Assembly (NCBI GenBank): GCA_038400315.1
Contig: CP151667.1
Location: forward strand, 4,847,174-4,911,173
Direction of reading: 5' to 3'
From: Isosphaeraceae bacterium EP7
GTDB taxonomy: Bacteria > Planctomycetota > Planctomycetia > Isosphaerales > Isosphaeraceae
DNA length: 64,000 nt
Shown: in pieces, positions 1 to 64,000 of the stretch
How the letters are laid out: the number at the start of each line of letters is the position of its first letter
Position numbering within the stretch: the first letter of the stretch is position 1
Notes under the pieces: model-generated
What the model was told of the DNA's origin: nothing
Seen by the model: the letters and a program-made list of their open reading frames with translations, nothing else
Database searches by the model: none
Translations under genes and position numbers: made by a program

Positions 1-1
1 C

Positions 2-1459
2 TTCGGGCTTTTCATGCTGGTCCGCGAATATGACAAGCCTCGAGACTCGGGCCGTGCCGTGATGCGCTCGGTGCTCAAAGTCTGGGCCCGCGCCCCCTAT
101 TACCCGGGCCTGAACCTCATCGACTGGGCTGACCGATGGCGTGAGGCCCGGCCCGAAGATCGGGAGCCTTACGTCGTCGAGCTGAACTCCGCGTTAATGC
201 GCCTGGGCGGGGAACTGATCCGGCAGGAGGAGCGGTTCCCGCTCGTACGCGTCGAATCCATGGAATTGAAGCCCGGCTCCGGTGAGACTCTCGTCCGATG
301 GACCTCAGACCCTGAAGTCAATGAGGCGGCTGGGACAGTCGTCGAGAATATCCGCCTGCTTGAAGCCTCCGGGTCGCAACCTTCCGTCGACCTCGTGGCG
401 CGATATCGCCTGGAGTCCGAGCTAACTCGTGGCCTGATGGGCCTGGAAACCTCCTACAGGCGGCTGCTTCTGGCCCTCGCTGGACTCTCGGGCTACTCGC
501 TGCTCTGCCTCGGATACATGGCCCTCCAGGCCAGGAATTTGAGGGACAGGGCGGCCGTTGAGGCGGCCCGCGAGGCGACGCTCGACCTGGCCGATCGGGC
601 CTGCCACGAACTCGGCAACGGCGTCTTCGTGCTCTCCAACGAGCGTCGCAACCTCGTCTCACACCTCGAATTGGTCGACCGGTTTCTGACCGAGGAAGCG
701 GACGCCTTCCAGACTGCGGCGCGGAGGGCGGGGCTCGATTCCGGGGCAATCGCCCGGCTGGAACATGCGCTGCGACGCGAACGCGAGCACCGGCAGATCG
801 ATCCCGAAGCCGACCTTCGGCCCAGCCTGGCCCTGGCCCGTGACGTCTGCCGTCAGATCGCGGCCTGCTCTGATTTCTTGACCCTCACCGTCCGCGACCT
901 CGACGGCCACCTCAAGGATGCCTGCTTGCCTGTCGCCATTGAGCCCGTAAATCTTGGCGATTGCCTGAGCGAGGCGGGCACCATGCTCGGTCCAAGACTG
1001 ACCGACGTCGTCTTCCAGGCCGAGATCGATCCTGACAGCACGGTAACAATGCGGGTCCTTGCCGATCGAAGGCTCCTGCTTCACGCCCTGATCAACCTGC
1101 TCAAGAACGCCCAGGAAGCGACCGCCGGAGATCCCAACGCGCGAGTGGTCGTGTCATGGCGGCGCCATGGCAACCATGCCGAGATCGACGTCGCGGACAA
1201 CGGCCCAGGCCTGCCCGCAGGGCTCGATGCCGCGATTTTCGACGGTGGCCGGAGTACCAAAGGACCTGGCCGAGGTCGAGGACTGGCCATCGTCCGCGAT
1301 GCGATCCGGTCCCAGGGGGGGACGATCTCGTCGCACCAGCCCGGGGGGCACGGGGCCCTCTTTCGGATTCGACTTCCGCTCGACCCGGAAGCGATAAAGG
1401 GTTCAACTGAGACAATGGGGCACTTGAATTCGACCGTCAGCGTGACTCACGGTCGTTGA
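2..1459 (+). CDS. Membrane sensor histidine kinase (5' end outside window)
   Basis: The frame is open to the left edge, so the N-terminus is missing. The first residues read FGLFMLVREY, probably the end of a first membrane segment. A sensor region of about 140 residues precedes a second hydrophobic segment (LLLALAGLSGYSLLCLGYM). Numbering from the Met at 14, the phospho-acceptor is probably His198 in the H-box ACHELGNG. The HATPase domain shows the N-box LINLLKNAQEA, G1 DNGPGLP and G2 GRGRGLAIVR. The layout is that of an inner-membrane two-component kinase with a periplasmic sensor. It is convergent with, and overlaps by 23 bases, the AAA+ regulator on the minus strand, its likeliest partner. 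The ligand cannot be read from sequence. Confidence 0.87.
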   Translation, partial: FGLFMLVREYDKPRDSGRAVMRSVLKVWARAPYYPGLNLIDWADRWREARPEDREPYVVELNSALMRLGGELIRQEERFPLVRVESMELKPGSGETLVRWTSDPEVNEAAGTVVENIRLLEASGSQPSVDLVARYRLESELTRGLMGLETSYRRLLLALAGLSGYSLLCLGYMALQARNLRDRAAVEAAREATLDLADRACHELGNGVFVLSNERRNLVSHLELVDRFLTEEADAFQTAARRAGLDSGAIARLEHALRREREHRQIDPEADLRPSLALARDVCRQIAACSDFLTLTVRDLDGHLKDACLPVAIEPVNLGDCLSEAGTMLGPRLTDVVFQAEIDPDSTVTMRVLADRRLLLHALINLLKNAQEATAGDPNARVVVSWRRHGNHAEIDVADNGPGLPAGLDAAIFDGGRSTKGPGRGRGLAIVRDAIRSQGGTISSHQPGGHGALFRIRLPLDPEAIKGSTETMGHLNSTVSVTHGR

Positions 1460-3239
1460 TCCATTGCCTGAGTGTGTTGGCGGGGATCCCCAGCGATTTC
1501 TCGGCGGGAGCCGGTCCACCAAGGCGGCTGACCGAGTAGCAACGCCAAAGGTCATCCCAGACCGGCAGCGGGATCGTCGGCCTCGACGAGGCGGGGGCTC
1601 GGGCCGATTCGACCGCCTTCCAGACCAACGGAAGTTCCGACTCGAAGAGCGTCTCCGCGAGGAGTTCTGCCTCTGACGGCGGGATGGAGAGCCCCTTGGC
1701 CAACATCTTCGCCGCCAGCGATCGGAGTCGCCTGGACCACTCATTTGTGGGCGTGCTGCTCGCCTCGGGGAAAGAGGAGATCGCCCCGACCCGGACTGTA
1801 GTAGGTGCGGGCGCCGGGTTCGAGTTGAGGGTCAGCGAGGGGCGGACCAGATCCCAGGTGAGCAGATCGGTCTCTCGGGCATGGCGATAGATCGAGCGTT
1901 CGATGACATTGCGAAGCTCACGGCTGTTGCTCTCGGCGAAGTCCTGGTTTTTCAGGCCTTCGATCGTGTCATCCGCCAGCTCGATGTCGACCCGCAGCTC
2001 GGCGGCAATGGCGTGAGTGAGCCAGCGTGCCTGGGCCTCGATATCTTCAGGGCGGTCACGCAGCGGCGGGATCGACAGAGGCAGCCTCTCGACGCGCGCG
2101 AGGAAGGCGAGCGGAAGCTCTCCCGATCGGCGACGTTCTGCCCAAGGGCCCGTCTCAACCGTGAGGACCACGGCGGCCTCGGCATGGCGGCGGATTTCTT
2201 CCTCTCCCAGCCTCGCATACTCCCCATCTTCCAGAAACGAGTGAAGGATGGCCGAGCCTGTCGCGGGGAGCCTGTGGAAATCATCGAGCAGGAGCATCCC
2301 CTTTCCGGCCGCCGAGACGAGGCCTGGCCGGTCTTCGCGGGCATCGGTGAAGGCTCCACGTTTGTGGCCGAAGAGGATCCCACGCAGTAGGGTCTCATTC
2401 GTCAGTTCATTACACGAGGCCACCGCCATCGGGGCGTCGCGGCGGGCGCTCGCGGCGTGCAGGGTCGCGGCCAACCCACGCTTGCCGGTGCCGCTCTCAC
2501 CGTCGAGGAGCAGAGTCGGCAGCGGGCGCCTCGCCCGCGCCGTTCCCCGCGCCGCCCCGTCATCGGGACCAAGCAGACGTGAGAGGCCGAAGAGCTGCGC
2601 GAGGGTCGTTCCGAAGGCGTCCGACTGATAGATTAGCCCCTGATCGGCCACGGCAGCCGCGAAGGCATGAACAGACGGGGTGGCCAGACATCGCACCAGG
2701 GCCCGGATCATCACGTCCGCCAGCCCCGCCACGTCCGGCCCGCCTCGCCGATCCTCGCCCCCTTTGCGCAAGAATCTCTCGGCCGGGAACCCGTCGGGCT
2801 TCGGGTAAGCCGAGTAAAGCAGGCCCTCGAGCTCAGGGTGGACCCGTAATGCCTCGTCCACGAAAAGCTGGCCTGCGCGTTGACCACCTGCATCGTCGGA
2901 GAACCGCAGGTCGGAGACGACGACGGCGAACAGTTGCGTGTTCAGCAGGCTGCGGGCGAGATCGAATCGCCCCCCCTGCTCTCTCACCAGGTGGAGATGG
3001 ACCTGATGGGGCTGCCGCGCCCGATAGGAAGCCACCCGTTCGCTGGGATAGCCGTGCGCGCTGACCTTGATCCGGAGCGGCGAGGTCCTCTCTGACTCGG
3101 GCTCACCGCGGAGCAGCATCGTCCGAACTGCCCTGTCCTTCCCGAGCCCGGTTGCCAGGTCCTCGACCAGCGAAGGCACCAAGGAATCCAGGACGCGCGG
3201 GTCGTCGTCCAGGACCATCAGGTGGGGAATCCACGGCAT
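1437..3239 (-). CDS. Sigma-54-type AAA+ regulator with divergent receiver domain and GAFTDA loop
   Basis: This is a 600-residue NtrC-family protein starting at ATG 3239 (reading MPWIPHLMVLDDDP), with a GAGG-type ribosome site upstream. The N-terminal region looks like a response-regulator receiver: an acidic cluster LDDDP near residue 12 and a likely phospho-acceptor Asp in VVVSDLRFSDD near residue 110. The gap between them is longer than usual. The AAA+ core has Walker A GESGTGKRG (about 247-255), Walker B MLLLDDFHRLP (about 315-325) and the arginine region PPLRDRPED. The loop that contacts sigma-54 is GAFTDA rather than GAFTGA. The C-terminus ends in an HTH-like NTLRQWINDRESR. It probably answers the convergent histidine kinase. 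Confidence 0.85.
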   Translation of the reverse strand: MPWIPHLMVLDDDPRVLDSLVPSLVEDLATGLGKDRAVRTMLLRGEPESERTSPLRIKVSAHGYPSERVASYRARQPHQVHLHLVREQGGRFDLARSLLNTQLFAVVVSDLRFSDDAGGQRAGQLFVDEALRVHPELEGLLYSAYPKPDGFPAERFLRKGGEDRRGGPDVAGLADVMIRALVRCLATPSVHAFAAAVADQGLIYQSDAFGTTLAQLFGLSRLLGPDDGAARGTARARRPLPTLLLDGESGTGKRGLAATLHAASARRDAPMAVASCNELTNETLLRGILFGHKRGAFTDAREDRPGLVSAAGKGMLLLDDFHRLPATGSAILHSFLEDGEYARLGEEEIRRHAEAAVVLTVETGPWAERRRSGELPLAFLARVERLPLSIPPLRDRPEDIEAQARWLTHAIAAELRVDIELADDTIEGLKNQDFAESNSRELRNVIERSIYRHARETDLLTWDLVRPSLTLNSNPAPAPTTVRVGAISSFPEASSTPTNEWSRRLRSLAAKMLAKGLSIPPSEAELLAETLFESELPLVWKAVESARAPASSRPTIPLPVWDDLWRCYSVSRLGGPAPAEKSLGIPANTLRQWINDRESR

Positions 3240-3486
3240 CGACCGGACCTCGAAGCGGTGCGTAGAGCGTGGAGGCGGCCGCATCGACCACCCGGCGATG
3301 TCGCCGCCGGTCAGTCCCGTTCGGCCGATTCACTCTAACGCAAGGTTCTCCTGGAGGTCGAGCCGGGCCGACCGACATCCAGGCACCTTACACCAGCTCG
3401 TCGATAATTTGCACGTTGGGTGCCAGGAAGGTTGGCGTCATAACGCCGAATGAATTCGAAGCCACGACGGCTCGATGATCTCGGGC

Positions 3487-3516
3487 TTGATCGTTCGGCC
3501 TTCGATCTCCTAAAGT
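3487..3516 (+). promoter_or_regulatory. Possible sigma-70-type promoter of the phosphohexomutase
   Basis: TTGATC is followed after 18 bases by TAAAGT, about 40 bases before the GTG start at 3559. It lies in the 319-base gap between two divergent genes (3240-3558). The match was found by eye and the -10 is imperfect. Confidence 0.4.
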
Positions 3517-3558
3517 TGTGATCCCACCCGGGATGGGTGTTCGAGTCATGGTCAAAAT

Positions 3559-4929
3559 GTGGGGGACAATGTCTTGGCCGGAACTCGGATTGCTAGCGTC
3601 TCGGGATTACGCGGGATCGTCGGCGACGGGCTCGACCCGATCGTCGTCGTGGAATTTGCCGCGGCCTATGCCTCGGGCCTCGGTCCCGGTCCGGTCATCG
3701 TCGGACATGACGGCAGGGTCTCGGCCCACGTCTTCGAAGCCGCAGTCGTCTCGGCAATCGCCGCCACCGGCCACGACGTCCTGCGTGCTGGCCCCGTCGC
3801 AACACCGACGATCGGCCGTCTGGTCCGGGAGCGAAGAGCCGCCGGCGGCGTTCAGATCTCGGCGTCGCATAACCCCCCGACTTATAACGGGATGAAAATG
3901 TTCCAGCCCGGCGGGATGGTTCTGGACGCCGGACAAGGTCGAGAGTTACTCGACCGACTGGAACGCCGCGATTTCCGCTGGGCGAGCTGGGATAAGCTAG
4001 GCCAGATCGAGGGACTTGAGCGACCTGAGGACGATCACCTCGAAGCGGTCCTCAGGCTTGTCGACGTCGCCTCAATTCGCTCGAAGGGGTTCGTCGTCGC
4101 GCTGGATGCCTGCCACGGAGCGGGGGGACGACTTGGAACACGGCTCTTGAGGGAACTGGGCTGCCGCCCGATCGTCCTCGGGGGCGAGCCCGATGGAAAG
4201 TACGACCACCCCCCCGAGCCGACGGCGACGAATCTCGCCGCCTTCGCCCGGATCGTCGAGGCGGCAGGTGCCTCGATTGGCTTCGCCCTCGACCCCGACT
4301 CCGATCGGCTGGCGATCGTCGATGAGCGAGGCCGCTACATCGGTGAGGAACTTACCCTGGCCCTGGCCGCGATGCGGCGTTTCTCCCAGGTTCAGGGGCC
4401 CTTCGTGCTGAACCTTTCGACATCTCGGACCGCGGAGGATGTGGCCAAGGCACGCGGCTGCCAGGTCCATCGGACGCCCGTCGGCGAAATTCATGTCGTC
4501 CAGGGAATCAAGGCGAACGACGCTGTCCTTGGGGGTGAGGGGAATGGGGGCGTGATCGACCCCAGGGTTGGCTTCGTCCGCGATCCCTTCGTGGGGATTG
4601 CATTGGTCCTCGACCTGCTTGCATCCGAGGACAAATCTCTGTCGGAATGGGTCGACGTCCTCCCCCAATATGCGATGGTGAAGGACCAATATCCCCGCGG
4701 TCAGATCGAGGCGGCCGAGTTGTTCGACCAGATCGCTCAAACCTATCCCGAGGCAAGGGCCGACCGTCGCGACGGCTTGAGGCTCGATTGGCCCGACGCC
4801 TGGGCCCATGTCCGTGTGAGCAACACCGAGCCCATCGTCCGGGTGATTACCGAGACCGCCGACCAGACCTCGGCACGGTCCCTGGCCGATGCGATCGGGC
4901 GTGCTGTCACGACTGGGAGGAAGGCTTGA
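3559..4929 (+). CDS. Phosphoglucosamine mutase / phosphomannomutase family enzyme
   Basis: This 456-residue alpha-D-phosphohexomutase interconverts hexose 1- and 6-phosphates, typically for UDP-GlcNAc or GDP-mannose synthesis. All four family signatures are present: the catalytic phosphoserine loop QISASHNPP, the metal loop DPDSDRLAIV, the sugar-binding loop GGEGNGGVI and the phosphate-binding segment VSNTEPIVRV. Length fits GlmM/ManB. The start is GTG at 3559, since the homologous core (RIASVSGLRGIVGDG) begins just after it. Glucosamine and mannose specificity cannot be separated by eye. The stop overlaps the TTG start of the downstream HAD gene, so the two are probably co-translated. Confidence 0.92.
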   Translation: MGDNVLAGTRIASVSGLRGIVGDGLDPIVVVEFAAAYASGLGPGPVIVGHDGRVSAHVFEAAVVSAIAATGHDVLRAGPVATPTIGRLVRERRAAGGVQISASHNPPTYNGMKMFQPGGMVLDAGQGRELLDRLERRDFRWASWDKLGQIEGLERPEDDHLEAVLRLVDVASIRSKGFVVALDACHGAGGRLGTRLLRELGCRPIVLGGEPDGKYDHPPEPTATNLAAFARIVEAAGASIGFALDPDSDRLAIVDERGRYIGEELTLALAAMRRFSQVQGPFVLNLSTSRTAEDVAKARGCQVHRTPVGEIHVVQGIKANDAVLGGEGNGGVIDPRVGFVRDPFVGIALVLDLLASEDKSLSEWVDVLPQYAMVKDQYPRGQIEAAELFDQIAQTYPEARADRRDGLRLDWPDAWAHVRVSNTEPIVRVITETADQTSARSLADAIGRAVTTGRKA

Positions 4930-5624
4930 GCGGTATCACGACCTCGTCCTCGGCGTGGCCGACCTTCGACAAGCCTCCGGCTGCGGCGTTCGTCGATGTC
5001 GACGGCACCCTGCTCGCCGAGACAACCACCTACCTGTTCGCGCGCATCCTACGCCAGCGGGGACTCTTGCGACGATCGTTCATCTTCCGGGCGTTATTCC
5101 ATGGCCTTCAGCATCGCTTCGGGCGGCTCGATTACGGCGCCCTGATTACCTTCGGTCTCAAGAGCATCTCCGGCATTCCAGTCGTCGACCTGGAGCGGAT
5201 CGCTTACGAAAATTTCGCTCAACAGGTGAAGCCTCGGCTCTATCCTGGGGTGGTCGACCACTTCAATGCGTTGAGAAAGCAAGGGACGGCCATCGTCCTG
5301 GTCTCCTCGTCGCCAGGACTCGTGATTCGTCCGCTGGGTATCTTTCTCAGTTGCTCGGACATGCTGACGACGCCGGTGGTCATCCGGCGTGGCCGACTGA
5401 TCGGGATTGGCGAAGGGCCCGTCTGTTACGGCGAGGGGAAGCTTCACTACGCACGACAATGGGCCGAGGAAAACTCCATCTCGATGGCAGATACGGTCGC
5501 TTATGCCGACAACTGGAGCGATCGCGCGCTCCTGGAACAGTCCGGTCGCGCGATCGTCGTCAAGCCGCACGGAAAGCTCAAGAAATTGGCCGTCGAGCGG
5601 AATTGGACCGTCGTAAAGCCTTGA
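4926..5624 (+). CDS. HAD superfamily IB phosphatase (SerB-like)
   Basis: This 232-residue protein has HAD motif I VDVDGTL near residue 22 (nucleophile Asp plus acid/base Asp), motif II VLVSSSPG, a downstream Lys and motif IV YADNWSD. That is the IB subgroup, which includes phosphoserine phosphatases and the hydrolases of lipid-acyltransferase clusters. I chose TTG at 4926: it overlaps the mutase stop (TTGA) and has a strong ribosome site GGGAGGAAGG just upstream, whereas the longer open frame reads into the mutase gene. Coupling suggests a linked step in sugar-phosphate or envelope metabolism. The substrate is not known. Confidence 0.85.
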   Translation: MSGITTSSSAWPTFDKPPAAAFVDVDGTLLAETTTYLFARILRQRGLLRRSFIFRALFHGLQHRFGRLDYGALITFGLKSISGIPVVDLERIAYENFAQQVKPRLYPGVVDHFNALRKQGTAIVLVSSSPGLVIRPLGIFLSCSDMLTTPVVIRRGRLIGIGEGPVCYGEGKLHYARQWAEENSISMADTVAYADNWSDRALLEQSGRAIVVKPHGKLKKLAVERNWTVVKP

Positions 5625-5656
5625 TAGAACATGGAATGCAACATTTTTTCGCCGGA

Positions 5657-5681
5657 TTTCGAACTCGACCCAGGTTCGAAA
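5657..5681. repeat. 8-bp inverted repeat upstream of sigma-factor gene
   Basis: TTTCGAAC and GTTCGAAA are perfect inverted arms separated by 9 bases, in the gap between the HAD and sigma-factor genes. It could be the end of the mutase-HAD transcript or an operator. A run of six T lies upstream on the plus strand, so it is not a standard plus-strand terminator. Confidence 0.5.
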
Positions 5682-5770
5682 TGGCGTTTTCGCAATTCCT
5701 CAAAGGCCATCATCTGGCTAAGATGAATCATTGACCGGGGTTGAACGACTTGAGCGACCAGGAGCGAGCC

Positions 5771-6436
5771 ATGCCCGAGAGCGATCCGGGTCCGATGAAA
5801 GGCTATCGGCCACTGCGATCGGCCGGGCCGAAGGCGATGGCGTTGGTGATCGGCCTCGCGGCCTTGACCGCCCATGCCTCCGAGTCGGATCTCGTCCACG
5901 ACATCCAGCGTTATTGCACTGTCTGCTGGCGAAACGCACGCCTCGACCCGGGACTCTGGGACGACTGTACCCAGGAAGTCTGCTATCGCCTGCTGACAAA
6001 GGCCCGCGCCGGCGAACTCGATCTCAACCTAGTCCTGGGCGAAGAGACCGACGAGCGTCGCGAGCTCGTCCGGGCCATTGATACGATTCGCAAGCGGGTG
6101 CAGCGGGCCAAGAAATATCAGTCTCTGGACAATGAAGCCGCCCCCGGCCATGACCTCGACGCTCGCGAGCGGAACCGCCGCGAGCTGGGTGAGATCCTCG
6201 AAGCGGCCCGGAACGCCGTCCTGACGCCTCGCCAGGACCGGATCGTCGAACTCTGGACCCGCGGCTGGACCGTCCCCGAGATCGGCGAACTGCTCCAACT
6301 CCCCCTCGCTCGGGTCAGCGATGAGAAATACAAGGCCCTTCGCAAACTGGAGCGGCACCTGGCCGGACGCGACGATCTCGACGAGATCGCCAATGGCTCC
6401 CCGGCAGCGGATTCGGACCAAAAGCTTCAAGCCTGA
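5771..6436 (+). CDS. ECF-like RNA polymerase sigma factor
   Basis: The protein has 221 residues. An N-terminal half with WDDCTQEVCYRLL resembles sigma region 2. The C-terminal LTPRQDRIVELWTRG with a following helix-turn-helix and EKYKALRKLERHL resembles region 4, which contacts the -35 element. ATG 5771 was chosen because AGGAG sits six bases upstream; an earlier TTG at 5741 has no such site. The linker between the regions is long and charged, as in planctomycete ECF variants. There is no anti-sigma gene beside it, so it may be controlled by transcription or by a distant partner. Archease follows. Confidence 0.75.
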   Translation: MPESDPGPMKGYRPLRSAGPKAMALVIGLAALTAHASESDLVHDIQRYCTVCWRNARLDPGLWDDCTQEVCYRLLTKARAGELDLNLVLGEETDERRELVRAIDTIRKRVQRAKKYQSLDNEAAPGHDLDARERNRRELGEILEAARNAVLTPRQDRIVELWTRGWTVPEIGELLQLPLARVSDEKYKALRKLERHLAGRDDLDEIANGSPAADSDQKLQA

Positions 6437-6490
6437 GTTCAGGATTGTCGTCCGAAGTCGAGCGAATGCGGTGGTGGCGGAGTGGATCGC

Positions 6491-6913
6491 ATGGGGACTT
6501 GCGAGACCTTCGACCACACCGCGGATCTCGGGCTCCGCATCCGGGCCGAGAGCCTGAACGACCTCTTCGTCTCCGCGGCCGAAGGGTTGTTCGACGTGAT
6601 CCTTGTCAACCGGCAAGAGGTCCGTCCTGAGCTGCACGAATCCATCCAACTCAGTGCTGAGTCGCCTGCGGAACTACTGGCGACCTGGCTGTCCGAGCTC
6701 ATTTTCCGGTTCGAGACGACGCATCGTCTCTACAGCCGCTTCGAAGTTGAGGTAAGTCCCGACGGGTGCAATCTGATCGGCCAGTTAGCCGGTGAGGCTC
6801 TGGACACGGTGCGGCACCAGCTCGATCATGAGGTCAAGGCCGTCACCCGCCATGGCCTCTTCCTGAGACCGGATGGCTCGGGCTGGCTTGCCGAGTTGAT
6901 CCTGGACATTTGA
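6491..6913 (+). CDS. Archease, RNA-ligase RtcB activating protein
   Basis: This 140-residue protein has the archease opening ETFDHTADLGLRI, the conserved acidic residues of the fold and the terminal WLAELILDI. Archease speeds guanylylation and turnover of the RNA ligase RtcB; the conserved Asp residues near the N-terminus and at the C-terminus bind metal. ATG 6491 has GGAG eight bases upstream; a GTG at 6482 is the alternative. No rtcB lies in the window, which is unusual because the two genes are often adjacent. Confidence 0.85.
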   Translation: MGTCETFDHTADLGLRIRAESLNDLFVSAAEGLFDVILVNRQEVRPELHESIQLSAESPAELLATWLSELIFRFETTHRLYSRFEVEVSPDGCNLIGQLAGEALDTVRHQLDHEVKAVTRHGLFLRPDGSGWLAELILDI

Positions 6914-6952
6914 GCTTCATTCACGCCTAGATTCGCTGGGCGCATAAAAAAG

Positions 6953-7023
6953 CCGGCCGTGTCTGTTGGATCGGGTTGACCACCTCTCCCATGGTCAACC
7001 AAATCCGCGAGACACGACCGGCT
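6953..7023 (-). terminator. Nested hairpin with minus-strand U-tract
   Basis: The outer arms GCCGGCCGTGTC (6953-6964) and GACACGACCGGC (7012-7023) pair with one mismatch. Inside them GGTTGACCA (6975-6983) and TGGTCAACC (6993-7001) pair perfectly. Six A residues precede the left arm on the plus strand. A transcript from the minus strand would therefore carry the hairpin followed by six U, the layout of an intrinsic terminator. No recognised minus-strand gene lies upstream of it. Confidence 0.6.
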
Positions 7024-7074
7024 AGTCGGGGCATCTCCAACCCGAAATCGGATCGGAAACGCAGTGTGAGATAG

Positions 7075-7113
7075 GGCGAGCGGGGGGGTCGTGCGAGGCA
7101 TCCCGCTCGCCCT
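7075..7113. repeat. Perfect 11-bp inverted repeat
   Basis: GGGCGAGCGGG (7075-7085) and CCCGCTCGCCC (7103-7113) form a perfect stem with a 17-base loop, 52 bases to the right of the nested hairpin. There is no T-run on either side, so it is not a plain terminator. It may be part of the same structured element. Confidence 0.55.
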
Positions 7114-7525
7114 TCGACGGTGAGCCACGTCATTGAACGTAGCCGTCGTCGGGTGGAAGGCTTGGTAGGTCAGGACCGCACGTCACAAGAGCTTCATCGT
7201 TTGCTCTTATTTCTTTGCTGGCCGCTTAAACCTGATGCAGGGAACATAGAGCAAGGGGGGTGCCAAAACCTCAGAAGGCCGGTTCGTAATTTTGAGGAAA
7301 ACTCCGTCTTAGATTCATCAATTTCCCTAAGTTTCTGATAAATAACGATCTATAGACGATCGCTGATTATCGAAATGCTTTGTCCACGTTGCGAAAATGA
7401 CGAGGGGCGGAATCGCGAGGAGGTTTGAGATGGTTCTGGATGCTCTGTTTTGGTGCAGTTGTGCTTTTGCAGTCGGCATCCCGACGTCATTTCCCATCCT
7501 GACAATCGAGAAATGGCTAACAAGT

Positions 7526-7554
7526 TTGTCTGCTGTTCGATCAATGCTTAATAA
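7526..7554 (+). promoter_or_regulatory. Probable sigma-70-type promoter
   Basis: TTGTCT and TAATAA are separated by 17 bases, in the AT-rich gap about 140 bases before the GTG at 7695. This is one of the better -35/-10 pairs in the window and would drive the hypothetical gene downstream. Confidence 0.5.
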
Positions 7555-7694
7555 ATGAGCATATTCGGTTATTGGCGTCGGAATGAGTTCCAACGTGGGT
7601 TGGCTTCAGCCGAAATTGGGATCGGGACGGTCTGACCCAGGTTTCACCGTGGTATGTCCCGACCTTCTCAAGGTCGATTCGAGAGGAACTGATT

Positions 7695-8399
7695 GTGAAG
7701 CTTCCGGACAAACTCTCGGAATGGCTTGGGGCAGACTGGCCCTCTCCGCCCGGATCGTCCCCGGCCCAGCTCCTCTGGTCGAAGAGTTCGGCCGAGGTGG
7801 CGGCGGCGGACTGGAGCGTTTCGATCGGCCAGACACGGGTCATCCGCACGATCGCCGTGTTGCGTCGATTCAAGGTGGCGTTGATCGCCGAGCAGGTTGA
7901 GCAAGGGCACGGGGAGTGGAGCATCTCCTTCCCGTTGCCCGCCGGCTCGGTGGCCAGGAAGATCCACGAGAAGCCATCGATCCTGGTCGAGCGAGAAGGC
8001 GCTCTCGGATTCGGTCAGATCCTGCCACTCTCGCTCGAATGTCGCGATGACGCCGGCTGCCTGGATCGTTTCGACGTCAGGTCAGGAAATCTCACCATGA
8101 CGAGAACGCTGCAAGGGGGCGTGTCCTACAGCGCGATCCTCATCGCCTGGGGCCGGCCCAGGTCGACGAGCCCGGCAACCTGGACCCCCCTGACGGTCAC
8201 CGAGCAGGCCCGCGAATGCCCGGGGACGCGGGCCTTTGCCGTGAGAGCTTCGTGGGGCAAGGACCAATTCGTCGTGTATCGGTCCCTGGCCGAGCCCACG
8301 CTCCGGGCATTCCTCGGCCATCAGACGTCGGCCAAATTCCTGATGGGGCGATTCACGCCGACCGGCACCGTTCAGCCGATTATTCTTCAAAATGCCTGA
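7695..8399 (+). CDS. Hypothetical protein, about 234 residues
   Basis: I do not recognise a family. The product is soluble, with no signal peptide or membrane segment. It has a Trp- and Ser-rich N-terminus (KLSEWLGADWPSPPG) and otherwise mixed beta-type sequence. The GTG start at 7695 has AGAGGA about eight bases upstream. Codon use looks like that of the neighbours, with many GC-ending codons, unlike the AT-rich DNA just upstream. It is convergent with the small membrane protein at 8405-8623, five bases apart. Confidence 0.65.
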   Translation: MKLPDKLSEWLGADWPSPPGSSPAQLLWSKSSAEVAAADWSVSIGQTRVIRTIAVLRRFKVALIAEQVEQGHGEWSISFPLPAGSVARKIHEKPSILVEREGALGFGQILPLSLECRDDAGCLDRFDVRSGNLTMTRTLQGGVSYSAILIAWGRPRSTSPATWTPLTVTEQARECPGTRAFAVRASWGKDQFVVYRSLAEPTLRAFLGHQTSAKFLMGRFTPTGTVQPIILQNA

Positions 8400-8404
8400 G
8401 TCGT

Positions 8405-8623
8405 TCAGCGATCGCGGCGGGTCGGAATCGACAAGATCGCCGGCAGGCTGGCGCCGATATACAGCAACGCGACGACCACCGCCAGATAGCCGGTGTGCTG
8501 GTGCGACTTGATCAGTTTCACGTTTCCTCCGACGATGAGCTGGCCCATCACCAACTGCGACAAGATGAGCAGCGCCGAGATAAATCCGAGGATGACAAGG
8601 ACCAGCTTGCGAGGACCGTTCAT
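8405..8623 (-). CDS. Small membrane protein with two transmembrane segments
   Basis: The 72-residue product has two hydrophobic stretches, LVLVILGFISALLILSQLVM and YLAVVVALLYIGASLPAIL. They are separated by a short loop with KLIKSHQHTGY, and both ends are basic. ATG 8623 was preferred because AGAAGGG lies six bases upstream; a TTG two codons earlier is also open. The role is unknown. The His-containing loop and hairpin shape recall small accessory proteins of membrane complexes, but this is only a resemblance. Confidence 0.7.
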   Translation of the reverse strand: MNGPRKLVLVILGFISALLILSQLVMGQLIVGGNVKLIKSHQHTGYLAVVVALLYIGASLPAILSIPTRRDR

Positions 8624-8780
8624 GACCAACCCTTCTGAAAAATTCGGTGCGTGCGAGTGAGATTCTTCCTCACCTGCTGGGGTCGAGAAGAATCGACCTG
8701 ATCAGGATAGACCATCGCCGAAGTCGCGTCACGCTGCACGCGAGGCTTGGCGCGTGCGAGAAGGCCTCTACACTAGAACG

Positions 8781-9476
8781 ATGGATGCCGAGCGACTGCG
8801 AGAGAACTGGACGAGCGTCGGGGCACGGGTCGACGAGGCGACGCGTCTGTCGGGCCGGAAATCGGGCGACGTCAGGCTCGTCGCCGTCACCAAGCGGGTG
8901 CCCGCGTCGGCGGTGCGCGCCCTGATCGACCTTGGCGCGAAGACGTTCGGCGAGAATTATCCGCAGGAACTCTGGGAGAAGGTCGAGGAGATTCCCGACC
9001 CCTCCGTGCGCTGGCACCTCATCGGCCACCTCCAGGGGAAGAAGGTGAAGAAAACCCTCCCCCTTGTCGAGATGGTGCACGGGGTCGACACGATCAAGTT
9101 ATTGCAGTCGCTGAACTCGGCCGCGGCCGAGCTGCCGCAGGTCCCGAGCGTCTGCCTGCAAGCGAACCTCTCGGGGGAGCCGACCAAGCACGGTTGGACC
9201 GCGGAGGGGCTGCTGCTCGACGCCGAAGAGATTGCCAGGTGCCGGTCGATTCGCGTCGTCGGCTTGATGACGATGGCCGGCCTGGGCGACCAGGGAGAGG
9301 CGGCCCGACCGACGTTTGCCCAGCTCCGGCAGTTGCGCGACGAACTGGCACGTCGAACGGGACTCGCTCTGCCCGAGCTCTCGATGGGAATGTCTGGCGA
9401 TTTCGAGGCGGCGATCGCCGAAGGGGCGACGCTCGTCCGGGTCGGATCGGCCCTGTTCGAGGGAGTCGGCACATGA
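8781..9476 (+). CDS. yggS: YggS/PLPBP-family pyridoxal phosphate homeostasis protein
   Basis: This 231-residue single-domain PLP-binding barrel belongs to the family that buffers free PLP and affects amino-acid metabolism. PLP Lys lies in [36 protein letters not shown] and the phosphate-binding [13 protein letters not shown] are all family signatures. I chose ATG 8781 ([10 protein letters not shown]) because the standard family start is there; 27 bases of open frame upstream add nothing conserved. The stop overlaps the next start by one base (ATGA), so yggS and the DUF167 gene are coupled, as in many bacteria. Confidence 0.93.
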
Positions 9477-9817
9477 TCGAAGCGAAGGCCCATGCCGACG
9501 GGGCGGTGTTCCCGGTCCGGGCGCAGCCTGGGACCAAGCGCTCGAAGATCCTGGGCGAGCGAAACGGCGCCTTGCGAGTCGCCGTGACCGCTCCCCCCGA
9601 CCAGGGGAAGGCGAACGCGGCACTGGTCGAGGCCATTGCTGACGCGCTGGGCTGCAAGGCGTCTCAGGTCGAGTTAGTCTCGGGCCAGGCCCATCGCGAC
9701 AAACGCTTCCTGATCCGCGGTATGGGCCCGGCCGAGCTTGAGCTCAAGCTTGCCGGGCTCGTCAAGATAAGCGACTCGTCCGCAGCAACAACCGAGAAAC
9801 GATCGAAAACGCCCTGA
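9473..9817 (+). CDS. DUF167 (YggU) family protein
   Basis: The 114-residue product matches the small DUF167 fold: the [14 protein letters not shown] opening, [15 protein letters not shown] and [14 protein letters not shown] are characteristic. The molecular function of the family is unknown. ATG 9473 overlaps the yggS stop codon (ATGA), which fixes the start. The last 15 residues ([13 protein letters not shown]) are a disordered tail beyond the usual end. Confidence 0.9.
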
Positions 9818-9844
9818 TGGCGTCGAGTTAGAAAGTTAGAGCCG

Positions 9845-11146
9845 ATGTCGACCTATCCAGAACAATTCGTCGTCCCAACCCTCGCCGGGCGTCCCCTCTC
9901 GGCCACTACACGGGTTCCAGGCTCCAAGAGCATCACCAACCGGGCCCTGGCGGTCGCTGCACTCGCCGACGGGATCAGCACGCTGACCGGTGCCCTGGAT
10001 AGCGACGACACACGGGTGATGATCGACTCCCTGCGCAAGCTGGGCGTCGTGATCGATCACGACACCGAGGCGTGCTCCGTCCGCGTGGTGGGTTGCCGAG
10101 GTCTGTTCCCGGCCAAGGAAGCCGATCTTTATCTGGATAACTCGGGAACCAGCCTGAGGTTCCTCACCGCGATGCTTGCGGCCTCGCGGGGCACCTTCCG
10201 GCTCGACGGCTCCGCGCGGATGCGCCAACGCCCCGTGGCCGACCTCCTGACGGCGATCAACGGGGTCGGGGCCGATGCCAGGAGCGAGCTTGGCACGGGC
10301 TGCCCTCCGGTCTTGCTGAAGGCCGACGGCATCCACGGCGGGTTCGCCACGGTACGCGGCGACGTGTCGAGCCAGTTCCTCAGCGGCCTCTTGATCGCCT
10401 CGCCCTACACCCGAGACGTCCTGACCGTCGAGGTTCAGGGGACGCTCGTCTCGGTCCCTTACGTCGCGATGACTCTCGACGTGATGGGGGCGTTCGGGGT
10501 CCAGATCAGCAATCGCAAGTTCAAGCGATTCGACATCCAGACCCAGCGTTACAACGCACGGTCCTACGCCATCGAGCCCGACGCCTCGGCCGCCAGCTAT
10601 TTTTTCGCCGCCGCAGCCATCGCGGGCGGGACGGTCAAGGTCGAAGGGCTCGGCACCAATTCGATCCAGGGGGACCTCGGCTTTGTCGACATCCTGGAGC
10701 ATATGGGCTGCACGGTCGAGCGCGGCAAGGACTCGACGACGGTGACCGGCGGACCGTTGCGCGGGGTCGACGTCGACATGAACGCGATCAGCGACACCGT
10801 GATGACCCTGGGCGTCGTGGCCCTGTTCGCACAGGGGCTGACGCGCATCCGCAACGTCGGCCACATCCGCCACAAGGAGACCGACCGGATCGCCGCCCTC
10901 GCCACCGAGCTGCGCAAGTTCGGCGCGACGGTCGATGAGGCTCCCGACGGCCTGATCATCATCCCGCCCGAAAAACCCGTCGCCGCGACAGTCGCCACGT
11001 ACAAAGACCATCGGATGGCGATGTCCTTCGCGATGGCGGGCCTGAAGATCGAAGGGGTCACGATCCTCGACCCGGGCTGCGTGGCCAAGACGTATCCGGG
11101 GTTCTGGGACGATCTGGCGAAGCTCGAGACGGTTCCTCCCGCCTGA
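9845..11146 (+). CDS. aroA: 3-phosphoshikimate 1-carboxyvinyltransferase (EPSP synthase)
   Basis: This 433-residue enzyme joins PEP to shikimate 3-phosphate, the sixth step of the shikimate pathway. The substrate motif PGSKSITNRAL near residue 25, DNSGTSLRFLTAM, MRQRPVADL, SSQFLSGLLIA, the RHKETDRIAAL loop and the YKDHRMAMSFA region near the C-terminus are all intact. Length is normal. The start ATG 9845 is 27 bases after the DUF167 stop, so it may be the third gene of a yggS-DUF167-aroA transcript. It is convergent with the UbiD gene, five bases apart, with no obvious terminator between. Confidence 0.95.
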   Translation: MSTYPEQFVVPTLAGRPLSATTRVPGSKSITNRALAVAALADGISTLTGALDSDDTRVMIDSLRKLGVVIDHDTEACSVRVVGCRGLFPAKEADLYLDNSGTSLRFLTAMLAASRGTFRLDGSARMRQRPVADLLTAINGVGADARSELGTGCPPVLLKADGIHGGFATVRGDVSSQFLSGLLIASPYTRDVLTVEVQGTLVSVPYVAMTLDVMGAFGVQISNRKFKRFDIQTQRYNARSYAIEPDASAASYFFAAAAIAGGTVKVEGLGTNSIQGDLGFVDILEHMGCTVERGKDSTTVTGGPLRGVDVDMNAISDTVMTLGVVALFAQGLTRIRNVGHIRHKETDRIAALATELRKFGATVDEAPDGLIIIPPEKPVAATVATYKDHRMAMSFAMAGLKIEGVTILDPGCVAKTYPGFWDDLAKLETVPPA

Positions 11147-11151
11147 ATCCG

Positions 11152-12990
11152 TCAGTAGACCCCGTGCAGGGGACCGCCGGGAGCCGCCCAGGCATCCACC
11201 TTCCGCTCGATCTCAGGATCGTCGATCAAGGGGGGGGCGTGCTGCGACTTGACCCGCGCGTCGATGACCAGCGGTCCTCGGCAGCCCCAATGCTTTCGAT
11301 CACTGAACGACCGGATCCCGTCGATGTCGGCGGCGGGATTCGACCGGGTGAAGGTCACCCAGAGGAAGTTGCCGATCGATCGGGCCGCGAACTCGCTGTC
11401 GTCAACCAGGACGACCAGCGGGAACGCGTCGATTGGGTGCCCATTCGGGAAGGCGTTGCAGAACGCCTGGAGCCGCTCGACCGACTCGGCCTCGGGACCA
11501 TGCGGCGGCGCCTGAATGACGAGCACGCCGGGCATGGCGAGTCGTGGATCGTGGTAGCAGTCGGGGAATGTCAATCCTTCGGGGAGCTCCGTTGGGAGCG
11601 AACGACGCACAGGGCCGGCGGCGGCGATGACGAGCTTAGACCCCTGGTTCAGGCCGTGGCCCGAATAGTCCAGGGTGTCGATGGTGGTCCGGGTTTGGAA
11701 GTGGAGGTCGCTCTCCCAGTCGACCCGCTCCAGGAGCCGACGCAGGAACATGCCGACGTCGTGGATGTCCAGGTCGGGGACGTCTCGCTCGGCCATGATG
11801 AGCAGGTACTTGGCCAGCGACATCTGCCCCTGGCCCAGGATCGCATTCGCCTGAGTCAGGATTTCTCGCGGGCGAGAGTCTCGCGCGTAGGGTACATATC
11901 GCTCGCTACCGATGGCGAGCAGGAGCGGATGGACTCCGGCGGCATCGACGGCGTGGACCGCCTTCACACCCGGGAGAACGGTCGGGACGAGCGGGCCGGT
12001 CAGCTCGTGAATCAACTGGCCGAAGGAGGTATCCTCCTGCGGTGGCCGGCCGACCGAGGTGAACGGCCAGATGGCGCCCGGGCGATGGTAGACGCGCTCG
12101 ACCTGCATCACCGGGAAGTCGTGGGCCAGCGAGTAATAGCCCAGGTGGTCGCCGAACGGCCCTTCGCGTTTGGTCCGGTTGGCGTCAATTGTGCCGACCA
12201 GGCAGAAATCGGCCTCGGACGGTATCGCCGGGCCGCCTTCGGGCCGGACCATCCGCACGCGGCGCCCTCCCAGGGCTCCTGCGAAGGAAAGCTCGGGCAA
12301 ACCTTCGGGTAGCGGCATCACTGCCGCGACCGCCATGCAGGGGGGCCCTCCGACGAAGACGTTCACCCTCAACGGTTCACCGTGACGGATCGCCGCCGAG
12401 TGATGGACGCCTATCCCCCGATGGAGCTGGTAGTGCAGGCCCACCTCGCGGTCGGGCATGTAGTCGTTGCCCGAGATCTGCACCCGGTACATTCCCAGGT
12501 TCGACTTCGCCAGGCCCGGGTGGTCGGGATCTTCGGAATAGACCTGCGGCAGGGTGATGAATGCGCCGCCATCCATCGGCCACGACTTGAGCTGAGGAAG
12601 TTTCGAGAGAGTTGTCTGATGCGAGAGGATCGGCCCGCTGCGGGAGAGCTTTGGCAACAGGTGCCAGGCGGCGAAGGGGACGTCGCGGTATCTCCAGGGA
12701 CGACGGAGAAAGGCCGGCGGGGCGACTTTCAGCTCGACGAGGTGGCGGACGGCTTGCAAGGTGTCGCGGAACAGCCAGCGGGTCCGCTCGATCGTCCCGT
12801 AAAGGTTCCCGAGCATGGGGAACGGCGTCCCCTTCACGTTCTTGAAAAGGAGCGCGGGCCCCTGCGCCTGGTAGACCCGACGCTGGATGGCGGCCGCCTC
12901 CAGGCAGGGATCAACCTCGGCTTCGATGGTCACGAGCTGGCCGGTCCGTTCGAGGTCCCGCACGCAGTCCGACAGGTTGCGATACCCCAT
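11152..12990 (-). CDS. UbiD-family decarboxylase, possible menaquinone (MqnL-like) step
   Basis: This is a prenylated-FMN-dependent decarboxylase family protein of 612 residues, starting at ATG 12990 (MGYRNLSDCVRDLERTGQL, the usual UbiD opening). Family blocks include GPALLFKNVKG, FAGALGGRRVRMV, EGPFGDHLGYYSL and SVGRPPQEDTSFG. It is about 100 residues longer than E. coli UbiD, as in many planctomycete and actinobacterial members. The longer open frame to 13113 lacks homology to the family start. The divergent neighbour is UbiE/MenG and MqnE lies 2 kb away. The context therefore favours decarboxylation of a naphthoate in the futalosine pathway over ubiquinone. Confidence 0.85.
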   Translation of the reverse strand: MGYRNLSDCVRDLERTGQLVTIEAEVDPCLEAAAIQRRVYQAQGPALLFKNVKGTPFPMLGNLYGTIERTRWLFRDTLQAVRHLVELKVAPPAFLRRPWRYRDVPFAAWHLLPKLSRSGPILSHQTTLSKLPQLKSWPMDGGAFITLPQVYSEDPDHPGLAKSNLGMYRVQISGNDYMPDREVGLHYQLHRGIGVHHSAAIRHGEPLRVNVFVGGPPCMAVAAVMPLPEGLPELSFAGALGGRRVRMVRPEGGPAIPSEADFCLVGTIDANRTKREGPFGDHLGYYSLAHDFPVMQVERVYHRPGAIWPFTSVGRPPQEDTSFGQLIHELTGPLVPTVLPGVKAVHAVDAAGVHPLLLAIGSERYVPYARDSRPREILTQANAILGQGQMSLAKYLLIMAERDVPDLDIHDVGMFLRRLLERVDWESDLHFQTRTTIDTLDYSGHGLNQGSKLVIAAAGPVRRSLPTELPEGLTFPDCYHDPRLAMPGVLVIQAPPHGPEAESVERLQAFCNAFPNGHPIDAFPLVVLVDDSEFAARSIGNFLWVTFTRSNPAADIDGIRSFSDRKHWGCRGPLVIDARVKSQHAPPLIDDPEIERKVDAWAAPGGPLHGVY

Positions 12991-13157
12991 GATGTCCCGT
13001 CGCTGAGTTCCGATGGTCGCTTTGGCGTTGGCGCGCAGGCGTACCGGGACAGAGTAGGGCGATCGAGCCCAATCGCCAAGGCGGATGGGCGAGAGGCCCG
13101 CCCGCAGATACACTTAGAGGACGACGAGTCGATGCGTCGGCTTGCATTCCCAGCACC

Positions 13158-13970
13158 ATGCCTCCCGAGGTCCGACCGATGGTCTCCGGCAGTCCGGTCG
13201 TCGATCCACCCGCGTCAGAGAGCCCCTCGGTGGACAAGTCGGACCGTCGGGTCCGGTCGATGTTCGCCTCGATTGCGGGCCGGTACGACCTGCTCAATCG
13301 CGTGTTGAGCCTGAACATCGACACATCCTGGCGGCGATTCACCACCAGGACCGTCCCCCCCCTGCCCGGCTTGCCCGTCCTCGACTGCTGCACCGGCACG
13401 GCCGACCTGGCGCTCGATTATCACGCGGTTTCACGCGGTCGCTCCAAGATCCTGGGAGCCGACTTCTGCCGCGAAATGCTGGTCGTGGGCCGGCAGAAGG
13501 TGCTGAATGCCGGCGCGGATGAGTCGGTGACGCTCGTTGAGGGGGACACCCAGCGACTTCCCGTCCCTGACAACACCTTCGGCGTCGTCACCGTGGCGTT
13601 CGGCCTACGCAATGTGGCCGATACCGTCCTGGGCATCGACGAGATGGTCCGCGCGGCGGCCCCGGGCGGGAAGGTGGCGATCCTCGAGTTCTCGCGTCCC
13701 ACTAATCCCATCCTGAGCCGGATCTATCTGACCTTCTTCAGGCGCATCCTGCCGAAAGTCGGCCAGACGCTGGCACCCAACCAATATGACGCCTATCGGT
13801 ACCTGCCCGAGAGCGTCCTCCAGTTTCCCGATGGCCAGCGGATGCTCGACCTGCTCGCTTCTCGTGGACTGATCAATCTGGTCGGTCACCCGCTCACGTT
13901 TGGGATCGCCACGTTGTATGTCGGGACCAAGCCCGGCCAACTCTCAACGACGGAACGTAAAGAGAGCTGA
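13158..13970 (+). CDS. menG: UbiE/MenG demethylmenaquinone methyltransferase
   Basis: This 270-residue SAM-dependent class I methyltransferase would carry out the last step of menaquinone synthesis. The family pattern is clear: MFASIAGRYDLLNRVLSL, SAM loop LDCCTGTADLAL, acidic turn GADFCREML, the AFGLRNV block and the C-terminal YRYLPESVLQFPDG. The first about 25 residues (Pro/Ser-rich) are variable; ATG 13182 is an alternative start. It is divergent from the UbiD gene (167 bases between starts) and one base from the following SDR gene. Confidence 0.92.
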   Translation: MPPEVRPMVSGSPVVDPPASESPSVDKSDRRVRSMFASIAGRYDLLNRVLSLNIDTSWRRFTTRTVPPLPGLPVLDCCTGTADLALDYHAVSRGRSKILGADFCREMLVVGRQKVLNAGADESVTLVEGDTQRLPVPDNTFGVVTVAFGLRNVADTVLGIDEMVRAAAPGGKVAILEFSRPTNPILSRIYLTFFRRILPKVGQTLAPNQYDAYRYLPESVLQFPDGQRMLDLLASRGLINLVGHPLTFGIATLYVGTKPGQLSTTERKES

Positions 13971-13971
13971 C

Positions 13972-14835
13972 GTGCCACCAGCAGGAAGAGTCGTCCTCGT
14001 CACGGGTGCATCGAGCGGCATCGGTGCCGCACTCACCTTGGAACTCGCCCGCCGCGGATTCCGCCTCGCGCTGACTGCGCGTCGCGGCGATCGACTGGAA
14101 TCCATCGCGGCCGAAGCGCGGAGCCTCGGCTCGCCCGAGGTCGCCACGATTGTCGCGGATCTCGCGGACGGGGCCGCTCCTGAACTGATCCTCGGTGAAA
14201 CGCTCGGGCGTTTTGGCGGCCTCGACGTGCTCGTGAATAATGCCGGCCTTGGTCTGCCCGAACCGTTTGCGTTGGCGGATCGAGGGATGTTGCGTCGGCA
14301 GGTCGAGGTCAACCTGCTTGCGCCGATGATGCTCGCTCATTGGGCGATCCCGGCGCTGGCCGAGCGTCGTGGCACGATCATCAACGTGGGCTCGGCGATC
14401 AGCACGATCGCGATCCCGATGTTCGGCGCCTACGGCATGACCAAGGCGGGTCTGGCCTACTGGAACGACGCCCTGAGGCGTGAGCTTCGCCCGCAACGGA
14501 TCAAGGTCTGCCTGGTCGAGCCGGGCCCCATCGGCACCGAGTTCTTTCGCGCCATCTCGTCGCTCTATCCCGAGGGGAGCAGCGAGTTGTCCGAGCCGCG
14601 TGCGCCTGCCATTCCGCCCCCGTCGTTCGCCACGGCTAAGGTCGACGACGTGGCCCGCCGGATCGCCAACCTCATCGACCGGCCCAAGCGGCGGCTGTCC
14701 GTTTTGCGCAGGCTGGTCTGGCCGTTGCGGGCGCTGGGTGCCTTTTTCCGCGCCGCCCCGGTCGTCGCCGACCTTGCCCTGGTCGACGCGATCCGGAGGC
14801 TGCAACGCGAGTGGAAAGATCGGCCGCCGGGCTAA
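13972..14835 (+). CDS. Short-chain dehydrogenase/reductase
   Basis: The 287-residue SDR has the cofactor loop TGASSGIG at residues 11-18, the NNAGLG block, catalytic Ser in NVGSAIS and the YxxxK pair at Tyr154/Lys158. TARRGDRL after beta-2 suggests NADP. The GTG start at 13972 lies one base after the menG stop, so translation is coupled. The C-terminal 60 residues (LSVLRRLVWPLRALGAFF) are hydrophobic and basic, possibly for membrane association, as in DltE/YqjQ-type SDRs. The substrate is not known; the position suggests lipid or quinone metabolism. Confidence 0.85.
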   Translation: MPPAGRVVLVTGASSGIGAALTLELARRGFRLALTARRGDRLESIAAEARSLGSPEVATIVADLADGAAPELILGETLGRFGGLDVLVNNAGLGLPEPFALADRGMLRRQVEVNLLAPMMLAHWAIPALAERRGTIINVGSAISTIAIPMFGAYGMTKAGLAYWNDALRRELRPQRIKVCLVEPGPIGTEFFRAISSLYPEGSSELSEPRAPAIPPPSFATAKVDDVARRIANLIDRPKRRLSVLRRLVWPLRALGAFFRAAPVVADLALVDAIRRLQREWKDRPPG

Positions 14836-14841
14836 ACGAGA

Positions 14842-15993
14842 TCAGACCGGGGCGGCGATGTTTCCCATACCGATCTGAACCGGCTCGGCGGCCGACCAGG
14901 TGACGCCGTCGCGGTCGACCCGATGGTAGAGGGTGTCGCGCTCGATGGGGATCCGGCCGGCCTCGATGATGAGCCTGCGGATCTCGTCGACCGTCACTTC
15001 CTGGGGCGTCTCGGCGCCCGCCTCGTGATAGATCTTCTCGTGCACAACGGTACCGTCGAGGTCGTCGGCCCCGAAGGAGAGGGCGATCTGGGCGGTCTTG
15101 ATGCCGAGCATCACCCAGTAGGCCTTGATGTGCGGGAAGTTGTCGAGCATCAGGCGGCTAATCGCCATCGTCTTCAGGTCCATCAGGCCCGAGGGCTTCG
15201 GCAGGCTGTCCATCCGCGAGTTGTCGGGGTGGAAGGCCAGCGGGATGAACGTCTGGAAGCCGCCAGTCTCGTCCTGAAGCTCGCGCAGCCGGACCATGTG
15301 GTCAATCCGGTGGTGGGGCTTGTCGATGTGCCCATAGAGCATGGTCGCGTTGGAATGCAGGCCCAGGCTGTGGGCGGTCCGGTGGACCTCCAGCCAGACG
15401 GCCGTCGAGGCCTTGGCGCCGCAGACTTCCTCGCGGACCTCGGGGTGAAAGATCTCGGCACCGCCGCCCGGTAAGCTTCCCAGGCCGGCTTCCACGAGGC
15501 GCTCGAGGACCTGGCGGATAGAGAGTCGGGAAATCTTAGCGAAGAACTCGATCTCGACGGCGGTATAGGCCTTCAGGTGGAGTTCGGGGTAGGCCTCGTG
15601 GATCCAGCGGACGAGGTCGACGTAGTAATCAAACGGGAGCTTGTGGTGCAGGCCGCCGACGATGTGCAGCTCGGTTGCGCCCCGGTCGTGGGCCTGCTTG
15701 GCCCTGGCGAGGATCTGGGGCTCGTCCATCACGTAGGCGCGGGGATCGTCGAGATCGGCCCTGAACGCACAGAAGTCGCACTTATAAACGCAGACGTTCG
15801 TCGGGTTGATGTGCGTGTTGACGTTGTAGTAGCCGAAATTGCCGTTGGTCCGCTCGCGGACGAGATTGGCCATCTCGCCCAGGGCGAACAGGTCGTTGGA
15901 GGCTTCGAGGGTCAGTCCATCGTCGAACGTGAGGCGTTGCGAGGCCTCGACCTTGTCCCGAATCGCCCGCAACTTCGCCGCGTCGGTGGTCAT
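14842..15993 (-). CDS. mqnE: Aminofutalosine synthase MqnE (radical SAM)
   Basis: This 383-residue radical SAM enzyme joins 3-(1-carboxyvinyloxy)benzoate with SAM to give aminofutalosine in the futalosine route to menaquinone. The cluster motif is CVYKCDFC (Cys68, Cys72, Cys75), preceded by INPTNVC and followed by FCAFRAD. HIVGGLHHKLPFDYY and GGGAEIF are typical of MqnE and its paralogue MqnC. MqnE rather than MqnC is favoured by the GLGSLPGGGAEIF pattern and overall length. ATG 15993 has AGAAGGA about 12 bases upstream; GTG 16017 is possible. It is convergent with the SDR. Confidence 0.88.
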   Translation of the reverse strand: MTTDAAKLRAIRDKVEASQRLTFDDGLTLEASNDLFALGEMANLVRERTNGNFGYYNVNTHINPTNVCVYKCDFCAFRADLDDPRAYVMDEPQILARAKQAHDRGATELHIVGGLHHKLPFDYYVDLVRWIHEAYPELHLKAYTAVEIEFFAKISRLSIRQVLERLVEAGLGSLPGGGAEIFHPEVREEVCGAKASTAVWLEVHRTAHSLGLHSNATMLYGHIDKPHHRIDHMVRLRELQDETGGFQTFIPLAFHPDNSRMDSLPKPSGLMDLKTMAISRLMLDNFPHIKAYWVMLGIKTAQIALSFGADDLDGTVVHEKIYHEAGAETPQEVTVDEIRRLIIEAGRIPIERDTLYHRVDRDGVTWSAAEPVQIGMGNIAAPV

Positions 15994-16265
15994 TGTCGTG
16001 GGATCCTTCTCGGGCACGGACGTCGCCCGGCCCGGTAGAGCAAGTCTGGCTTACTCAGATTTTAGTCGGGACTGAAACCTCCGACAAGCTCGGGCGACGC
16101 GTTCTGTCCGCTCCTTTGCCCCGAGTTGGTAACGGGGATGTTAAGAGGATGGCCGAATCCATAGAATGAGCGTCAGTGCGAATCGGTTCGATTGCTCGCG
16201 ATTGGCAATCCGAGTGCTGCGTGGTCTGGTCGTCTGGACGGGGCGAGAGCCTGGGAGTTGTTGAG

Positions 16266-17783
16266 TTGAAAGTTCTGGTCGTCGGCAAGGGTGGTCGTGA
16301 GCATGCGCTCTGCTGGAAGCTGAAGCAGTCCCCGAAGGTCCGGGCCGTGTTCTGCGCCCCAGGGAATGCAGGCACCGCCGTCGACGTGACGAACGTCGGG
16401 ATCGAGCCGGGAGACACCCGGGCCCTGATCCAGTTCGCCAAGCGTGAGCGGATCTACCTGACCGTCATCGGCCCTGAAGAACCGCTCGCCAGCGGCATCG
16501 TCGACGCCTTCCAGCGCGAGAACCTTCGGGTCTTCGGCCCCCGGCAAGACGCCGCCGAGCTGGAAGGCAGCAAGGTCTTCGCCAAGGAATTGATGAGGCA
16601 GGCCGGCATTCCCACGGCCGACTACCGGGTCTTCAAGGGGGCTCCCGACGCCGAGCATTACCTGCTCAGCCGAGAGGTCTCGCTCGTCGTCCGCAGCCGG
16701 GGCCGGTCGACGATGCGACACACGATGTCGTGCCGCACGGCCGCCGAGACCCTGGAAGCGATCGACCGGATCATGGATCCGCGCGAGATGCTGGCGCCCG
16801 GCGTTCAGGTGGAGATCGAGGAGAAGAATACGCGTAAGGTCTTCGACACCGGGGCCGAGGCCAAGGCCTACGTCCTCAACCGGCCGCTCGGCATGGTTTT
16901 GAAGGCCGACGGGCTCGCCGCGGGCAAGGGCGTCTACGTCTGCGACAACCTCCGAGAGGCCCTCATCGCGGTCGACGACATCATGGTCTCCAGGAAGTAC
17001 GGCAAGGCCGGCGACCGGCTCTTGCTGGAGGAACGGCTCGACGGCCACGAGACGAGCATCCTCGCCTTGACCGACGGCCGGACGATCGTCTCCCTGGAAA
17101 CGAGCCAGGACCACAAGCGAGCCTACGACAACGACGAAGGGCCGAACACTGGAGGCATGGGCGCCTACTCCCCGGCCACCGACATCGTCACGCCCGAGCT
17201 GATGGCACAGGTTGAGAGCGAAGTGCTCGTGCCCATGGTCCACGCGATGAAGCGAGCCCGGAAGCCGTTCCGGGGGGTGCTCTACGCGGGCCTGATGCTG
17301 ACGAACCAGGGTCCGAAGGTCCTCGAGTTCAATGTCCGCTTCGGCGACCCCGAGTGCCAGGTCCTGATGATGCGCCTGAAGTCGGACCTGTTCGAGGTGC
17401 TCAACGCCGTCGTCGACGAGAAGCTCGATACGATCCACCTGGAATGGGATCCTCGCCCCGCGGTGACCGTGGTCATGGCCGCGGAAGGCTATCCCGGTCA
17501 CTACGAGCGCGGCCGGGCGATCAATAACCTGGAGCAGGCCGGGCGGATGCCCGACGTGAAGGTCTTCCACGCAGGGACCTTGCTGCGAATCGACCCGAGC
17601 CTGAAGGGTGGCCAGCAGGCTGTCGCCGATGGCGGACGGGTCCTGAATGTGACCGCGATTGGCGACACCCTGGCGCAGGCGCAGGCCAAGGCCTATGCGG
17701 CGATCAAGACGATCCGGCTCAACGGTGGCTGGTATCGGAAAGACATCGCCGAGAAGGGCATCCGCAACGCCGACCCCGTATAA
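16266..17783 (+). CDS. purD: Phosphoribosylamine-glycine ligase with an insertion
   Basis: This 505-residue ATP-grasp ligase makes GAR in purine synthesis. The family start is LKVLVVGKGGREHAL. ATP-grasp blocks KADGLAAGKGVYV, ETSQDHKRAYDND, GPNTGGMGAYSP and LEFNVRFGDPECQ are intact. The TTG at 16266 is chosen because the conserved protein begins there, with GGGAG eight bases upstream. It is about 75 residues longer than normal PurD. Most of the extra is an insertion of roughly 60-65 residues (about 16690-16885) just before the glycine-rich ATP loop, where other PurD proteins have a short turn. It is convergent with the pseudouridine synthase. Confidence 0.93.
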   Translation: MKVLVVGKGGREHALCWKLKQSPKVRAVFCAPGNAGTAVDVTNVGIEPGDTRALIQFAKRERIYLTVIGPEEPLASGIVDAFQRENLRVFGPRQDAAELEGSKVFAKELMRQAGIPTADYRVFKGAPDAEHYLLSREVSLVVRSRGRSTMRHTMSCRTAAETLEAIDRIMDPREMLAPGVQVEIEEKNTRKVFDTGAEAKAYVLNRPLGMVLKADGLAAGKGVYVCDNLREALIAVDDIMVSRKYGKAGDRLLLEERLDGHETSILALTDGRTIVSLETSQDHKRAYDNDEGPNTGGMGAYSPATDIVTPELMAQVESEVLVPMVHAMKRARKPFRGVLYAGLMLTNQGPKVLEFNVRFGDPECQVLMMRLKSDLFEVLNAVVDEKLDTIHLEWDPRPAVTVVMAAEGYPGHYERGRAINNLEQAGRMPDVKVFHAGTLLRIDPSLKGGQQAVADGGRVLNVTAIGDTLAQAQAKAYAAIKTIRLNGGWYRKDIAEKGIRNADPV

Positions 17784-17821
17784 GGGGCCGACGTCGCGGA
17801 GTTCGACGGGTAACCTGCAGG

Positions 17822-19774
17822 TCAGGTCGTCGGCTTGGGCTCATCGGACTCGGGCCGACGACGGGTCTGGCCGAGGGCCGAGCGCGGGGGGCGAGGCTTG
17901 GAGGCAGGACGACGGAGCCTGGGCCCCTGGTTCTGGCTCTGGCCCTGACTCCGATCCATACCGATGATGATCCGGCCGCCACCCTGACCGTCGGAGAGGT
18001 CAACCCGGGGCGTGGGGCGACCGCCCTGTGCCGGGGTGCCGGGTCTCCCCTGCGGGGGGCCGTCGGCGCGAATCTGGTACTCGTTGTCAGGCTGACCGGG
18101 GCGGAGCGGCTTGCGTCCGCCGCTCGACTGCGGCTCACGACTATGACCGCCAGCCGGGGTGCGGCCGGGGCCACCATCCAGGACAGGTCCACGGCCCGGG
18201 CCGACACCATCCTGGTTACGACGCATGGCGGGCTGGGAGCCCTGGAAGTGCGGCGGGATGGCCGAAGGCCGCGGACGCTGTGAGGGGGGCAGGCCCAGGG
18301 GGCGGGGGACTTCACCTCGCCTCAGCGGGCGCGGGAGGTTGTCATGACCCTCGGCGGTCTGCGGGATCCGGCCGTCGGGTCGCGGTCGCATGGCCGGACC
18401 ACGCGAAGGACCTGCAGGGCGGCTCCCCTCGACTCGATCGGGCCTGCGGGCGCCCCCATGACCCATCGAGCCTGAACCCTGGAACGAGCCAGTCCCGGCG
18501 CCGGTGCCGGCGGTCGGGAACCGACGCGGGCCCTGAGACTTACGATCATCGGTGCGGACCGTGGGCAAAAGAAGTCCGGCCGCGACCTTGCGGAGCAGCT
18601 CGACCTCGCCGCTGCCGAGCGGCCGGAACTCGCCAGGCGCCAAGCCCTTGATGGTGATCGGGCCGACGGCGATGCGGGTCAGGGACATGACCTTGTGCCC
18701 CTCCTTGGCCAACATCCGGCGAACTTCGCGGTTTTTCCCTTCGGCGAGCACCATCTCCACGATGGTCGCATCGCCCTGGCGACCAACGATCTTGGCCCGC
18801 TTGGCGCGCACCTTGCCGTCGGACAACCAGATTCCTGCGAGCAATTTCTGGATGGTCTCGGGGCTGGGGAGTCCGGCCACGATGACCCGGTAGACCTTCT
18901 CGACCCCGAACTTGGGGTGGGCCAGCTTGTTGGCGAGCTCCCCATCGTTGGTCAGCAGCATCAGGCCGACGCTCATCTCGTCAAGCCGACCGACCGTGTA
19001 GACGCGCTCTGGGACGTCGGGCAGCAGATCCACGACTCGGGGCCGGCCGGCCGGATCGCTGTTGGTGGAGACGTAGCCCTTGGGCTTGTTCACCGCGAAG
19101 TAGACCGACCGTTCCAGCCTGACCTTCTGGCCGTCGACGTGGATCGTGGCGGACGAGGCATCAACCTTCGTTCCCAGTTCGCGGACAATCTGATTGTTGA
19201 TCGTCACTCGTCCCTGGAGGATCAGCTCTTCGCAGTTTCGCCTCGAACCGAGCCCGGCCTGGGCCAGGACCTTCTGGAGCCGCTCGGGTTCGTGGGACTT
19301 GGACCGTTCGACGGTGCGGAGCGCGGGGCCGCTACGGGTGCCGGGAGCACCGATCCGGTCGTGGCTCCTCGGTCGATCCGAGCCTCCACCACCACCCGAA
19401 CGCTGCGGCGGGCCGCCGGGACGGCTGCCCCCCTGGCCTGGCCGGCGAGCCCCGGGCCCTTGACCCTGGGGGGGACCACCGGGTCGACTGCTTCCTTGCC
19501 CTGGCCTGCGCGCTGAGGGCCCCTGACCCTGGGGGGGACCACCGGGTCGACTGTGGCTCTGCCCGGGGCGGCGGGCGCCGGGCCCCTGAACCGGGCCACC
19601 ACCACCGGGGCGACCGCCAGCCTGCGCCGGGCGGCGGCCTGCGGGGCCTTGACCTTGCGGAGGACCGCCGGGGCCCGAGGGCCTGCGGCCGGGGGGACGA
19701 GATGAGTGGCGAGGTCCGCCGTGGCCGGGACCGGCGCCGGGGCCGCTGCGGCGGGGGGGCTTGTTGCTGGGCAT
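17822..19774 (-). CDS. RsuA/RluB-family pseudouridine synthase with long disordered tails
   Basis: The 650-residue protein has a compact catalytic part of about 240 residues inside two low-complexity tails. The core starts with an S4 domain (ERLQKVLAQAGLGSRRNCEE). It continues with the catalytic block VGRLDEMSVGLMLLTNDGEL, the Asp of GRLD being the nucleophile, and ends with EGKNREVRRML. It would modify rRNA. The N-terminal 150 residues are Gly/Pro/Arg/Gln-rich with tandem repeats, and the C-terminal 240 are Pro/Arg/Gly-rich. ATG 19774 (MPSNKPPRR) is preferred over an upstream in-frame start at 19810. Confidence 0.9.
   Translation of the reverse strand: MPSNKPPRRSGPGAGPGHGGPRHSSRPPGRRPSGPGGPPQGQGPAGRRPAQAGGRPGGGGPVQGPGARRPGQSHSRPGGPPQGQGPSARRPGQGSSRPGGPPQGQGPGARRPGQGGSRPGGPPQRSGGGGGSDRPRSHDRIGAPGTRSGPALRTVERSKSHEPERLQKVLAQAGLGSRRNCEELILQGRVTINNQIVRELGTKVDASSATIHVDGQKVRLERSVYFAVNKPKGYVSTNSDPAGRPRVVDLLPDVPERVYTVGRLDEMSVGLMLLTNDGELANKLAHPKFGVEKVYRVIVAGLPSPETIQKLLAGIWLSDGKVRAKRAKIVGRQGDATIVEMVLAEGKNREVRRMLAKEGHKVMSLTRIAVGPITIKGLAPGEFRPLGSGEVELLRKVAAGLLLPTVRTDDRKSQGPRRFPTAGTGAGTGSFQGSGSMGHGGARRPDRVEGSRPAGPSRGPAMRPRPDGRIPQTAEGHDNLPRPLRRGEVPRPLGLPPSQRPRPSAIPPHFQGSQPAMRRNQDGVGPGRGPVLDGGPGRTPAGGHSREPQSSGGRKPLRPGQPDNEYQIRADGPPQGRPGTPAQGGRPTPRVDLSDGQGGGRIIIGMDRSQGQSQNQGPRLRRPASKPRPPRSALGQTRRRPESDEPKPTT
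19391..19553 (-). repeat. 63-bp tandem repeat encoding a Pro/Gly/Gln-rich 21-residue unit
   Basis: A 30-base block starting TGACCCTGGGGGGGACC at 19461 recurs exactly at 19524, a period of 63 bases. A third, more diverged unit follows on the 19391 side. Each unit encodes SRPGGPPQGQGP plus ARRPGQ inside the disordered N-terminus of the pseudouridine synthase. The near-identical DNA suggests recent slippage and likely length variation between strains. Confidence 0.8.
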
Positions 19775-19891
19775 GGAACGATCATCCTGCGGATTCGATC
19801 CGCGGAGCACGGCTTCAAACAGCCGGGCAAGACTCGATGTGGGGAAACTCGGACGGTGGACATGGTCATCGCGACCAGGTCAGGGGAACGG

Positions 19892-21007
19892 CTAGTTGAC
19901 CTCGGGAGACTCGCGGTCGGTAACCTCTTCGGTGCCCACGCGAGGCTGCTGCTGGGTCATGCAGTGCAGCGTACCAAGTCCCCAGACGAGGTCGAGGGCG
20001 TGGACGCCGACGACCTCTCGGCCGGGGAAGCAATGCTCCAGGGTTGACAGCGCAAGTCGGTCGGCCGGGTCATTGAAGGTCGGGACCAGGACCATGCCGT
20101 TGGCGATGTAGAAGTTGGCGTAGCTGGCCGGCAGACGCTGGCCTTCGAACTCGATGGGCCGTGGCATCGGTAGCTCGATGATCTCGAGCGGTTCGCCGTC
20201 CTGGTCGCGGGCCTCGGCCAGCCGGCATCGATTGTCGGCCAGAATCTCGAAGTTCTCGTCCGACTCCCGCTTCTCGACGACCGTGACGACCTGCCTCGGC
20301 CCGACAAATCGGGCGAGGTCGTCGACGTGTCCATGGGTGTCGTCGCCCACGATCCCCTTGCCCAGCCAGATGACGTGCCGGGTGCCGAGATATCGATGCA
20401 AGACCTCTTCGATGCTGGACTTGGAGAGGCCAGGGTTGCGGGCCTGGACGTCGTCCAGCAGGCATTCCTCGGTCGTCAGCACGGTGCCGGCGCCATTGAC
20501 GTCGATCGATCCCCCTTCGAGGACGATTCGCCGCGGGGCCCCTTCGAACTCCGCGGTCGGCTCTTGACGCGAAAAGCCGAGTTTCTTGGCCAGCCTCCGC
20601 GGGAGGCGGTCGTCGGCCTTGTGGTTGCTGTACTTGGCCCAGCCGTTGAACTGCCAGTCGACCAGGATTGGGTTCGTTTCGTTTTCAGCGACTACAAACG
20701 TCGGGGCGGTATCGCGGGTCCAGATCCGGTCGGTCTTCACCTTGTGGAAATCGACGCGGCCGAGGTCGACCCCAGCGCGCTCAAGTCGCTCGGTGGCGTC
20801 CCGACGCTGCTTGCCCCCCAAGACGAGGATGGCCACCCGTTCGTTCTGGGTGAGCAGGTGGACGACCTCGACGAAGACCCAGGGGATGGGGCCGAACTTG
20901 CCCGGCCAGTCTTCCCGGTTGTGGGGCCAGGCGATCCAGGTGGTCTCGTGCGGCTCCCACTCGGCGGGCATGCGTTGGCCGGGGATGGGTTCGATCGGAT
21001 CGGTCAT
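19892..21007 (-). CDS. aguA: Agmatine deiminase
   Basis: This 371-residue peptidyl-arginine deiminase fold protein converts agmatine to N-carbamoylputrescine. It has the opening MPAEWEPHETTWIAWPHN, RIWTRDTAP, the catalytic His in GDDTHGHVDD and the catalytic Cys349 in GLGTLHCMTQQQP. The last is close to the GGGxIHCxTQQ signature of agmatine deiminases. The start ATG 21007 is three bases after the aguB stop, so both enzymes of the two-step route are made from one message. Confidence 0.92.
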   Translation of the reverse strand: MTDPIEPIPGQRMPAEWEPHETTWIAWPHNREDWPGKFGPIPWVFVEVVHLLTQNERVAILVLGGKQRRDATERLERAGVDLGRVDFHKVKTDRIWTRDTAPTFVVAENETNPILVDWQFNGWAKYSNHKADDRLPRRLAKKLGFSRQEPTAEFEGAPRRIVLEGGSIDVNGAGTVLTTEECLLDDVQARNPGLSKSSIEEVLHRYLGTRHVIWLGKGIVGDDTHGHVDDLARFVGPRQVVTVVEKRESDENFEILADNRCRLAEARDQDGEPLEIIELPMPRPIEFEGQRLPASYANFYIANGMVLVPTFNDPADRLALSTLEHCFPGREVVGVHALDLVWGLGTLHCMTQQQPRVGTEEVTDRESPEVN

Positions 21008-21010
21008 GGG

Positions 21011-21904
21011 TCAGACTCCCCAGCGTTGAGCGATGGCGCCGTAGGCGTCGACGCGGCGGTCGCGGAAGAAGGGCCAGTTGCGGCGCGTGTCCTCGATCAT
21101 GGCGGGGTCGACCTCGGCGACGACCACTTCCTCGGCCTCGCGCCCGGCCCTGGCCAGGATGCGGCCGAAGGGGTCGGCCAGGAATGAGCCCCCCCAGAAT
21201 TCGATCCCGCCGTCGGCGGCTCCTTCATGACCCACCCGGTTGATGGCCGCGACAAAGACGCCGTTGCTGATCGCGTGGGCCCGCTGCATCGTCTCCCAGG
21301 CGTCGGCCTGGGCGACGCCGAACTCGGCCTTCTCGCCGGGATGCCAACCGATCGCGGTCGGGTAAACCAGGATCTCAGCCCCCTGCATGGCGGTCAGGCG
21401 GGCGGCCTCGGGGTACCACTGATCCCAGCAGACGAGCGTCCCGACGTTGGCAACCGACGTGTCGAATGACTTGAAGCCGAGGTCGCCGGGGGTGAAGTAA
21501 TACTTCTCGAAATAGAGCGGGTCGTGGGGGATGTGCATCTTGCGGTAGCGACCGACCAGCGACCCATCCTTCTCGATGACCACCGACGTATTGTGGTAGA
21601 TTCCGCCGGTCCGCTTCTCGAACAACGAGCCAATCACGACGACGCCCCGCGTCCTGGCGAAGGCTTCCAGGGCCTCGGTCGTCGGGCCCGGGATCGGCTC
21701 GGCCAGATCGAAGTATTTGGCGTCGTGGGTCTGGCAGAAATATTCGGAACGAAACAGTTCCGGCAGGCAGATCAAGGACGCACCTTCGTCGGCCGCCTGC
21801 CCCATCAGCTCGATGGCCCGACGGACATTGGAGTCGGGATCGGCCGAGCAGCGCATCTGGATGAGGCCGACACGATAGGGCTTGCTGCGGGCGGCTGCGG
21901 TCAT
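21011..21904 (-). CDS. aguB: N-carbamoylputrescine amidase
   Basis: This 297-residue nitrilase-superfamily hydrolase has the catalytic triad Glu49 (CLPELFRSEYF), Lys122 (YRKMHIPHDP) and Cys159 (LVCWDQWYPEAARL). The Cys motif CWDQWYPE is the form seen in carbamoylputrescine amidases. It releases ammonia and CO2 to give putrescine. It is the first gene of the aguB-aguA pair and divergent from the large secreted protein at 22165. The 260-base gap between them must hold both promoters. Confidence 0.93.
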   Translation of the reverse strand: MTAAARSKPYRVGLIQMRCSADPDSNVRRAIELMGQAADEGASLICLPELFRSEYFCQTHDAKYFDLAEPIPGPTTEALEAFARTRGVVVIGSLFEKRTGGIYHNTSVVIEKDGSLVGRYRKMHIPHDPLYFEKYYFTPGDLGFKSFDTSVANVGTLVCWDQWYPEAARLTAMQGAEILVYPTAIGWHPGEKAEFGVAQADAWETMQRAHAISNGVFVAAINRVGHEGAADGGIEFWGGSFLADPFGRILARAGREAEEVVVAEVDPAMIEDTRRNWPFFRDRRVDAYGAIAQRWGV

Positions 21905-22164
21905 GGGTCGGGCGTAACCTCAAATTTGTCGTGTGTGATCGTTCATTCTACCAGGCGGTCAAGGGACGTGAGAGCCTGGACGTACGAATTCCGGCGTCGC
22001 GGGCAAAACGGCTGGGATTGGGCCTGAAACCCTTGTAAGATTCGAGTAGGACGAAGACTTCGTCGCGTCCGCTTGCCCCACCCGCCCGCGGAGCACGCCA
22101 CGCTCCGCGAAACGTCCCGCCGTCGCCGATCGATGCTCACGCTCCATGCCTCAGGGGCTTCCTC

Positions 22165-25098
22165 ATGATTCGACGTCTCGCTCGCATGACCCTGGTCGGC
22201 CTGATCGGAGCGGCCTGGTCGTTCGCATCGGCTGCGGAGCCGACCGCCGAACAGGCCCGGTTCTTCGAGGAGAAGGTCCGGCCCATCCTGGTCTCGCAGT
22301 GCCTGAAGTGCCACGGCCCCGACAAACAGAAGTCGGGCCTGCGCGTCGACGGTCTGGCCTCGATGCTCAGCGGCGGCGACTCGGGGCCCGCGGTGGTCCC
22401 CGGCAAACCGGGCGAGAGTCTGCTCATCGCGGCGATCGGCTACGAAGACGACGCCTACAAGATGCCTCCGGCGAAGAAGCTCGCCCCCGAGGAGATCGAG
22501 GCCCTGACCACCTGGGTCGAGACCGGTGCCCACTGGCCGGGAGGCGGCGTCGCGGCAGGCTCGGCACCCCCGGTCGCAGGCGGTCTGCGCAGGCCCGGCG
22601 ACCCCATCACCCAGGCCGACCGCGAGCACTGGGCATTCCGCCCGATCAAGGCTGACGCCGTGCCGACCCCGGCCGACGCCACCTGGGCCTCGAGCCCGAT
22701 CGACCGATTCATCCTATCGAAGCTCGACACCAAGGGCCTCACGCCTAACCCGCCAGCCAGCAAGCAAGAATTCCTCCGACGCGCGACCTACGACCTGACG
22801 GGGCTCCCCCCGACCCCGGCAGAGGTCGCAGCCTTCCTCGCCGACGACTCGCCCGAGGCCTTCGAGCGAGTGGTCGACCGCCTGCTCGCCTCGAACCACT
22901 ACGGCGAGAAGTGGGGCCGGCACTGGCTCGACCTCGTTCGATATGCCGAGACGAATAGCTACGAACGCGACGCGGCCAAGCCGTCGGCCTGGCGATACCG
23001 CGACTATGTAATCCGATCGTTCAACGACGACAAGCCTTACGACCGATTTGTCCGCGAACAGCTCGCCGGCGACGAGCTTGCCGACGGCGGCCCCGACGGG
23101 CAGATCGCGACCGGCTACTACCGGCTGGGGATCTGGGACGACGAACCGACCGACCGGGAGCAGGCTCGGTTTGATAGCCTCGACGACATCGTGGCGACCA
23201 CCGGTCAGGTCTTCCTGGGAATGACCGTCGACTGCGCCCGTTGCCACGACCACAAGATCGATCCGATCCCCCAGAAGGACTATTACGGCTTCGTCGCCTT
23301 CTTCAACCAGATCAACCACTATCGCAACGGCGGACCCACCGACGAGGTCCAGCTCTTCGAGAACCAGAGCAGCCGCGACGATTATCTGGCGAAGGTGGCC
23401 GCCCTCGAACACGAGAAAGAGCGGATCCGAACGGCGATTGGCGACCTGGAGCGGATCGCGCTGGCGAAGCATCTGGGGATCGACCCGGGCAGCGTGACCA
23501 ACGCGGTCGACCTTGCCGACCTCAAGTTCAAGTTCTATCGCGATACCTGGGACCGCCTCCCCGACTTCGACGCCCTGAAGCCGGAGACGAAGGGGGTTCT
23601 CGGCGAGACTTTCTTCACGCTGGCCAAGAAAAGCCGCGACATCGCCTTCGGCATGGTCATCGAAGGGGCCCTGATCGTCCCCGAGGACGGGACTTATACC
23701 CTCTACCTCGACTCCGACGACGGCTCACGACTGCTGATCGACGGCAAGCCGGTCATCGCTCATGACGGCGTCCATGAGCTGGGCAAGGAACAGGCTGGCT
23801 CCGTCGAGCTGAAGCGTGGCCGGGTCCCGATCCGGCTCGAATACTTCCAGCGCGAGGAGAAGCTGGGCCTGAACGTCGCCTGGTCGGGGCCGAATCTCCC
23901 ACGGAGGAGCCTCTCAACTGGGCGCCCCAAGGTCGACATCGCAGCACTCATCAAGGATGACTCGCTCAAGCTGCTGAGTTCGGACGAGAAGGGCCGCCAC
24001 GGCTATCTTGTCAACGAGCTCAAGAAGCTCAACGAGCGGCCGATCCCCAAGGAGACGGCCCTCTGCGTCACCGAAGAGCAAGGGCCGATCAAAGACACGT
24101 TCATCCTGCTGCGGGGCAATCCTCACGTCCCCGGCGACAAGGTTCAGCCCAGCTTCCTCCAGGTTCTCGGCTCTCCGGAAATCCCGGCGCCGACGACCTC
24201 CGCCGGGTCGAAGACGACGGGCCGTCGCACGGTCCTGGCCGACTGGATTACCTCGCCGACCAACCCCTTGACCGCCCGCGTGATGGCCAACCGGCTCTGG
24301 CAGCATCACTTCAATCGGGGCATCGTCCGGTCGTCGAACAACTTCGGCACCCAGGGTGACCGACCGACCCACCCCGAGCTGCTCGACTGGCTGGCGAATT
24401 CCTTGATCCAGGGGGGTTGGAAGCTGAAGCCGCTGCATCGTCAGATGATGCTCAGCAACGCCTACCGGATGTCGTCGAGGGGCCGCGAGGATGGTTTGAA
24501 GGCCGATCCGACGAATGACACCTTCTGGCGGTTCGAGCCGCGCAGGCTGTCCGCCGAGGAGATCCGCGACTCGATCCTGGCGGCCTGCGGCAACCTGAAC
24601 ACGAGGATGTTCGGACCCGGAGTCTTTCCAGAAATTCCCGCCGAGGTGCTGGCCGGCCAGTCGGTGCCGGGGCTGGGCTGGGGCAAGTCGAGCCCCGAGG
24701 AGCAGGCGAGGCGTAGCATCTACGTGCACGTCAAGCGGTCCCTGATCATGCCAATCCTGGAGAGCTTCGACGTCGCCGAGAGCGACCGATCGTCGCCCGT
24801 CCGGTTCAGCACCACCCAGCCGACGCAGGCCCTGGCCATGCTCAACGGCTCATTCGTCAACAAACAGGCCGAGCTGCTGGCAGACCGCCTCCGCCGCGAG
24901 GCGGGCGTCGAGCCCAGGAATCAGGTCGTCCTCGGCCTGGAATTGCTGATGAGCCGCAAGCCAACCGACGCCGAAGTCGAGCGTGGCCTGACGCTGATGG
25001 GCGACTGGAAGGCGGCCACTCACACGGACGACCGGGGTGCCTTGAAGGCGTTCTGCCTGGTCGCGCTGAATCTCAACGAATTCGTCTACCTGGACTGA
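22165..25098 (+). CDS. Secreted planctomycete cytochrome / DUF1549 / PA14 / DUF1553 protein
   Basis: This 977-residue exported protein starts with a signal peptide (about 1-24, ending FASAAEP). A planctomycete cytochrome c-like domain (PSCyt1) has heme motif CLKCH at residues 46-50. DUF1549 (PSCyt2) follows at roughly 165-370, including WGRHWLDLVRYAET and DCARCHDHKIDPIPQ. A PA14-type beta domain (about 490-590, with DGTYTLYLDSDDGSRLLIDG) comes next. DUF1553 (PSD1) closes the protein with LTARVMANRLWQHHF and ALAMLNGSFV. PA14 domains bind carbohydrate in other proteins, so a polysaccharide-related redox or hydrolytic role is plausible but unproven. DUF1501 follows 35 bases later, the usual partner. 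Confidence 0.92.
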   Translation: MIRRLARMTLVGLIGAAWSFASAAEPTAEQARFFEEKVRPILVSQCLKCHGPDKQKSGLRVDGLASMLSGGDSGPAVVPGKPGESLLIAAIGYEDDAYKMPPAKKLAPEEIEALTTWVETGAHWPGGGVAAGSAPPVAGGLRRPGDPITQADREHWAFRPIKADAVPTPADATWASSPIDRFILSKLDTKGLTPNPPASKQEFLRRATYDLTGLPPTPAEVAAFLADDSPEAFERVVDRLLASNHYGEKWGRHWLDLVRYAETNSYERDAAKPSAWRYRDYVIRSFNDDKPYDRFVREQLAGDELADGGPDGQIATGYYRLGIWDDEPTDREQARFDSLDDIVATTGQVFLGMTVDCARCHDHKIDPIPQKDYYGFVAFFNQINHYRNGGPTDEVQLFENQSSRDDYLAKVAALEHEKERIRTAIGDLERIALAKHLGIDPGSVTNAVDLADLKFKFYRDTWDRLPDFDALKPETKGVLGETFFTLAKKSRDIAFGMVIEGALIVPEDGTYTLYLDSDDGSRLLIDGKPVIAHDGVHELGKEQAGSVELKRGRVPIRLEYFQREEKLGLNVAWSGPNLPRRSLSTGRPKVDIAALIKDDSLKLLSSDEKGRHGYLVNELKKLNERPIPKETALCVTEEQGPIKDTFILLRGNPHVPGDKVQPSFLQVLGSPEIPAPTTSAGSKTTGRRTVLADWITSPTNPLTARVMANRLWQHHFNRGIVRSSNNFGTQGDRPTHPELLDWLANSLIQGGWKLKPLHRQMMLSNAYRMSSRGREDGLKADPTNDTFWRFEPRRLSAEEIRDSILAACGNLNTRMFGPGVFPEIPAEVLAGQSVPGLGWGKSSPEEQARRSIYVHVKRSLIMPILESFDVAESDRSSPVRFSTTQPTQALAMLNGSFVNKQAELLADRLRREAGVEPRNQVVLGLELLMSRKPTDAEVERGLTLMGDWKAATHTDDRGALKAFCLVALNLNEFVYLD

Positions 25099-25133
25099 AC
25101 GACCCGCACGAATCCGAGTCGAGGAGACGTCCC

Positions 25134-26621
25134 ATGGCGAGCCAGATTCCCGACAGCGACAAGCCCGCCGGCACCTTCTGCGGGCAGACCAGGCGCGAAT
25201 TCCTCTGGGAAGCGGGCGCAGGGTTCACGGGCCTCGGCCTGATCGACCTGATGACGCGGGATGCGTTCTTCGCCTCGAAGGCTGGAGCGGCCGAGGCGGC
25301 GGTCAAGTCCATCAACCCGATGGCACCAAGGCCGCCGCACTTCGCCCCCAAGGCCAAGAGCGTCATCTTCCTGTTCATGTACGGCGGCCCCAGCCAACTC
25401 GACACGTTCGACTACAAGCCCAAGCTGTTCGCGCTGGATGGCAAGACGATTCCGATCAAGACGTTCGGCCGAGGCGGTAAGAAGAACGAGGGGCGGGTCG
25501 TCGGCCCCAAGTGGAAGTTCAAGCAGTATGGGCAGAGCGGCAAATGGGTCAGCGACCTGTTCCCGAACCTGGCCACCTGCGTGGACGACCTGGCGTTCCT
25601 CCACTCGATGACCGCCGACTCGCCGATTCACGGTTCGGCCATGCTCCAGATGAACACCGGCAAGATCCTCTCGGGTAGCCCCTGCCTGGGCTCGTGGGTG
25701 AACTACGGCCTGGGAAGCGAGAACGAGAACCTGCCTGGGTTCGTGGTGATGCTCGACCCCACAGGCGGCCCAATCAGCGGTTCCAAGAACTGGTCGAGCG
25801 GCTACATGCCCGCTTCCTACCAGGCTACCCTGCTGCGTTCGGCCGGACAGCCGGTTCTCGACCTGAAGCGCGCCGAGGGACTCGCCGAGGCCGATCAGAG
25901 GCGGCTGCTCGACCACCTGAACGCCTACAACCGCGAGCACCTGGCGACGAGGGCCGACAACAGCAACCTCTCGGCGCGAGTGGCCAGCTACGAGATGGCC
26001 TACTCGATGCAGCGTCACGCCCCCGAGGCGGTCGACCTCTCGACCGAAGACGCATCGACCAAGGCCCTTTACGGCATGGACGAGCCCAAGACCCAGGAGT
26101 TCGGCCGACGCTGCCTGATGGCCAGGCGCATGGTCGAGCGTGGCGTCCGGTTCGTCCAGCTCTACGCCGGCGGTGCCCACAACGACGACAACTGGGACGC
26201 CCATGGCGACCTGGAGCGCAACCACAACTACCACGCGGGCCGCACCGACAAGCCAATCGCGGGGCTCTTGAAGGACCTCAAACGCACCGGCCTGCTCGAC
26301 GAGACCCTGGTCGTCTGGGGGGGCGAGTTTGGCCGCCAGCCGACCGCCGAGTATGCCAACGGCACCGGCCGCGACCACAACGCCTACGGCTTCACGATGT
26401 GGATGGCCGGCGGCGGGATCAAAGGGGGCATCTGCGTGGGCGAGACCGACGAGATCGGCGGCGCGGCGACCACCGACCGGATGCACGTCAAGAACCTGCA
26501 CGCCACGATCCTGCATCAGCTCGGCCTGAATCCCGAACGACTCTCCTACTTCTACAACGGACTCGACCAGAAGCTGGTCGGAGTGGAAGGCGCCGAGCCG
26601 ATCCACCAGATCATCGCCTGA
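25134..26621 (+). CDS. DUF1501 protein with Tat-like signal
   Basis: This 495-residue protein belongs to the DUF1501 family (alkaline-phosphatase-like fold, related to sulfatases). The N-terminus carries TRREFLWEAGAGFTGLG, a twin-arginine pattern, so it is probably exported folded. Core blocks are VIFLFMYGGPSQLDTFDYKP, GGAHNDDNWDAHGDL, VVWGGEFGRQPTAEY and GRDHNAYGFTMWMAGGG, where His and Asp residues would hold metal. In planctomycetes it nearly always accompanies DUF1549/DUF1553 genes. Its enzymatic activity is not known. The 3' neighbour is a secreted beta-propeller 41 bases on. Confidence 0.93.
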   Translation: MASQIPDSDKPAGTFCGQTRREFLWEAGAGFTGLGLIDLMTRDAFFASKAGAAEAAVKSINPMAPRPPHFAPKAKSVIFLFMYGGPSQLDTFDYKPKLFALDGKTIPIKTFGRGGKKNEGRVVGPKWKFKQYGQSGKWVSDLFPNLATCVDDLAFLHSMTADSPIHGSAMLQMNTGKILSGSPCLGSWVNYGLGSENENLPGFVVMLDPTGGPISGSKNWSSGYMPASYQATLLRSAGQPVLDLKRAEGLAEADQRRLLDHLNAYNREHLATRADNSNLSARVASYEMAYSMQRHAPEAVDLSTEDASTKALYGMDEPKTQEFGRRCLMARRMVERGVRFVQLYAGGAHNDDNWDAHGDLERNHNYHAGRTDKPIAGLLKDLKRTGLLDETLVVWGGEFGRQPTAEYANGTGRDHNAYGFTMWMAGGGIKGGICVGETDEIGGAATTDRMHVKNLHATILHQLGLNPERLSYFYNGLDQKLVGVEGAEPIHQIIA

Positions 26622-26662
26622 GCGACCTGCCCGTTCCCAAACCGCCCCGCGAGCCCTCTCCC

Positions 26663-27610
26663 ATGAACCGTCGCAACTTGATCTCGTTCGCCCTACTGAC
26701 CGCATGCGTGGCGGGCCTCGCCGCCGAGGCCCGGGCCCAGACGCCCACGGGCCGCAAGGTGCTGGGGGCCGATCGGGGCCGCCTGGCGATTGTGAACCAG
26801 GACGGGGCGGTCGAGTGGGAGATGCCCTTCCCCGCCTCGGTCCACTCGCTCCAGCTCCTTCCCAACGGCCACATCCTGACCCACAACGTCACCAAGGTTT
26901 TCGAGATCGATCCCAAGACGAAGGAGGTCGTCTGGGCCTACGAGTCGCACCCGCGCGAAGGGTACACCGGCAAGATCGAGATCCACACCGTCCGCCGCCT
27001 TGCCGACGGCCTGACGATGATCGCCGAGACGGGCAACAAGCGGATCATCGAGGTCGACCGCACCGGAACGATCGTGCACTCAACCAACCTCAAGGTTGAG
27101 AAGCCCGACACCCACCGCGACACGCGGATGGTGACCAAGCTGAAGAGCAGCAACTACCTGGTCTGTCAGGAGTTGGACGGTGCCGTCAACGAATATACCC
27201 CCGACGGCGAAATCGTCTGGACCTACAAGCTCGACCTCGCCGGCCGGCCCGCCAGCCCTGGTCACGACGGCCACGGCACCGAAGTCTTCGGCGCCATCCG
27301 ACTCAAATCCGGCAACACCCTGATCGCCGCCGGCAATGGTAACCGGGTCATCGAGGTCAACCCCTCGGGCAAGGTCGTCTGGAGCATCGAGCAAAACGAG
27401 CTTCCGGGCATCAAGCTCGGATGGGTCACGTCGCTGGTGGAGCTGCCTAACGGCAACATCCTCTTCGGCAACACCCACGCTGGCCCCGAGAATCCGCAGC
27501 TCATCGAGGTGACCCGCGACAAGGCGGTCGTCTGGACCTTGAAGGATCACAATAACTTCGGCAACGACATGGCCGCGGCCGTCGTGATCGACCCGCCCAG
27601 CGGCAAGTAA
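26663..27610 (+). CDS. Secreted PQQ-like beta-propeller protein
   Basis: The 315-residue product starts with a signal peptide (MNRRNLISFALLTACVAGLA, cut near AEARAQ). Repeated short units such as VEWEMPFPASVH, VVWAYESHP, IVWTYKLDLAG, VVWSIEQNE and VVWTLKDHN follow. Each is a Trp-ending beta strand typical of a six- or seven-bladed PQQ-like propeller or arylsulfotransferase-like domain. No catalytic residue is evident. ATG 26663 is fixed by the signal peptide; the frame runs far upstream inside DUF1501. It is the third gene of a probable operon with the DUF1549 and DUF1501 genes. Confidence 0.87.
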   Translation: MNRRNLISFALLTACVAGLAAEARAQTPTGRKVLGADRGRLAIVNQDGAVEWEMPFPASVHSLQLLPNGHILTHNVTKVFEIDPKTKEVVWAYESHPREGYTGKIEIHTVRRLADGLTMIAETGNKRIIEVDRTGTIVHSTNLKVEKPDTHRDTRMVTKLKSSNYLVCQELDGAVNEYTPDGEIVWTYKLDLAGRPASPGHDGHGTEVFGAIRLKSGNTLIAAGNGNRVIEVNPSGKVVWSIEQNELPGIKLGWVTSLVELPNGNILFGNTHAGPENPQLIEVTRDKAVVWTLKDHNNFGNDMAAAVVIDPPSGK

Positions 27611-27614
27611 GCAA

Positions 27615-27670
27615 GCCCGAAGCTTCAGGCCAGGGGCGGTAACCCCGAAGCTTCAGGCCAGGGGCGGTAA
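27615..27670. repeat. Two tandem copies of a 27-28 bp unit across the tatD stop codon
   Basis: The unit beginning CCCGAAGCTTCAGG occurs at 27616-27642 and again at 27643-27670 with only one base of difference in length. The second copy contains the last codons and stop of tatD on the minus strand. The first copy lies between tatD and the beta-propeller gene, so the 3' end of tatD has been duplicated into the spacer between convergent genes. Confidence 0.85.
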
Positions 27671-28453
27671 CTTGAAGAGCGCCATGGCGTTCCGGGTTGT
27701 CGCCTTGGCAAGTTCCTCGATCATCAAGCCGCGTAGCTCGGCGAGCCTGGCGGCGACAAGCGCAACGCGGGCGGGCTCGTTAGGCTTGCCGCGAAAGGGT
27801 GCAGGGCTGAGATAAGGACTATCGGTCTCGACCAGGATCCGATCGAGCGGGGCCATTGCGGCGGCCTCTCGCAGCGGGTCGAGCGTCTTGTTGGCGAACG
27901 TCAGCATGCCGGCGAAGGAGAGGTGCAGGCCGAGGTCGAGGAATCGCCCGGCCAACGCAACGTCGCCGGTGAACGAGTGCAAGACCCCCTTGATGGGCCG
28001 CCCGAGTGTTTCGAGTTGCGCCAGGATGTCATCGGCCGACTCGCGGCAGTGGATGACGACCGGCAGGTTCAGGCGGTGTGCCAGGTCGAGGTGCCTGCCG
28101 AAGTAATCTTGCTGTAACTCGAACGGGGTGAAATCCCAGTGTCGATCGAGGCCCGTCTCGCCGATCGCGACCACGGCGGGGTCTGAAGCGAGATCTATGA
28201 CCTGCTCCCAGTCCCCCTCGGCGGCCTCCGCCGCATGGTTGGGGTGGATCCCGACGGTCGGATGAAGGAACGAAAATCGGCCGACGAGATCCAGGGCGAC
28301 CCGGCTATCGGCGGCCGTGGTCCCGACCACGACGATACGCCCAACGCCCGCGGCGCGTGCGCGATCGGACACACTTCCGACGTCGGCTAGGAGCGGGCCA
28401 TCGGCCAGGTGGGCGTGGGTGTCGACCAGCATCGGTCGTTGGCTGCCAGTCAC
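27653..28453 (-). CDS. tatD: TatD-family metal-dependent DNase/hydrolase
   Basis: The 266-residue TIM-barrel hydrolase has VDTHAHL for the first metal pair, GIHPNHA, the bridging Glu in AIGETGLD, VIHCRES, LHSFTGD and the final Asp in LVETDSPYLSP. The family acts as 3'-5' DNase or deacylase. GTG 28453 overlaps the stop of the upstream fur-type gene (GTGA), which indicates coupling; an internal ATG at 28432 (MLVDTHAHL) is the usual family start and could also serve. Length is normal. Confidence 0.92.
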   Translation of the reverse strand: MTGSQRPMLVDTHAHLADGPLLADVGSVSDRARAAGVGRIVVVGTTAADSRVALDLVGRFSFLHPTVGIHPNHAAEAAEGDWEQVIDLASDPAVVAIGETGLDRHWDFTPFELQQDYFGRHLDLAHRLNLPVVIHCRESADDILAQLETLGRPIKGVLHSFTGDVALAGRFLDLGLHLSFAGMLTFANKTLDPLREAAAMAPLDRILVETDSPYLSPAPFRGKPNEPARVALVAARLAELRGLMIEELAKATTRNAMALFKLPPLA

Positions 28454-28950
28454 TCGTCGGAAGCCCCAGGCTGGTCATCCTGGTAGTAGCCAACCAGTTC
28501 GAGCCTGTACCCGGTCACGTGGAACCCCCGGCCTTCCAGCTTGGCGGGCAACGCAGGGTCGAGCTTGGCGATCAGGTCGGGGTCGAACGGGGTGGCGAGA
28601 TCTTCGACCGTGCCCGAACGGAGGCAACGCAGGTGATAATGCGGCTCGCCCCTAGCGTCATACCGCGCCGACCCGTCTTCGTGGGTCAGCTTCGCCGCAA
28701 GTCCTGAAGAGACAAGAGCTTCAAGTGCTTTATAGACGGTGGCCAGGCTGATCTTGGGCAGGCCCGGCAGGACGCCACGATAGACGTCCTCGGCCGACGG
28801 ATGGTGGGAGGCTCGGACAAGGTAGTCGTAGACGGCCACGCGTTGCCTGGTGCAGCGGCAACCGGCCGCTTCCAGCAGGTCGCGGAGGGTCGGGCCGCCG
28901 GCGGGGCCGGTCACTGTGGGCTCGTCGGTGTGCGGTCGCCGCTCGCTCAT
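28450..28950 (-). CDS. Fur/PerR-family transcriptional regulator
   Basis: This 166-residue regulator has the winged helix with TRQRVAVYDYLVRASHHPSAE and recognition segment ISLATVYKALEALVSSG, followed by the dimerisation domain with ARGEPHYHLRCLRSG. The metal-site His residues resemble PerR. Only one Cys (CLRSG) remains where many members have CxxC, and the C-terminal CxxC is missing, so a structural zinc site is not expected. Iron, peroxide or other metal sensing cannot be told apart by eye. It is cotranscribed with tatD and divergent from nusA, with a palindrome in the shared upstream region. Confidence 0.88.
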   Translation of the reverse strand: MSERRPHTDEPTVTGPAGGPTLRDLLEAAGCRCTRQRVAVYDYLVRASHHPSAEDVYRGVLPGLPKISLATVYKALEALVSSGLAAKLTHEDGSARYDARGEPHYHLRCLRSGTVEDLATPFDPDLIAKLDPALPAKLEGRGFHVTGYRLELVGYYQDDQPGASDE

Positions 28951-29341
28951 CCTTAAAGACTTCCCGGGCCGTCGATTGGGCCGCGTGCGTTGGCACCGAA
29001 ACGATTGTTCGGCGACTTGACAGCGATGTCAACCGCTTGCTACGTTTGATGGCGGGGAAGTGCGGGTCGAGGGTGGTCACGGGACTACACGGGGCAATGT
29101 CTCCGGATCGGCTCGTGCATTTCCGTGACGTGTTCGTCGACAGACGAGCCCGTCTATCGGAGTTGGGCCTTGCCGTCAGGCCGGGGCGAACGCCGGGTCG
29201 CGGCAGGCTTTGCGCGTGGCGTCAGCCGCCGCGGCGAATCGTCGCGGCCGCCGCCTGATGGGGCCTCGGCCCGGTCTCGGCTGCCCAGAATGCGGCCCAC
29301 CGGTTCGGCCATCTCGCTACGCCACGCCTCGGAGCATCTCA
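28951..29341. promoter_or_regulatory. Divergent fur/nusA upstream region
   Basis: This 391-base gap between the starts of fur and nusA holds one good promoter-like site and a palindrome, listed separately. The rest is GC-rich with no gene I can support, although open frames run through it. A rimP gene is often found upstream of nusA in other bacteria; none is here. Confidence 0.6.
29017..29046 (+). promoter_or_regulatory. Promoter-like site overlapping a 16-bp palindrome
   Basis: TTGACA (29017-29022) is a perfect -35 and TACGTT (29041-29046) a partial -10, with 18 bases between. The -35 is also the left arm of the palindrome TTGACA-N4-TGTCAA (29017-29032). A protein bound there would cover the -35. 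The site lies 295 bases before nusA and 67 bases from the fur-type start, so it could serve either direction. Confidence 0.5.
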
Positions 29342-31006
29342 ATGAGCGTCGACCTGGTCCGGATCGTCGATAGCATCCATCGCGACAAGAACATCCCCAA
29401 GGAGGTCTTGTTCGACGGGATCACGTCCGCGATGGTCACGGCGGCGAAGAAGCACTATCCCGACGCCGAAGACATCCAGATCACGATCGACCCCGAATCC
29501 GGCGTCGTCGTCTTCACCAAAGACGGCACGAAGATGGACCCCGGCGAGCTCGGCCGGATCGCGGCGCAGACGGCCAAGCAGGTCATCATCCAGAAGATTC
29601 GCGAGGCCGAACGCGACAGTCTCTTCGACGAATTCGAGGAGCAGCGCGGCGACCTCGTCACCGGCACCGTCCAGCGGTTCGAGGGGGGCGCGGTCACCGT
29701 CAACCTCGGCAAGACCGACGCCTTGCTCCCACGCAGCGAGCAGATCCCCGGCGAGAGCCACCACCCCGGCGAGCGTGTCCGGGCGGTCATCCTCGACGTC
29801 CGCAAGGTCGGCCAGCGGGTCAAGATCATCCTCAGCCGGACCCACCCCGACTTCGTCCGCCGGCTCTTCGAGCTGGAGATCCCCGAGATCGCCGACCAGA
29901 TCATCTCGATCCGGGCCCTGGCCCGCGAGGCCGGATATCGGTCGAAGGTCGCCGTCTCGTCGATCGACGTGAAGGTGGACGCCGTCGGAGCATGCGTCGG
30001 CGTCCGCGGCACCCGCATCAAGAATATTGTGGATGAGCTGGGCGGCGAGCGGATCGACATTGTCCGCTGGAACGAGTCGCTCCAGGTCCTGATCCCCAAC
30101 GCCTTGCAGCCGGCCGAGATCGAAGAGGTCATGCTCTGCCAGCTCCTCGGCCGTGCCATCGTCCTGGTCCGCGAGGACCAGCTCTCGCTGGCGATCGGCC
30201 GACGCGGCCAGAATGTCCGGCTTGCGTCCAAGCTCTCGGGCTGGGACATCGAGATCATGACCAGCGACGAGCTGGACGAGCTGATCGAGAAGTCGGTCGC
30301 CGCCTTCACGAAAATCGAGGGGGTCTCGACCGAGCTTGCCGAGCGGTTTGTGGAACAGGGGATCCTCAGCTATGATGATCTGTCGGTCATGGAAATCGAC
30401 GACCTGGTGAACACAATCGAGGGCCTGGACGAAGAAATGGCCGTGGAGATCGTCGCCAAGGCGGAGATCATGGCCGAGGAATCGACCGAGGACATGCCTC
30501 GACGCAAGGGTGCACGCACCTCGTCGAACGTCCGGAATGAGGCTCCTCCCGCGGATAGCCCCGCCCCTTCGATCGCCGACCTCCTCGGCGATGGTTCCAA
30601 CCCAGCGCCATCCGAGCCCGACTCGGACGACGAGAATCGAGACGAGGCCGAATCCAGCCTTGAAGCCACCGATCGTGACGAGTCCGCGTCCATCGACGAG
30701 GACTCGGACGAGGACGTGGGTGCCGACCTCGAAGGAGATCAGGCCGATGGCGACATGCCGCGGGACCTGGCCCTCGCGACCGAGCACCTCGACAATGACG
30801 GGGAAGTGACCTCTCCCCCCGGCGAGTCCGACCAGGGCGAGTCGGGCCGTATCATGATCGCCGCAGTCGCGTCGGGCTCGTCGGACGACGAGTACCTGCC
30901 CGACTCCAGCCCCGACGGTGAAGACGTCCCATTGCCCGATGACGAGACCGGCTCGACCGGATCGTCTCCCTCGCAGCAGGACCCGAAGCGTATGCCCCGA
31001 CCATGA
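29342..31006 (+). CDS. nusA: Transcription termination/antitermination protein NusA with acidic tail
   Basis: This 554-residue NusA starts at ATG 29342 with GGAG nearby. The N-terminal RNA-polymerase-binding domain (MSVDLVRIVDSIHRDKNI) leads into an S1 domain (GDLVTGTVQRFEGGAVTVNL) and two KH domains (ACVGVRGTRIKNIVDELGGE and QLSLAIGRRGQNVRLAS). A helix-hairpin-type segment (ELAERFVEQGILSYDDL) follows. The last about 150 residues are very acidic (Asp/Glu/Ser) and disordered. NusA modulates pausing and termination. It heads the nusA-infB-ylxP-rbfA group. Confidence 0.95.
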   Translation: MSVDLVRIVDSIHRDKNIPKEVLFDGITSAMVTAAKKHYPDAEDIQITIDPESGVVVFTKDGTKMDPGELGRIAAQTAKQVIIQKIREAERDSLFDEFEEQRGDLVTGTVQRFEGGAVTVNLGKTDALLPRSEQIPGESHHPGERVRAVILDVRKVGQRVKIILSRTHPDFVRRLFELEIPEIADQIISIRALAREAGYRSKVAVSSIDVKVDAVGACVGVRGTRIKNIVDELGGERIDIVRWNESLQVLIPNALQPAEIEEVMLCQLLGRAIVLVREDQLSLAIGRRGQNVRLASKLSGWDIEIMTSDELDELIEKSVAAFTKIEGVSTELAERFVEQGILSYDDLSVMEIDDLVNTIEGLDEEMAVEIVAKAEIMAEESTEDMPRRKGARTSSNVRNEAPPADSPAPSIADLLGDGSNPAPSEPDSDDENRDEAESSLEATDRDESASIDEDSDEDVGADLEGDQADGDMPRDLALATEHLDNDGEVTSPPGESDQGESGRIMIAAVASGSSDDEYLPDSSPDGEDVPLPDDETGSTGSSPSQQDPKRMPRP

Positions 31007-31191
31007 GGCCCCGTACGGGCCAGAACTCGTGTGCCGGCCAGGCCGGCCAGACCCTTCGCTCCCCCTGAGTCGCCCGCCAAGCACGGGCCTCAGGAGAGGC
31101 ATTCGGGCTTGGCAGGCCTGGTCGGTCCAGTCCACAATACCGATCAGGCCCGCGGCCCGGAGGCCGCCGGCGTAGCCAGGAGGAGTTGCCG

Positions 31192-34100
31192 TTGTCCACG
31201 CGTGTCCACGAGCTGGCGAAAGAACTGGGCCTCAAGAGCCAGGATCTGATCGACCGAATCCAGAAGTGGGGCCTCGGCGTCAAGTCGAGCCCGTTAGCGA
31301 GCCTCGATCCCGAGATGGTCGATCGGATCAAGTCCCTGGCGCGGGACTTGTCCGGTCCGGAGACGGCTTCGGCGACCCCGGCAGCGTCGGTTTCCACTCC
31401 ACGCACTTCTCCCCCGGAGATTCCCGCTATTCGCCCGACAGCTACCGTGGAGCAACGGCCTATGGCCGACGCAAAGGTCGCAACCCCTGAGCAGCCGGCC
31501 GCCGCGAAAGTCGCGCCTCCAGTGCCGCCGACCGCCGCGAAGGTCGCCCCCGCCGAGCCGCTGACCGCCGCCGCCCCGCCCACCCCAGTTCCGGCGCCGG
31601 TCGCCCCCGCCACCAAGCCTGTCGCGACGCCCACCGCCGCGACGGCTCCCGCTCCCACTCAGGTCCCTGCCCCCGCACCTCCGGTGTCGCGTCCGGCCGC
31701 TCCCGCGGGCCCGGCCCTCGCCTCGCCTCCGGCGGGCATGGCCAGGCCCCCGATGTCCGCGACCACCCCCGCCGCCCCTGCATCGGCGCCGGGACAGGCC
31801 AGGCCGGGTCAGCCCCTCTCGAGGCCCGCCGCGGAGCCGAGGTCCGGCGCCGAAGCCCCGGCGAATCCGGGAATGACCGGCACGCCCAGGGTCGCACCGC
31901 CCCTCGGCGGGGCTCGCACCGGCACCCCTGGCCCCCTGCACCGCACCGGCGGCTCGGGCGCGGGCGGCGCACACTCCGGCCAGCCCCAGCCCCGTCCGGG
32001 TCAGCCGTCGAACCTCGCGCCGATCCGGCCCCCAGGGCTGGGCTCCAGTGAGCCCCGGCCGAATCCGACCTCGCCGCCCCCGCTCCGTCAGTCCGACTAC
32101 ATGACCTCCGCGGGGACCCGGGTCCAGCCCGGTGCCAGGCCCCCGCTGCAGCAGTCGCCACGTCGGCCGCTCGAAGGTCAGACCGGCTCCGGAGACGGCC
32201 CTCGCTACGGCGCTTCGGGCACGACCATGCCCCGGCGCCCGCTCCCCCCGGTGGCCGGCCCTACCTCCGGCCCGCAGATGAGGCGCCCCCCGGGCGCCCC
32301 TCAGGGTGGCGGCGACCGCCCGCCGACCGAGCTTCGTGGGGCCCAACGGCCCGACATGAAGTTCACCCCGGACCAGCTCCGGGCCATGCGCGAGTCGGGC
32401 CAGCTCGGCTCGATGGTCGCCCCGCCCGGCCGACCGGGCGCCCCCGGCACCTCACGTCCAGGCCAGCCCGGGATGAATCGTCCCGGCATGCCGGCGATGC
32501 CGGCCGGCCGCGGACCCGGCTTCGCCGGCGCCCCGCCGATCGGCCTCCGCAGGCCGCCGGCCGCCCCCGGCCTTCCCGCCGCCCCCGTGGCGCCGACAGC
32601 CGAGGAAGATGAAGATCGCAAGGGCAAGGGGTTGCCCGGCAGCAGGCTTGGCACCGCCGCCGACCGCAACGCCAGGCGGACCAAGCGCAACGAACGCGCC
32701 AACGAACGCAAGAGCTTCTCGCCCCAGCCGGCCTCGGCCCTGCTCAGCGAGTCCGAGGAAGAGGCGAGGCGCGGCCGATCCGGCGGCAGGGGCCGCGGCA
32801 AGGGCAACCAGCGCGGGATGATGGCGCCGACCCGCAGGTCGACCGCCGAGATCGCCCCCCCCTTGAGCGTCCGCAACCTGTCGGAAGTCATGGGCGTTAA
32901 GGCCAACGACCTCATCAAGCGCATGATGACGTCGATGAACATGCTCGTGCAGATCAACGCCACCCTCGACGAAGAGTCGGCGGTGATGCTCGCCATGGAG
33001 TTCGGCGTCGAGCTGACCGTCGTCCACCCGCGCACCGCGGAAGACGACATGCTCGAGTCCATGGAACCGACCGAGGCGGGCAGCGAGACCCTCGAGCCCA
33101 GGCCGCCGATCGTGACCATCCTCGGCCACGTTGACCACGGCAAGACGTCCTTGCTCGACAAGATCCGCAAGGCCAACGTCGTTGACTCCGAGAGCGGCGG
33201 CATCACGCAGCACATCGGCGCTTACACGGTCGTGCAGGACGGCAAATCGACGACCTTCGTGGACACCCCCGGTCACGAGGCGTTCACCGCCATGCGTGCC
33301 CGCGGTGCCAATGTCACCGACATCGTCGTCTTGGTCGTCGCGGCCGATGACGGCGTCATGCCGCAAACCCAGGAAGCCATCGCCCACGCGAAGGCCGCCG
33401 GCGTCCCGATCATCGTGGCGCTCAACAAGATCGACCTGCCTAACGTCAACCTCAACAAGATCTACGGCGAGCTTTCGCAGCAAGATCTCGTCCCCGAGGA
33501 ATACGGCGGCGACACCCCGATCGTGAAGACCTCGGCCCTCACCGGTCAGGGGATTCCCGAACTGCTCGAAATGATCTCGATCATGGCCGAGCTTCGGGAG
33601 TTCAAGTCCGACCCGAATCGGCCGGCGACCGGTACCTGCCTCGAGTCGTCGATCTCCGAAGGTCGCGGCGTCGTGGCGACCCTGCTGGTCCAGGACGGCA
33701 CCCTCAAGGTTGGCGACGTGATCGTCTGCGGCGACGGCTACGGCCGCGTCCGGGCGATCTTCGATGACAAGGGCAAGTCGCTCGAAGAGGCGGGCCCCTC
33801 GACTCCGGTCGAGGTCTCAGGGCTCGACGAGGTTCCGACCGCCGGCGAGAAATTCGCCGTCGTCAGCGACATCACCCGTGCCCGCGAGATCGCCGTGGCC
33901 CGGCGCACGCGGACCCGAGGCGTCAGCCTGGGCGAGCGGCAGGCCATCACGCTGGAGAACCTCTACAGCAAGATGGCCGAGCAGAAGATCAAGAGCCTCA
34001 ACTTGATCCTCAAGGCTGACGTTCAGGGCTCACTCGAGGCCCTTATCAAGGAACTCGAGAAGCTGCACAACGACGAGGTCCCCATCCGCATCCTGCTCAA

Positions 34101-34602
34101 GGGTGTCGGCGGGATCAGCGAGAGCGACATCCTCCTGGCCGACGCGTCCCAGGCGATCGTCATCGGCTTCCGGGTCGCCCCGGAAGACAAGGCGATGTCG
34201 GAGGCCGCCGAGAAGAAGATCGATATCCGCCGATATGATATCATCTACCAGGTGACCGACGAGATCAAGAAGGCGATCGAGGGCATGCTCGTGCCCGAGA
34301 TCAAGGAAGTCCACCTCGGCCGCGCCGTGGTCCGGATGACCTACCGGATCTCCAAGGTCGGCATGGTCGCCGGCTGCTTCGTCACCCAGGGGACGATCGA
34401 ACGCTCCTCCAAGGCGCGGATCATCCGCGAGGGTCGCGAGATCTACAAGGGGGGCGTCGAGGCCCTGAAGCGGTTCAAGGACGATGCCAAGGAGGTCCGC
34501 GAGGGCTTCGAGTGCGGCATCAAGGTGACGAACTTCGAAGACCTGAAGGTCGACGACGTCATCGAGGCCTACCGGATCGACGTCATCCGCAGGACCCTCT
34601 GA
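31192..34602 (+). CDS. infB: Translation initiation factor IF-2
   Basis: The 1136-residue factor starts at TTG 31192, six bases after AGGAGGAG; the TTG at 31186 is too close to it. An IF2N module ([13 protein letters not shown]) is followed by a linker of about 480 residues rich in Pro, Ala, Gly and Arg. A second IF2N ([17 protein letters not shown]) and the GTPase follow: G1 [13 protein letters not shown] near residue 645, then [21 protein letters not shown] and SALTG. Domains II-IV complete the protein. It places fMet-tRNA on the 30S subunit. It is about 250 residues longer than E. coli IF2, almost all in the linker. Confidence 0.96.
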
Positions 34603-34675
34603 GAATCGCGTGCGGGCCGGGCTTACCCTTCGACGGGGGGCCCGGCCCCGTCCACGCGCCCGCGGATGGGTCGCC

Positions 34676-34957
34676 ATGAACGTCATCACGTTGCGACTCG
34701 TCCTGCTCGCGACCGACTGCCGCAGCGCCCGCGAGAAGCGGAAGCGGATCCGGGCCATCCTGGATCGGCTCCATCAATCCTTCAACGTCTCGGTCGCCGA
34801 GGTGGACCGCCTCGACCACCCCCAAGAGTCCGTCATCGGAGTCGTGGTGGTCGCCGCCACCCGCCGCGAGGCACGCGAGACCCTGGCCCGCGTGACCGAC
34901 GCCGTCGCCGCCCACCCCAGGGCCGAGATTCTCGACCAAGACACCTTCGAGGCCTGA
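34676..34957 (+). CDS. DUF503 (YlxP-like) protein
   Basis: The 93-residue product matches the small DUF503/YlxP family, commonly located between infB and rbfA. It opens NVITLRLVLLATDCRSAREKR, has the RAILDRLHQSFNVSVAEVD block and ends with a beta-alpha-beta fold. ATG 34676 is the family start. The biochemical role of the family is unknown; operon position suggests ribosome assembly or translation. The next gene starts seven bases on. Confidence 0.88.
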   Translation: MNVITLRLVLLATDCRSAREKRKRIRAILDRLHQSFNVSVAEVDRLDHPQESVIGVVVVAATRREARETLARVTDAVAAHPRAEILDQDTFEA

Positions 34958-34964
34958 CGTCGCC

Positions 34965-35420
34965 ATGCCCTCGCACCGCAGCCTCCGCATCGCCGAGGCG
35001 ATCCGAGAGGTCGTCTCCCAGGCGATCCTCTTCGAAGTGGCCGATCCCCGCGTCAAGAGCATCACCGTCCTGCATGCCGAGGTTTCCAGCGACCTCCACG
35101 CCGCCACCGTCTACGTCTCGATCATGGGCGACGAGAAGCAGCAGAAGCTCTCGATGCGTGGGCTCCAGCACGCCACCGGATTCCTCCAGGCCCGGGTCGC
35201 GGCCCGGCTCCAGACCCGATCGACGCCGGTCCTGAAGTTCAAGGAAGACGACAGCGTCAAGAAGTCGGTCTCGATGTCGCGACTGATCGAGGAGACGCTG
35301 GAGGCCGACCGGCTCGCCCGTGGCGGGGTACCCGCCCCCGAGGCAAGCCCCGTCGTTCCGAACCTCGCCCGCGAAGTCGACGAGACGGATGAGGACGCCG
35401 AGGACGAGAACGACACCTGA
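34965..35420 (+). CDS. rbfA: Ribosome-binding factor A
   Basis: This 151-residue KH-like factor assists 16S rRNA 5' maturation and late 30S assembly. Typical blocks are RSLRIAEAIREVVSQAIL, ADPRVKSITVLHAEVSSDL, ATVYVSIMG and a helix ending in RLIEETLEADR. The final 35 residues are an acidic extension (DETDEDAEDENDT). It closes the nusA-infB-ylxP-rbfA group; truB and rpsO, often next, are not here. Confidence 0.93.
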   Translation: MPSHRSLRIAEAIREVVSQAILFEVADPRVKSITVLHAEVSSDLHAATVYVSIMGDEKQQKLSMRGLQHATGFLQARVAARLQTRSTPVLKFKEDDSVKKSVSMSRLIEETLEADRLARGGVPAPEASPVVPNLAREVDETDEDAEDENDT

Positions 35421-35507
35421 GCGGCGCCTTGCTCCGCCCCTCGACCACCGATCGATCGCCCAGCGCGGACCTCATCCCAACACCAAACTTCGATCTCCAC
35501 AAGACTT

Positions 35508-36359
35508 ATGGCTACACCGAACAAAGCTCAATTTCTGACCGAGATCCAGACGCTGCTCAAGAAGCGTTACAAGACTTCCCCGCCCCCTTCCAAGCCTAGC
35601 ATCATCGAGGCGGTCGTCTACGCGATCTGCCATCAGGGGACCACCCGCGTTCAGGCAGAGAAGACGCTCGCCAGATTCAAGGAAGATTACTTCGACTGGA
35701 ATGAACTGCGGGTCACCTCGATGGGCGAGATCGAGGCCGTCTTCGCCGATCAGCCCGACGGCGATTTGAGGGCCATCGCCCTGCGGCGGTTCCTCAAGCA
35801 GCTCTTCTCGAAGACGTACAGCTTCACGCTTGACGCCCTCATCAAGAAGCCGCAGAAGGAAGCCCTGGCAACCCTCGTCGAGTACGACGCATTCAAGTCC
35901 GACTACATCGAGGCGACCGTCGTGCGGCTGGCGCTCGGGGGCCACGCGATCCCCGTCGACACCCCGATGAAGCGGGCGCTCACCCGGTTGGGCGTCGCCC
36001 CGGCCGATGTGGCGGTGCTCGACCTGCGGAGCCTGCTCGAACGCGCCGTGCCCAAGGCGAAGGGCCCCGAATTCGTCGACCTCGTCGAAGACCTGGCATT
36101 CGACACGTGCGTGGAGGGGACCCCGAACTGCCCGGAGTGCGAGCTGAAGAGCATCTGCCCGACGGCCCCGATCGTGCTGGCTCAGCTCGCCGGTGGCGCC
36201 AAGGTCGGCGGCGGCATCAAGGTCGTGACCAAGGTCCCGAGGGTGCCCAAGATCAAGGGTTCAGGGATCCAGACCCCGGTGAACAAGTCGGCCAAGGGTG
36301 AGACGCCTACCCCCCCGACGTCCGGACGAAACAAGGGCAAACCGACCCCTCCTTCGTGA
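35508..36359 (+). CDS. Endonuclease III-like HhH-GPD protein with altered active site
   Basis: This 283-residue protein has the 4Fe-4S loop of endonuclease III, C-x6-C-x2-C-x5-C at Cys201, 208, 211 and 217. It also has the conserved catalytic Asp151 in IPVDTPMKRAL. The helix-hairpin-helix turn LPGVGxKTA is replaced by EYDAFKSDYIEA; counting back 18 residues from Asp151 puts Tyr133 where the lyase Lys would be. A Lys-rich, Pro-rich tail of about 65 residues follows the cluster. It may be a monofunctional DNA glycosylase or a DNA-binding protein without activity. ATG 35508 has only a weak ribosome site. Confidence 0.8.
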   Translation: MATPNKAQFLTEIQTLLKKRYKTSPPPSKPSIIEAVVYAICHQGTTRVQAEKTLARFKEDYFDWNELRVTSMGEIEAVFADQPDGDLRAIALRRFLKQLFSKTYSFTLDALIKKPQKEALATLVEYDAFKSDYIEATVVRLALGGHAIPVDTPMKRALTRLGVAPADVAVLDLRSLLERAVPKAKGPEFVDLVEDLAFDTCVEGTPNCPECELKSICPTAPIVLAQLAGGAKVGGGIKVVTKVPRVPKIKGSGIQTPVNKSAKGETPTPPTSGRNKGKPTPPS

Positions 36360-36423
36360 TCGGACGGTCCTTCGCGACGTCGCTTGCGGGCCTGACGCCC
36401 GCCCTTGGGTCGTGCCGGCGAGC

Positions 36424-36453
36424 TTGGCAGGGTTCGGCGGGCCGTGCTACCAT
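36424..36453 (+). promoter_or_regulatory. Possible sigma-70-type promoter of the TPR gene
   Basis: TTGGCA and TACCAT are separated by 18 bases, 60 bases upstream of the chosen ATG at 36514. It lies in the gap after the HhH-GPD gene and would give the TPR gene its own transcript. Confidence 0.45.
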
Positions 36454-36513
36454 GAGGGCCTCGTGACGGATCTGTCCCGAGGCTTGACCATGCCCTGGCA
36501 GTGGAGGCTCGAG

Positions 36514-38874
36514 ATGTCGCGCTCGACCCGTTGGCTTCTCCCGGTGGTCCTGGCATCCTTGGCGATGATCTCGGCTTCCGCGACCCGCGCCGACGACCCA
36601 GCCAAGGCCGCCGATGAACAAGCGATCAAGCCCGAGGAGCGGCCCAAGCTGCTCACTCGGCCGGGCGAAGACGCGCCCGAGCCGTTCGTGCCGCTGAAGC
36701 CGCGGACCTCGCAGGACCGTAAACGGATCGAGTCGCTGCGAGACTACACGTCGGCCCGCGCCTACGAGGACCGCCGGCAACTTGCCGAGGCGGTAACCCT
36801 CCTCGAGAAGGCGCTCGCCAACGATCCGGGCGCGAATGCGATTGTTCGCCGGCTGGCCAAGCTGAATCGGGCGCTCGGGCGCAACGAGGCGTTCATCGAG
36901 ACCAGCCGCAAAGCGATCCAGGCCGACCCCAATGACGCCGAGACGATCAGCCTGCTGGTCACCTATTACGCCGTACGTAAGAACGACCCGGCCGCGGCCG
37001 AGGCGTTCCTGAACGAGACGCTGGCCAACCCCAACCTCGATCGCAAGGCGCCCCCCTTCCTCCTGATCCAGAATGACCTCGGCCGGCTCTACGCAGGCCC
37101 TCTCAGGAAGGTCGAGAAGGCCGCTGATGCCTACGCGATCGTGATGGCGGCGCTCGACGATCGGGCCGCGATCGCCTTCACCAATGCAGACCTGAGGCGG
37201 ATCCTGGGCGTCAGCGAGGCGAATACCTATCTCGAATTCGGCCGAGTCTTTCTGACGGCCGGCCGGGTTCCCCTGGCCATCCAGGCGTTCGAGCGGGGGC
37301 TGACGTATGACCCCGACCACCCGCTCATCCCCCTGATCCTGGCCGAGACCCAACTCGACAATAAGCAGGGCGCGGCGGCCCTCGCCGTAATCGATCGTTA
37401 CCTCAAGCGACAGCCCTCGGGTCGCGAGCCCTATGACCTGCTCGTCAAGATCCTCGAATCGCTGAAACGCGACGCCGAGATTCTGCCCCATCTGGAGCGT
37501 TCCTCCGCGAATGATCCCAAGAATCTCGCCCTCCGCGCGCTGCTCGCCGACCGCTTCCGCCTCGCCGGCCAGGTCGATAAAGCGAATGCAATCTACAAAG
37601 AATTGCTCGCGGCGCAGCCCGACCTGCAGGGAGTCGCCCTCGTCTTCACGACGCTCCTGAAGGAGAAGAAGACCGAGGAACTGCTGAAGGTCCTGGAGAC
37701 GGCCCTGACCAGGCTCAACCGGATCGAGCTGCTGAAGCCGCAGATCGACGAGCTGATCGCCGACTCGGCCTACACCGACGACGTCCTGGATACCGGCCTG
37801 AAGATGCTCTCGGCCGACCCGCCCTCGCTGGGGCAGAGGGCCTGGCTCGTCCTGATCAATATCGCGTCGACGGCCGAAAAGAACGACAAATATCTGGCCC
37901 TGCTCCGCTGGTCGTTGGATCGGACACCGTCGCCCCTGGTGTATCGCGAGATGATGAGGACGCTGGCGACGGCCGAGAAGTATGACGAGGCCGAGGCCGC
38001 CTTCAACGACCTGATCAAGAAATTTCCCGATGAGCGTAATGCCCGCTCCCTGACGGAACTTTGTCGGGTCCGGTTGCAAGCCGGCAAGGCCGAGCAGGCG
38101 CTCGAAGCCGCCCGCGAGGCCCTGAAGCTGGAGCCCAACGACGAGGAGGCCCTGCGGCTCACGTCGCTGGCCCTGCTCCGCCTCGGCAAGGCCGACGAGG
38201 CCCTGGCGACGATCCAGGACGTCTTGAAGAAGTCGCCCAACAACCTCGAGCTGTCATTCACCTACGGCACCTTGCTGACCCAGGTTGGCCGGCTGGAAGA
38301 GGCCGCGACGTTCTACAAAGAGCTGATCGACCGCAACGCGGGCAATGAGGAGCTGATCAAGCTGGCCCGCTCCACGCTCTCCACCGTCTACAGCAGCCTG
38401 GGCGACTTCCCCAAGGCCGAGGCCGAGTTGGAGACGCTGCTGGAGAAGGAGCCCGACGACCCCGGGATTAACAACGACCTGGGTTACCTCTACGCCGATC
38501 AGGGTAAGAACCTGGATCGCGCGGAGTCGATGGTCCGCAAGGCACTCCAGGAAAAGCCCGACGAAGCCGCCTATCTCGACAGCCTGGGCTGGGTGCTCTT
38601 CAAGCAAGGCAAGCCCGAAGACGCCCTATCCCCGCTGGAGAAGGCCGCAGCCACCGCCCGGGGCGCGACCGACGTGGTGATCATGGAGCACCTCGGCGAC
38701 GCTTACTTCCAGCTCAAGTCGTTCGCCAAGGCGAAGGACGCCTGGAAGAAGGCCGAGGCGGCCGCCGGCAAGGCCGTCCCCCCCGACAAGCGTCTGGCCG
38801 AATTACGCAAGAAACTCGAGACGCTCGATAAGCTCGGAAATAGCCCGAAAAACTCGACGGGCGAGAACCCGTGA
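36514..38874 (+). CDS. Exported TPR-repeat protein
   Basis: The 786-residue product begins with a signal peptide (STRWLLPVVLASLAMISASA, cut near TRADDP). It is otherwise almost entirely tetratricopeptide helices, for example LAEAVTLLEKALANDPGAN, LEAAREALKLEPNDEEALRL, LEEAATFYKELIDRN and the C-terminal LDSLGWVLFKQGKPEDALSP. Such scaffolds usually hold other envelope proteins. ATG 36514 is chosen because GTGGAGG sits seven bases upstream and it starts the signal peptide; the frame is open to 36298. The arrangement is like BamD- or PilF-type proteins, but no such identity can be claimed. Confidence 0.88.
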   Translation: MSRSTRWLLPVVLASLAMISASATRADDPAKAADEQAIKPEERPKLLTRPGEDAPEPFVPLKPRTSQDRKRIESLRDYTSARAYEDRRQLAEAVTLLEKALANDPGANAIVRRLAKLNRALGRNEAFIETSRKAIQADPNDAETISLLVTYYAVRKNDPAAAEAFLNETLANPNLDRKAPPFLLIQNDLGRLYAGPLRKVEKAADAYAIVMAALDDRAAIAFTNADLRRILGVSEANTYLEFGRVFLTAGRVPLAIQAFERGLTYDPDHPLIPLILAETQLDNKQGAAALAVIDRYLKRQPSGREPYDLLVKILESLKRDAEILPHLERSSANDPKNLALRALLADRFRLAGQVDKANAIYKELLAAQPDLQGVALVFTTLLKEKKTEELLKVLETALTRLNRIELLKPQIDELIADSAYTDDVLDTGLKMLSADPPSLGQRAWLVLINIASTAEKNDKYLALLRWSLDRTPSPLVYREMMRTLATAEKYDEAEAAFNDLIKKFPDERNARSLTELCRVRLQAGKAEQALEAAREALKLEPNDEEALRLTSLALLRLGKADEALATIQDVLKKSPNNLELSFTYGTLLTQVGRLEEAATFYKELIDRNAGNEELIKLARSTLSTVYSSLGDFPKAEAELETLLEKEPDDPGINNDLGYLYADQGKNLDRAESMVRKALQEKPDEAAYLDSLGWVLFKQGKPEDALSPLEKAAATARGATDVVIMEHLGDAYFQLKSFAKAKDAWKKAEAAAGKAVPPDKRLAELRKKLETLDKLGNSPKNSTGENP

Positions 38875-38885
38875 TTTCATGTGCC

Positions 38886-38902
38886 GGGCTCGATTCGAGC
38901 CC
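38886..38902. terminator. Short perfect hairpin after TPR gene
   Basis: GGGCTCG and CGAGCCC form a perfect 7-bp stem with a 3-base loop, 12 bases after the stop at 38874. No T-run follows, so it may be a weak or factor-dependent end, or an RNA-stabilising hairpin. Confidence 0.4.
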
Positions 38903-39027
38903 GATCTGACCCAGAGGAACTCCTCGCCGGATCCGGGGCCGTTACGCTGTTGACCTACGGCCATCGATGGCTCGGTTGCACCTGTGTTCGGACTTCCCCC
39001 CTGGCCATGTTGAGATAGGATCGGACA

Positions 39028-39765
39028 ATGGCAGGCCACTCTCACTCGGCGAATATTGCCCACCGCAAAGGGACCGTCGACGCCAAGCGCGGGAAGCTTT
39101 TCACCAAGCTGTGCCGGGCGATCTACGTCGCCGCCAAGACGGGCGGCGGCGACCCCGACATGAACCTGCGACTCCGCTACGCGATCGACAAGGCTCGCTC
39201 CTACTCCTGTCCCAAGGAGAACATCGAGCGATCGGTCAAGAAGGGGACGGGCGAGATTGGGGGCGAGAATTACGACCAGGTGATGTACGAGGGCTATGGT
39301 CCCGGTGGCGTGGCCGTCCTCTGTGACGTGCTGACCGACAACCGGAACCGGACCGCTAGCGAGCTGCGTAAAGCTTTCGAGGTCTGCGGCGGGAACCTGG
39401 GTGCCAGCGGTTGCGTCAGCTACCTGTTCGACTACAAGGGGATCTTCGTCGTCGACGACAAGGCCGTCGCAGAAGACGCCCTGATGGAGATCGTCCTCGA
39501 AGCGGGCGCCGACGACCTCACCCACGTCGAGGGCTATTTCGAGGTCACCTGCGACCCCAAGAATTTCGACGTGGTCCGCAAGGCCATCGAGGCGGCCAAG
39601 ATCCCGCTGGAGTCGGCCGAGACAAGCTACCTGGCCACGACCATCGTCGATCTCGACGCCGACCTCGGCAGGAGGATGCTCCGCCTGCGTGACATCCTCG
39701 ACGAGAACGAAGACGTTCAGAACATTTACGCCAACGACAACATCCCCGAATCCGCGATGGCCTGA
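39028..39765 (+). CDS. YebC/PmpR-family protein
   Basis: The 245-residue protein has the invariant opening MAGHSHSANIAHRKG, followed by KRGKLFTKLCRAIYVAAK, MNLRLRYAIDKARSYSCPKENIERSVKKGTG-type sequence and YEGYGPGGVAVLCDVLTDN. The family is described both as transcriptional regulators and as ribosome-associated factors that relieve stalling at poly-proline stretches. Length is normal. IF-2 and other proteins here are very rich in Pro, so the second role is plausible. It is 60 bases upstream of the aminotransferase. Confidence 0.93.
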   Translation: MAGHSHSANIAHRKGTVDAKRGKLFTKLCRAIYVAAKTGGGDPDMNLRLRYAIDKARSYSCPKENIERSVKKGTGEIGGENYDQVMYEGYGPGGVAVLCDVLTDNRNRTASELRKAFEVCGGNLGASGCVSYLFDYKGIFVVDDKAVAEDALMEIVLEAGADDLTHVEGYFEVTCDPKNFDVVRKAIEAAKIPLESAETSYLATTIVDLDADLGRRMLRLRDILDENEDVQNIYANDNIPESAMA

Positions 39766-39825
39766 GCCGACGCGGCACGTCTCCGGGATGTTTCATTGAC
39801 CACCCGTTCTATTCCAGGAAGATCG

Positions 39826-40998
39826 ATGGCGACCACTCCCTTCGCGAAGGCCGAACGACTCCAGAAGCTTCCCCCCTATCTGTTCGCGGAGATCGATCGG
39901 AAGAAGAAGGCCGCTATCGCCGCCGGCCGCGACGTGATCAACCTGGGGGTCGGCGATCCCGACCGGCCCACCCCCCGTCCGATCATCGAGAGCCTCCAGC
40001 GCAACGTCGAGAACCCGAGCTTCCACCAGTACGCCCTCGACCAGGGCGCGCCCGAGCTGCGCGAGTCGATCGCCAAGTTTTGCAAGAAGCGGTACGGCAT
40101 CGACGTCGACCCGGCCACCGAGATCCTGCCGCTCATCGGCTCGAAGGAGGGGATTGCCCACTTCCCTCTGGCGGTCCTGAACCCCGGCGACATCAGCCTG
40201 GTGCCCGACCCCTGCTACCCGGTCTACCGCAGCAGCAGCATGTTCGCCGGGGCCGACGTCTACACAATGCCCCTCGAACGCGGGCGCGGGTTTAAGCCGG
40301 ACCTAGACGCGATCCCCGCCGACATCTACACGCGTGCAAGGCTCCTCTTCCTCAACTATCCGAACAATCCGACGGGCGGCACGGCCGACCTGCCGTTCTT
40401 CGAGCGGGTGGTCGAGGTCGCCAAGGCTCATCATCTCGTCGTGGCGCAAGATGCCGCGTACAACGAGATGTACTTCGAGACGCCCGCCCCCAGCATGCTG
40501 CAGATCCCCGGGGCGAAAGAGCACGTCATCGAATTCCACAGCCTCTCGAAGACGTTCAACATGACCGGCTGGCGGGTGGGCTTCGCAATCGGTGCCGCTC
40601 CGCTCATCGCCGCGCTCGGGCAGGTCAAGGCGAATACCGACTCGGGCATCTTCACCGCGATCCAGTTCGCCGCCAAGACGGCGCTCGACGAGTACGACAC
40701 CATCGTCCCGCCCCTTCGCGCCGTCTACCGGGAGCGGCGTGATGCCTTCGTCGCCGGCCTGAAGAAGCTCGGCTGGGATGTCCCGACCCCCGAAGCGACG
40801 TTCTACGTCTGGATCCCCTGCCCCGCGGGATACACGTCCACCACCCTGTGCGCCCGCCTGCTCGAGGAGGCCGACGTGGTGACGACCCCGGGGCTCGGCT
40901 TCGGCCGGACTGCCGACCAGTTCATCCGAGCGGCCCTGACCGTCGAGACGCCCCGGCTCCTCGAAGCGGTCGACCGCATCGGCAAGCTGAAACTCTGA
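39826..40998 (+). CDS. LL-diaminopimelate aminotransferase-like class I aminotransferase
   Basis: This 390-residue PLP enzyme has the PLP Lys at residue 242 in SLSKTFNMTGWRVGF, NYPNNPTGG, the Asp in VAQDAAYNEM and the Arg loop of fold-type I. Features such as LPPYLFAEIDRKKKAAIAAG and GVGDPDRPTPRPIIESL fit the DapL branch, which makes LL-diaminopimelate in one step from tetrahydrodipicolinate. ATG 39826 follows AGGAAG closely. Other aminotransferases of this fold cannot be excluded by eye. It lies 14 bases before folK. Confidence 0.85.
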   Translation: MATTPFAKAERLQKLPPYLFAEIDRKKKAAIAAGRDVINLGVGDPDRPTPRPIIESLQRNVENPSFHQYALDQGAPELRESIAKFCKKRYGIDVDPATEILPLIGSKEGIAHFPLAVLNPGDISLVPDPCYPVYRSSSMFAGADVYTMPLERGRGFKPDLDAIPADIYTRARLLFLNYPNNPTGGTADLPFFERVVEVAKAHHLVVAQDAAYNEMYFETPAPSMLQIPGAKEHVIEFHSLSKTFNMTGWRVGFAIGAAPLIAALGQVKANTDSGIFTAIQFAAKTALDEYDTIVPPLRAVYRERRDAFVAGLKKLGWDVPTPEATFYVWIPCPAGYTSTTLCARLLEEADVVTTPGLGFGRTADQFIRAALTVETPRLLEAVDRIGKLKL

Positions 40999-41012
40999 AT
41001 CGACCCGCCCCC

Positions 41013-42047
41013 ATGTCGACCTTCGCCTTGATCGGTCTGGGGAGCAATGTCGGCGACCGCGAGGCCACCCTGGGCCGCGCGGTCGCCGCCCTCGGCCGCC
41101 TGCCGGGTACGCGACTCCACTCGTTCAGCCGCCATCACACCACCGCGCCGGTCGGTGGGCCCGGCGGGCAGGGCGAGTTCCTCAATGCCGCCGCGTTGCT
41201 GCGGACGTCGCTCTCCGCGCGGGATTTGCTCGGCTCACTCCACGAGATCGAACGCTCGGAGGGACGCGAGCGCATTGTTCACTGGGGTGAGCGGACGCTC
41301 GACCTGGATTTGCTCCTCCACGGCGACTCCGTCATCGACGAGGCCGACCTGGTTGTCCCGCATCCGAGGATGTCGGTCCGTCGATTCGTGCTCGCGCCGG
41401 CCGTCGAGATCGCCCCCAGGTTGGTCGACCCGCTCACGGGACGCACCCTCGATCGGCTGCTGGCGAACCTCGACCGGCGGCCGACCCAGATCTCAATCCT
41501 GGCCCCGCCCGGCCCGCCGACCGCCTCGCTCATCGAGGCCTTGGCGGGGCATTTCGGGTCATCCCTGGTCCGTGGACCTTCGTGCGGGATCGATTCCGGC
41601 GAGACGTTGGCGACTGAAGCCGACGAGTCGAGATTCCGATCGGCGTTCGACGACTTCCTGGAGGGGAATCGGATCGAATCGACGCCCGAGCCGATAGGCG
41701 GGGCATCGCTCCTCCTCAACCTCGCGTGGTACGATCAATTTGCGGTGATCGCGCAGCGGCGTTATGCCTCGAATCCGTGCCGCCTCCTGCCATTTCTCGA
41801 TGCCTGGAAGCGTGGCCGGGCGTTCCTGAGGGCTCCGACCTTCGTCATCTTTTGGGATCCGCCCTGGCCCGGCCCTGGCGAGAATCTCGAGGGGCGGTCG
41901 GCGGAGGGCTGGCTTGGATTAGCGCCCGCATACCGTTCGCATTTGGCGTCTCGGTTGCGGACGGATCCGGTCCTGCACGTTCGTTCGCCGCGTCTTGGCG
42001 ACGCGGTCGAGGAGGCGGTCGCCGCCTTCGCCGCGTCGCGAGGTTGA
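41013..42047 (+). CDS. folK: FolK fused to a degenerate deoxynucleoside-kinase-like domain
   Basis: This 344-residue protein has 6-hydroxymethyl-dihydropterin pyrophosphokinase in residues 1-165: ALIGLGSNVGDREATL, HHTTAPVGGPG, WGERTLDLDLLLHGD and VPHPRMSVRRFVLAP are all present. The C-terminal 180 residues are not part of HPPK. They begin ISILAPPGPPTASLIEALAG, where a kinase P-loop would be. Later RAPTFVIFWDPPW and LAPAYRSHLASRL resemble the later strand and helix of deoxynucleoside kinases. No GxxGxGKT is left. ATG 41013 is the HPPK family start; the frame is open to 40848. It probably shares a transcript with the aminotransferase. Confidence 0.85.
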   Translation: MSTFALIGLGSNVGDREATLGRAVAALGRLPGTRLHSFSRHHTTAPVGGPGGQGEFLNAAALLRTSLSARDLLGSLHEIERSEGRERIVHWGERTLDLDLLLHGDSVIDEADLVVPHPRMSVRRFVLAPAVEIAPRLVDPLTGRTLDRLLANLDRRPTQISILAPPGPPTASLIEALAGHFGSSLVRGPSCGIDSGETLATEADESRFRSAFDDFLEGNRIESTPEPIGGASLLLNLAWYDQFAVIAQRRYASNPCRLLPFLDAWKRGRAFLRAPTFVIFWDPPWPGPGENLEGRSAEGWLGLAPAYRSHLASRLRTDPVLHVRSPRLGDAVEEAVAAFAASRG

Positions 42048-42137
42048 CGGGTCATTGGCCGGAACTATTCAACGCGTCCCGATCGCCCTCAATCTTCTGG
42101 GCACGGTCGGCAATCGCGACGTCTCGACGGGTGTGGC

Positions 42138-42638
42138 ATGGCTAAGAACGACGGTTCCAAGGCGAAATCCAAGTCGAAGGACGACGAGGAAGCGATCAAG
42201 ATCGTGGCCCGAAATCGGCGGGCCCGATATGAGTACGACCTCCTCGAGACGGTCGAGGCCGGAATCGTCCTGACGGGGACCGAGGTGAAGAGCCTGCGAA
42301 CTGGCAAGGCAAGCCTGGACGAAGCCTACGCGGATGTCAGCAAAGGTGAGGTCTGGCTCCTCGGGTGCGATATCCCGGAGTATCTCCAGGCCAACCGGAT
42401 GAACCACAAGCCCAAGCGGCCCCGCAAGTTGTTGCTGCACAAGACCGAGATTGCCAAGCTCGGCACCAAGTCGTCCGAGCGTGGCTTGACCATCGTGCCG
42501 CTGAAGATCTACTTCAAGAAGGGGATCGCCAAGGTCGAAATCTCGATCGCCAAAGGCCGCAAGCTTCACGACAAGCGAGAGGCGGTCAAGAAGCAAGATG
42601 CCAAGCGAGAGATGGATCGGGCAACCAAGCGAGAATGA
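42138..42638 (+). CDS. smpB: SsrA-binding protein SmpB
   Basis: This 166-residue tmRNA partner in rescue of stalled ribosomes has a Lys/Ser-rich N-tail and then [64 protein letters not shown] and the basic C-tail [20 protein letters not shown] follow. All motifs are intact. It starts at ATG 42138, 90 bases after folK. No ssrA (tmRNA) gene is visible nearby. Confidence 0.94.
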
Positions 42639-42822
42639 CAATTTGACAGTCGGTTGTCAGTCTCGAGTGACAATGGCTGATCAAACTGGAAGGATTCTGG
42701 ACAGATTCCTCATTTTGTTCCCCCCCAGACGAATCGACCCGCACGATCGGATTTGGCCTGGAATTCGCTTTCCATGGAGTAAGCTAGCCTGAGTGGGTCA
42801 ACCGTCGTCATGGGATGGACCG

Positions 42823-43044
42823 ATGAGCAACGCTAAACTTCTCGTTCTGCTTCCCATTCTCATGCTCGTCGGGATGGGCTTGATGCTCACGCTCAGGGAC
42901 GGGATGGAAGAGAGCGTTGGTGGTCGGAAGATCAAGCAGTTCGGGAGCAACCTGGCCAGGACGATCCTGACCACCGGTGGCTGGCTCGCCGGGATGGCAT
43001 TCCTCCAGCAACTCGCCGGATTCCGCGTGTATTACGGTTGGTGA
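42823..43044 (+). CDS. Small membrane protein, about 73 residues
   Basis: The product has a first hydrophobic stretch LLVLLPILMLVGMGLMLTL near the N-terminus and a second, weaker one LTTGGWLAGMAFLQQLAG. A charged loop (RDGMEESVGGRKIKQFG) separates them. I do not recognise a family. ATG 42823 is preferred to an upstream GTG-type start because the first membrane segment begins directly after it. It is convergent with queE, 27 bases apart. Confidence 0.6.
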   Translation: MSNAKLLVLLPILMLVGMGLMLTLRDGMEESVGGRKIKQFGSNLARTILTTGGWLAGMAFLQQLAGFRVYYGW

Positions 43045-43071
43045 GCCGTTCGGTCGGAGTTTGGGCTCCCG

Positions 43072-43776
43072 TCAAACGCCCCGGGCATCGGGGGCCCAGA
43101 GCTGCTTGTGAAGCTGGATCTGGAGGCGGATGGGACGCCCGGACTCGAGGATCCAGGCGGCTAAGTCCGTCGGGTTGACCAGCCCGAATGCGGGGCTCAT
43201 CAGCACGGCACAGCGTTCGATCAACGCATGCTCGCCAATCGCGTTGAGCGACCAATCGAAATCTCGACGATCGCAGATGACGAACTTCAATTCGTCCGTC
43301 GGTTTCAGGAGTTCGAGATTCGACCAGAGGTTCGCCTCGTGCTCCCCCGAACCGGGCGTCTTCAGATCGAGGATGACATGAACTCCGGGTGGCACCTGCT
43401 CGATGCCAACTGCGCCACTGGTCTCTAGCAAAACCTTGCGGCCGGCTTCGACGAGTTGGTGCATGAGAGGGTAAACCTCCGCTTGAAGCAGAGGCTCGCC
43501 GCCCGTGACTTCGACGACCGTATCCCCCAGCGCGAGGGCTCGGCCGACGAGTTCGTCCAGCGCGACGAGGTCTCCCTGGCCGAACGAGTATCGGCTATCG
43601 CAATAGCTGCAACGAAGGTGACAGGCGGTCAGCCGGATGAAGGTGCATGGGAGCCCCGCATACAGCCCTTCGCCCTGGATGCTCCGGTAAACCTCGTTGA
43701 CGAGCAGGGTCCCGGGTGGCCTGAGGGCGAGCGGCTTCAATCTGGCGGCGAGTTTCGCATCGGTCGGGGAGATCAC
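43072..43776 (-). CDS. queE: 7-carboxy-7-deazaguanine synthase QueE
   Basis: This 234-residue radical SAM enzyme of the queuosine/7-deazaguanine pathway contracts the pterin ring. The cluster motif is C-x3-C-x2-C at Cys52, Cys56 and Cys59 (CHLRCSYCD). VNEVYRSIQGEG at the start and EVTGGEPLLQ are QueE signatures, as is LDLKTPGSGE. QueC, QueD and QueF are not in the window. It is the last gene on the minus strand after the ATP-grasp and TPR-redoxin genes. Confidence 0.93.
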   Translation of the reverse strand: MISPTDAKLAARLKPLALRPPGTLLVNEVYRSIQGEGLYAGLPCTFIRLTACHLRCSYCDSRYSFGQGDLVALDELVGRALALGDTVVEVTGGEPLLQAEVYPLMHQLVEAGRKVLLETSGAVGIEQVPPGVHVILDLKTPGSGEHEANLWSNLELLKPTDELKFVICDRRDFDWSLNAIGEHALIERCAVLMSPAFGLVNPTDLAAWILESGRPIRLQIQLHKQLWAPDARGV

Positions 43777-43839
43777 GTGGCCTTACCGAGGAGTTCGAGT
43801 CTCTGATGGGCTGGTGGCGAGACGATCGAGGCCGGTCGC

Positions 43840-46071
43840 TCAACGAGCTGCCTGGGAACCGGCCTCGAATTTCAGGATCCGATTGATCCGCTCGATCTCG
43901 CCTTTAAGGAAGTCGACGTCGAGGAACGGATCTGCGGAGACGCGGCTGTGTCGGACCTTCCCCTTCGCGTCGATGAAGAAGGTGCCGTGCAGCGGCACGT
44001 CCTCGAAGTCATCGAAAACCTTGTAGGCTTTGAATCGATCGAGCGACGGATTCGAGAGGATCGGCATCGGGAAGTTGACCCCTTCCGCGTTCGTCTTCAG
44101 CGCTCGTGTCGCCTCAACGTCGTCGGTCGAGACGGCCACGATGTCGGTGTTCAGCTTCCCGAACGCCTCCAGCTCCTTGCCGAAGAGTTGGAGTTGCTGC
44201 ATGCAATGCGGGCACTTTCCGCCCAGGAAGAAGAGCACGATCACGTTGCGACCGGCGCGGGAGGACAACGACCAGGTCGCTCCTGACGTGTCCGCAAGCT
44301 CGATCGGCGCCGCGGAATTCGGCTCCCAGCCAAGTGGGCCGAGGGTCGTCAGGTCGATTCGCCCGGTCTCCTGCGTCTCCCCGGGAGGCGTGGTTTCCCA
44401 CACCTTCGTGAACGTCGCTAGCCGCGACATCACAGGCAGTTCCTTGTCCGCGTTTCTTGCCAGTGCTGTCAGTTTACGGTAGGCCTCGCGGGCCTCTGGC
44501 TCCTTCCCGCAGGCATGCAAGACCTCGACGAGCGCGGCCAGGGGCGGGATCTGGCTCGGATTGTTCTCGACGGCTTTCTTGGCGGTCGATTCGGCGAAGC
44601 CGAAATTTCGGGCGGCCAGTTGGGCCCTTGCCAGGGACTCGGGCCTCATCCGACCGGCCTTGCCGAATCGCTCGAAGGCCGCGCTGAGATCGGCATTCAG
44701 CAGAGCCCGGTGCCCTTCGAGCTCGGCGATGAGTGGGGCGTTCGAGTTCCGGGGTTCTTCACCCTTTTTCGAGGCGTCGGCGGGCTTATCCGGCTTGGGA
44801 GTCGCTGCAATGAGGGCGTTGAGCTGAGCGCCCAGCTTGTCCTTATCCCCCTTGGCGGCATAAGCCAGGCCCAGATGATACGCCTTCAGCGCCGCCTCTT
44901 CGGGGAGGTCGGACCAGTCGATCTGGCGTGACTCGATTGCCCCGAGCAGGTCGTCCCAGAGCTCGTACCGGGCCAGAACCTCGGCCCAGCGGAGACGCCC
45001 CACGCGTTGCGCCGAGCCGCCGTCCTTGGGCCCATTATTGGCGGGATCCCGGGGCTGCTCCACGAGGTTGCGGGCGACCTCGACGGATTCGCGGACCCGG
45101 CCGACGTGGCTCAGGCTGGTCGCCAACCACTGGTTGTTATGCGCGTAGTTGAAGATCTGGAACGGCATCGTGCCGTCGCGAGCCATCGCGGCGTGGTCGA
45201 CCCGGGCCGAGCCTTCCTGCTGATAGGCGGCGTCGGCGAACCGATTCAGGCTGGTGTAGGTGTGGCCTGGCATATGCCAGGCATGTGCGATGCCGGGCGC
45301 GGTTCCCGCGTAGAGGCCCGCCGATTTCTCGGCGCGGGCTGGTTTCTTGCCGTCCCAGAGGTGGATCCGGTAGTGGTGGGCCCCAGGGTGTACCGGCTCG
45401 TCGCGGATGACGCTTTCGATGAGCATGTCGATGGCCTGACGGCTGCCGATCCCGTCGTCCTGGCTCGATTGCCAGGTCGCCATCGCCAGCCAGGCACGCG
45501 CATTGAAGTCGTCTGGGAATTCCTGAACGATCGTTTCCAGGCCGAGCAGGAAATTCTGCCTGGCCCCCTTGTCGACCTGCTCCGAGGCGAAAAGGGCACC
45601 GAGGGACTCGATGTAGAGTTCCTCGCGACGCGACGGCTTCGTCTTGCCGGCGCGGGTGAGTGCCTCGGCCAGGAACCCTCGGGCCCGCTTCGGGTTGTTC
45701 ACGTTCGCCATCGCCATGCCCCAGTAGACCATGGGGCAACCGGGATCGAGCTTGGCGGCCTGGCGGAAGGATCGCTCGGATTCGTAGTAATAGAATGAGT
45801 GGAGTTGGGCGACTCCTTGATCCACGAACGCCTGAGCCTGAGGGATCTGGGTGGTCACCGCGAAGTGGACCTTGCCCATGCCGGGGAGCAAGGCCGCGGC
45901 CTGGCGCGGGCCTTCGTTGAACGCATCCCCGTGCAGCGAGTGCCCCGCGGCCGGCGTGGCTGGATTTGATTCCGTGGGCGAGGGAGTTGGCCTGTTCGGC
46001 TCGTCGGCGAGGGCTCTGCCGCAACATGTGATCGCCGTCAGCAGGAAAATCCGCAAGCGTTTCTTCGTCAT
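43840..46071 (-). CDS. Exported TPR-like protein with C-terminal redoxin domain
   Basis: This 743-residue protein has an N-terminal signal-like segment (RIFLLTAITCCGRALA). A helical TPR-type region covers about 70-540, with repeats such as GVAQLHSFYYYESERSF. A 160-residue AhpC/TSA-type redoxin domain at the C-terminus carries a thioredoxin-like pair Cys620-Pro-His-Cys623 in GGKCPHCMQQ. The redoxin part would work outside the cytoplasm. A Cys pair near the signal (TCC) could be a lipoprotein site but lacks a clear lipobox. The 98-base gap to the ATP-grasp gene suggests one transcript. Confidence 0.85.
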   Translation of the reverse strand: MTKKRLRIFLLTAITCCGRALADEPNRPTPSPTESNPATPAAGHSLHGDAFNEGPRQAAALLPGMGKVHFAVTTQIPQAQAFVDQGVAQLHSFYYYESERSFRQAAKLDPGCPMVYWGMAMANVNNPKRARGFLAEALTRAGKTKPSRREELYIESLGALFASEQVDKGARQNFLLGLETIVQEFPDDFNARAWLAMATWQSSQDDGIGSRQAIDMLIESVIRDEPVHPGAHHYRIHLWDGKKPARAEKSAGLYAGTAPGIAHAWHMPGHTYTSLNRFADAAYQQEGSARVDHAAMARDGTMPFQIFNYAHNNQWLATSLSHVGRVRESVEVARNLVEQPRDPANNGPKDGGSAQRVGRLRWAEVLARYELWDDLLGAIESRQIDWSDLPEEAALKAYHLGLAYAAKGDKDKLGAQLNALIAATPKPDKPADASKKGEEPRNSNAPLIAELEGHRALLNADLSAAFERFGKAGRMRPESLARAQLAARNFGFAESTAKKAVENNPSQIPPLAALVEVLHACGKEPEAREAYRKLTALARNADKELPVMSRLATFTKVWETTPPGETQETGRIDLTTLGPLGWEPNSAAPIELADTSGATWSLSSRAGRNVIVLFFLGGKCPHCMQQLQLFGKELEAFGKLNTDIVAVSTDDVEATRALKTNAEGVNFPMPILSNPSLDRFKAYKVFDDFEDVPLHGTFFIDAKGKVRHSRVSADPFLDVDFLKGEIERINRILKFEAGSQAAR

Positions 46072-46169
46072 CGAATGGTTCCGCCAGGCCGCCGACGATT
46101 TCCTGTTGCGGGGTCCGCCACCCAGGCCCGCTCCCGATCTGCCATCTTACTCTCGAGGTCGCCCATCCG

Positions 46170-47312
46170 TCAGCAGAATGCCTCGTCCGGTCCGAGGCCC
46201 AGCGATCTGGTCCAGCCTGCGAGTTGATCATCGAGGGCATCGAGCACTTCGATTGCGGTTCGTCCGGTGACATTCACCGTCAGCACCGGCTGACCTGCCT
46301 CGAAGGGCTCGCCAGGTTCCGGCAAATCCGAGAGCCAGCAACCCGGCAATGGGCCCGAATCTGGAATCAGCGGCAGATCAGTCGCCGGCATGACCCAGTC
46401 GCGGGAAGCGAGGATCGTTCTTTTCGCGGCGAATGAGACCGCCGGCCGAACTCGGGGGTTACCGACACTCGGATTGGGCTTGAAGCAGCGGGCATGCTCG
46501 ACCAGGAGGCTCGAGCCGGTCGTCCATTCCAGGATCTCGACCGAGGATGTGTACCGAGGGTTCACTTCGATGACCGCGAACGATTCCTCGTCCTGGATGA
46601 GATCGACCCCGAAGATTCCCCGCAGATGAAAATTGGTCGCCAGAAATCCCCCAAGTCGGAGGATTTCGGTACGCACAACCGGCGAGACCTGCCATGGGCC
46701 GACGCTGCCCAGATAGAGGAACGGATTCGGCCCGTTCGATAGGATCTGACGCGTCAATCCGACGAGCCGGGTTCGGTTTCCGTCGCCGAGAAAAATCGCT
46801 GAGAGAGGTGTCCCGACGACCAGGCGCTGGAGGTAGAAGCCGTCCGCGATCGAATCATTTTGGCGAGCGTCCCAGTGCTCGATCCCCAACCCACCCCCGG
46901 ATGCGTAAGGTTTCAGGAGCCATGGGCCGGTATCGACGGGCACGGTCTGGGCGATGTCCGGGTAGCAAAACCCGCTCGAGGCCAGTCCGCGGGCCAGGCG
47001 TTCGGGATCGCGGACTTCCTTCAGCACATCACCCGGCTGGCCCCAGAGCGGGCGGTCGCGGACGAGCTGATCGATGAGGTCGGGCCGGTTCTCCAGCGGT
47101 CCTGTGTAGAGGAACGGTCCGGTCGGTAGTGACCGGGCCATGCGCTCGATGTCGGCCGGGGAGAAATCCTGGTCGAGTCGAATCGACGGACCTAGCCGCC
47201 TGAGGTCGCGGTCGGCATAAAAGTCGATGCCCGACGGTGAGAAACCGGCGTCTCGGGCCGACTGGGCCGCGGCACGCACGCTGGCACCCAGGATCAGGAC
47301 ATTGGTTGCCAA
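46170..47312 (-). CDS. ATP-grasp protein, possibly linked to H4MPT/methanofuran cofactor synthesis
   Basis: The 380-residue product starts MATNVLILGASVRAAAQSA, a Rossmann-like pre-ATP-grasp domain. ATP-grasp features follow: GPWLLKPYASGGGLGIEHW for the ATP-binding Lys and glycine loop, and IFGVDLIQDEESFAVIEVNPRYT for the metal-binding acids. Such proteins ligate a carboxylate to an amine or thiol. Planctomycete genomes place ATP-grasp genes near H4MPT C1 genes; fae and mtdB lie 0.7 kb away on the other strand. A role like MfnD (tyramine-glutamate ligase) is possible but unproven. The start lies 15 bases after the U-tract of the terminator at 47327-47362. Confidence 0.75.
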   Translation of the reverse strand: MATNVLILGASVRAAAQSARDAGFSPSGIDFYADRDLRRLGPSIRLDQDFSPADIERMARSLPTGPFLYTGPLENRPDLIDQLVRDRPLWGQPGDVLKEVRDPERLARGLASSGFCYPDIAQTVPVDTGPWLLKPYASGGGLGIEHWDARQNDSIADGFYLQRLVVGTPLSAIFLGDGNRTRLVGLTRQILSNGPNPFLYLGSVGPWQVSPVVRTEILRLGGFLATNFHLRGIFGVDLIQDEESFAVIEVNPRYTSSVEILEWTTGSSLLVEHARCFKPNPSVGNPRVRPAVSFAAKRTILASRDWVMPATDLPLIPDSGPLPGCWLSDLPEPGEPFEAGQPVLTVNVTGRTAIEVLDALDDQLAGWTRSLGLGPDEAFC

Positions 47313-47326
47313 GGTCGCCTCGAGGC

Positions 47327-47362
47327 AAAAAAAAGGCCGTGCCTCTTGTGAGAGGCACGGCC
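47327..47362 (-). terminator. Strong intrinsic terminator
   Basis: On the minus strand GGCCGTGCCTC (47362-47352) pairs perfectly with GAGGCACGGCC (47345-47335) across a 6-base loop, then a run of eight T follows. It lies 28 bases after the stop of the small secreted protein at 47390 and immediately before the ATP-grasp start at 47312. Confidence 0.9.
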
Positions 47363-47389
47363 GGCATGCATTCAGCGATCGGGCGGCGT

Positions 47390-47716
47390 TCAGTCTTCGA
47401 CGACTTCGATCTTGGAGACGGTCAGGACCTTCTTGCCGTCCTCTTCCTTGACGGTGCCGGTCGCCTTGACCTTCTTGATCTCCTGGCAGACGTTCTTGTG
47501 GAACTTGTCGCTGACGTCATTCTTGGCCAGGTAGTAGGTGATCTTCTTGCCGTCTTCCTCGGTGACGATCACGTTCTGACACTTCGGGGTTTCCTTGAGC
47601 GAGCACTTGGCGCACTGGCCCTCGCCGGTGATCGTCTTGTCTTCGGCGGCCAGGGCGACGAGGCCCAGGGACGAGGCCAGGGCCGCGACGGCGAGCATCG
47701 AGAAAAGCTTCTTCAT
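47390..47716 (-). CDS. Small secreted protein, DUF6370-like
   Basis: The 108-residue product has a signal peptide (KKLFSMLAVAALASSLGLV, cut near ALAAED). A short domain follows with four Cys (GQCAKC, TPKCQNV and KNVCQEI), alternating with EEDGKKITYYLA and EEDGKKVLTV. The pattern recalls small planctomycete proteins labelled DUF6370, though I cannot confirm it. The EEDGKK repeats suggest a beta barrel of the OB/NfeD type. The Cys may bind metal or form disulfides. A strong terminator follows, so it is probably expressed by itself. Confidence 0.75.
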   Translation of the reverse strand: MKKLFSMLAVAALASSLGLVALAAEDKTITGEGQCAKCSLKETPKCQNVIVTEEDGKKITYYLAKNDVSDKFHKNVCQEIKKVKATGTVKEEDGKKVLTVSKIEVVED

Positions 47717-48051
47717 AGCGAATCAACTCCGGACTAGATCGCGTGGGCAGACCTGGATCGCGCGAGCGCGAGCCAAGGCAGGGCGGCACGACGGCCGTGC
47801 CGGACATGGCACATTCGAGCAAACTGGGGACCGTTAAGCAACTCAATTTGTCCCACATTGAATCAACATTCGACCCTGCGGCGCGAACTGGTGGGACTTG
47901 CGGTTCGATTCGGTGCTGGTATCATGCCAGGCCATGCTGGCCCTTGCGGGCCTCGTGCGAGCATCGTTGATGCGAAGGGGGCTGAGGCCGGCCGTTTTCC
48001 CGGCCGGTTTCGCCCCGACCTGCCCATATTTCCCAGGGAGTTCCCGCGACC
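47717..48051. promoter_or_regulatory. Divergent upstream region between small secreted protein and fae
   Basis: This 335-base gap between divergent genes holds no gene I can support. A small hairpin (CGGCACG, 5-base loop, CGTGCCG at 47784-47802) and one promoter-like site for fae, listed separately, are the only structure I see. Confidence 0.55.
47898..47925 (+). promoter_or_regulatory. Possible promoter of fae
   Basis: TTGCGG and TATCAT are separated by 16 bases, 126 bases upstream of the fae ATG. The -35 matches only in part and was found by eye. Confidence 0.35.
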
Positions 48052-48555
48052 ATGGCCAGCGACTACACCCTCCTCGTCGGCGAGGCCCTCTCGGGCGACG
48101 GCAACGAAATCGCCCACATCGACCTCCTCGTCGGCACCAAGGACGGTCCGGTCGGAGCCGCATTCGCCGCCGCCCTGGCCAATCAGTCGGCCGGTCACTC
48201 GAACCTGCTGGCCGTGCTCACCCCCAACCTCGCGGTGAAGCCCGCCACCCTGCTCGTCACCAAGGTGACGATCAAGGGGATGAAGCAGGCCGTCCAGATG
48301 TTCGGGCCGGCCCAGTACGCCGTCGCCAAGGCGGTCGCCGACTGCCTCGCCGAGGGGACCATCCCCAAGGATCAGGCCGAGAAGCTCGTCATCATCTGCG
48401 GTGTGTTCATTCACCCCGCCGCCGACGACAACGCCAAGATCCTCAAGTACAACTACGACGCCACCAAGCTCTCCATCGAGCGGGCGTTCAAGAGCTCCCC
48501 GTCCGCCGACGAAGTCATCGCCGGCAAGGACACCGCCAAGCACCCGTTCGCCTGA
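48052..48555 (+). CDS. fae: Formaldehyde-activating enzyme Fae
   Basis: The 167-residue protein matches Fae, which condenses formaldehyde with tetrahydromethanopterin. It reads GEALSGDGNEIAHIDLLVG with catalytic His22 in AHIDL (His17 of the Methylobacterium enzyme). FAAALANQSAGHSNLLAVL, TLLVTKVTIKGMKQAVQMFG and VFIHPAADDNAKIL follow. Length is that of single-domain bacterial Fae. AGGGAG is 11 bases upstream of ATG 48052. It is followed by a hairpin and then mtdB, so the two are probably transcribed together. Confidence 0.95.
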   Translation: MASDYTLLVGEALSGDGNEIAHIDLLVGTKDGPVGAAFAAALANQSAGHSNLLAVLTPNLAVKPATLLVTKVTIKGMKQAVQMFGPAQYAVAKAVADCLAEGTIPKDQAEKLVIICGVFIHPAADDNAKILKYNYDATKLSIERAFKSSPSADEVIAGKDTAKHPFA

Positions 48556-48590
48556 CACCAGGCTGAATGGCTGCTGCTGGGATTCCTCGA

Positions 48591-48623
48591 CGCGTGCCGG
48601 ACGGGCAACCGACCCGGCACGCG
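48591..48623. repeat. Perfect 10-bp hairpin between fae and mtdB
   Basis: CGCGTGCCGG (48591-48600) and CCGGCACGCG (48614-48623) pair perfectly across 13 bases, in the 103-base gap between fae and mtdB. No T-run follows. Such intercistronic hairpins often protect an upstream message or lower read-through into the next gene. Confidence 0.6.
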
Positions 48624-48658
48624 CCACATCCATGTTTCGACGGCAGGGGGCCGGATTC

Positions 48659-49546
48659 ATGGCGGGCGAGACACCGGGCCAGAAACCGAGCATCCTCCTC
48701 CAGCTCGATTCCGACCCTCAGCCGAGCGTCTTCGACGCCGTGGTCGCCGTCGACTCGGGCGTCGCGCATCTGCTCAGGCACGGCGGGGTTACCCCCTCGG
48801 CCGTGCGAGACCTCGTCCACGGCGCCCTCTTCACGCGCGGCCTCGACGACCTGAAACGGACGGCTATCTTCGTCGGCGGTTCCGACGTGGTTGCCGCCGA
48901 GGCGATCTTCGGTGCGGTCAAGGACGCCTTCTTCGGGCCGTTCCGGGTCTCCGTGCTGTTCGACGCCAACGGCTCGAACACAACCGCCGCTGCGGCCGTC
49001 CTCGCGGCCCTGGAAGGCTGCGAAGGCTCGGTCGCCGATGTGCCATGCGCCATCCTCGGAGGGACAGGCCCGGTCGGACAGCGAGTCGCCCGGCTGCTTT
49101 CCGGATTCGGAGCACGCGTCGCGGTCGGCTCGCGTGACGCGAGCAAGGCCGATGCCTGCGCCCGGCGGATCCGGGAGATCACCGGTGGCGAAGTCGTCGG
49201 CTTCGCCGCGCAGGATCCCGACCAACCTGCCGAGCCCTTGCGGAACGCCCGGGTCGTCATCGCCGCGGGAGCTGCCGGCATACGCCTGCTCTCCGCAGGG
49301 GCGAGGGATCAACTCGCCGACCTGAAGGTTGCGATCGACCTCAACGCGGTCCCTCCGCTGGGAATTGGAGGGATCGAGGCGACCGACAAGGGCGTCGAGC
49401 GCGGAACCTTGAAGGTCTGGGGAGCACTTGGGGTCGGCCGGACCAAGATGAAGATCCACAAGAAGGTGTTGCGAGAACTCTTCCTCACCAATGACCGGGT
49501 CTTCGACGCCGAGCAAGTTCTCGAGCTCGGCCGGGCCGGGATCTAG
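48659..49546 (+). CDS. mtdB: NAD(P)-dependent methylene-H4MPT dehydrogenase (MtdB-like)
   Basis: The 295-residue enzyme oxidises methylene-H4MPT to methenyl-H4MPT. The N-terminal half (LLQLDSDPQPSVFDAVVAVD, IFVGGSDVVAAEAIF) is the pterin-binding MtdA/MtdB domain. The C-terminal half is a Rossmann domain with AILGGTGPVGQRVARLLSG and VAVGSRDASKADA. ATG 48659 is chosen over 48632 because AGGGGG lies eight bases upstream and the length then matches MtdB. NAD or NADP preference cannot be read with certainty; the VGSRDASKAD turn would allow either. A DUF1464 gene follows five bases on. Confidence 0.9.
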   Translation: MAGETPGQKPSILLQLDSDPQPSVFDAVVAVDSGVAHLLRHGGVTPSAVRDLVHGALFTRGLDDLKRTAIFVGGSDVVAAEAIFGAVKDAFFGPFRVSVLFDANGSNTTAAAAVLAALEGCEGSVADVPCAILGGTGPVGQRVARLLSGFGARVAVGSRDASKADACARRIREITGGEVVGFAAQDPDQPAEPLRNARVVIAAGAAGIRLLSAGARDQLADLKVAIDLNAVPPLGIGGIEATDKGVERGTLKVWGALGVGRTKMKIHKKVLRELFLTNDRVFDAEQVLELGRAGI

Positions 49547-49551
49547 GTTCC

Positions 49552-50592
49552 ATGGCGAGGGTCGTCGGCTGCGATCCGGGGACGAGCAGCCTCGACCTCC
49601 TTCTCTGGTCAGAGGGGCGGGTCGTCGATCAGGCGCGATTCATGCCCCAGAGTCTTGCCGACGGTGCCGGCCCACTGCTCGCGAAGTTGGATGCCTGGGC
49701 ACCTCTCGACCTGGTTGCCGGGCCATCGGGATACGGCCTGCCGCTCGTCCGTGGAGAGCAAATCACTCCTCGCGACATCGCCCTGATGGCCTTGCCAGCC
49801 TCCGGCGATCTTGGTGTCGACGCGGGGATCGCCGGTTTCCGATCGAGGTCGGCAGCCCTGGTCACGTGCGGACACCCCCTGGTTTTTTTGCCGGGCGGGA
49901 TCCACCTCCCGACGATCCCGGCCCACCGCAAGCTCAACGCGGTCGATATGGGAACTGCAGACAAGATCGCTGTGGCCGCACTCGCGCTCTGGTTTGATAC
50001 CGAGCGGGGGCACCGTCCGGCGGCCGAATCGACCTTCTGCGTGGCCGAAATCGGCAGCGCGTTCACGGCCCTACTCGTCGTGGACCAAGGCAGGGTCGTC
50101 GACGCGGCAGCCGGATCTCGGGGGCCGATCGGCCTGAAGTCGGGAGGAGCCTGGGATGGCGAAGTCGCCTGCCTCATCTCGCCACTCTCCAAGCGCGACG
50201 TATTTCGTGGGGGGCTGGTCGATATGGGCGAGCCCGGCCTTGATGCGTTCCTCGAATCGCTGATCAAGCATTCAGCTGGCCTCAGGGCCGTGACACCGTT
50301 TGATCGGATCTACCTCTCAGGCGCTGGGTTGGCCGATGCCGAGGTTGGCCGGATCGTCGCGCGAGCCTTCCAGTCGTTCGAAGATGTTCGCCCACTCCCG
50401 TCGTTAGACGGTGCCTGGGTCAAGCACGCGGCGCAGGGGGCGGCCCTCATCGCCGACGGCCTGATGGGGGGTGAATGCCGTGTGCTGATCGAGGCCCTAA
50501 GGCTGCGCGAGGCGAGCGGAACATGCCTGGATTTCCTGACCTGCCGCGGCCGGATCGGCGATCCGGGGCGGTTCGGCCTCGCGGCCGATTGA
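49552..50592 (+). CDS. DUF1464-like ASKHA-fold protein
   Basis: The 346-residue product begins VVGCDPGTSSLDLLLW, the phosphate-1 loop of ASKHA (actin/sugar-kinase/Hsp70) folds. DMGTADKIAVAALAL and YLSGAGLADAEVGRIVARAF resemble the DUF1464 family, which is mostly archaeal and sometimes called butyrate-kinase-like. In planctomycetes such a gene is found beside H4MPT-linked C1 genes, and here it is five bases from mtdB. It may make or activate part of the cofactor. A kinase activity is inferred from the fold only. Confidence 0.78.
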   Translation: MARVVGCDPGTSSLDLLLWSEGRVVDQARFMPQSLADGAGPLLAKLDAWAPLDLVAGPSGYGLPLVRGEQITPRDIALMALPASGDLGVDAGIAGFRSRSAALVTCGHPLVFLPGGIHLPTIPAHRKLNAVDMGTADKIAVAALALWFDTERGHRPAAESTFCVAEIGSAFTALLVVDQGRVVDAAAGSRGPIGLKSGGAWDGEVACLISPLSKRDVFRGGLVDMGEPGLDAFLESLIKHSAGLRAVTPFDRIYLSGAGLADAEVGRIVARAFQSFEDVRPLPSLDGAWVKHAAQGAALIADGLMGGECRVLIEALRLREASGTCLDFLTCRGRIGDPGRFGLAAD

Positions 50593-50653
50593 CGGCGAGC
50601 CGCTTTCGTTTTACTCTTGTCAGAGAAGCAGCCCGAGGCCGGACGCGAGGCGG

Positions 50654-51670
50654 ATGATGCGACGACGTGGCTTTAGCCTGATCGAATTGTTGATCGTCGT
50701 CTTTATTATCTTCCTGCTCATCTCGATCATCCTCCCGTCGATCTCCTCGAGCCGCGAGGCGGCTCGGCGGGTTGGATGCATCAATAACATGCGGCAGATC
50801 GGTCTCGGGATCCACAATTACAAGTTTACTCATAACGTCATCGTGCCGGGCCGGATCTGGAGGAGCGGCGAGAATCCTTGCGGCCTCGTCCCGGGCGACG
50901 AATGCCAGGATACCCCCTGGCAGGCCCTGCTCCTGCCCCATCTCGAGCAACAAAGACTCTACAATTCGATCAACATGGAGGTCGGGACGTGGGGGCCCGG
51001 AGCGTCGGGCTATCTCAGCAATTCCGGCGTTATCGCCACTACGCTGACAGCGTTTCGATGCCCCAGCGACGGCGCGGGATCTTTTCAATTCCCGTCGAGC
51101 ATCGCCGACGCCTCGATCTCCGGGGTCGTCGCTTCCCGCTGCAATTACGCGGCGAACTGGGGGAATACGACCTGGTCGCAGCATGACCTTGAGGGGAAAT
51201 CCGGTGCGGCTCATCTGAGGTCTCCGTTCGGCCATCGGGCCAACGTGCGCGACGAGCAGATCAGCGACGGGCTGAGCCAGACGGTCTTCGTCGCCGAGGT
51301 CCGTTGCGGGGCCGAGAATGACGTTCGGGGGGCCTTCTGGATCAGTCAGGCTGGCAGCAGTATGTACATGTCGGGCCTGACGCCCAATGGAATCACCCAT
51401 CGGTATGGCCTCAATGAGGGCCGGGGCGATTATCTCGTCGCTCCGCAACTCTGCGTCGATAATCCCAAGGACGGGCTCCCCTGCACCGGCAATCCGCAGG
51501 GACTTCCGGGTCCAACCTTCGCCGGGTCGAGGAGCGGGCACCCAGGTGGTGTTAATGCCCTGATGGGCGACGGCAGCATCCAGTTCCGGCGCAACTCGAT
51601 CTCGCCTGATGTATGGATCGCGATCCACACGATCTCGGGCCGCGAGATCGTCGACGGTCGAGGGTATTAG
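50654..51670 (+). CDS. DUF1559 prepilin-like protein
   Basis: This 338-residue protein starts with a type IV prepilin leader: MMRRRGFSLIELLIVV with cleavage before the Phe, then a hydrophobic helix (FIIFLLISIILPSI). SREAARRVGCINNMRQIGLG opens the DUF1559 domain. CPSDGAGSF, ISDGLSQTVFVAEV and MGDGSIQFRRNSI are typical of planctomycete DUF1559, the largest pseudopilin family of the phylum. The final GREIVDG matches the usual ending. It is separated by 61 bases from the DUF1464 gene and not obviously related to it. Confidence 0.93.
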   Translation: MMRRRGFSLIELLIVVFIIFLLISIILPSISSSREAARRVGCINNMRQIGLGIHNYKFTHNVIVPGRIWRSGENPCGLVPGDECQDTPWQALLLPHLEQQRLYNSINMEVGTWGPGASGYLSNSGVIATTLTAFRCPSDGAGSFQFPSSIADASISGVVASRCNYAANWGNTTWSQHDLEGKSGAAHLRSPFGHRANVRDEQISDGLSQTVFVAEVRCGAENDVRGAFWISQAGSSMYMSGLTPNGITHRYGLNEGRGDYLVAPQLCVDNPKDGLPCTGNPQGLPGPTFAGSRSGHPGGVNALMGDGSIQFRRNSISPDVWIAIHTISGREIVDGRGY

Positions 51671-51757
51671 AGGCCGCACCCCCGCGTTACCATGCGGCCT
51701 TCAGGCCGGCCCATCGAGGTCGGCCAGTTCGTCGAACTGGACCGGGAGAAGCGACCG

Positions 51758-52813
51758 ATGAGATTCCGCCCGAGACTGCTGGCGTGGGCCCTACTGCTGC
51801 TATCCGTCACCCGTCTGCCGGCTCAGGCCGGCGAACTCGAGATCTACTTCATCGACGTGATGGGCGGCGCCGCCACGCTCGTCGTGACGCCCGAGCGTGA
51901 GTCGATCTTGATCGACAGCGGTTGGCCCGGTCTTGGTGATCGCGACCCCAAGCGGATCGTGCATGTGCTCAAGGACGTGCTCAAGCTCGACCACATCGAT
52001 CACCTGGTCACGACCCACTGGCACATGGATCACTTCGGCGGCGTGGAAGGGCTTTCCAGGCTGACCAGGATCGACCATTTCTGGGACCGAGGACTGCCCA
52101 ATCTTGCCGCGGCCGACCAGGACAAGGCCCTCTTCCCGGACGGCCCGAAGGCGGATGACGCACTCGGAATTGCCTATCTGAAAGCGTCCAAAGGGAAGCG
52201 GACGACGCTGAAGGCGGGCGATCGCCTGCCCCTCAAGGGGAAGGTCAACGCGTTGGTCCTGGCCGCCAGCGGGGCCGTCATCGAAGGCTCCGACTTCCCG
52301 GTCAACCCCCTCTGTGCCAACGCGCCTGCGGACCTTCCCCCGGACCCGAGCGACAATGCCCAGAGCATCACCCTGAGATTTCGCCTGGGTGCGTTCGACT
52401 TCCTGGACTGCGGCGACCTGACCTGGCGGGCCGAGAAGCGGCTCGTCTGCCCGCTCGATCGCATCGGACCGATCGACCTCTACCAGGTGACCCACCACGG
52501 GATGGACATCTCCAATCATCCGACGCTGCTTCAGACGGTGCGGCCCAAGGTGGCCATCATGAACAACGGCCCGCGCAAAGGGGGGAGCGCCGAGACGGTC
52601 GCACGCCTGCGCGGGATCGACTCCATCGAGGCAGCTTATCAGCTCCACAAGAACGAGGAGACGGCCGCGAGCGAGAATGTCGAGGCGAGTCGGATCGCCA
52701 ACGCCGACAGCGCCGGCGGCAAGTACATCAAGGTGAGCGTGTCGGAAGACGGTTCCAAATTCGGCGTTCAGATCAACGGCGAGGGCGAGGTCCGGACCTT
52801 CAAGGTGGACTGA
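51758..52813 (+). CDS. Secreted metallo-beta-lactamase-fold hydrolase, ComEC-like
   Basis: The 351-residue product has a signal peptide (RFRPRLLAWALLLLSVTRLP, cut near AQAGE). It then has an MBL fold like the C-terminal domain of ComEC: LEIYFIDVMGGAATLV, the metal motif THWHMDHFGG (His87, His89, Asp91, His92), an Asp in LDCGDLTW and a His in VTHHGMDIS. GGGAGAAG lies seven bases before ATG 51758. Secreted enzymes of this shape may be nucleases or lactonases. It is convergent with the acyltransferase; the last 14 bases overlap. Confidence 0.87.
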   Translation: MRFRPRLLAWALLLLSVTRLPAQAGELEIYFIDVMGGAATLVVTPERESILIDSGWPGLGDRDPKRIVHVLKDVLKLDHIDHLVTTHWHMDHFGGVEGLSRLTRIDHFWDRGLPNLAAADQDKALFPDGPKADDALGIAYLKASKGKRTTLKAGDRLPLKGKVNALVLAASGAVIEGSDFPVNPLCANAPADLPPDPSDNAQSITLRFRLGAFDFLDCGDLTWRAEKRLVCPLDRIGPIDLYQVTHHGMDISNHPTLLQTVRPKVAIMNNGPRKGGSAETVARLRGIDSIEAAYQLHKNEETAASENVEASRIANADSAGGKYIKVSVSEDGSKFGVQINGEGEVRTFKVD

Positions 52814-53768
52814 CGATCTCGGATTCCGGCGCGGCGGGGGCCTTCGACGAGGGGGCCCGCTTCGCCTTGGGTTTATGCTTCCAGCGCCGATGGAGCCAGA
52901 GATACTGCTCGGGGTCGCGGCGGACGATTCGCTCCAGGGCCGAGGTGTATCGCTGGGTCAGCAACCGGGCGTCGTCGGCCGTTCCGGTCCATTCGGACGG
53001 CAGGATCAGCTCCTCGCAGCCCACTTCATAGCGGAACCCGGGGCCGATGCGGCGGGCGTAACCCACGACGACCGGGGCCTTGTGCTCGATGGCCAGCAGC
53101 GCGATCGCCTTGTGGGTCGATGCCGGCCGGCCGAAGAAGTCGACGAACATCCCGCGCTCGCCGGCATCCTGATCGGCGAGGAAGGATAAGACCCCGCCTC
53201 GCTTCAGGACGTCGAGCATCTCGTCATATCCCCCCTTCTTGGGGATCAGCTTCTGGCCGGTCCGCTCGCGGAACGAGCGGAGGAAACGCTCCAGATGCGG
53301 GTTGTCCAGCGTCCTGGCGACGGAGTAAGGGGGGAAACCGAAGACGCCGAACAGGTATCCGGCCATCTCCCAGTTGCCGAAGTGGCCGCTGAGCATGATG
53401 ACCGGGCCGCCGTCGAAGAGTCGCTCGAGCACATCCCGATAACTCTTCAGCTCGATCCGATCGCGCCAGGTCTCCAGGTGGAGCTTTCGGGGGATGTGGA
53501 GGATCTCCATTAACATCCGGCAGAAATGCCGATAGACCTCGCGGACGGTGCGGTCGCGGTCTTCGGGCGACATCAAGTCGCCATAGGCCAGCTCCAGGTT
53601 CTCCAGGGCGACCTTGCGGTGACGCTTGTCGACGCGATAGAGCAGCGCGGCGAGGCCGTCGGCCAGGGCATACGACTGCTCGAGGCTGAGGATCTGGGCG
53701 AAGCCGACGAGAAGGCGGACGGCCAGGTAGGAAATGTAATCGAGGGCCCGGTTGCGGGGGCGTGCCAT
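52800..53768 (-). CDS. Lysophospholipid/lauroyl acyltransferase (LpxL/HtrB family)
   Basis: This 322-residue inner-membrane acyltransferase transfers acyl chains in lipid A or similar lipids. It has the N-terminal hydrophobic segment of the family (ISYLAVRLLVGFAQILSLEQ) and the catalytic HxxxxE motif in LSGHFGNWEMAGY. ADQDAGERGMFVDFFGRPAST and a C-terminal YLWLHRRWKHKP are further family blocks. ATG 53768 (MARPRNRALDY) is preferred. It is 16 bases after the oxidoreductase gene and probably its co-transcribed partner. The last 30 residues are basic and Pro/Ala-rich. Confidence 0.9.
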   Translation of the reverse strand: MARPRNRALDYISYLAVRLLVGFAQILSLEQSYALADGLAALLYRVDKRHRKVALENLELAYGDLMSPEDRDRTVREVYRHFCRMLMEILHIPRKLHLETWRDRIELKSYRDVLERLFDGGPVIMLSGHFGNWEMAGYLFGVFGFPPYSVARTLDNPHLERFLRSFRERTGQKLIPKKGGYDEMLDVLKRGGVLSFLADQDAGERGMFVDFFGRPASTHKAIALLAIEHKAPVVVGYARRIGPGFRYEVGCEELILPSEWTGTADDARLLTQRYTSALERIVRRDPEQYLWLHRRWKHKPKAKRAPSSKAPAAPESEIVSPP

Positions 53769-53784
53769 GGGCTGTTCGCTCCGT

Positions 53785-54852
53785 TTACCGGCTGTCAATC
53801 AGCGGGAGATGCACGGCGGCGCCGGTCCTGGCCGACTCGTAGATAGCGCGGATGATCTCGACCGACTTGCGGCCCTCCCGGCCGTCGACGGCCGCCGGGA
53901 CGCCCCGGTCGATGGAGTCGAGGAAGTCGGCGAGTTGCTCGCGATGGCCGGCGTGGCCGATCGCTCGCGGGTCGCTCGCTCCCGCCGCGAAGCCGGTTCC
54001 GCCGGCGATCGACAGTCGAATGGCGTCGTCTCCCTCGCCGTGCTCCGCGAAGGTCCAGAGCGTGATGTCGTCCTGTTCCACGCGGGCAGAGCCCCGGTCG
54101 CCGTGGATCTCGGTGCGCTTGAGCAGCCCCGGGAACGCCGAGGTCGCGGCCTCGATGACCCCGAGCGCCCCGTTTTTGAAGCGGATGGACGCGACGGCGG
54201 TGTCTTCGACCTCGATCCGCTCATGAACGAGGGTGGCCGTCATCGCCTGGACGGCGGCGACGTCGCCCATCAGCCATTGGAGCAGATCGACGTTGTGGAT
54301 CGCCTGGTTCATCAGGGCCCCGCCGCCGTCGAGGTCCCAGGTCCCACGCCAGCCGCCCGAGTCGTAATATTCCTGCGTCCTCCACCACTTCACGTGAGTA
54401 TCCCCCAGCGTGAGCCGGCCGAACCGGCCGGTGTCGATGGCGGCCTTCAATGCCACGTTCGCCGGGGTGAAGCGCGAGGGGAAGATGGTGCAGAGGCGGA
54501 CCCCGGCGCGGTCGCAGGCCTCGATGATGGCGTCGCACCGCGGCAGGGTGATTTCCAGGGGCTTCTCGACGACGACGTGCTTGCCGGCGGTGGCGGCCTT
54601 CACGGCGGGGTCGAGGTGGGCACCGCTCGGAGTGCAGACGCAGACGACGTCGAGGCCGGGATGGTCGAGCATCCGGTCGAGGTCGTCGTAAACCCTGCAG
54701 TCGCCGTCGGACATCGTGGCGATCTTGGCCCCATTGGCCTCGGAACGGCTGAAGGCCGCGACTACCGAGGCCGCTTCGATCTCGTTGATCGCCCGGGTGT
54801 GGAACTCGGCGATCATCCCGCAGCCGATGATCCCGATGCCGTGCTTGGCCAT
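53785..54852 (-). CDS. Gfo/Idh/MocA-family NAD(P)-dependent oxidoreductase
   Basis: The 355-residue product has the Rossmann start HGIGIIGCGMIAEFHTRA, the VCTPSGAHLDPA block, the EKPLEITLPRCD motif with its Lys and WDLDGGGALMNQAIHNVDLL with the active His. The family oxidises or isomerises sugars, inositols and related alcohols. The substrate is unknown. ATG 54852 reads MAKHGIGIIG. Planctomycetes carry many such enzymes, so the pairing with the acyltransferase gene may or may not reflect function. Confidence 0.9.
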   Translation of the reverse strand: MAKHGIGIIGCGMIAEFHTRAINEIEAASVVAAFSRSEANGAKIATMSDGDCRVYDDLDRMLDHPGLDVVCVCTPSGAHLDPAVKAATAGKHVVVEKPLEITLPRCDAIIEACDRAGVRLCTIFPSRFTPANVALKAAIDTGRFGRLTLGDTHVKWWRTQEYYDSGGWRGTWDLDGGGALMNQAIHNVDLLQWLMGDVAAVQAMTATLVHERIEVEDTAVASIRFKNGALGVIEAATSAFPGLLKRTEIHGDRGSARVEQDDITLWTFAEHGEGDDAIRLSIAGGTGFAAGASDPRAIGHAGHREQLADFLDSIDRGVPAAVDGREGRKSVEIIRAIYESARTGAAVHLPLIDSR

Positions 54853-54899
54853 ATCTGCCTCGCCAAGGTTCGTTGCAAGGATTTTGATTTATTCAATCG

Positions 54900-56117
54900 T
54901 TAAGAGAGGCGAACGCGGGCAATTTTCCGCTTGCCGACCCGGACGATCAGGCCGTCTTCGACCGCGATGATCGCCTTCGGATCCGCGATCGCCGTCCGGT
55001 CTTCGCCGACGTTCACCCCCCCCTGCTCGATCGCCCTGCGTGCGTTGGACGTGCTCGTGTCCAGCTTGAGCGCGACGATCAGGTTGGCCAGCGGCATCTG
55101 CCCTTCGGCGTCGAGCAGGGTGCGCGCGAGCGACGCATCGGGGATGACGTCAGGGTCTCCACCCAGGGCCCGCTTGCGGAACAGGGCTGCGGCGGATTCC
55201 GCGGCCTCGGCGCCGGAATACATTCCGACGATCGACCGGCCGAGCACTTCCTTGGTGTCGCGCGGGTTCACTCCCTCGGCCAGGAGCCTGTCGACCTCGT
55301 CGAGCGGCAAATCGGTCAGCAGGGTGAAATACTGCCGCATGGGGCCGTCGGGGATGCTCATGATCTTGCCGAACTGGTCGGCGGGCGACTCGGCCACGCC
55401 GATGTAGTTGCCCAGGCTCTTGCCCATCCGCATCGTGCCGTCGGTGCCGACCAGGATTGGCATGGTCAGGGCGATCTGCGGTGCCTGGTCGCGGCTGCGC
55501 TGGAGGTCGCGGGCCACCATCAGGCTGAAGAGCTGCTCGGTGCCCCCCAGCTCGACGTCGGCCTTGACCTCGACGGAGTCCCACCCTTGCATCAACGGAT
55601 AGAGGCATTCGTGGAGATAGACCGGCTTGGCGGCGCTCAGTCTCTTGGCGAAGTCCTCGCGCTCGATCATCCGCGAGATGGTCATCTGCCGGGTCAGGTC
55701 CAGGACGTCCAGGAACGACCATTTGCCGAACCAGTCGCCGTTGTGATGGACCTCGGCGCGGCTGAGGTCGATGATCTTGCCGACCTGCTTGAGATAGTCT
55801 TTGGCGTTCTCGGCGACCTTCTCCTCGGTCAGCGCCACGCGGCTCTCGTCGCGGCCAGAGGGGTCGCCGACGAGCGCGGTGTAGTTGCCGATGATGATGA
55901 CGGCGGTGTGGCCGAGGTCCTGGAACTGCCTGAGCTTACGCAAGGGAACGGTGTGGCCGAGATGGACGTCGATACCGGTGGGGTCGATGCCATACTTCAC
56001 GCGGAGCGGCGTGTTCGTCGCGACCGATCGCTCCAGCTTCTTGACGAACTCGTCCTCGGGGACGATCGCCTCCACGCCGCGCCTCAGGATCGTGAGCTGT
56101 TCAGCAGCCGTTAACAT
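54900..56117 (-). CDS. tyrS: Tyrosine-tRNA ligase
   Basis: This class I aminoacyl-tRNA synthetase is about 405 residues long. KYGIDPTGIDVHLGHTVPLR gives the HIGH-type motif as HLGH, and FQDLGHTAVIIIGNYTALVGDPSGR follows. The signature loop normally reading KMSKS is RMGKS here. A C-terminal S4 domain (about 340-400, with RRAIEQGGVNV) binds tRNA. The form is the TyrS2/TyrZ branch. I chose ATG 56117 (MLTAAEQLTILRRG); ATG 56144 (MPDPTDG) is possible. It is divergent from the 115-residue protein at 56350. Confidence 0.93.
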   Translation of the reverse strand: MLTAAEQLTILRRGVEAIVPEDEFVKKLERSVATNTPLRVKYGIDPTGIDVHLGHTVPLRKLRQFQDLGHTAVIIIGNYTALVGDPSGRDESRVALTEEKVAENAKDYLKQVGKIIDLSRAEVHHNGDWFGKWSFLDVLDLTRQMTISRMIEREDFAKRLSAAKPVYLHECLYPLMQGWDSVEVKADVELGGTEQLFSLMVARDLQRSRDQAPQIALTMPILVGTDGTMRMGKSLGNYIGVAESPADQFGKIMSIPDGPMRQYFTLLTDLPLDEVDRLLAEGVNPRDTKEVLGRSIVGMYSGAEAAESAAALFRKRALGGDPDVIPDASLARTLLDAEGQMPLANLIVALKLDTSTSNARRAIEQGGVNVGEDRTAIADPKAIIAVEDGLIVRVGKRKIARVRLS

Positions 56118-56349
56118 CGCAGGGCCATCCGTCGGATCGGGCATTCGTCGTCCCACTAAGAGGCAGGATTGTAGGGGAAGGCGGCTCGAAGGGGCAAGGT
56201 CGGCGTGGGCCGACAGACGACCCACCGGGATGCTCGTGGAATTCCTGAACCGCAGGCTTGACTTCGGCTTTCCGTCGCGTCGATGATCGTTGCTGAAGGA
56301 TTCTCGGCCCCGCCCTCGTCGATGGGCCGAGCTGGAATCCCGGAGGTCG

Positions 56350-56697
56350 ATGCGAACCGTGCTCCACCTGCGTCGATGGTTGATCCTGGCCTACTCGCTC
56401 TCCACCTTGGTGGCGACGCTGGGCCACGACCATCACCGCGAGCCAGAGATTCTGTTCGCCGAGGCGGGTTGCGACGACCAACGGTCGCACTTCGCGAGCC
56501 ACGAGGGGACCGACCTCTCGAACTCGTTCTCCGAATGCCCGATCTGCCAGTATCGCACTGGCCCGCAGATCGAGCAGACGCAGGTCAGCTTCATCCCGGA
56601 CGCCGCGGCGTCCGGCGAGCTTGCCATCCTCTCCGAGCCGGACGCCGTCGTCCAAGAGCTCCGATGGGTCGCGACGAGGGGCCCGCCCCGAGCCTGA
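56350..56697 (+). CDS. Small secreted or membrane-anchored His/Cys-containing protein
   Basis: The 115-residue product starts MRTVLHLRRWLILAYSLSTL, a signal or anchor segment. LGHDHHREPEILFAEAGCDD and ECPICQYRTG follow, a His cluster and a Cys pair like those in small DUF2946-type proteins. The context offers no function; metal binding is a guess from the His/Cys pattern. A GGAGG lies only three bases before ATG 56350, closer than usual. The frame is open to 56290, so the exact start is uncertain. A DUF1559 gene follows 153 bases on. Confidence 0.55.
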   Translation: MRTVLHLRRWLILAYSLSTLVATLGHDHHREPEILFAEAGCDDQRSHFASHEGTDLSNSFSECPICQYRTGPQIEQTQVSFIPDAAASGELAILSEPDAVVQELRWVATRGPPRA

Positions 56698-56850
56698 CGA
56701 TTGCCCACCGAGATGGAGGCTTGGTGACCTTGGTGCGCCACGTCTCCGGTGCTGTCGCCCGCTCGATGCGTCGATCCCCTCGTTCCCATGGGTTAGCCCC
56801 GTCGCGTCCCACGATGCGCCGGCGCGATCTCGTTCGATCCGGAGAGTCCT

Positions 56851-57828
56851 ATGTCCGCCACCAAGAATGGTGCCGGCGCCGCTCATGCACGCCGCGCCTT
56901 CACGCTGATCGAATTGCTCGTCGTCATCTCGATCATCGCCGTCCTGATCGCTCTGCTGCTGCCCGCGGTCCAGAGCGCCCGAGAGGCGGCCCGACGCATC
57001 CAGTGCGTCAATAATCAGAAGCAAATCGGCCTGGCCCTGCACAATTACCACGACTCGCACCAGACATTCCCACCCGGCTATGTCAGCCACTGGAAGCTCG
57101 ACGGTAGCGATCCTGGTGTGGCCGACGATGACATCGGGCCTGGCTGGGCTTGGGGCAGCATGATCCTGCCGTTCCTTGAGCAGACCAACCTCTTCAACGC
57201 GATCAACTTCACCCAGACCGTGGGGGTTCCCGCCAACACGACCGCGGCGCTGCGCCGGGTCTCGGGCTACCTCTGCCCGTCCGATACCCCACCGGCGACC
57301 GTCCCCGTGCGGAACGAGGCCAATACCGCGACCATCAATACCGTTGGGACCAGCAACTACACGGGCATGTACGGGCTCGGCGAGATTGGCGAGGCGCCCG
57401 GACGCGGGTCGGGGACGTTCTTCCGCAACAGTAAGGTCGGCCTGAATGACATGAAGGACGGTTCGAGCCAGACGATGGTGGTGACCGAGCGGAGCCACAA
57501 CCTCAGTTATGTGACCTGGATGTCCCGGAGCCCCGGCGGATGGCTGTTCAAGACCTCCTCGCTGGAAGGGGGGACCGACACCTTCCATGTGGAGCCCGAG
57601 GAGGCCTTCACGATGGTCCTCGGGCCCATCGAGGTCGACGACGAGAGCCGGACCATCAACCATCACAAGGCCCATGTCGAGGACATCTGGAGCCGTCACA
57701 CTGGGGGGGCGAATATCCTCTTCGGCGACGGCTCGGTGAGGTTCCTCAAGGACGGGATCAACGCGTCCGTGCTGCGAGCCCTGGCGACCCGCGCCGGCAA
57801 CGAAATCGTCAGCTCCGACAGCTTCTGA
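56851..57828 (+). CDS. DUF1559 prepilin-like protein
   Basis: This 325-residue protein has the prepilin signature [20 protein letters not shown], the common DUF1559 form, followed by [63 protein letters not shown] and [15 protein letters not shown] are family blocks. GGAGAG lies six bases before ATG 56851. With the gene at 50654 it shows two members of the family within 7 kb, but they are not closely alike. Its role in planctomycetes is unknown. Confidence 0.94.
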
Positions 57829-57957
57829 GCGGGCAATGCAGGGCCGGACTTTCGAACTCATCCGCGGCGTCCCGGCGATTCGTCTCGCCGGTCGGCCGCG
57901 GGAGTCGTCCCGTCGGTCGTCGATCAGGGATTGGTGAATCGGCATCGATCCGATCGA

Positions 57958-59043
57958 TCAAGGTCGGTGCTTGAAAGTCTTGTCGAGGAATTCATAAGCG
58001 GTCAGGCGCGTGGCATCGGGGAAGTCGTGCTCGGCGTCGGGATAGGCGGCGACCAGCGAGTCAGGGGCCCCGAGGAGGGCATAGATCGGCCCGGCGGCCT
58101 CGATGCAATCGCGGACCCCCTGGACCTCGAAGTTGTCGTCGTGGGTGGGCGAATTGGTGAAGAACGGACGCGGTGCGAGGGCTCCGACGAGTTCGGGGAA
58201 ATCGAACGGAACCCTCGTCAGGTCGAGGTCGTAGTCCTCCTTCAGCCGGGGCATGTAACCCTTGTGCGACCAGCCGGTGATGTTGCCCTTGTAGTACTGC
58301 GGGAAGCTATTGAAGCCGGACGACGAGACGATCGCGGCGATTCTCGGCTCGAACGCCGCCGTGAAGATCGAGTTGTGCCCGCCCAGCGAGTGGCCGATGA
58401 CGCCGATGCGGGCGGGGTCGACCTCCTTCATCCCTTGCAGCAGGTCGACGGCCCGCATGTTATCCCAGATGGCCTTCATCGAGGCGCTGGCGTATCCCAG
58501 GGCGTAGGCGTCGACCTTGTGTTCGCCGAAATTGGGATAGTCGGGGCTCAAGGTGACGTAACCTCGTTCGGCCAACTCCTTGGCATAGCGGAGGTGCGGC
58601 TTCCCACCCAGGCCAACGGGCTCATCCTTGCCGATGGTCGTGGTCTGGTGCAGGCAGAGCATCGCCGGCCTCGGGCCCGAGGCCGGCTTCTTGGGGACGA
58701 GGAGCCAGGCCGGAACGCGGTCGCCCGGCTCGCTGGCGTAGGTGATCTTCGTACGCGTGTAGGCGGGCTCGTCGAACGTCTCAACGACCTGGACATCGAG
58801 CGGGACTCGGCGACCAGCACCCGGGACGGGCCCCATGACCCGCTGGAGGTTGCCCATGACGTGGGCCCGCCGCACCGACCAGTCGGCGGGCGTCTTGGCC
58901 GGGACGGACTGGCCTGCGGCGTCGCGGACGACCAGGAGATTGGCATGGTCGGTGTACGTGGGGACCTCGGGCTCGACGGCGAGGGCGGCCGGCGTGACGA
59001 AGGTCAGGATTCCCAGCAGTGTCTTGAGCGTCGAACGATTCAT
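57958..59043 (-). CDS. Secreted acetylxylan-esterase/dienelactone-hydrolase-like alpha/beta hydrolase
   Basis: The 361-residue product starts at ATG 59043 with a signal peptide (RSTLKTLLGILTFVTPAALA). The alpha/beta hydrolase triad is visible: Ser in VIGHSLGGHNS, Asp in NSPTHDDNFEV and His in PDAEHDFPDA. RPAMLCLHQTTTIG provides the oxyanion region. The form fits secreted esterases that act on plant polysaccharides or related substrates. The open frame reaches to 59265, but the upstream part lacks homology. Confidence 0.88.
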   Translation of the reverse strand: MNRSTLKTLLGILTFVTPAALAVEPEVPTYTDHANLLVVRDAAGQSVPAKTPADWSVRRAHVMGNLQRVMGPVPGAGRRVPLDVQVVETFDEPAYTRTKITYASEPGDRVPAWLLVPKKPASGPRPAMLCLHQTTTIGKDEPVGLGGKPHLRYAKELAERGYVTLSPDYPNFGEHKVDAYALGYASASMKAIWDNMRAVDLLQGMKEVDPARIGVIGHSLGGHNSIFTAAFEPRIAAIVSSSGFNSFPQYYKGNITGWSHKGYMPRLKEDYDLDLTRVPFDFPELVGALAPRPFFTNSPTHDDNFEVQGVRDCIEAAGPIYALLGAPDSLVAAYPDAEHDFPDATRLTAYEFLDKTFKHRP

Positions 59044-59580
59044 GGGCGACCTCGGGCATCGGGTGTTTAACCAAGGTGGAATGTCCGGTTTCGAATGGCC
59101 AGTCGCAAGTCCCACGTTCAGGCTGAAATGGAGAAGCCCGGGTTCGTTTCGTGATTTCAATTCGTGCAGCTGATCGGACGCTCGGGTTCGTTTCGTTTTT
59201 TGAAGTTCCCTACGCCTCTTTACGCTTCGGCCGTTTCCTGAGCGGCGAACGAAGCCCTCCTTCATAACTATCCTTAAAAATGAGAGCTACCTCCCTACTA
59301 TTTCTTGATTAGTGAGATTTTCTCTGAATTTCTCAGTGTTCCCGGTTCTGGTCCCATGCACGGAGGTTCGGGCGGGCCGACGACACCGACGACACTCGGG
59401 GACTGGGGCACGTCATCGGCGGTTTGATTGGGATTGCCGGGAATGCCGGAACGGGCGATCCTGCGGGGAATGGCCCGGAGCCCGATCGGTTGGCTCCGTG
59501 GATCTTCCGGCGTTTGGCGCCGGCGGATGCGGTTGGCGGGGGGGAGGCCTCCGCCGGGTTGGGTGGGAATGGAGGCTGCG
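59044..59580. other. Intergenic region between esterase and TlpA-like genes
   Basis: These 537 bases hold no gene I can support. An AT-richer patch (about 59255-59335) lies in the middle. CGGGTTCGTTTCGT occurs at about 59140 and again at about 59190, a 14-base direct repeat. The divergent genes on both sides must start in this gap. A 93-codon plus-strand frame (59312-59593) looks like chance. Confidence 0.5.
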
Positions 59581-61509
59581 ATGCGGTCCTTGAAGACGAG
59601 CCTGGCCGTGGCCTGCCTGCTGGGGATCGCCCCCTCGGGCGTCTTTGCTCAGACGGTCGACGGGCTCCTGCGGTTCAAGCCGGTCGTGGCGGGCGTCGAG
59701 TACGACATCCCGGCCGACCCGCCTGCGGTCGCCGCGTGCAAGATTGAGATCATCAGCAAGAACGGTAGCGGGTATGCGCTGCGCGACGGCCAGGGGCAGC
59801 TCCTGCGCAAGTTCGTCGACACCAACCAGGTCAAGGATGCCAGCGGCAAGGCGAACCTCGACCAGTGGAGCTATTACAAGGACGGGTTCGAGGTCTATCG
59901 CGAGCTCGACCTGAACGAGGACAAGAAGCTCGACGAGTGCCGCTGGATGAACTCCGGCGGGACCCGGATCGCGGTTATGTCAGGTGGGGCGATCCAGGCC
60001 TGGAAGCGGATCTCGGCCGAGGAGGCCTCGAAGGTCCTGGTCCAGGCGCTACTCGCCGGCGACCCGGCGCTGCTGGAGACCGTGATGGCCACGCCGGCCG
60101 AGTTGACGGCCCTGGGGGTGCCCAAGGGGGTGGTCGATCAGGCCGCAGCGGCCACCGAGACCCGCAAGGGGAAGCTCAAGGACCTGGTGACCAAGCTCGG
60201 CTGGAGCGACCAGACAACCTGGTCGGGCCTGAACGGGCAGATGCCGCACCTCCTGCCGGCCGATGCCGGGCTCAAAGACGACCTGATGGTGTACGAGAAT
60301 GCGATGATCTCGGCCAGCAAGGGGACGAAGGGGACCGAGGAGTCGTACCTCCTGGTTCCCGAGTTGGTGAAGATCGGCGAGACCTGGAAGTTCGTGGCCC
60401 TGCCCGCCGCGGTCAAGCCGGGGGACGGCCCGATCCCGCTCGTCGACGCCAGCATCCGGTCGGCCCTATACCGCGAGGCGGCCCCCGAGGTCGCCAACCG
60501 CGACCCCAAGATGGATGAGGCCCTGAAGAAGCTGGCCGACTACGACGCGGCCAAGTCCGACCTGCTGTCGAGCACCGACGTCAAGGAAGTGCTGGCCTAT
60601 CATTACAACCGGATCCCCCTGCTGCGCGAGGTCTCGAAGGTGGCCCCCGCGGAGGAGAAGATCAACTTCGACCGCCAGGTGGCCAATGCCCTGGCCGAAG
60701 GGGTGGCCACCGGCAAGTTCCCCGAGGGGATCAAGTACCTCGACGGCCTGATCGCCGAGAAGGGGAAGATCGGCTCATACGCGGCGCTCCGGAAGATCGG
60801 GGCCGAATATGCGCTGGCGAATGATGAGGCAGGCGCGACGCCGGTCGCGGTTCAGAAGAAGTGGCTGGGCGATCTCAAGGCGTTCCTGGAAGCCTATCCC
60901 AAGAGCGACGAGGTGCCCGACGCGCTCTATCAGCTCGCCTGGACCAGCGAGGTGAACACCGACGAGGACGAGGCGAAGCTCTACTACGCCCGGCTCGCCA
61001 AGGATTTCCCCGACACGACCACCGGCAAGAAGGCGGCCGGTGCGCTCCGACGGCTCGATCTGGTCGGCAAGCCATTCGACCTGAAGGGGACCGGCCTGAC
61101 CGGCAGCCCGGTCGACCTGGCCCGCTTCAAGGGCAAGACCGTGTTGGTTACGTTCTGGGCGACCTGGTCGGGCGACGTGAAGCGCGAGACGCCCGAGCTG
61201 CTCAAGGTCTACGAGGCCCACAAGGCGCAAGGCTTCGAGATCGTCGGCGTGAATCTGGACACGGAGAAGGCCGACCTCGAGGCTTTCCTCAAGGAAGTGC
61301 CGACCCCCTGGGCCCAGATCTTCGAGCCCGGCGGCCTGGAAGGGCGGCTGGCGCAGGAGTTTGGCATCTTCGCGCTGCCGACGATGATCCTGGTCTCTCC
61401 AGAGGGCAAGGTAATCAACCGGGGGATGCGGTTGGTCTCGCAGGTCGAGGCACAGCTCGACAAGGTGCTCGGGGCCGGCGGCAAGGGCGTCGCGCTCGGA
61501 CCGAAGTGA
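59581..61509 (+). CDS. Exported protein with TlpA-like thioredoxin domain lacking both cysteines
   Basis: The 642-residue product has a signal peptide (RSLKTSLAVACLLGIAPSGV, cut near FAQTVD). It then has a long helical region of about 500 residues with TPR-like segments such as LKAFLEAYPKSDEVPDALYQ. A TlpA/AhpC-type thioredoxin domain follows from about residue 505. At the active site WATWSGDVKRETPELL stands where WCGPC is normal, with Ser530 and Val533 in place of the two Cys. The cis-Pro region FALPTMILVSP and the fold are kept. GGAGG lies five bases before ATG 59581. Redox catalysis is not expected; a binding role is more likely. Confidence 0.87.
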   Translation: MRSLKTSLAVACLLGIAPSGVFAQTVDGLLRFKPVVAGVEYDIPADPPAVAACKIEIISKNGSGYALRDGQGQLLRKFVDTNQVKDASGKANLDQWSYYKDGFEVYRELDLNEDKKLDECRWMNSGGTRIAVMSGGAIQAWKRISAEEASKVLVQALLAGDPALLETVMATPAELTALGVPKGVVDQAAAATETRKGKLKDLVTKLGWSDQTTWSGLNGQMPHLLPADAGLKDDLMVYENAMISASKGTKGTEESYLLVPELVKIGETWKFVALPAAVKPGDGPIPLVDASIRSALYREAAPEVANRDPKMDEALKKLADYDAAKSDLLSSTDVKEVLAYHYNRIPLLREVSKVAPAEEKINFDRQVANALAEGVATGKFPEGIKYLDGLIAEKGKIGSYAALRKIGAEYALANDEAGATPVAVQKKWLGDLKAFLEAYPKSDEVPDALYQLAWTSEVNTDEDEAKLYYARLAKDFPDTTTGKKAAGALRRLDLVGKPFDLKGTGLTGSPVDLARFKGKTVLVTFWATWSGDVKRETPELLKVYEAHKAQGFEIVGVNLDTEKADLEAFLKEVPTPWAQIFEPGGLEGRLAQEFGIFALPTMILVSPEGKVINRGMRLVSQVEAQLDKVLGAGGKGVALGPK

Positions 61510-61557
61510 TCCGAGCGACCCGAAAGGGACGGCGTATCGAGTGTCGGATCAATGAAC

Positions 61558-61595
61558 GAGGCCGGCGCCCCCCGATCTGTGGGGGCGCCGGCCTC
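61558..61595. terminator. 15-bp perfect hairpin between convergent genes
   Basis: GAGGCCGGCGCCCCC (61558-61572) and GGGGGCGCCGGCCTC (61581-61595) form a perfect 15-bp stem with an 8-base loop, between the stops at 61509 and 61627. No T-run is present on either side, but its place and strength fit a bidirectional transcript end. Confidence 0.65.
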
Positions 61596-61626
61596 GTCGC
61601 ATTGACGTGTCGTGTGCGGTGGCCGA

Positions 61627-63003
61627 TCAGAAGCCGCGATTCTCGCCCCTCGACCGATTTCGCTCGATGGCGGAGATGATGCCGTCGTTGACGCTCCGCT
61701 CGAGCGTGGGCTGATATTCGGGGGGCATCTCCGAGCGGATCCAGGCCATGGCCGACTCGGCCGCTCCGCGCTCGCCTTGCCCTCGGGCGATGGCGATCAG
61801 GGAGTTGACCCGGAACTGCTCGGACGGGATGAGGGGGACGGTCGCACGCGCGTCCTCGAAGCGGCCTCCGGCGATGAGGCTGTCGATCAGGATCCGGGCG
61901 AGGATGATCCGCAGGCCCGGGGGCTTGATCTGGGCGACGGCCTGGGCGGCCTCGGTGAAGACCACCGTGGCATCGTCGGCGTCGCCGTGGAGCGACTGTT
62001 CCTGGGCCAGGCGCATCAAGGCGTTGGCGCGGACCTCGGGGGACGGGATCGTCCGGGCGATAACAAGGCCTCGCTTGAACTGGAGCGAGGTCGCGGCGTA
62101 GGGGACGATTCGGTCGAGGGCCTGGTCGCGCCAGGCGGGCCGCGTGATGAGGAAGGCCGTCTCCGTGGCATCGCGGAGGATGCGGTCGGCAATTTCGGGA
62201 TTGGCCACCTTGCTGGCCTTGGTCACGTCGCCGGCCGTCTGCGCGGGAGGCTCGAACGCGTTGAGGAGCACTGGTTCCGAGGCGATGTCGTGACTGCCCA
62301 GCCCCTGGCTTTCCACGACCTTGTAGAGCTGCTCGGCGCGAAATGTGGGGTTGGGGATCGACTGGGCGAGGCGGGCGGCGTACTGCCAGTCTGCGATGGC
62401 ACGGCGGTAATTGCCGGCCTTGTCGGGCGTTGGGGTCGCAGCCTTGGCGTCCGCGTCATCTTCGGCGTCGAGGATTGTCAGGGACTCGCGCGAGAGCCGG
62501 ACTTCTTCCTCGGCGAGCAGGAGCAGCGAGTTGACGCACGCGTTGAGGCGTTGGGTCTTGATGAGGTAGTCGGTCTCAGCCGAGGCGGCCTGGCCGGCTT
62601 CGGTCAGCGACTCGCGTGCCTTGTCGAGCCGACCGTTGAAGATCGCGAGCCGACCGATGCGCTGGAGCGCCAGCGATCGTTCGCCCGGGTTGGTGATCGC
62701 GCGGGCGTCGGCAAGCAGCTCGGGGCCGACGGTCTCGAGGTCGCTGGGGCCGCCCGGGATGGGGGGGAGGAGCGGGTCGACGCTCTCGGCCGGCGATCCC
62801 GGCGCGAGAGGAGTCCGAGGCCCTTGAGAATTCGTCGTCGAGGCGGGCGAGGGCCTGGAACCTTCCCGCGGCGTGTCCGGGGTGGTGCGAGGTGTGCCGC
62901 CAATGGGGTTATTCTGATGGGCGAGAGCCGACGGGACCAGGCCGAGGAGGATCGCCAGCGCGATCGAGGCAGGCGGGCCCGCGGGTCGGGTTCGGGAGTT
63001 CAT
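61627..63003 (-). CDS. Exported helical-repeat protein, function unknown
   Basis: The 458-residue product has a signal peptide (NSRTRPAGPPASIALAILLG, cut near SALAHQ). A Pro/Thr/Ser-rich linker and a region of repeated helices follow, such as ALQRIGRLAIFNGRLDKARE, RANALMRLAQEQSLHGDADD and RVNSLIAIARGQGERGAAES. These look like TPR-type repeats. No catalytic motif is evident. ATG 63003 is chosen from the signal peptide; GGAAGGA is about ten bases upstream. The open frame continues to 63324 but the upstream part has no family features. Confidence 0.8.
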   Translation of the reverse strand: MNSRTRPAGPPASIALAILLGLVPSALAHQNNPIGGTPRTTPDTPREGSRPSPASTTNSQGPRTPLAPGSPAESVDPLLPPIPGGPSDLETVGPELLADARAITNPGERSLALQRIGRLAIFNGRLDKARESLTEAGQAASAETDYLIKTQRLNACVNSLLLLAEEEVRLSRESLTILDAEDDADAKAATPTPDKAGNYRRAIADWQYAARLAQSIPNPTFRAEQLYKVVESQGLGSHDIASEPVLLNAFEPPAQTAGDVTKASKVANPEIADRILRDATETAFLITRPAWRDQALDRIVPYAATSLQFKRGLVIARTIPSPEVRANALMRLAQEQSLHGDADDATVVFTEAAQAVAQIKPPGLRIILARILIDSLIAGGRFEDARATVPLIPSEQFRVNSLIAIARGQGERGAAESAMAWIRSEMPPEYQPTLERSVNDGIISAIERNRSRGENRGF

Positions 63004-63133
63004 GGATGCCGATCCTTCCGGCCGGGCCCGATACGGGAGGCGCGGCCGTGCGGGGAAGCGCCTGGGCGTGGGCTCCGCCCTCCCGCGGGCGCGGAATAGT
63101 CTGTGGCAAGGATTCCCCCGGAACCTCGGGTCG

Positions 63134-64000
63134 TCAAGTTTTGGGCAGCACGATCCGGGAGGTTTCCTCCCCCCCGAAGAGACGCCTCGGATTCTCCAGC
63201 AGGACCTGACGGGCCAGGTTGAGCGCACGGTCGGCCGACCAGCCCCGGCCTCGGATGCAATCTTCGGCAAGCACCTCGGCCAGCACCTTGCGATAGGTAT
63301 TGAATTTGGGCAGGACGAACTCAAGCTTGTACGCGTCCGAGTAGTAACCGACCTGCTTCACCTTGGGCACCGCCTGGAGCCTGGCTCTCAAGTCGGCCGC
63401 GATGTAGGTGGGGACGTTGGAATACCACCAGTGGCCCATGGGCACGACATTGGGAAAGATCCACGAATAGGCGACCAGCTCGGGCGCGGCATCGGGCGAG
63501 AGTGTCGACACCGGGAAGGTCACGCCCGGGAAGTGGTTGAACAGCTCGGCATAATCGGCCAGGCTGACGCGGCGATCGAACAGGTCGCGGCCGCCCGCCA
63601 CGCCCGACGAGTAGGCATTTCGCACGGGGCCGATCATCAGATCGAACGGCAACCGGAACTCGGCGCAGAATTCGGCGATGGTCCAGAAGAGGATCCGCCG
63701 AACTTCCTGGATCTCGTCATGGCGGACGTCCATCCCGTGGATCGCGCGTCGGACGGGGGTGACGGCCTTCTTGGGGGTACCACGTGAGGGGATGAAGTCG
63801 GGAGGAAGGCTGATCGCGCAGGCGCGAGCCCCCTTTGCCTTGAAGCGTTCGAAGGTCTTGCCGATGGCGTCTCGGAGGGTGGCGAAGTCGTCGATGTCGA
63901 CCCCGGTCGACGCGCGCAGGCGAGCCAGGGTTCCCGGCTCGTGGAGCTTTAGGACGAGGTCGTCGGTGCGCAGGCAAGGGACGTAGCGGCCGGTGTCCCA
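63134..64000 (-). CDS. Uronate-isomerase-like amidohydrolase (5' end outside window)
   Basis: The frame runs on the minus strand from beyond the right edge (first codons WDTGRYVPCLRTDDLVLKL) to a stop at 63134. The 288 codons seen include ACAISLPPDFIPS, FDLMIGPVRNAYSSGVAGG, FPVSTLSPDAAPELV, FPNVVPMGHWWYSNV and QVGYYSDAYKLEFVLPKFN. This resembles the C-terminal half of uronate isomerase (UxaC), which interconverts glucuronate or galacturonate with ketose forms. The metal-binding His of the N-terminal part lies outside the window. A paralogue with other activity is possible. Confidence 0.65.
   Translation of the reverse strand, partial: WDTGRYVPCLRTDDLVLKLHEPGTLARLRASTGVDIDDFATLRDAIGKTFERFKAKGARACAISLPPDFIPSRGTPKKAVTPVRRAIHGMDVRHDEIQEVRRILFWTIAEFCAEFRLPFDLMIGPVRNAYSSGVAGGRDLFDRRVSLADYAELFNHFPGVTFPVSTLSPDAAPELVAYSWIFPNVVPMGHWWYSNVPTYIAADLRARLQAVPKVKQVGYYSDAYKLEFVLPKFNTYRKVLAEVLAEDCIRGRGWSADRALNLARQVLLENPRRLFGGEETSRIVLPKT

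Follow-up and report, generated by a model that had tools for sequence, protein, structure and literature searches.

The window, i.e. the whole stretch of 64,000 nucleotides from Isosphaeraceae bacterium EP7 that was analysed, carries on its forward strand a folK gene (41013..42047), whose open reading frame runs from ATG to stop and encodes 344 residues: an HPPK (FolK) domain followed by a long tail, assigned here to a degenerate deoxynucleoside kinase (dNK). The HPPK domain, residues 7-135 (41031..41417, forward strand), is recognized by Pfam model PF01288, with an E-value of 2.6e-33 and a score of 115.3 bits versus a cut-off of 25.7, and by NCBIfam model TIGR01498, with 120.6 bits versus a cut-off of 54.1. 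In an alignment to the solved HPPK 4cyu, the motifs GSNxGDR, WGxRTLDxDxLL and VPHPRM, which form the active site, are all present. The protein is the single HPPK match in the whole genome, and the folate step would be carried out by this domain alone, without the tail. Pterin-binding matches (PF00809, FolP-type) are also found in the genome, whereas FolB (PF02152) has no match there; given this absence, the pterin precursor may be made by a different route. A contig scan of genomes with the window protein returned one match, a distant FolK from Pelagibacteraceae.

The tail extends from about residue 150 to residue 344 (41460..42044, forward strand), and its assignment is based on profile-profile matches to intact dNKs, with controls. 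Its landmarks, all on the forward strand, were placed by alignment. An eroded P-loop, APPGPPTAS, at residues 164-172 (41502..41528), lies opposite the GPIGVGKTT of intact dNKs. The segment SLLLNLAWYDQF, residues 232-243 (41706..41741), falls at the V-x-D-Y strand of dNKs, RAPTFVIFWDPPW, residues 273-285 (41829..41867), at the strand preceding the LID region, and LAPAYRSHLASRLRTDPVL, residues 303-321 (41919..41975), at a late helix and strand. The earlier note had described about 180 extra residues after a normal HPPK domain, and had placed the last two segments against the later strand and helix of dNKs; the reading frame, the HPPK match, the altered loop and both segments were confirmed, and the alignment puts the two segments in the corresponding places.

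Directly upstream of folK, on the same strand, lies a dapL-type aminotransferase gene (39796..40998), and smpB (42138..42638, forward strand) follows downstream; both were identified by NCBIfam models and synteny. This arrangement is conserved in the family of the window: among the loci with long flanks, dapL precedes folK on the same strand in 25 out of 28, and smpB follows it in 27 out of 28 (and in 3 of the 4 loci with short flanks). Further downstream, on the opposite strand, a QueE-type gene (43072-43776) matches 7-carboxy-7-deazaguanine synthase models below their cut-offs.

Relation of the tail to deoxynucleoside kinases

Searches started from the single window sequence are mostly blank. 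Neither Pfam nor NCBIfam recognizes the tail by itself, PF01712 is not matched at E <= 10 by either the whole protein or the tail, and the best hit of the tail among PDB sequences has an E-value of 1.6, with no credible match. AlphaFold2, run on the single window sequence, produced an unusable model with a pLDDT of 34, poor for the HPPK part too. When compared as a single sequence with the dNK profile, the window tail reaches a probability of 25.6 (E 7.4e-4); together with that of its closest relative, L002, it reaches 65.0 (E 6.1e-5) over 183 columns. Single tails vary widely in this test: that of L026 alone scores 93.6, and 17 of the 22 tested remain at or below 5.2%.

Alignments of many tails give a much clearer result. 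By using HHALIGN, 16 of the family's 20 long tails matched 19 of 21 intact dNKs with a probability of 94.7 and an E-value of 5.7e-8 over 127 columns, with the P-loop in register; the C-terminal part of the tail lies outside this local alignment. With all 20 long tails and all 21 dNKs, the profile-profile comparison gave a probability of 91.6, an E-value of 8.1e-7 and a score of 47.5 over 162 columns, and this alignment begins at the same place after HPPK as in the fusions of intact dNKs. One hundred column-shuffled versions scored at most 14.7, versus 47.5 for the real pair. Control profiles compared with the family tails reached 0.8% (thymidylate kinase), 0.2% (CoaE), 0.1% (SDR) and 0.1% (reversed dNK). 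Although the tails match dNK but not thymidylate kinase, the intact dNKs themselves match the thymidylate kinase profile at 96.9%. A dNK alignment of three sequences, too thin for the purpose, scored 3.8% against the tails, and the set of 19 was used instead. L071 (from the class of the window) and L072, L074, L078 and L084 (taken as more distant) were left out of the 21 dNKs; L073, L075, L088, L096 and L097 also stand outside this set, having not been caught at sequence extraction or not been added.

The same procedure was applied to other tails. Of the family's seven short tails, the five tested match its long tails at 98.9%. The family's short tails (0.5%), the f5 tails (0.1%) and the f2 tails (0.2%) have no direct match to dNK. 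The tails of family f2, of about 95 residues, could not be shown to be the same domain, as they reach 0.2% against intact dNKs and 5.0% against the long tails. High profile scores obtained among the groups f5, oth and mid were set aside, as these groups share sequences. An HMMSEARCH of the PDB with the profile of 16 family tails gave chance matches only. The best PDB matches of the phylum's intact dNKs, searched as a profile of three, are 8puu, 2jas and 2jaq, deposited as deoxynucleoside or deoxyguanosine kinases, to which the window tail has no sequence match.

Altogether, it is well supported by these sequence comparisons that the window tail is related to the dNK family (PF01712), members of which occur in other lineages of the phylum either as fusions to FolK or as the next gene after folK. 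The proposal that the tail is a dNK deprived of its P-loop is thus supported: the family-tail profile matches intact dNKs, the control profiles are blank, and a Walker A motif is kept in 0 out of 27 fetched tails of the family.

Intact fusions and gene order

Relatives with an intact loop, anticipated by the earlier note, were found. One of them, L049 (the same locus as L071), is a member of the class of the window: its FolK is fused to a dNK with the loop GPLGVGKTT, which scores 46.5 bits against PF01712; no other of the 99 genomes in the relative set has a match to this model. In a wider phylum sample of 392 genomes, PF01712 matches were found in 71, and 40 passed the cut-off. The 31 dNK loci examined consisted of the 30 best matches of the phylum search plus L071, and loci chosen in this way do not give a census. 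Of the 31, 20 combine folK with dNK: 8 are fusions with the loop intact (L071, L089, L091, L093, L095, L096, L098, L099), and in the other 12 folK immediately precedes dNK, its stop lying 23-145 bases ahead of the P-loop codons. At the remaining 11 loci FolK was not found within the fetched stretch. These fusions and adjacent pairs share with the window the order HPPK-then-dNK, but they keep GxxxxGK[ST] and the PF01712 match, both of which the window tail lacks.

The gene order offers a further indication. An aminotransferase gene lies upstream, on the same strand, at six of the eight intact fusions; the identity of its product to that of the window is 55% for L071 and 28-30% for L089, L091, L095, L096 and L098, and aminotransferases at the latter level may be different genes. 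The fusions L093 and L099 and the 12 adjacent loci showed no dapL match upstream. Because an aminotransferase precedes folK both in the family and at 6 of 8 intact fusions, the data favour descent of the tail, in place, from a folK-dNK fusion. In a tree of 89 HPPK domains, L049 groups with L050, a member of the family, and with L060, adjoining the other 31 family FolKs (91/81), in a tree in which 24 of 86 inner branches are open forks, many forks are weak and the bootstrap is unsettled.

Fusions of HPPK with an active deoxyadenosine kinase also exist in Bacteroidota such as Polaribacter: the two domains are the same as in the window FolK, also within one protein, but there the kinase is active. 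A search of the open-licence literature found no paper on a FolK-dNK fusion, that of Polaribacter included, or on a FolK pseudokinase, and passages of a kinase classification (PMC1079889) mention no FolK-dNK fusion.

Erosion, distribution and selection

Residues of the P-loop, of the LEE and LID motifs, and the Gln and Asp discussed below, have established roles in dNKs, and their fate was followed in the tails. The Walker A motif GxxxxGK[ST] is present in 21 of 21 intact dNKs and, among 51 tails of the class, in that of L049 only. The loops APPGPPTAS of the window and APIGPRRDQ of L002 align under the GPIGVGKTT-type loop, and the loops of L026 (GPPRVGKKS), L041 (GPRSVVTRH) and L002 are possible intermediates in the erosion of the P-loop. 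One of the 20 long family tails still has the P-loop Lys, two have the Glu of LEE, each of the two LID Arg is found in one, and the column of the invariant Gln is gapped in all 20. Other positions are retained: the Pro of the strand preceding LID is kept in 19 out of 20, and the Asp of the V-x-D-Y strand in 17 out of 20, although it is a Leu in the window protein. The hydrophobicity of the tails tracks that of dNKs over 149 columns (Spearman 0.57), a measure of agreement that the aligner itself favours, and the hydrophobic fraction in the tails is 0.78 at 33 core columns versus 0.27 at 56 polar columns, again with an alignment that favours hydrophobic matches. All these residue and hydrophobicity counts come from a single alignment, of sequences that have diverged very far, without a control. 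The pattern of losses suggests that the window tail no longer phosphorylates nucleosides; the retained Asp, together with positions conserved among family tails, hints at something more than decay.

In order to follow the tail among relatives, the 99 genomes (the window's own and its relatives) were searched with the window protein; 94 showed a match, and one FolK was read from each of 70. The family of the window accounts for 32 of these 70, out of 40 family genomes with a match. A tail is present in 27 of the 32, with 20 of at least 150 residues and 7 shorter, for a range of 93 to 219 residues, and 5 have none; because most family members carry one, the tail is not a chance read-through. The eight unfetched family genomes include three with open frames of 166-168 codons, and tail-less FolKs may be commoner than 5 in 32. 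Tail-less proteins fall in three genera of the family (g5, g14 and g18). In L024, L028, L029 and L030 smpB starts 0-98 bases after folK; in L016 a gap of 834 bases follows, where no tail was seen by eye. On the HPPK tree the five tail-less FolKs require at least two changes, and one origin is compatible with the well-supported branches; repeated loss of the tail is therefore not claimed.

Selection was evaluated by the NG86 method on 23 within-group pairs, 21 of which gave a computable tail ratio, two tail values being beyond the method. The dN/dS of the tail ranges between 0.27 and 0.78, and that of HPPK between 0.14 and 0.35, with high dS in many pairs; the tail/HPPK ratio, pair by pair, is 1.0-3.7. 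In 21 out of 21 computable pairs the tail value is below 1 and also above that of HPPK. The tail thus looks weakly constrained, judging from these substitution rates, rather than free of selection. L066 (genome G036) was left out, since the HPPK part of its folK is split between two frames, with a broken N-terminus, because of either a sequencing error or a real frameshift.

The salvage genes of these genomes were also searched. All 45 family genomes searched are without a PF01712 match, and thymidine kinase (PF00265) has none in 25 of 25 genomes (16 from the family, the window genome included, and 9 from the class); 24 of the same 25 do have a thymidylate kinase. Within the dNK and TK families, the salvage enzyme of the lineage seems to have been the fused dNK itself, and the absences suggest that deoxynucleoside salvage via these two families was lost in the lineage.

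Possible role of the tail

The reading preferred here, with a probability of about 0.7, is that the tail is what a lost salvage enzyme has left behind, a pseudokinase under weak constraint that serves in structure or dimerisation at most. The tail would descend from a kinase fused to FolK; the lineage would have given up deoxynucleoside salvage, and abandoning it would have freed the fused kinase to decay. What remains would be a weakly constrained pseudokinase, aiding at most the folding or dimerisation of FolK, and some relatives would have dropped it. That the tail had no selected function at all, and has merely not yet been deleted, is a tentative alternative of lesser probability. It accounts well for a tail dN/dS above that of HPPK in every computable pair, for family tails that vary in length between 93 and 219 residues, and for the 4 FolKs of 32 that lack the tail cleanly, with smpB immediately next to folK. 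It fits less well with dN/dS values below 1 in the same 21 pairs, with open frames of 93-219 codons maintained in 27 of the 32 family FolKs, and with the partly kept hydrophobic pattern of the dNK core, the latter being favoured by the alignment itself.

A plain relic or a weak structural role is ranked ahead of regulation because some family members do without the tail, and this absence speaks against an important role. The earlier note had suggested a regulatory or dimerisation domain linking nucleotide and folate supply; the lack of the tail in three genera and a tail dN/dS above that of HPPK do not favour such a role. A regulatory pseudokinase, still binding a nucleoside or nucleotide, tuning FolK and coupling folate output to the supply of DNA precursors, is regarded as improbable: 5 of 32 family FolKs have no tail and 7 more have one shorter than 150 residues. 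The positions conserved within family tails would agree with binding, as would the V-x-D-Y Asp, which 17 of the 20 long tails retain, but this residue is lost in the window protein itself; moreover, the P-loop Lys survives in 1 of 20 long tails and the Gln column is gapped in all. The pairing of folK with dNK in 20 of the 31 loci examined would also suit a functional link. NDUFA10, an accessory subunit of mitochondrial complex I, lends such binding some plausibility: it is a dNK-family protein judged unlikely to be an active enzyme, and its pocket holds adenosine nucleotides in mouse and sheep structures (PMC7699753). Complex I chains named NDUFA10 were matched in the PDB by the profile of the phylum's intact dNKs. 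By analogy, NDUFA10 is a precedent for a dNK turned into a non-enzymatic part, although it is a separate subunit, and the window tail is fused to FolK. Very improbable, finally, is that the tail is an unrelated alpha/beta domain, with a dNK resemblance generic to P-loop or Rossmann-like folds. The blank single-sequence searches with the window tail and the chance matches of the tail alignment in the PDB would be expected in that case, but the profile match is specific to dNK, as opposed to thymidylate kinase, CoaE and SDR, and the tail sits after HPPK as in the intact fusions, with an aminotransferase gene upstream in both.

In the window FolK, an enzyme domain has stayed attached after losing its active site, a genuine example of this kind, though a modest one. 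If the relic reading holds, one gene position spans a series from the intact-loop fusion, through half-eroded loops, to a dead domain and to clean absence, and the folK position would be useful material on the origin and persistence of pseudoenzyme domains. It would also call for caution in annotation, where a FolK tail of this group could be mistaken for a second enzyme, and would point to deoxynucleoside salvage (dNK and TK families) lost in the lineage.

Other additions to FolK occur in the class. The 38 FolKs outside the family comprise 14 fused to an SDR, one fused to an intact dNK (L049), and 9 with long and 14 with short tails without dNK match. The SDR fusions belong to two other families, f3 and f8 (L027, L035, L036, L039, L042, L043, L048, L051, L055, L057, L063, L068, L069 and L070), and two of them, tested with Pfam, match the SDR model strongly. 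The Tyr of the SDR YxxxK pattern is catalytic; in 14 out of 14 fetched fusions it is replaced by Phe, and the Lys is kept. The strand preceding this site reads [IV][ILV][TN][MILV]GWD[QH]. On these replacements, the SDR fusions are possibly a second kind of dead FolK tail, in which case FolK in this class would bear two unrelated kinds of silent nucleotide-binding tail. That dead nucleotide-binding tails recur in the class as a scaffold or sensor module of FolK is a speculative extension, and an unlikely one. Many f2 genomes (e.g. G045, G050, G054, G060 and G066) contain two FolK matches each: one product has a tail of about 95 residues, and the other is a weaker match in a shorter open frame.
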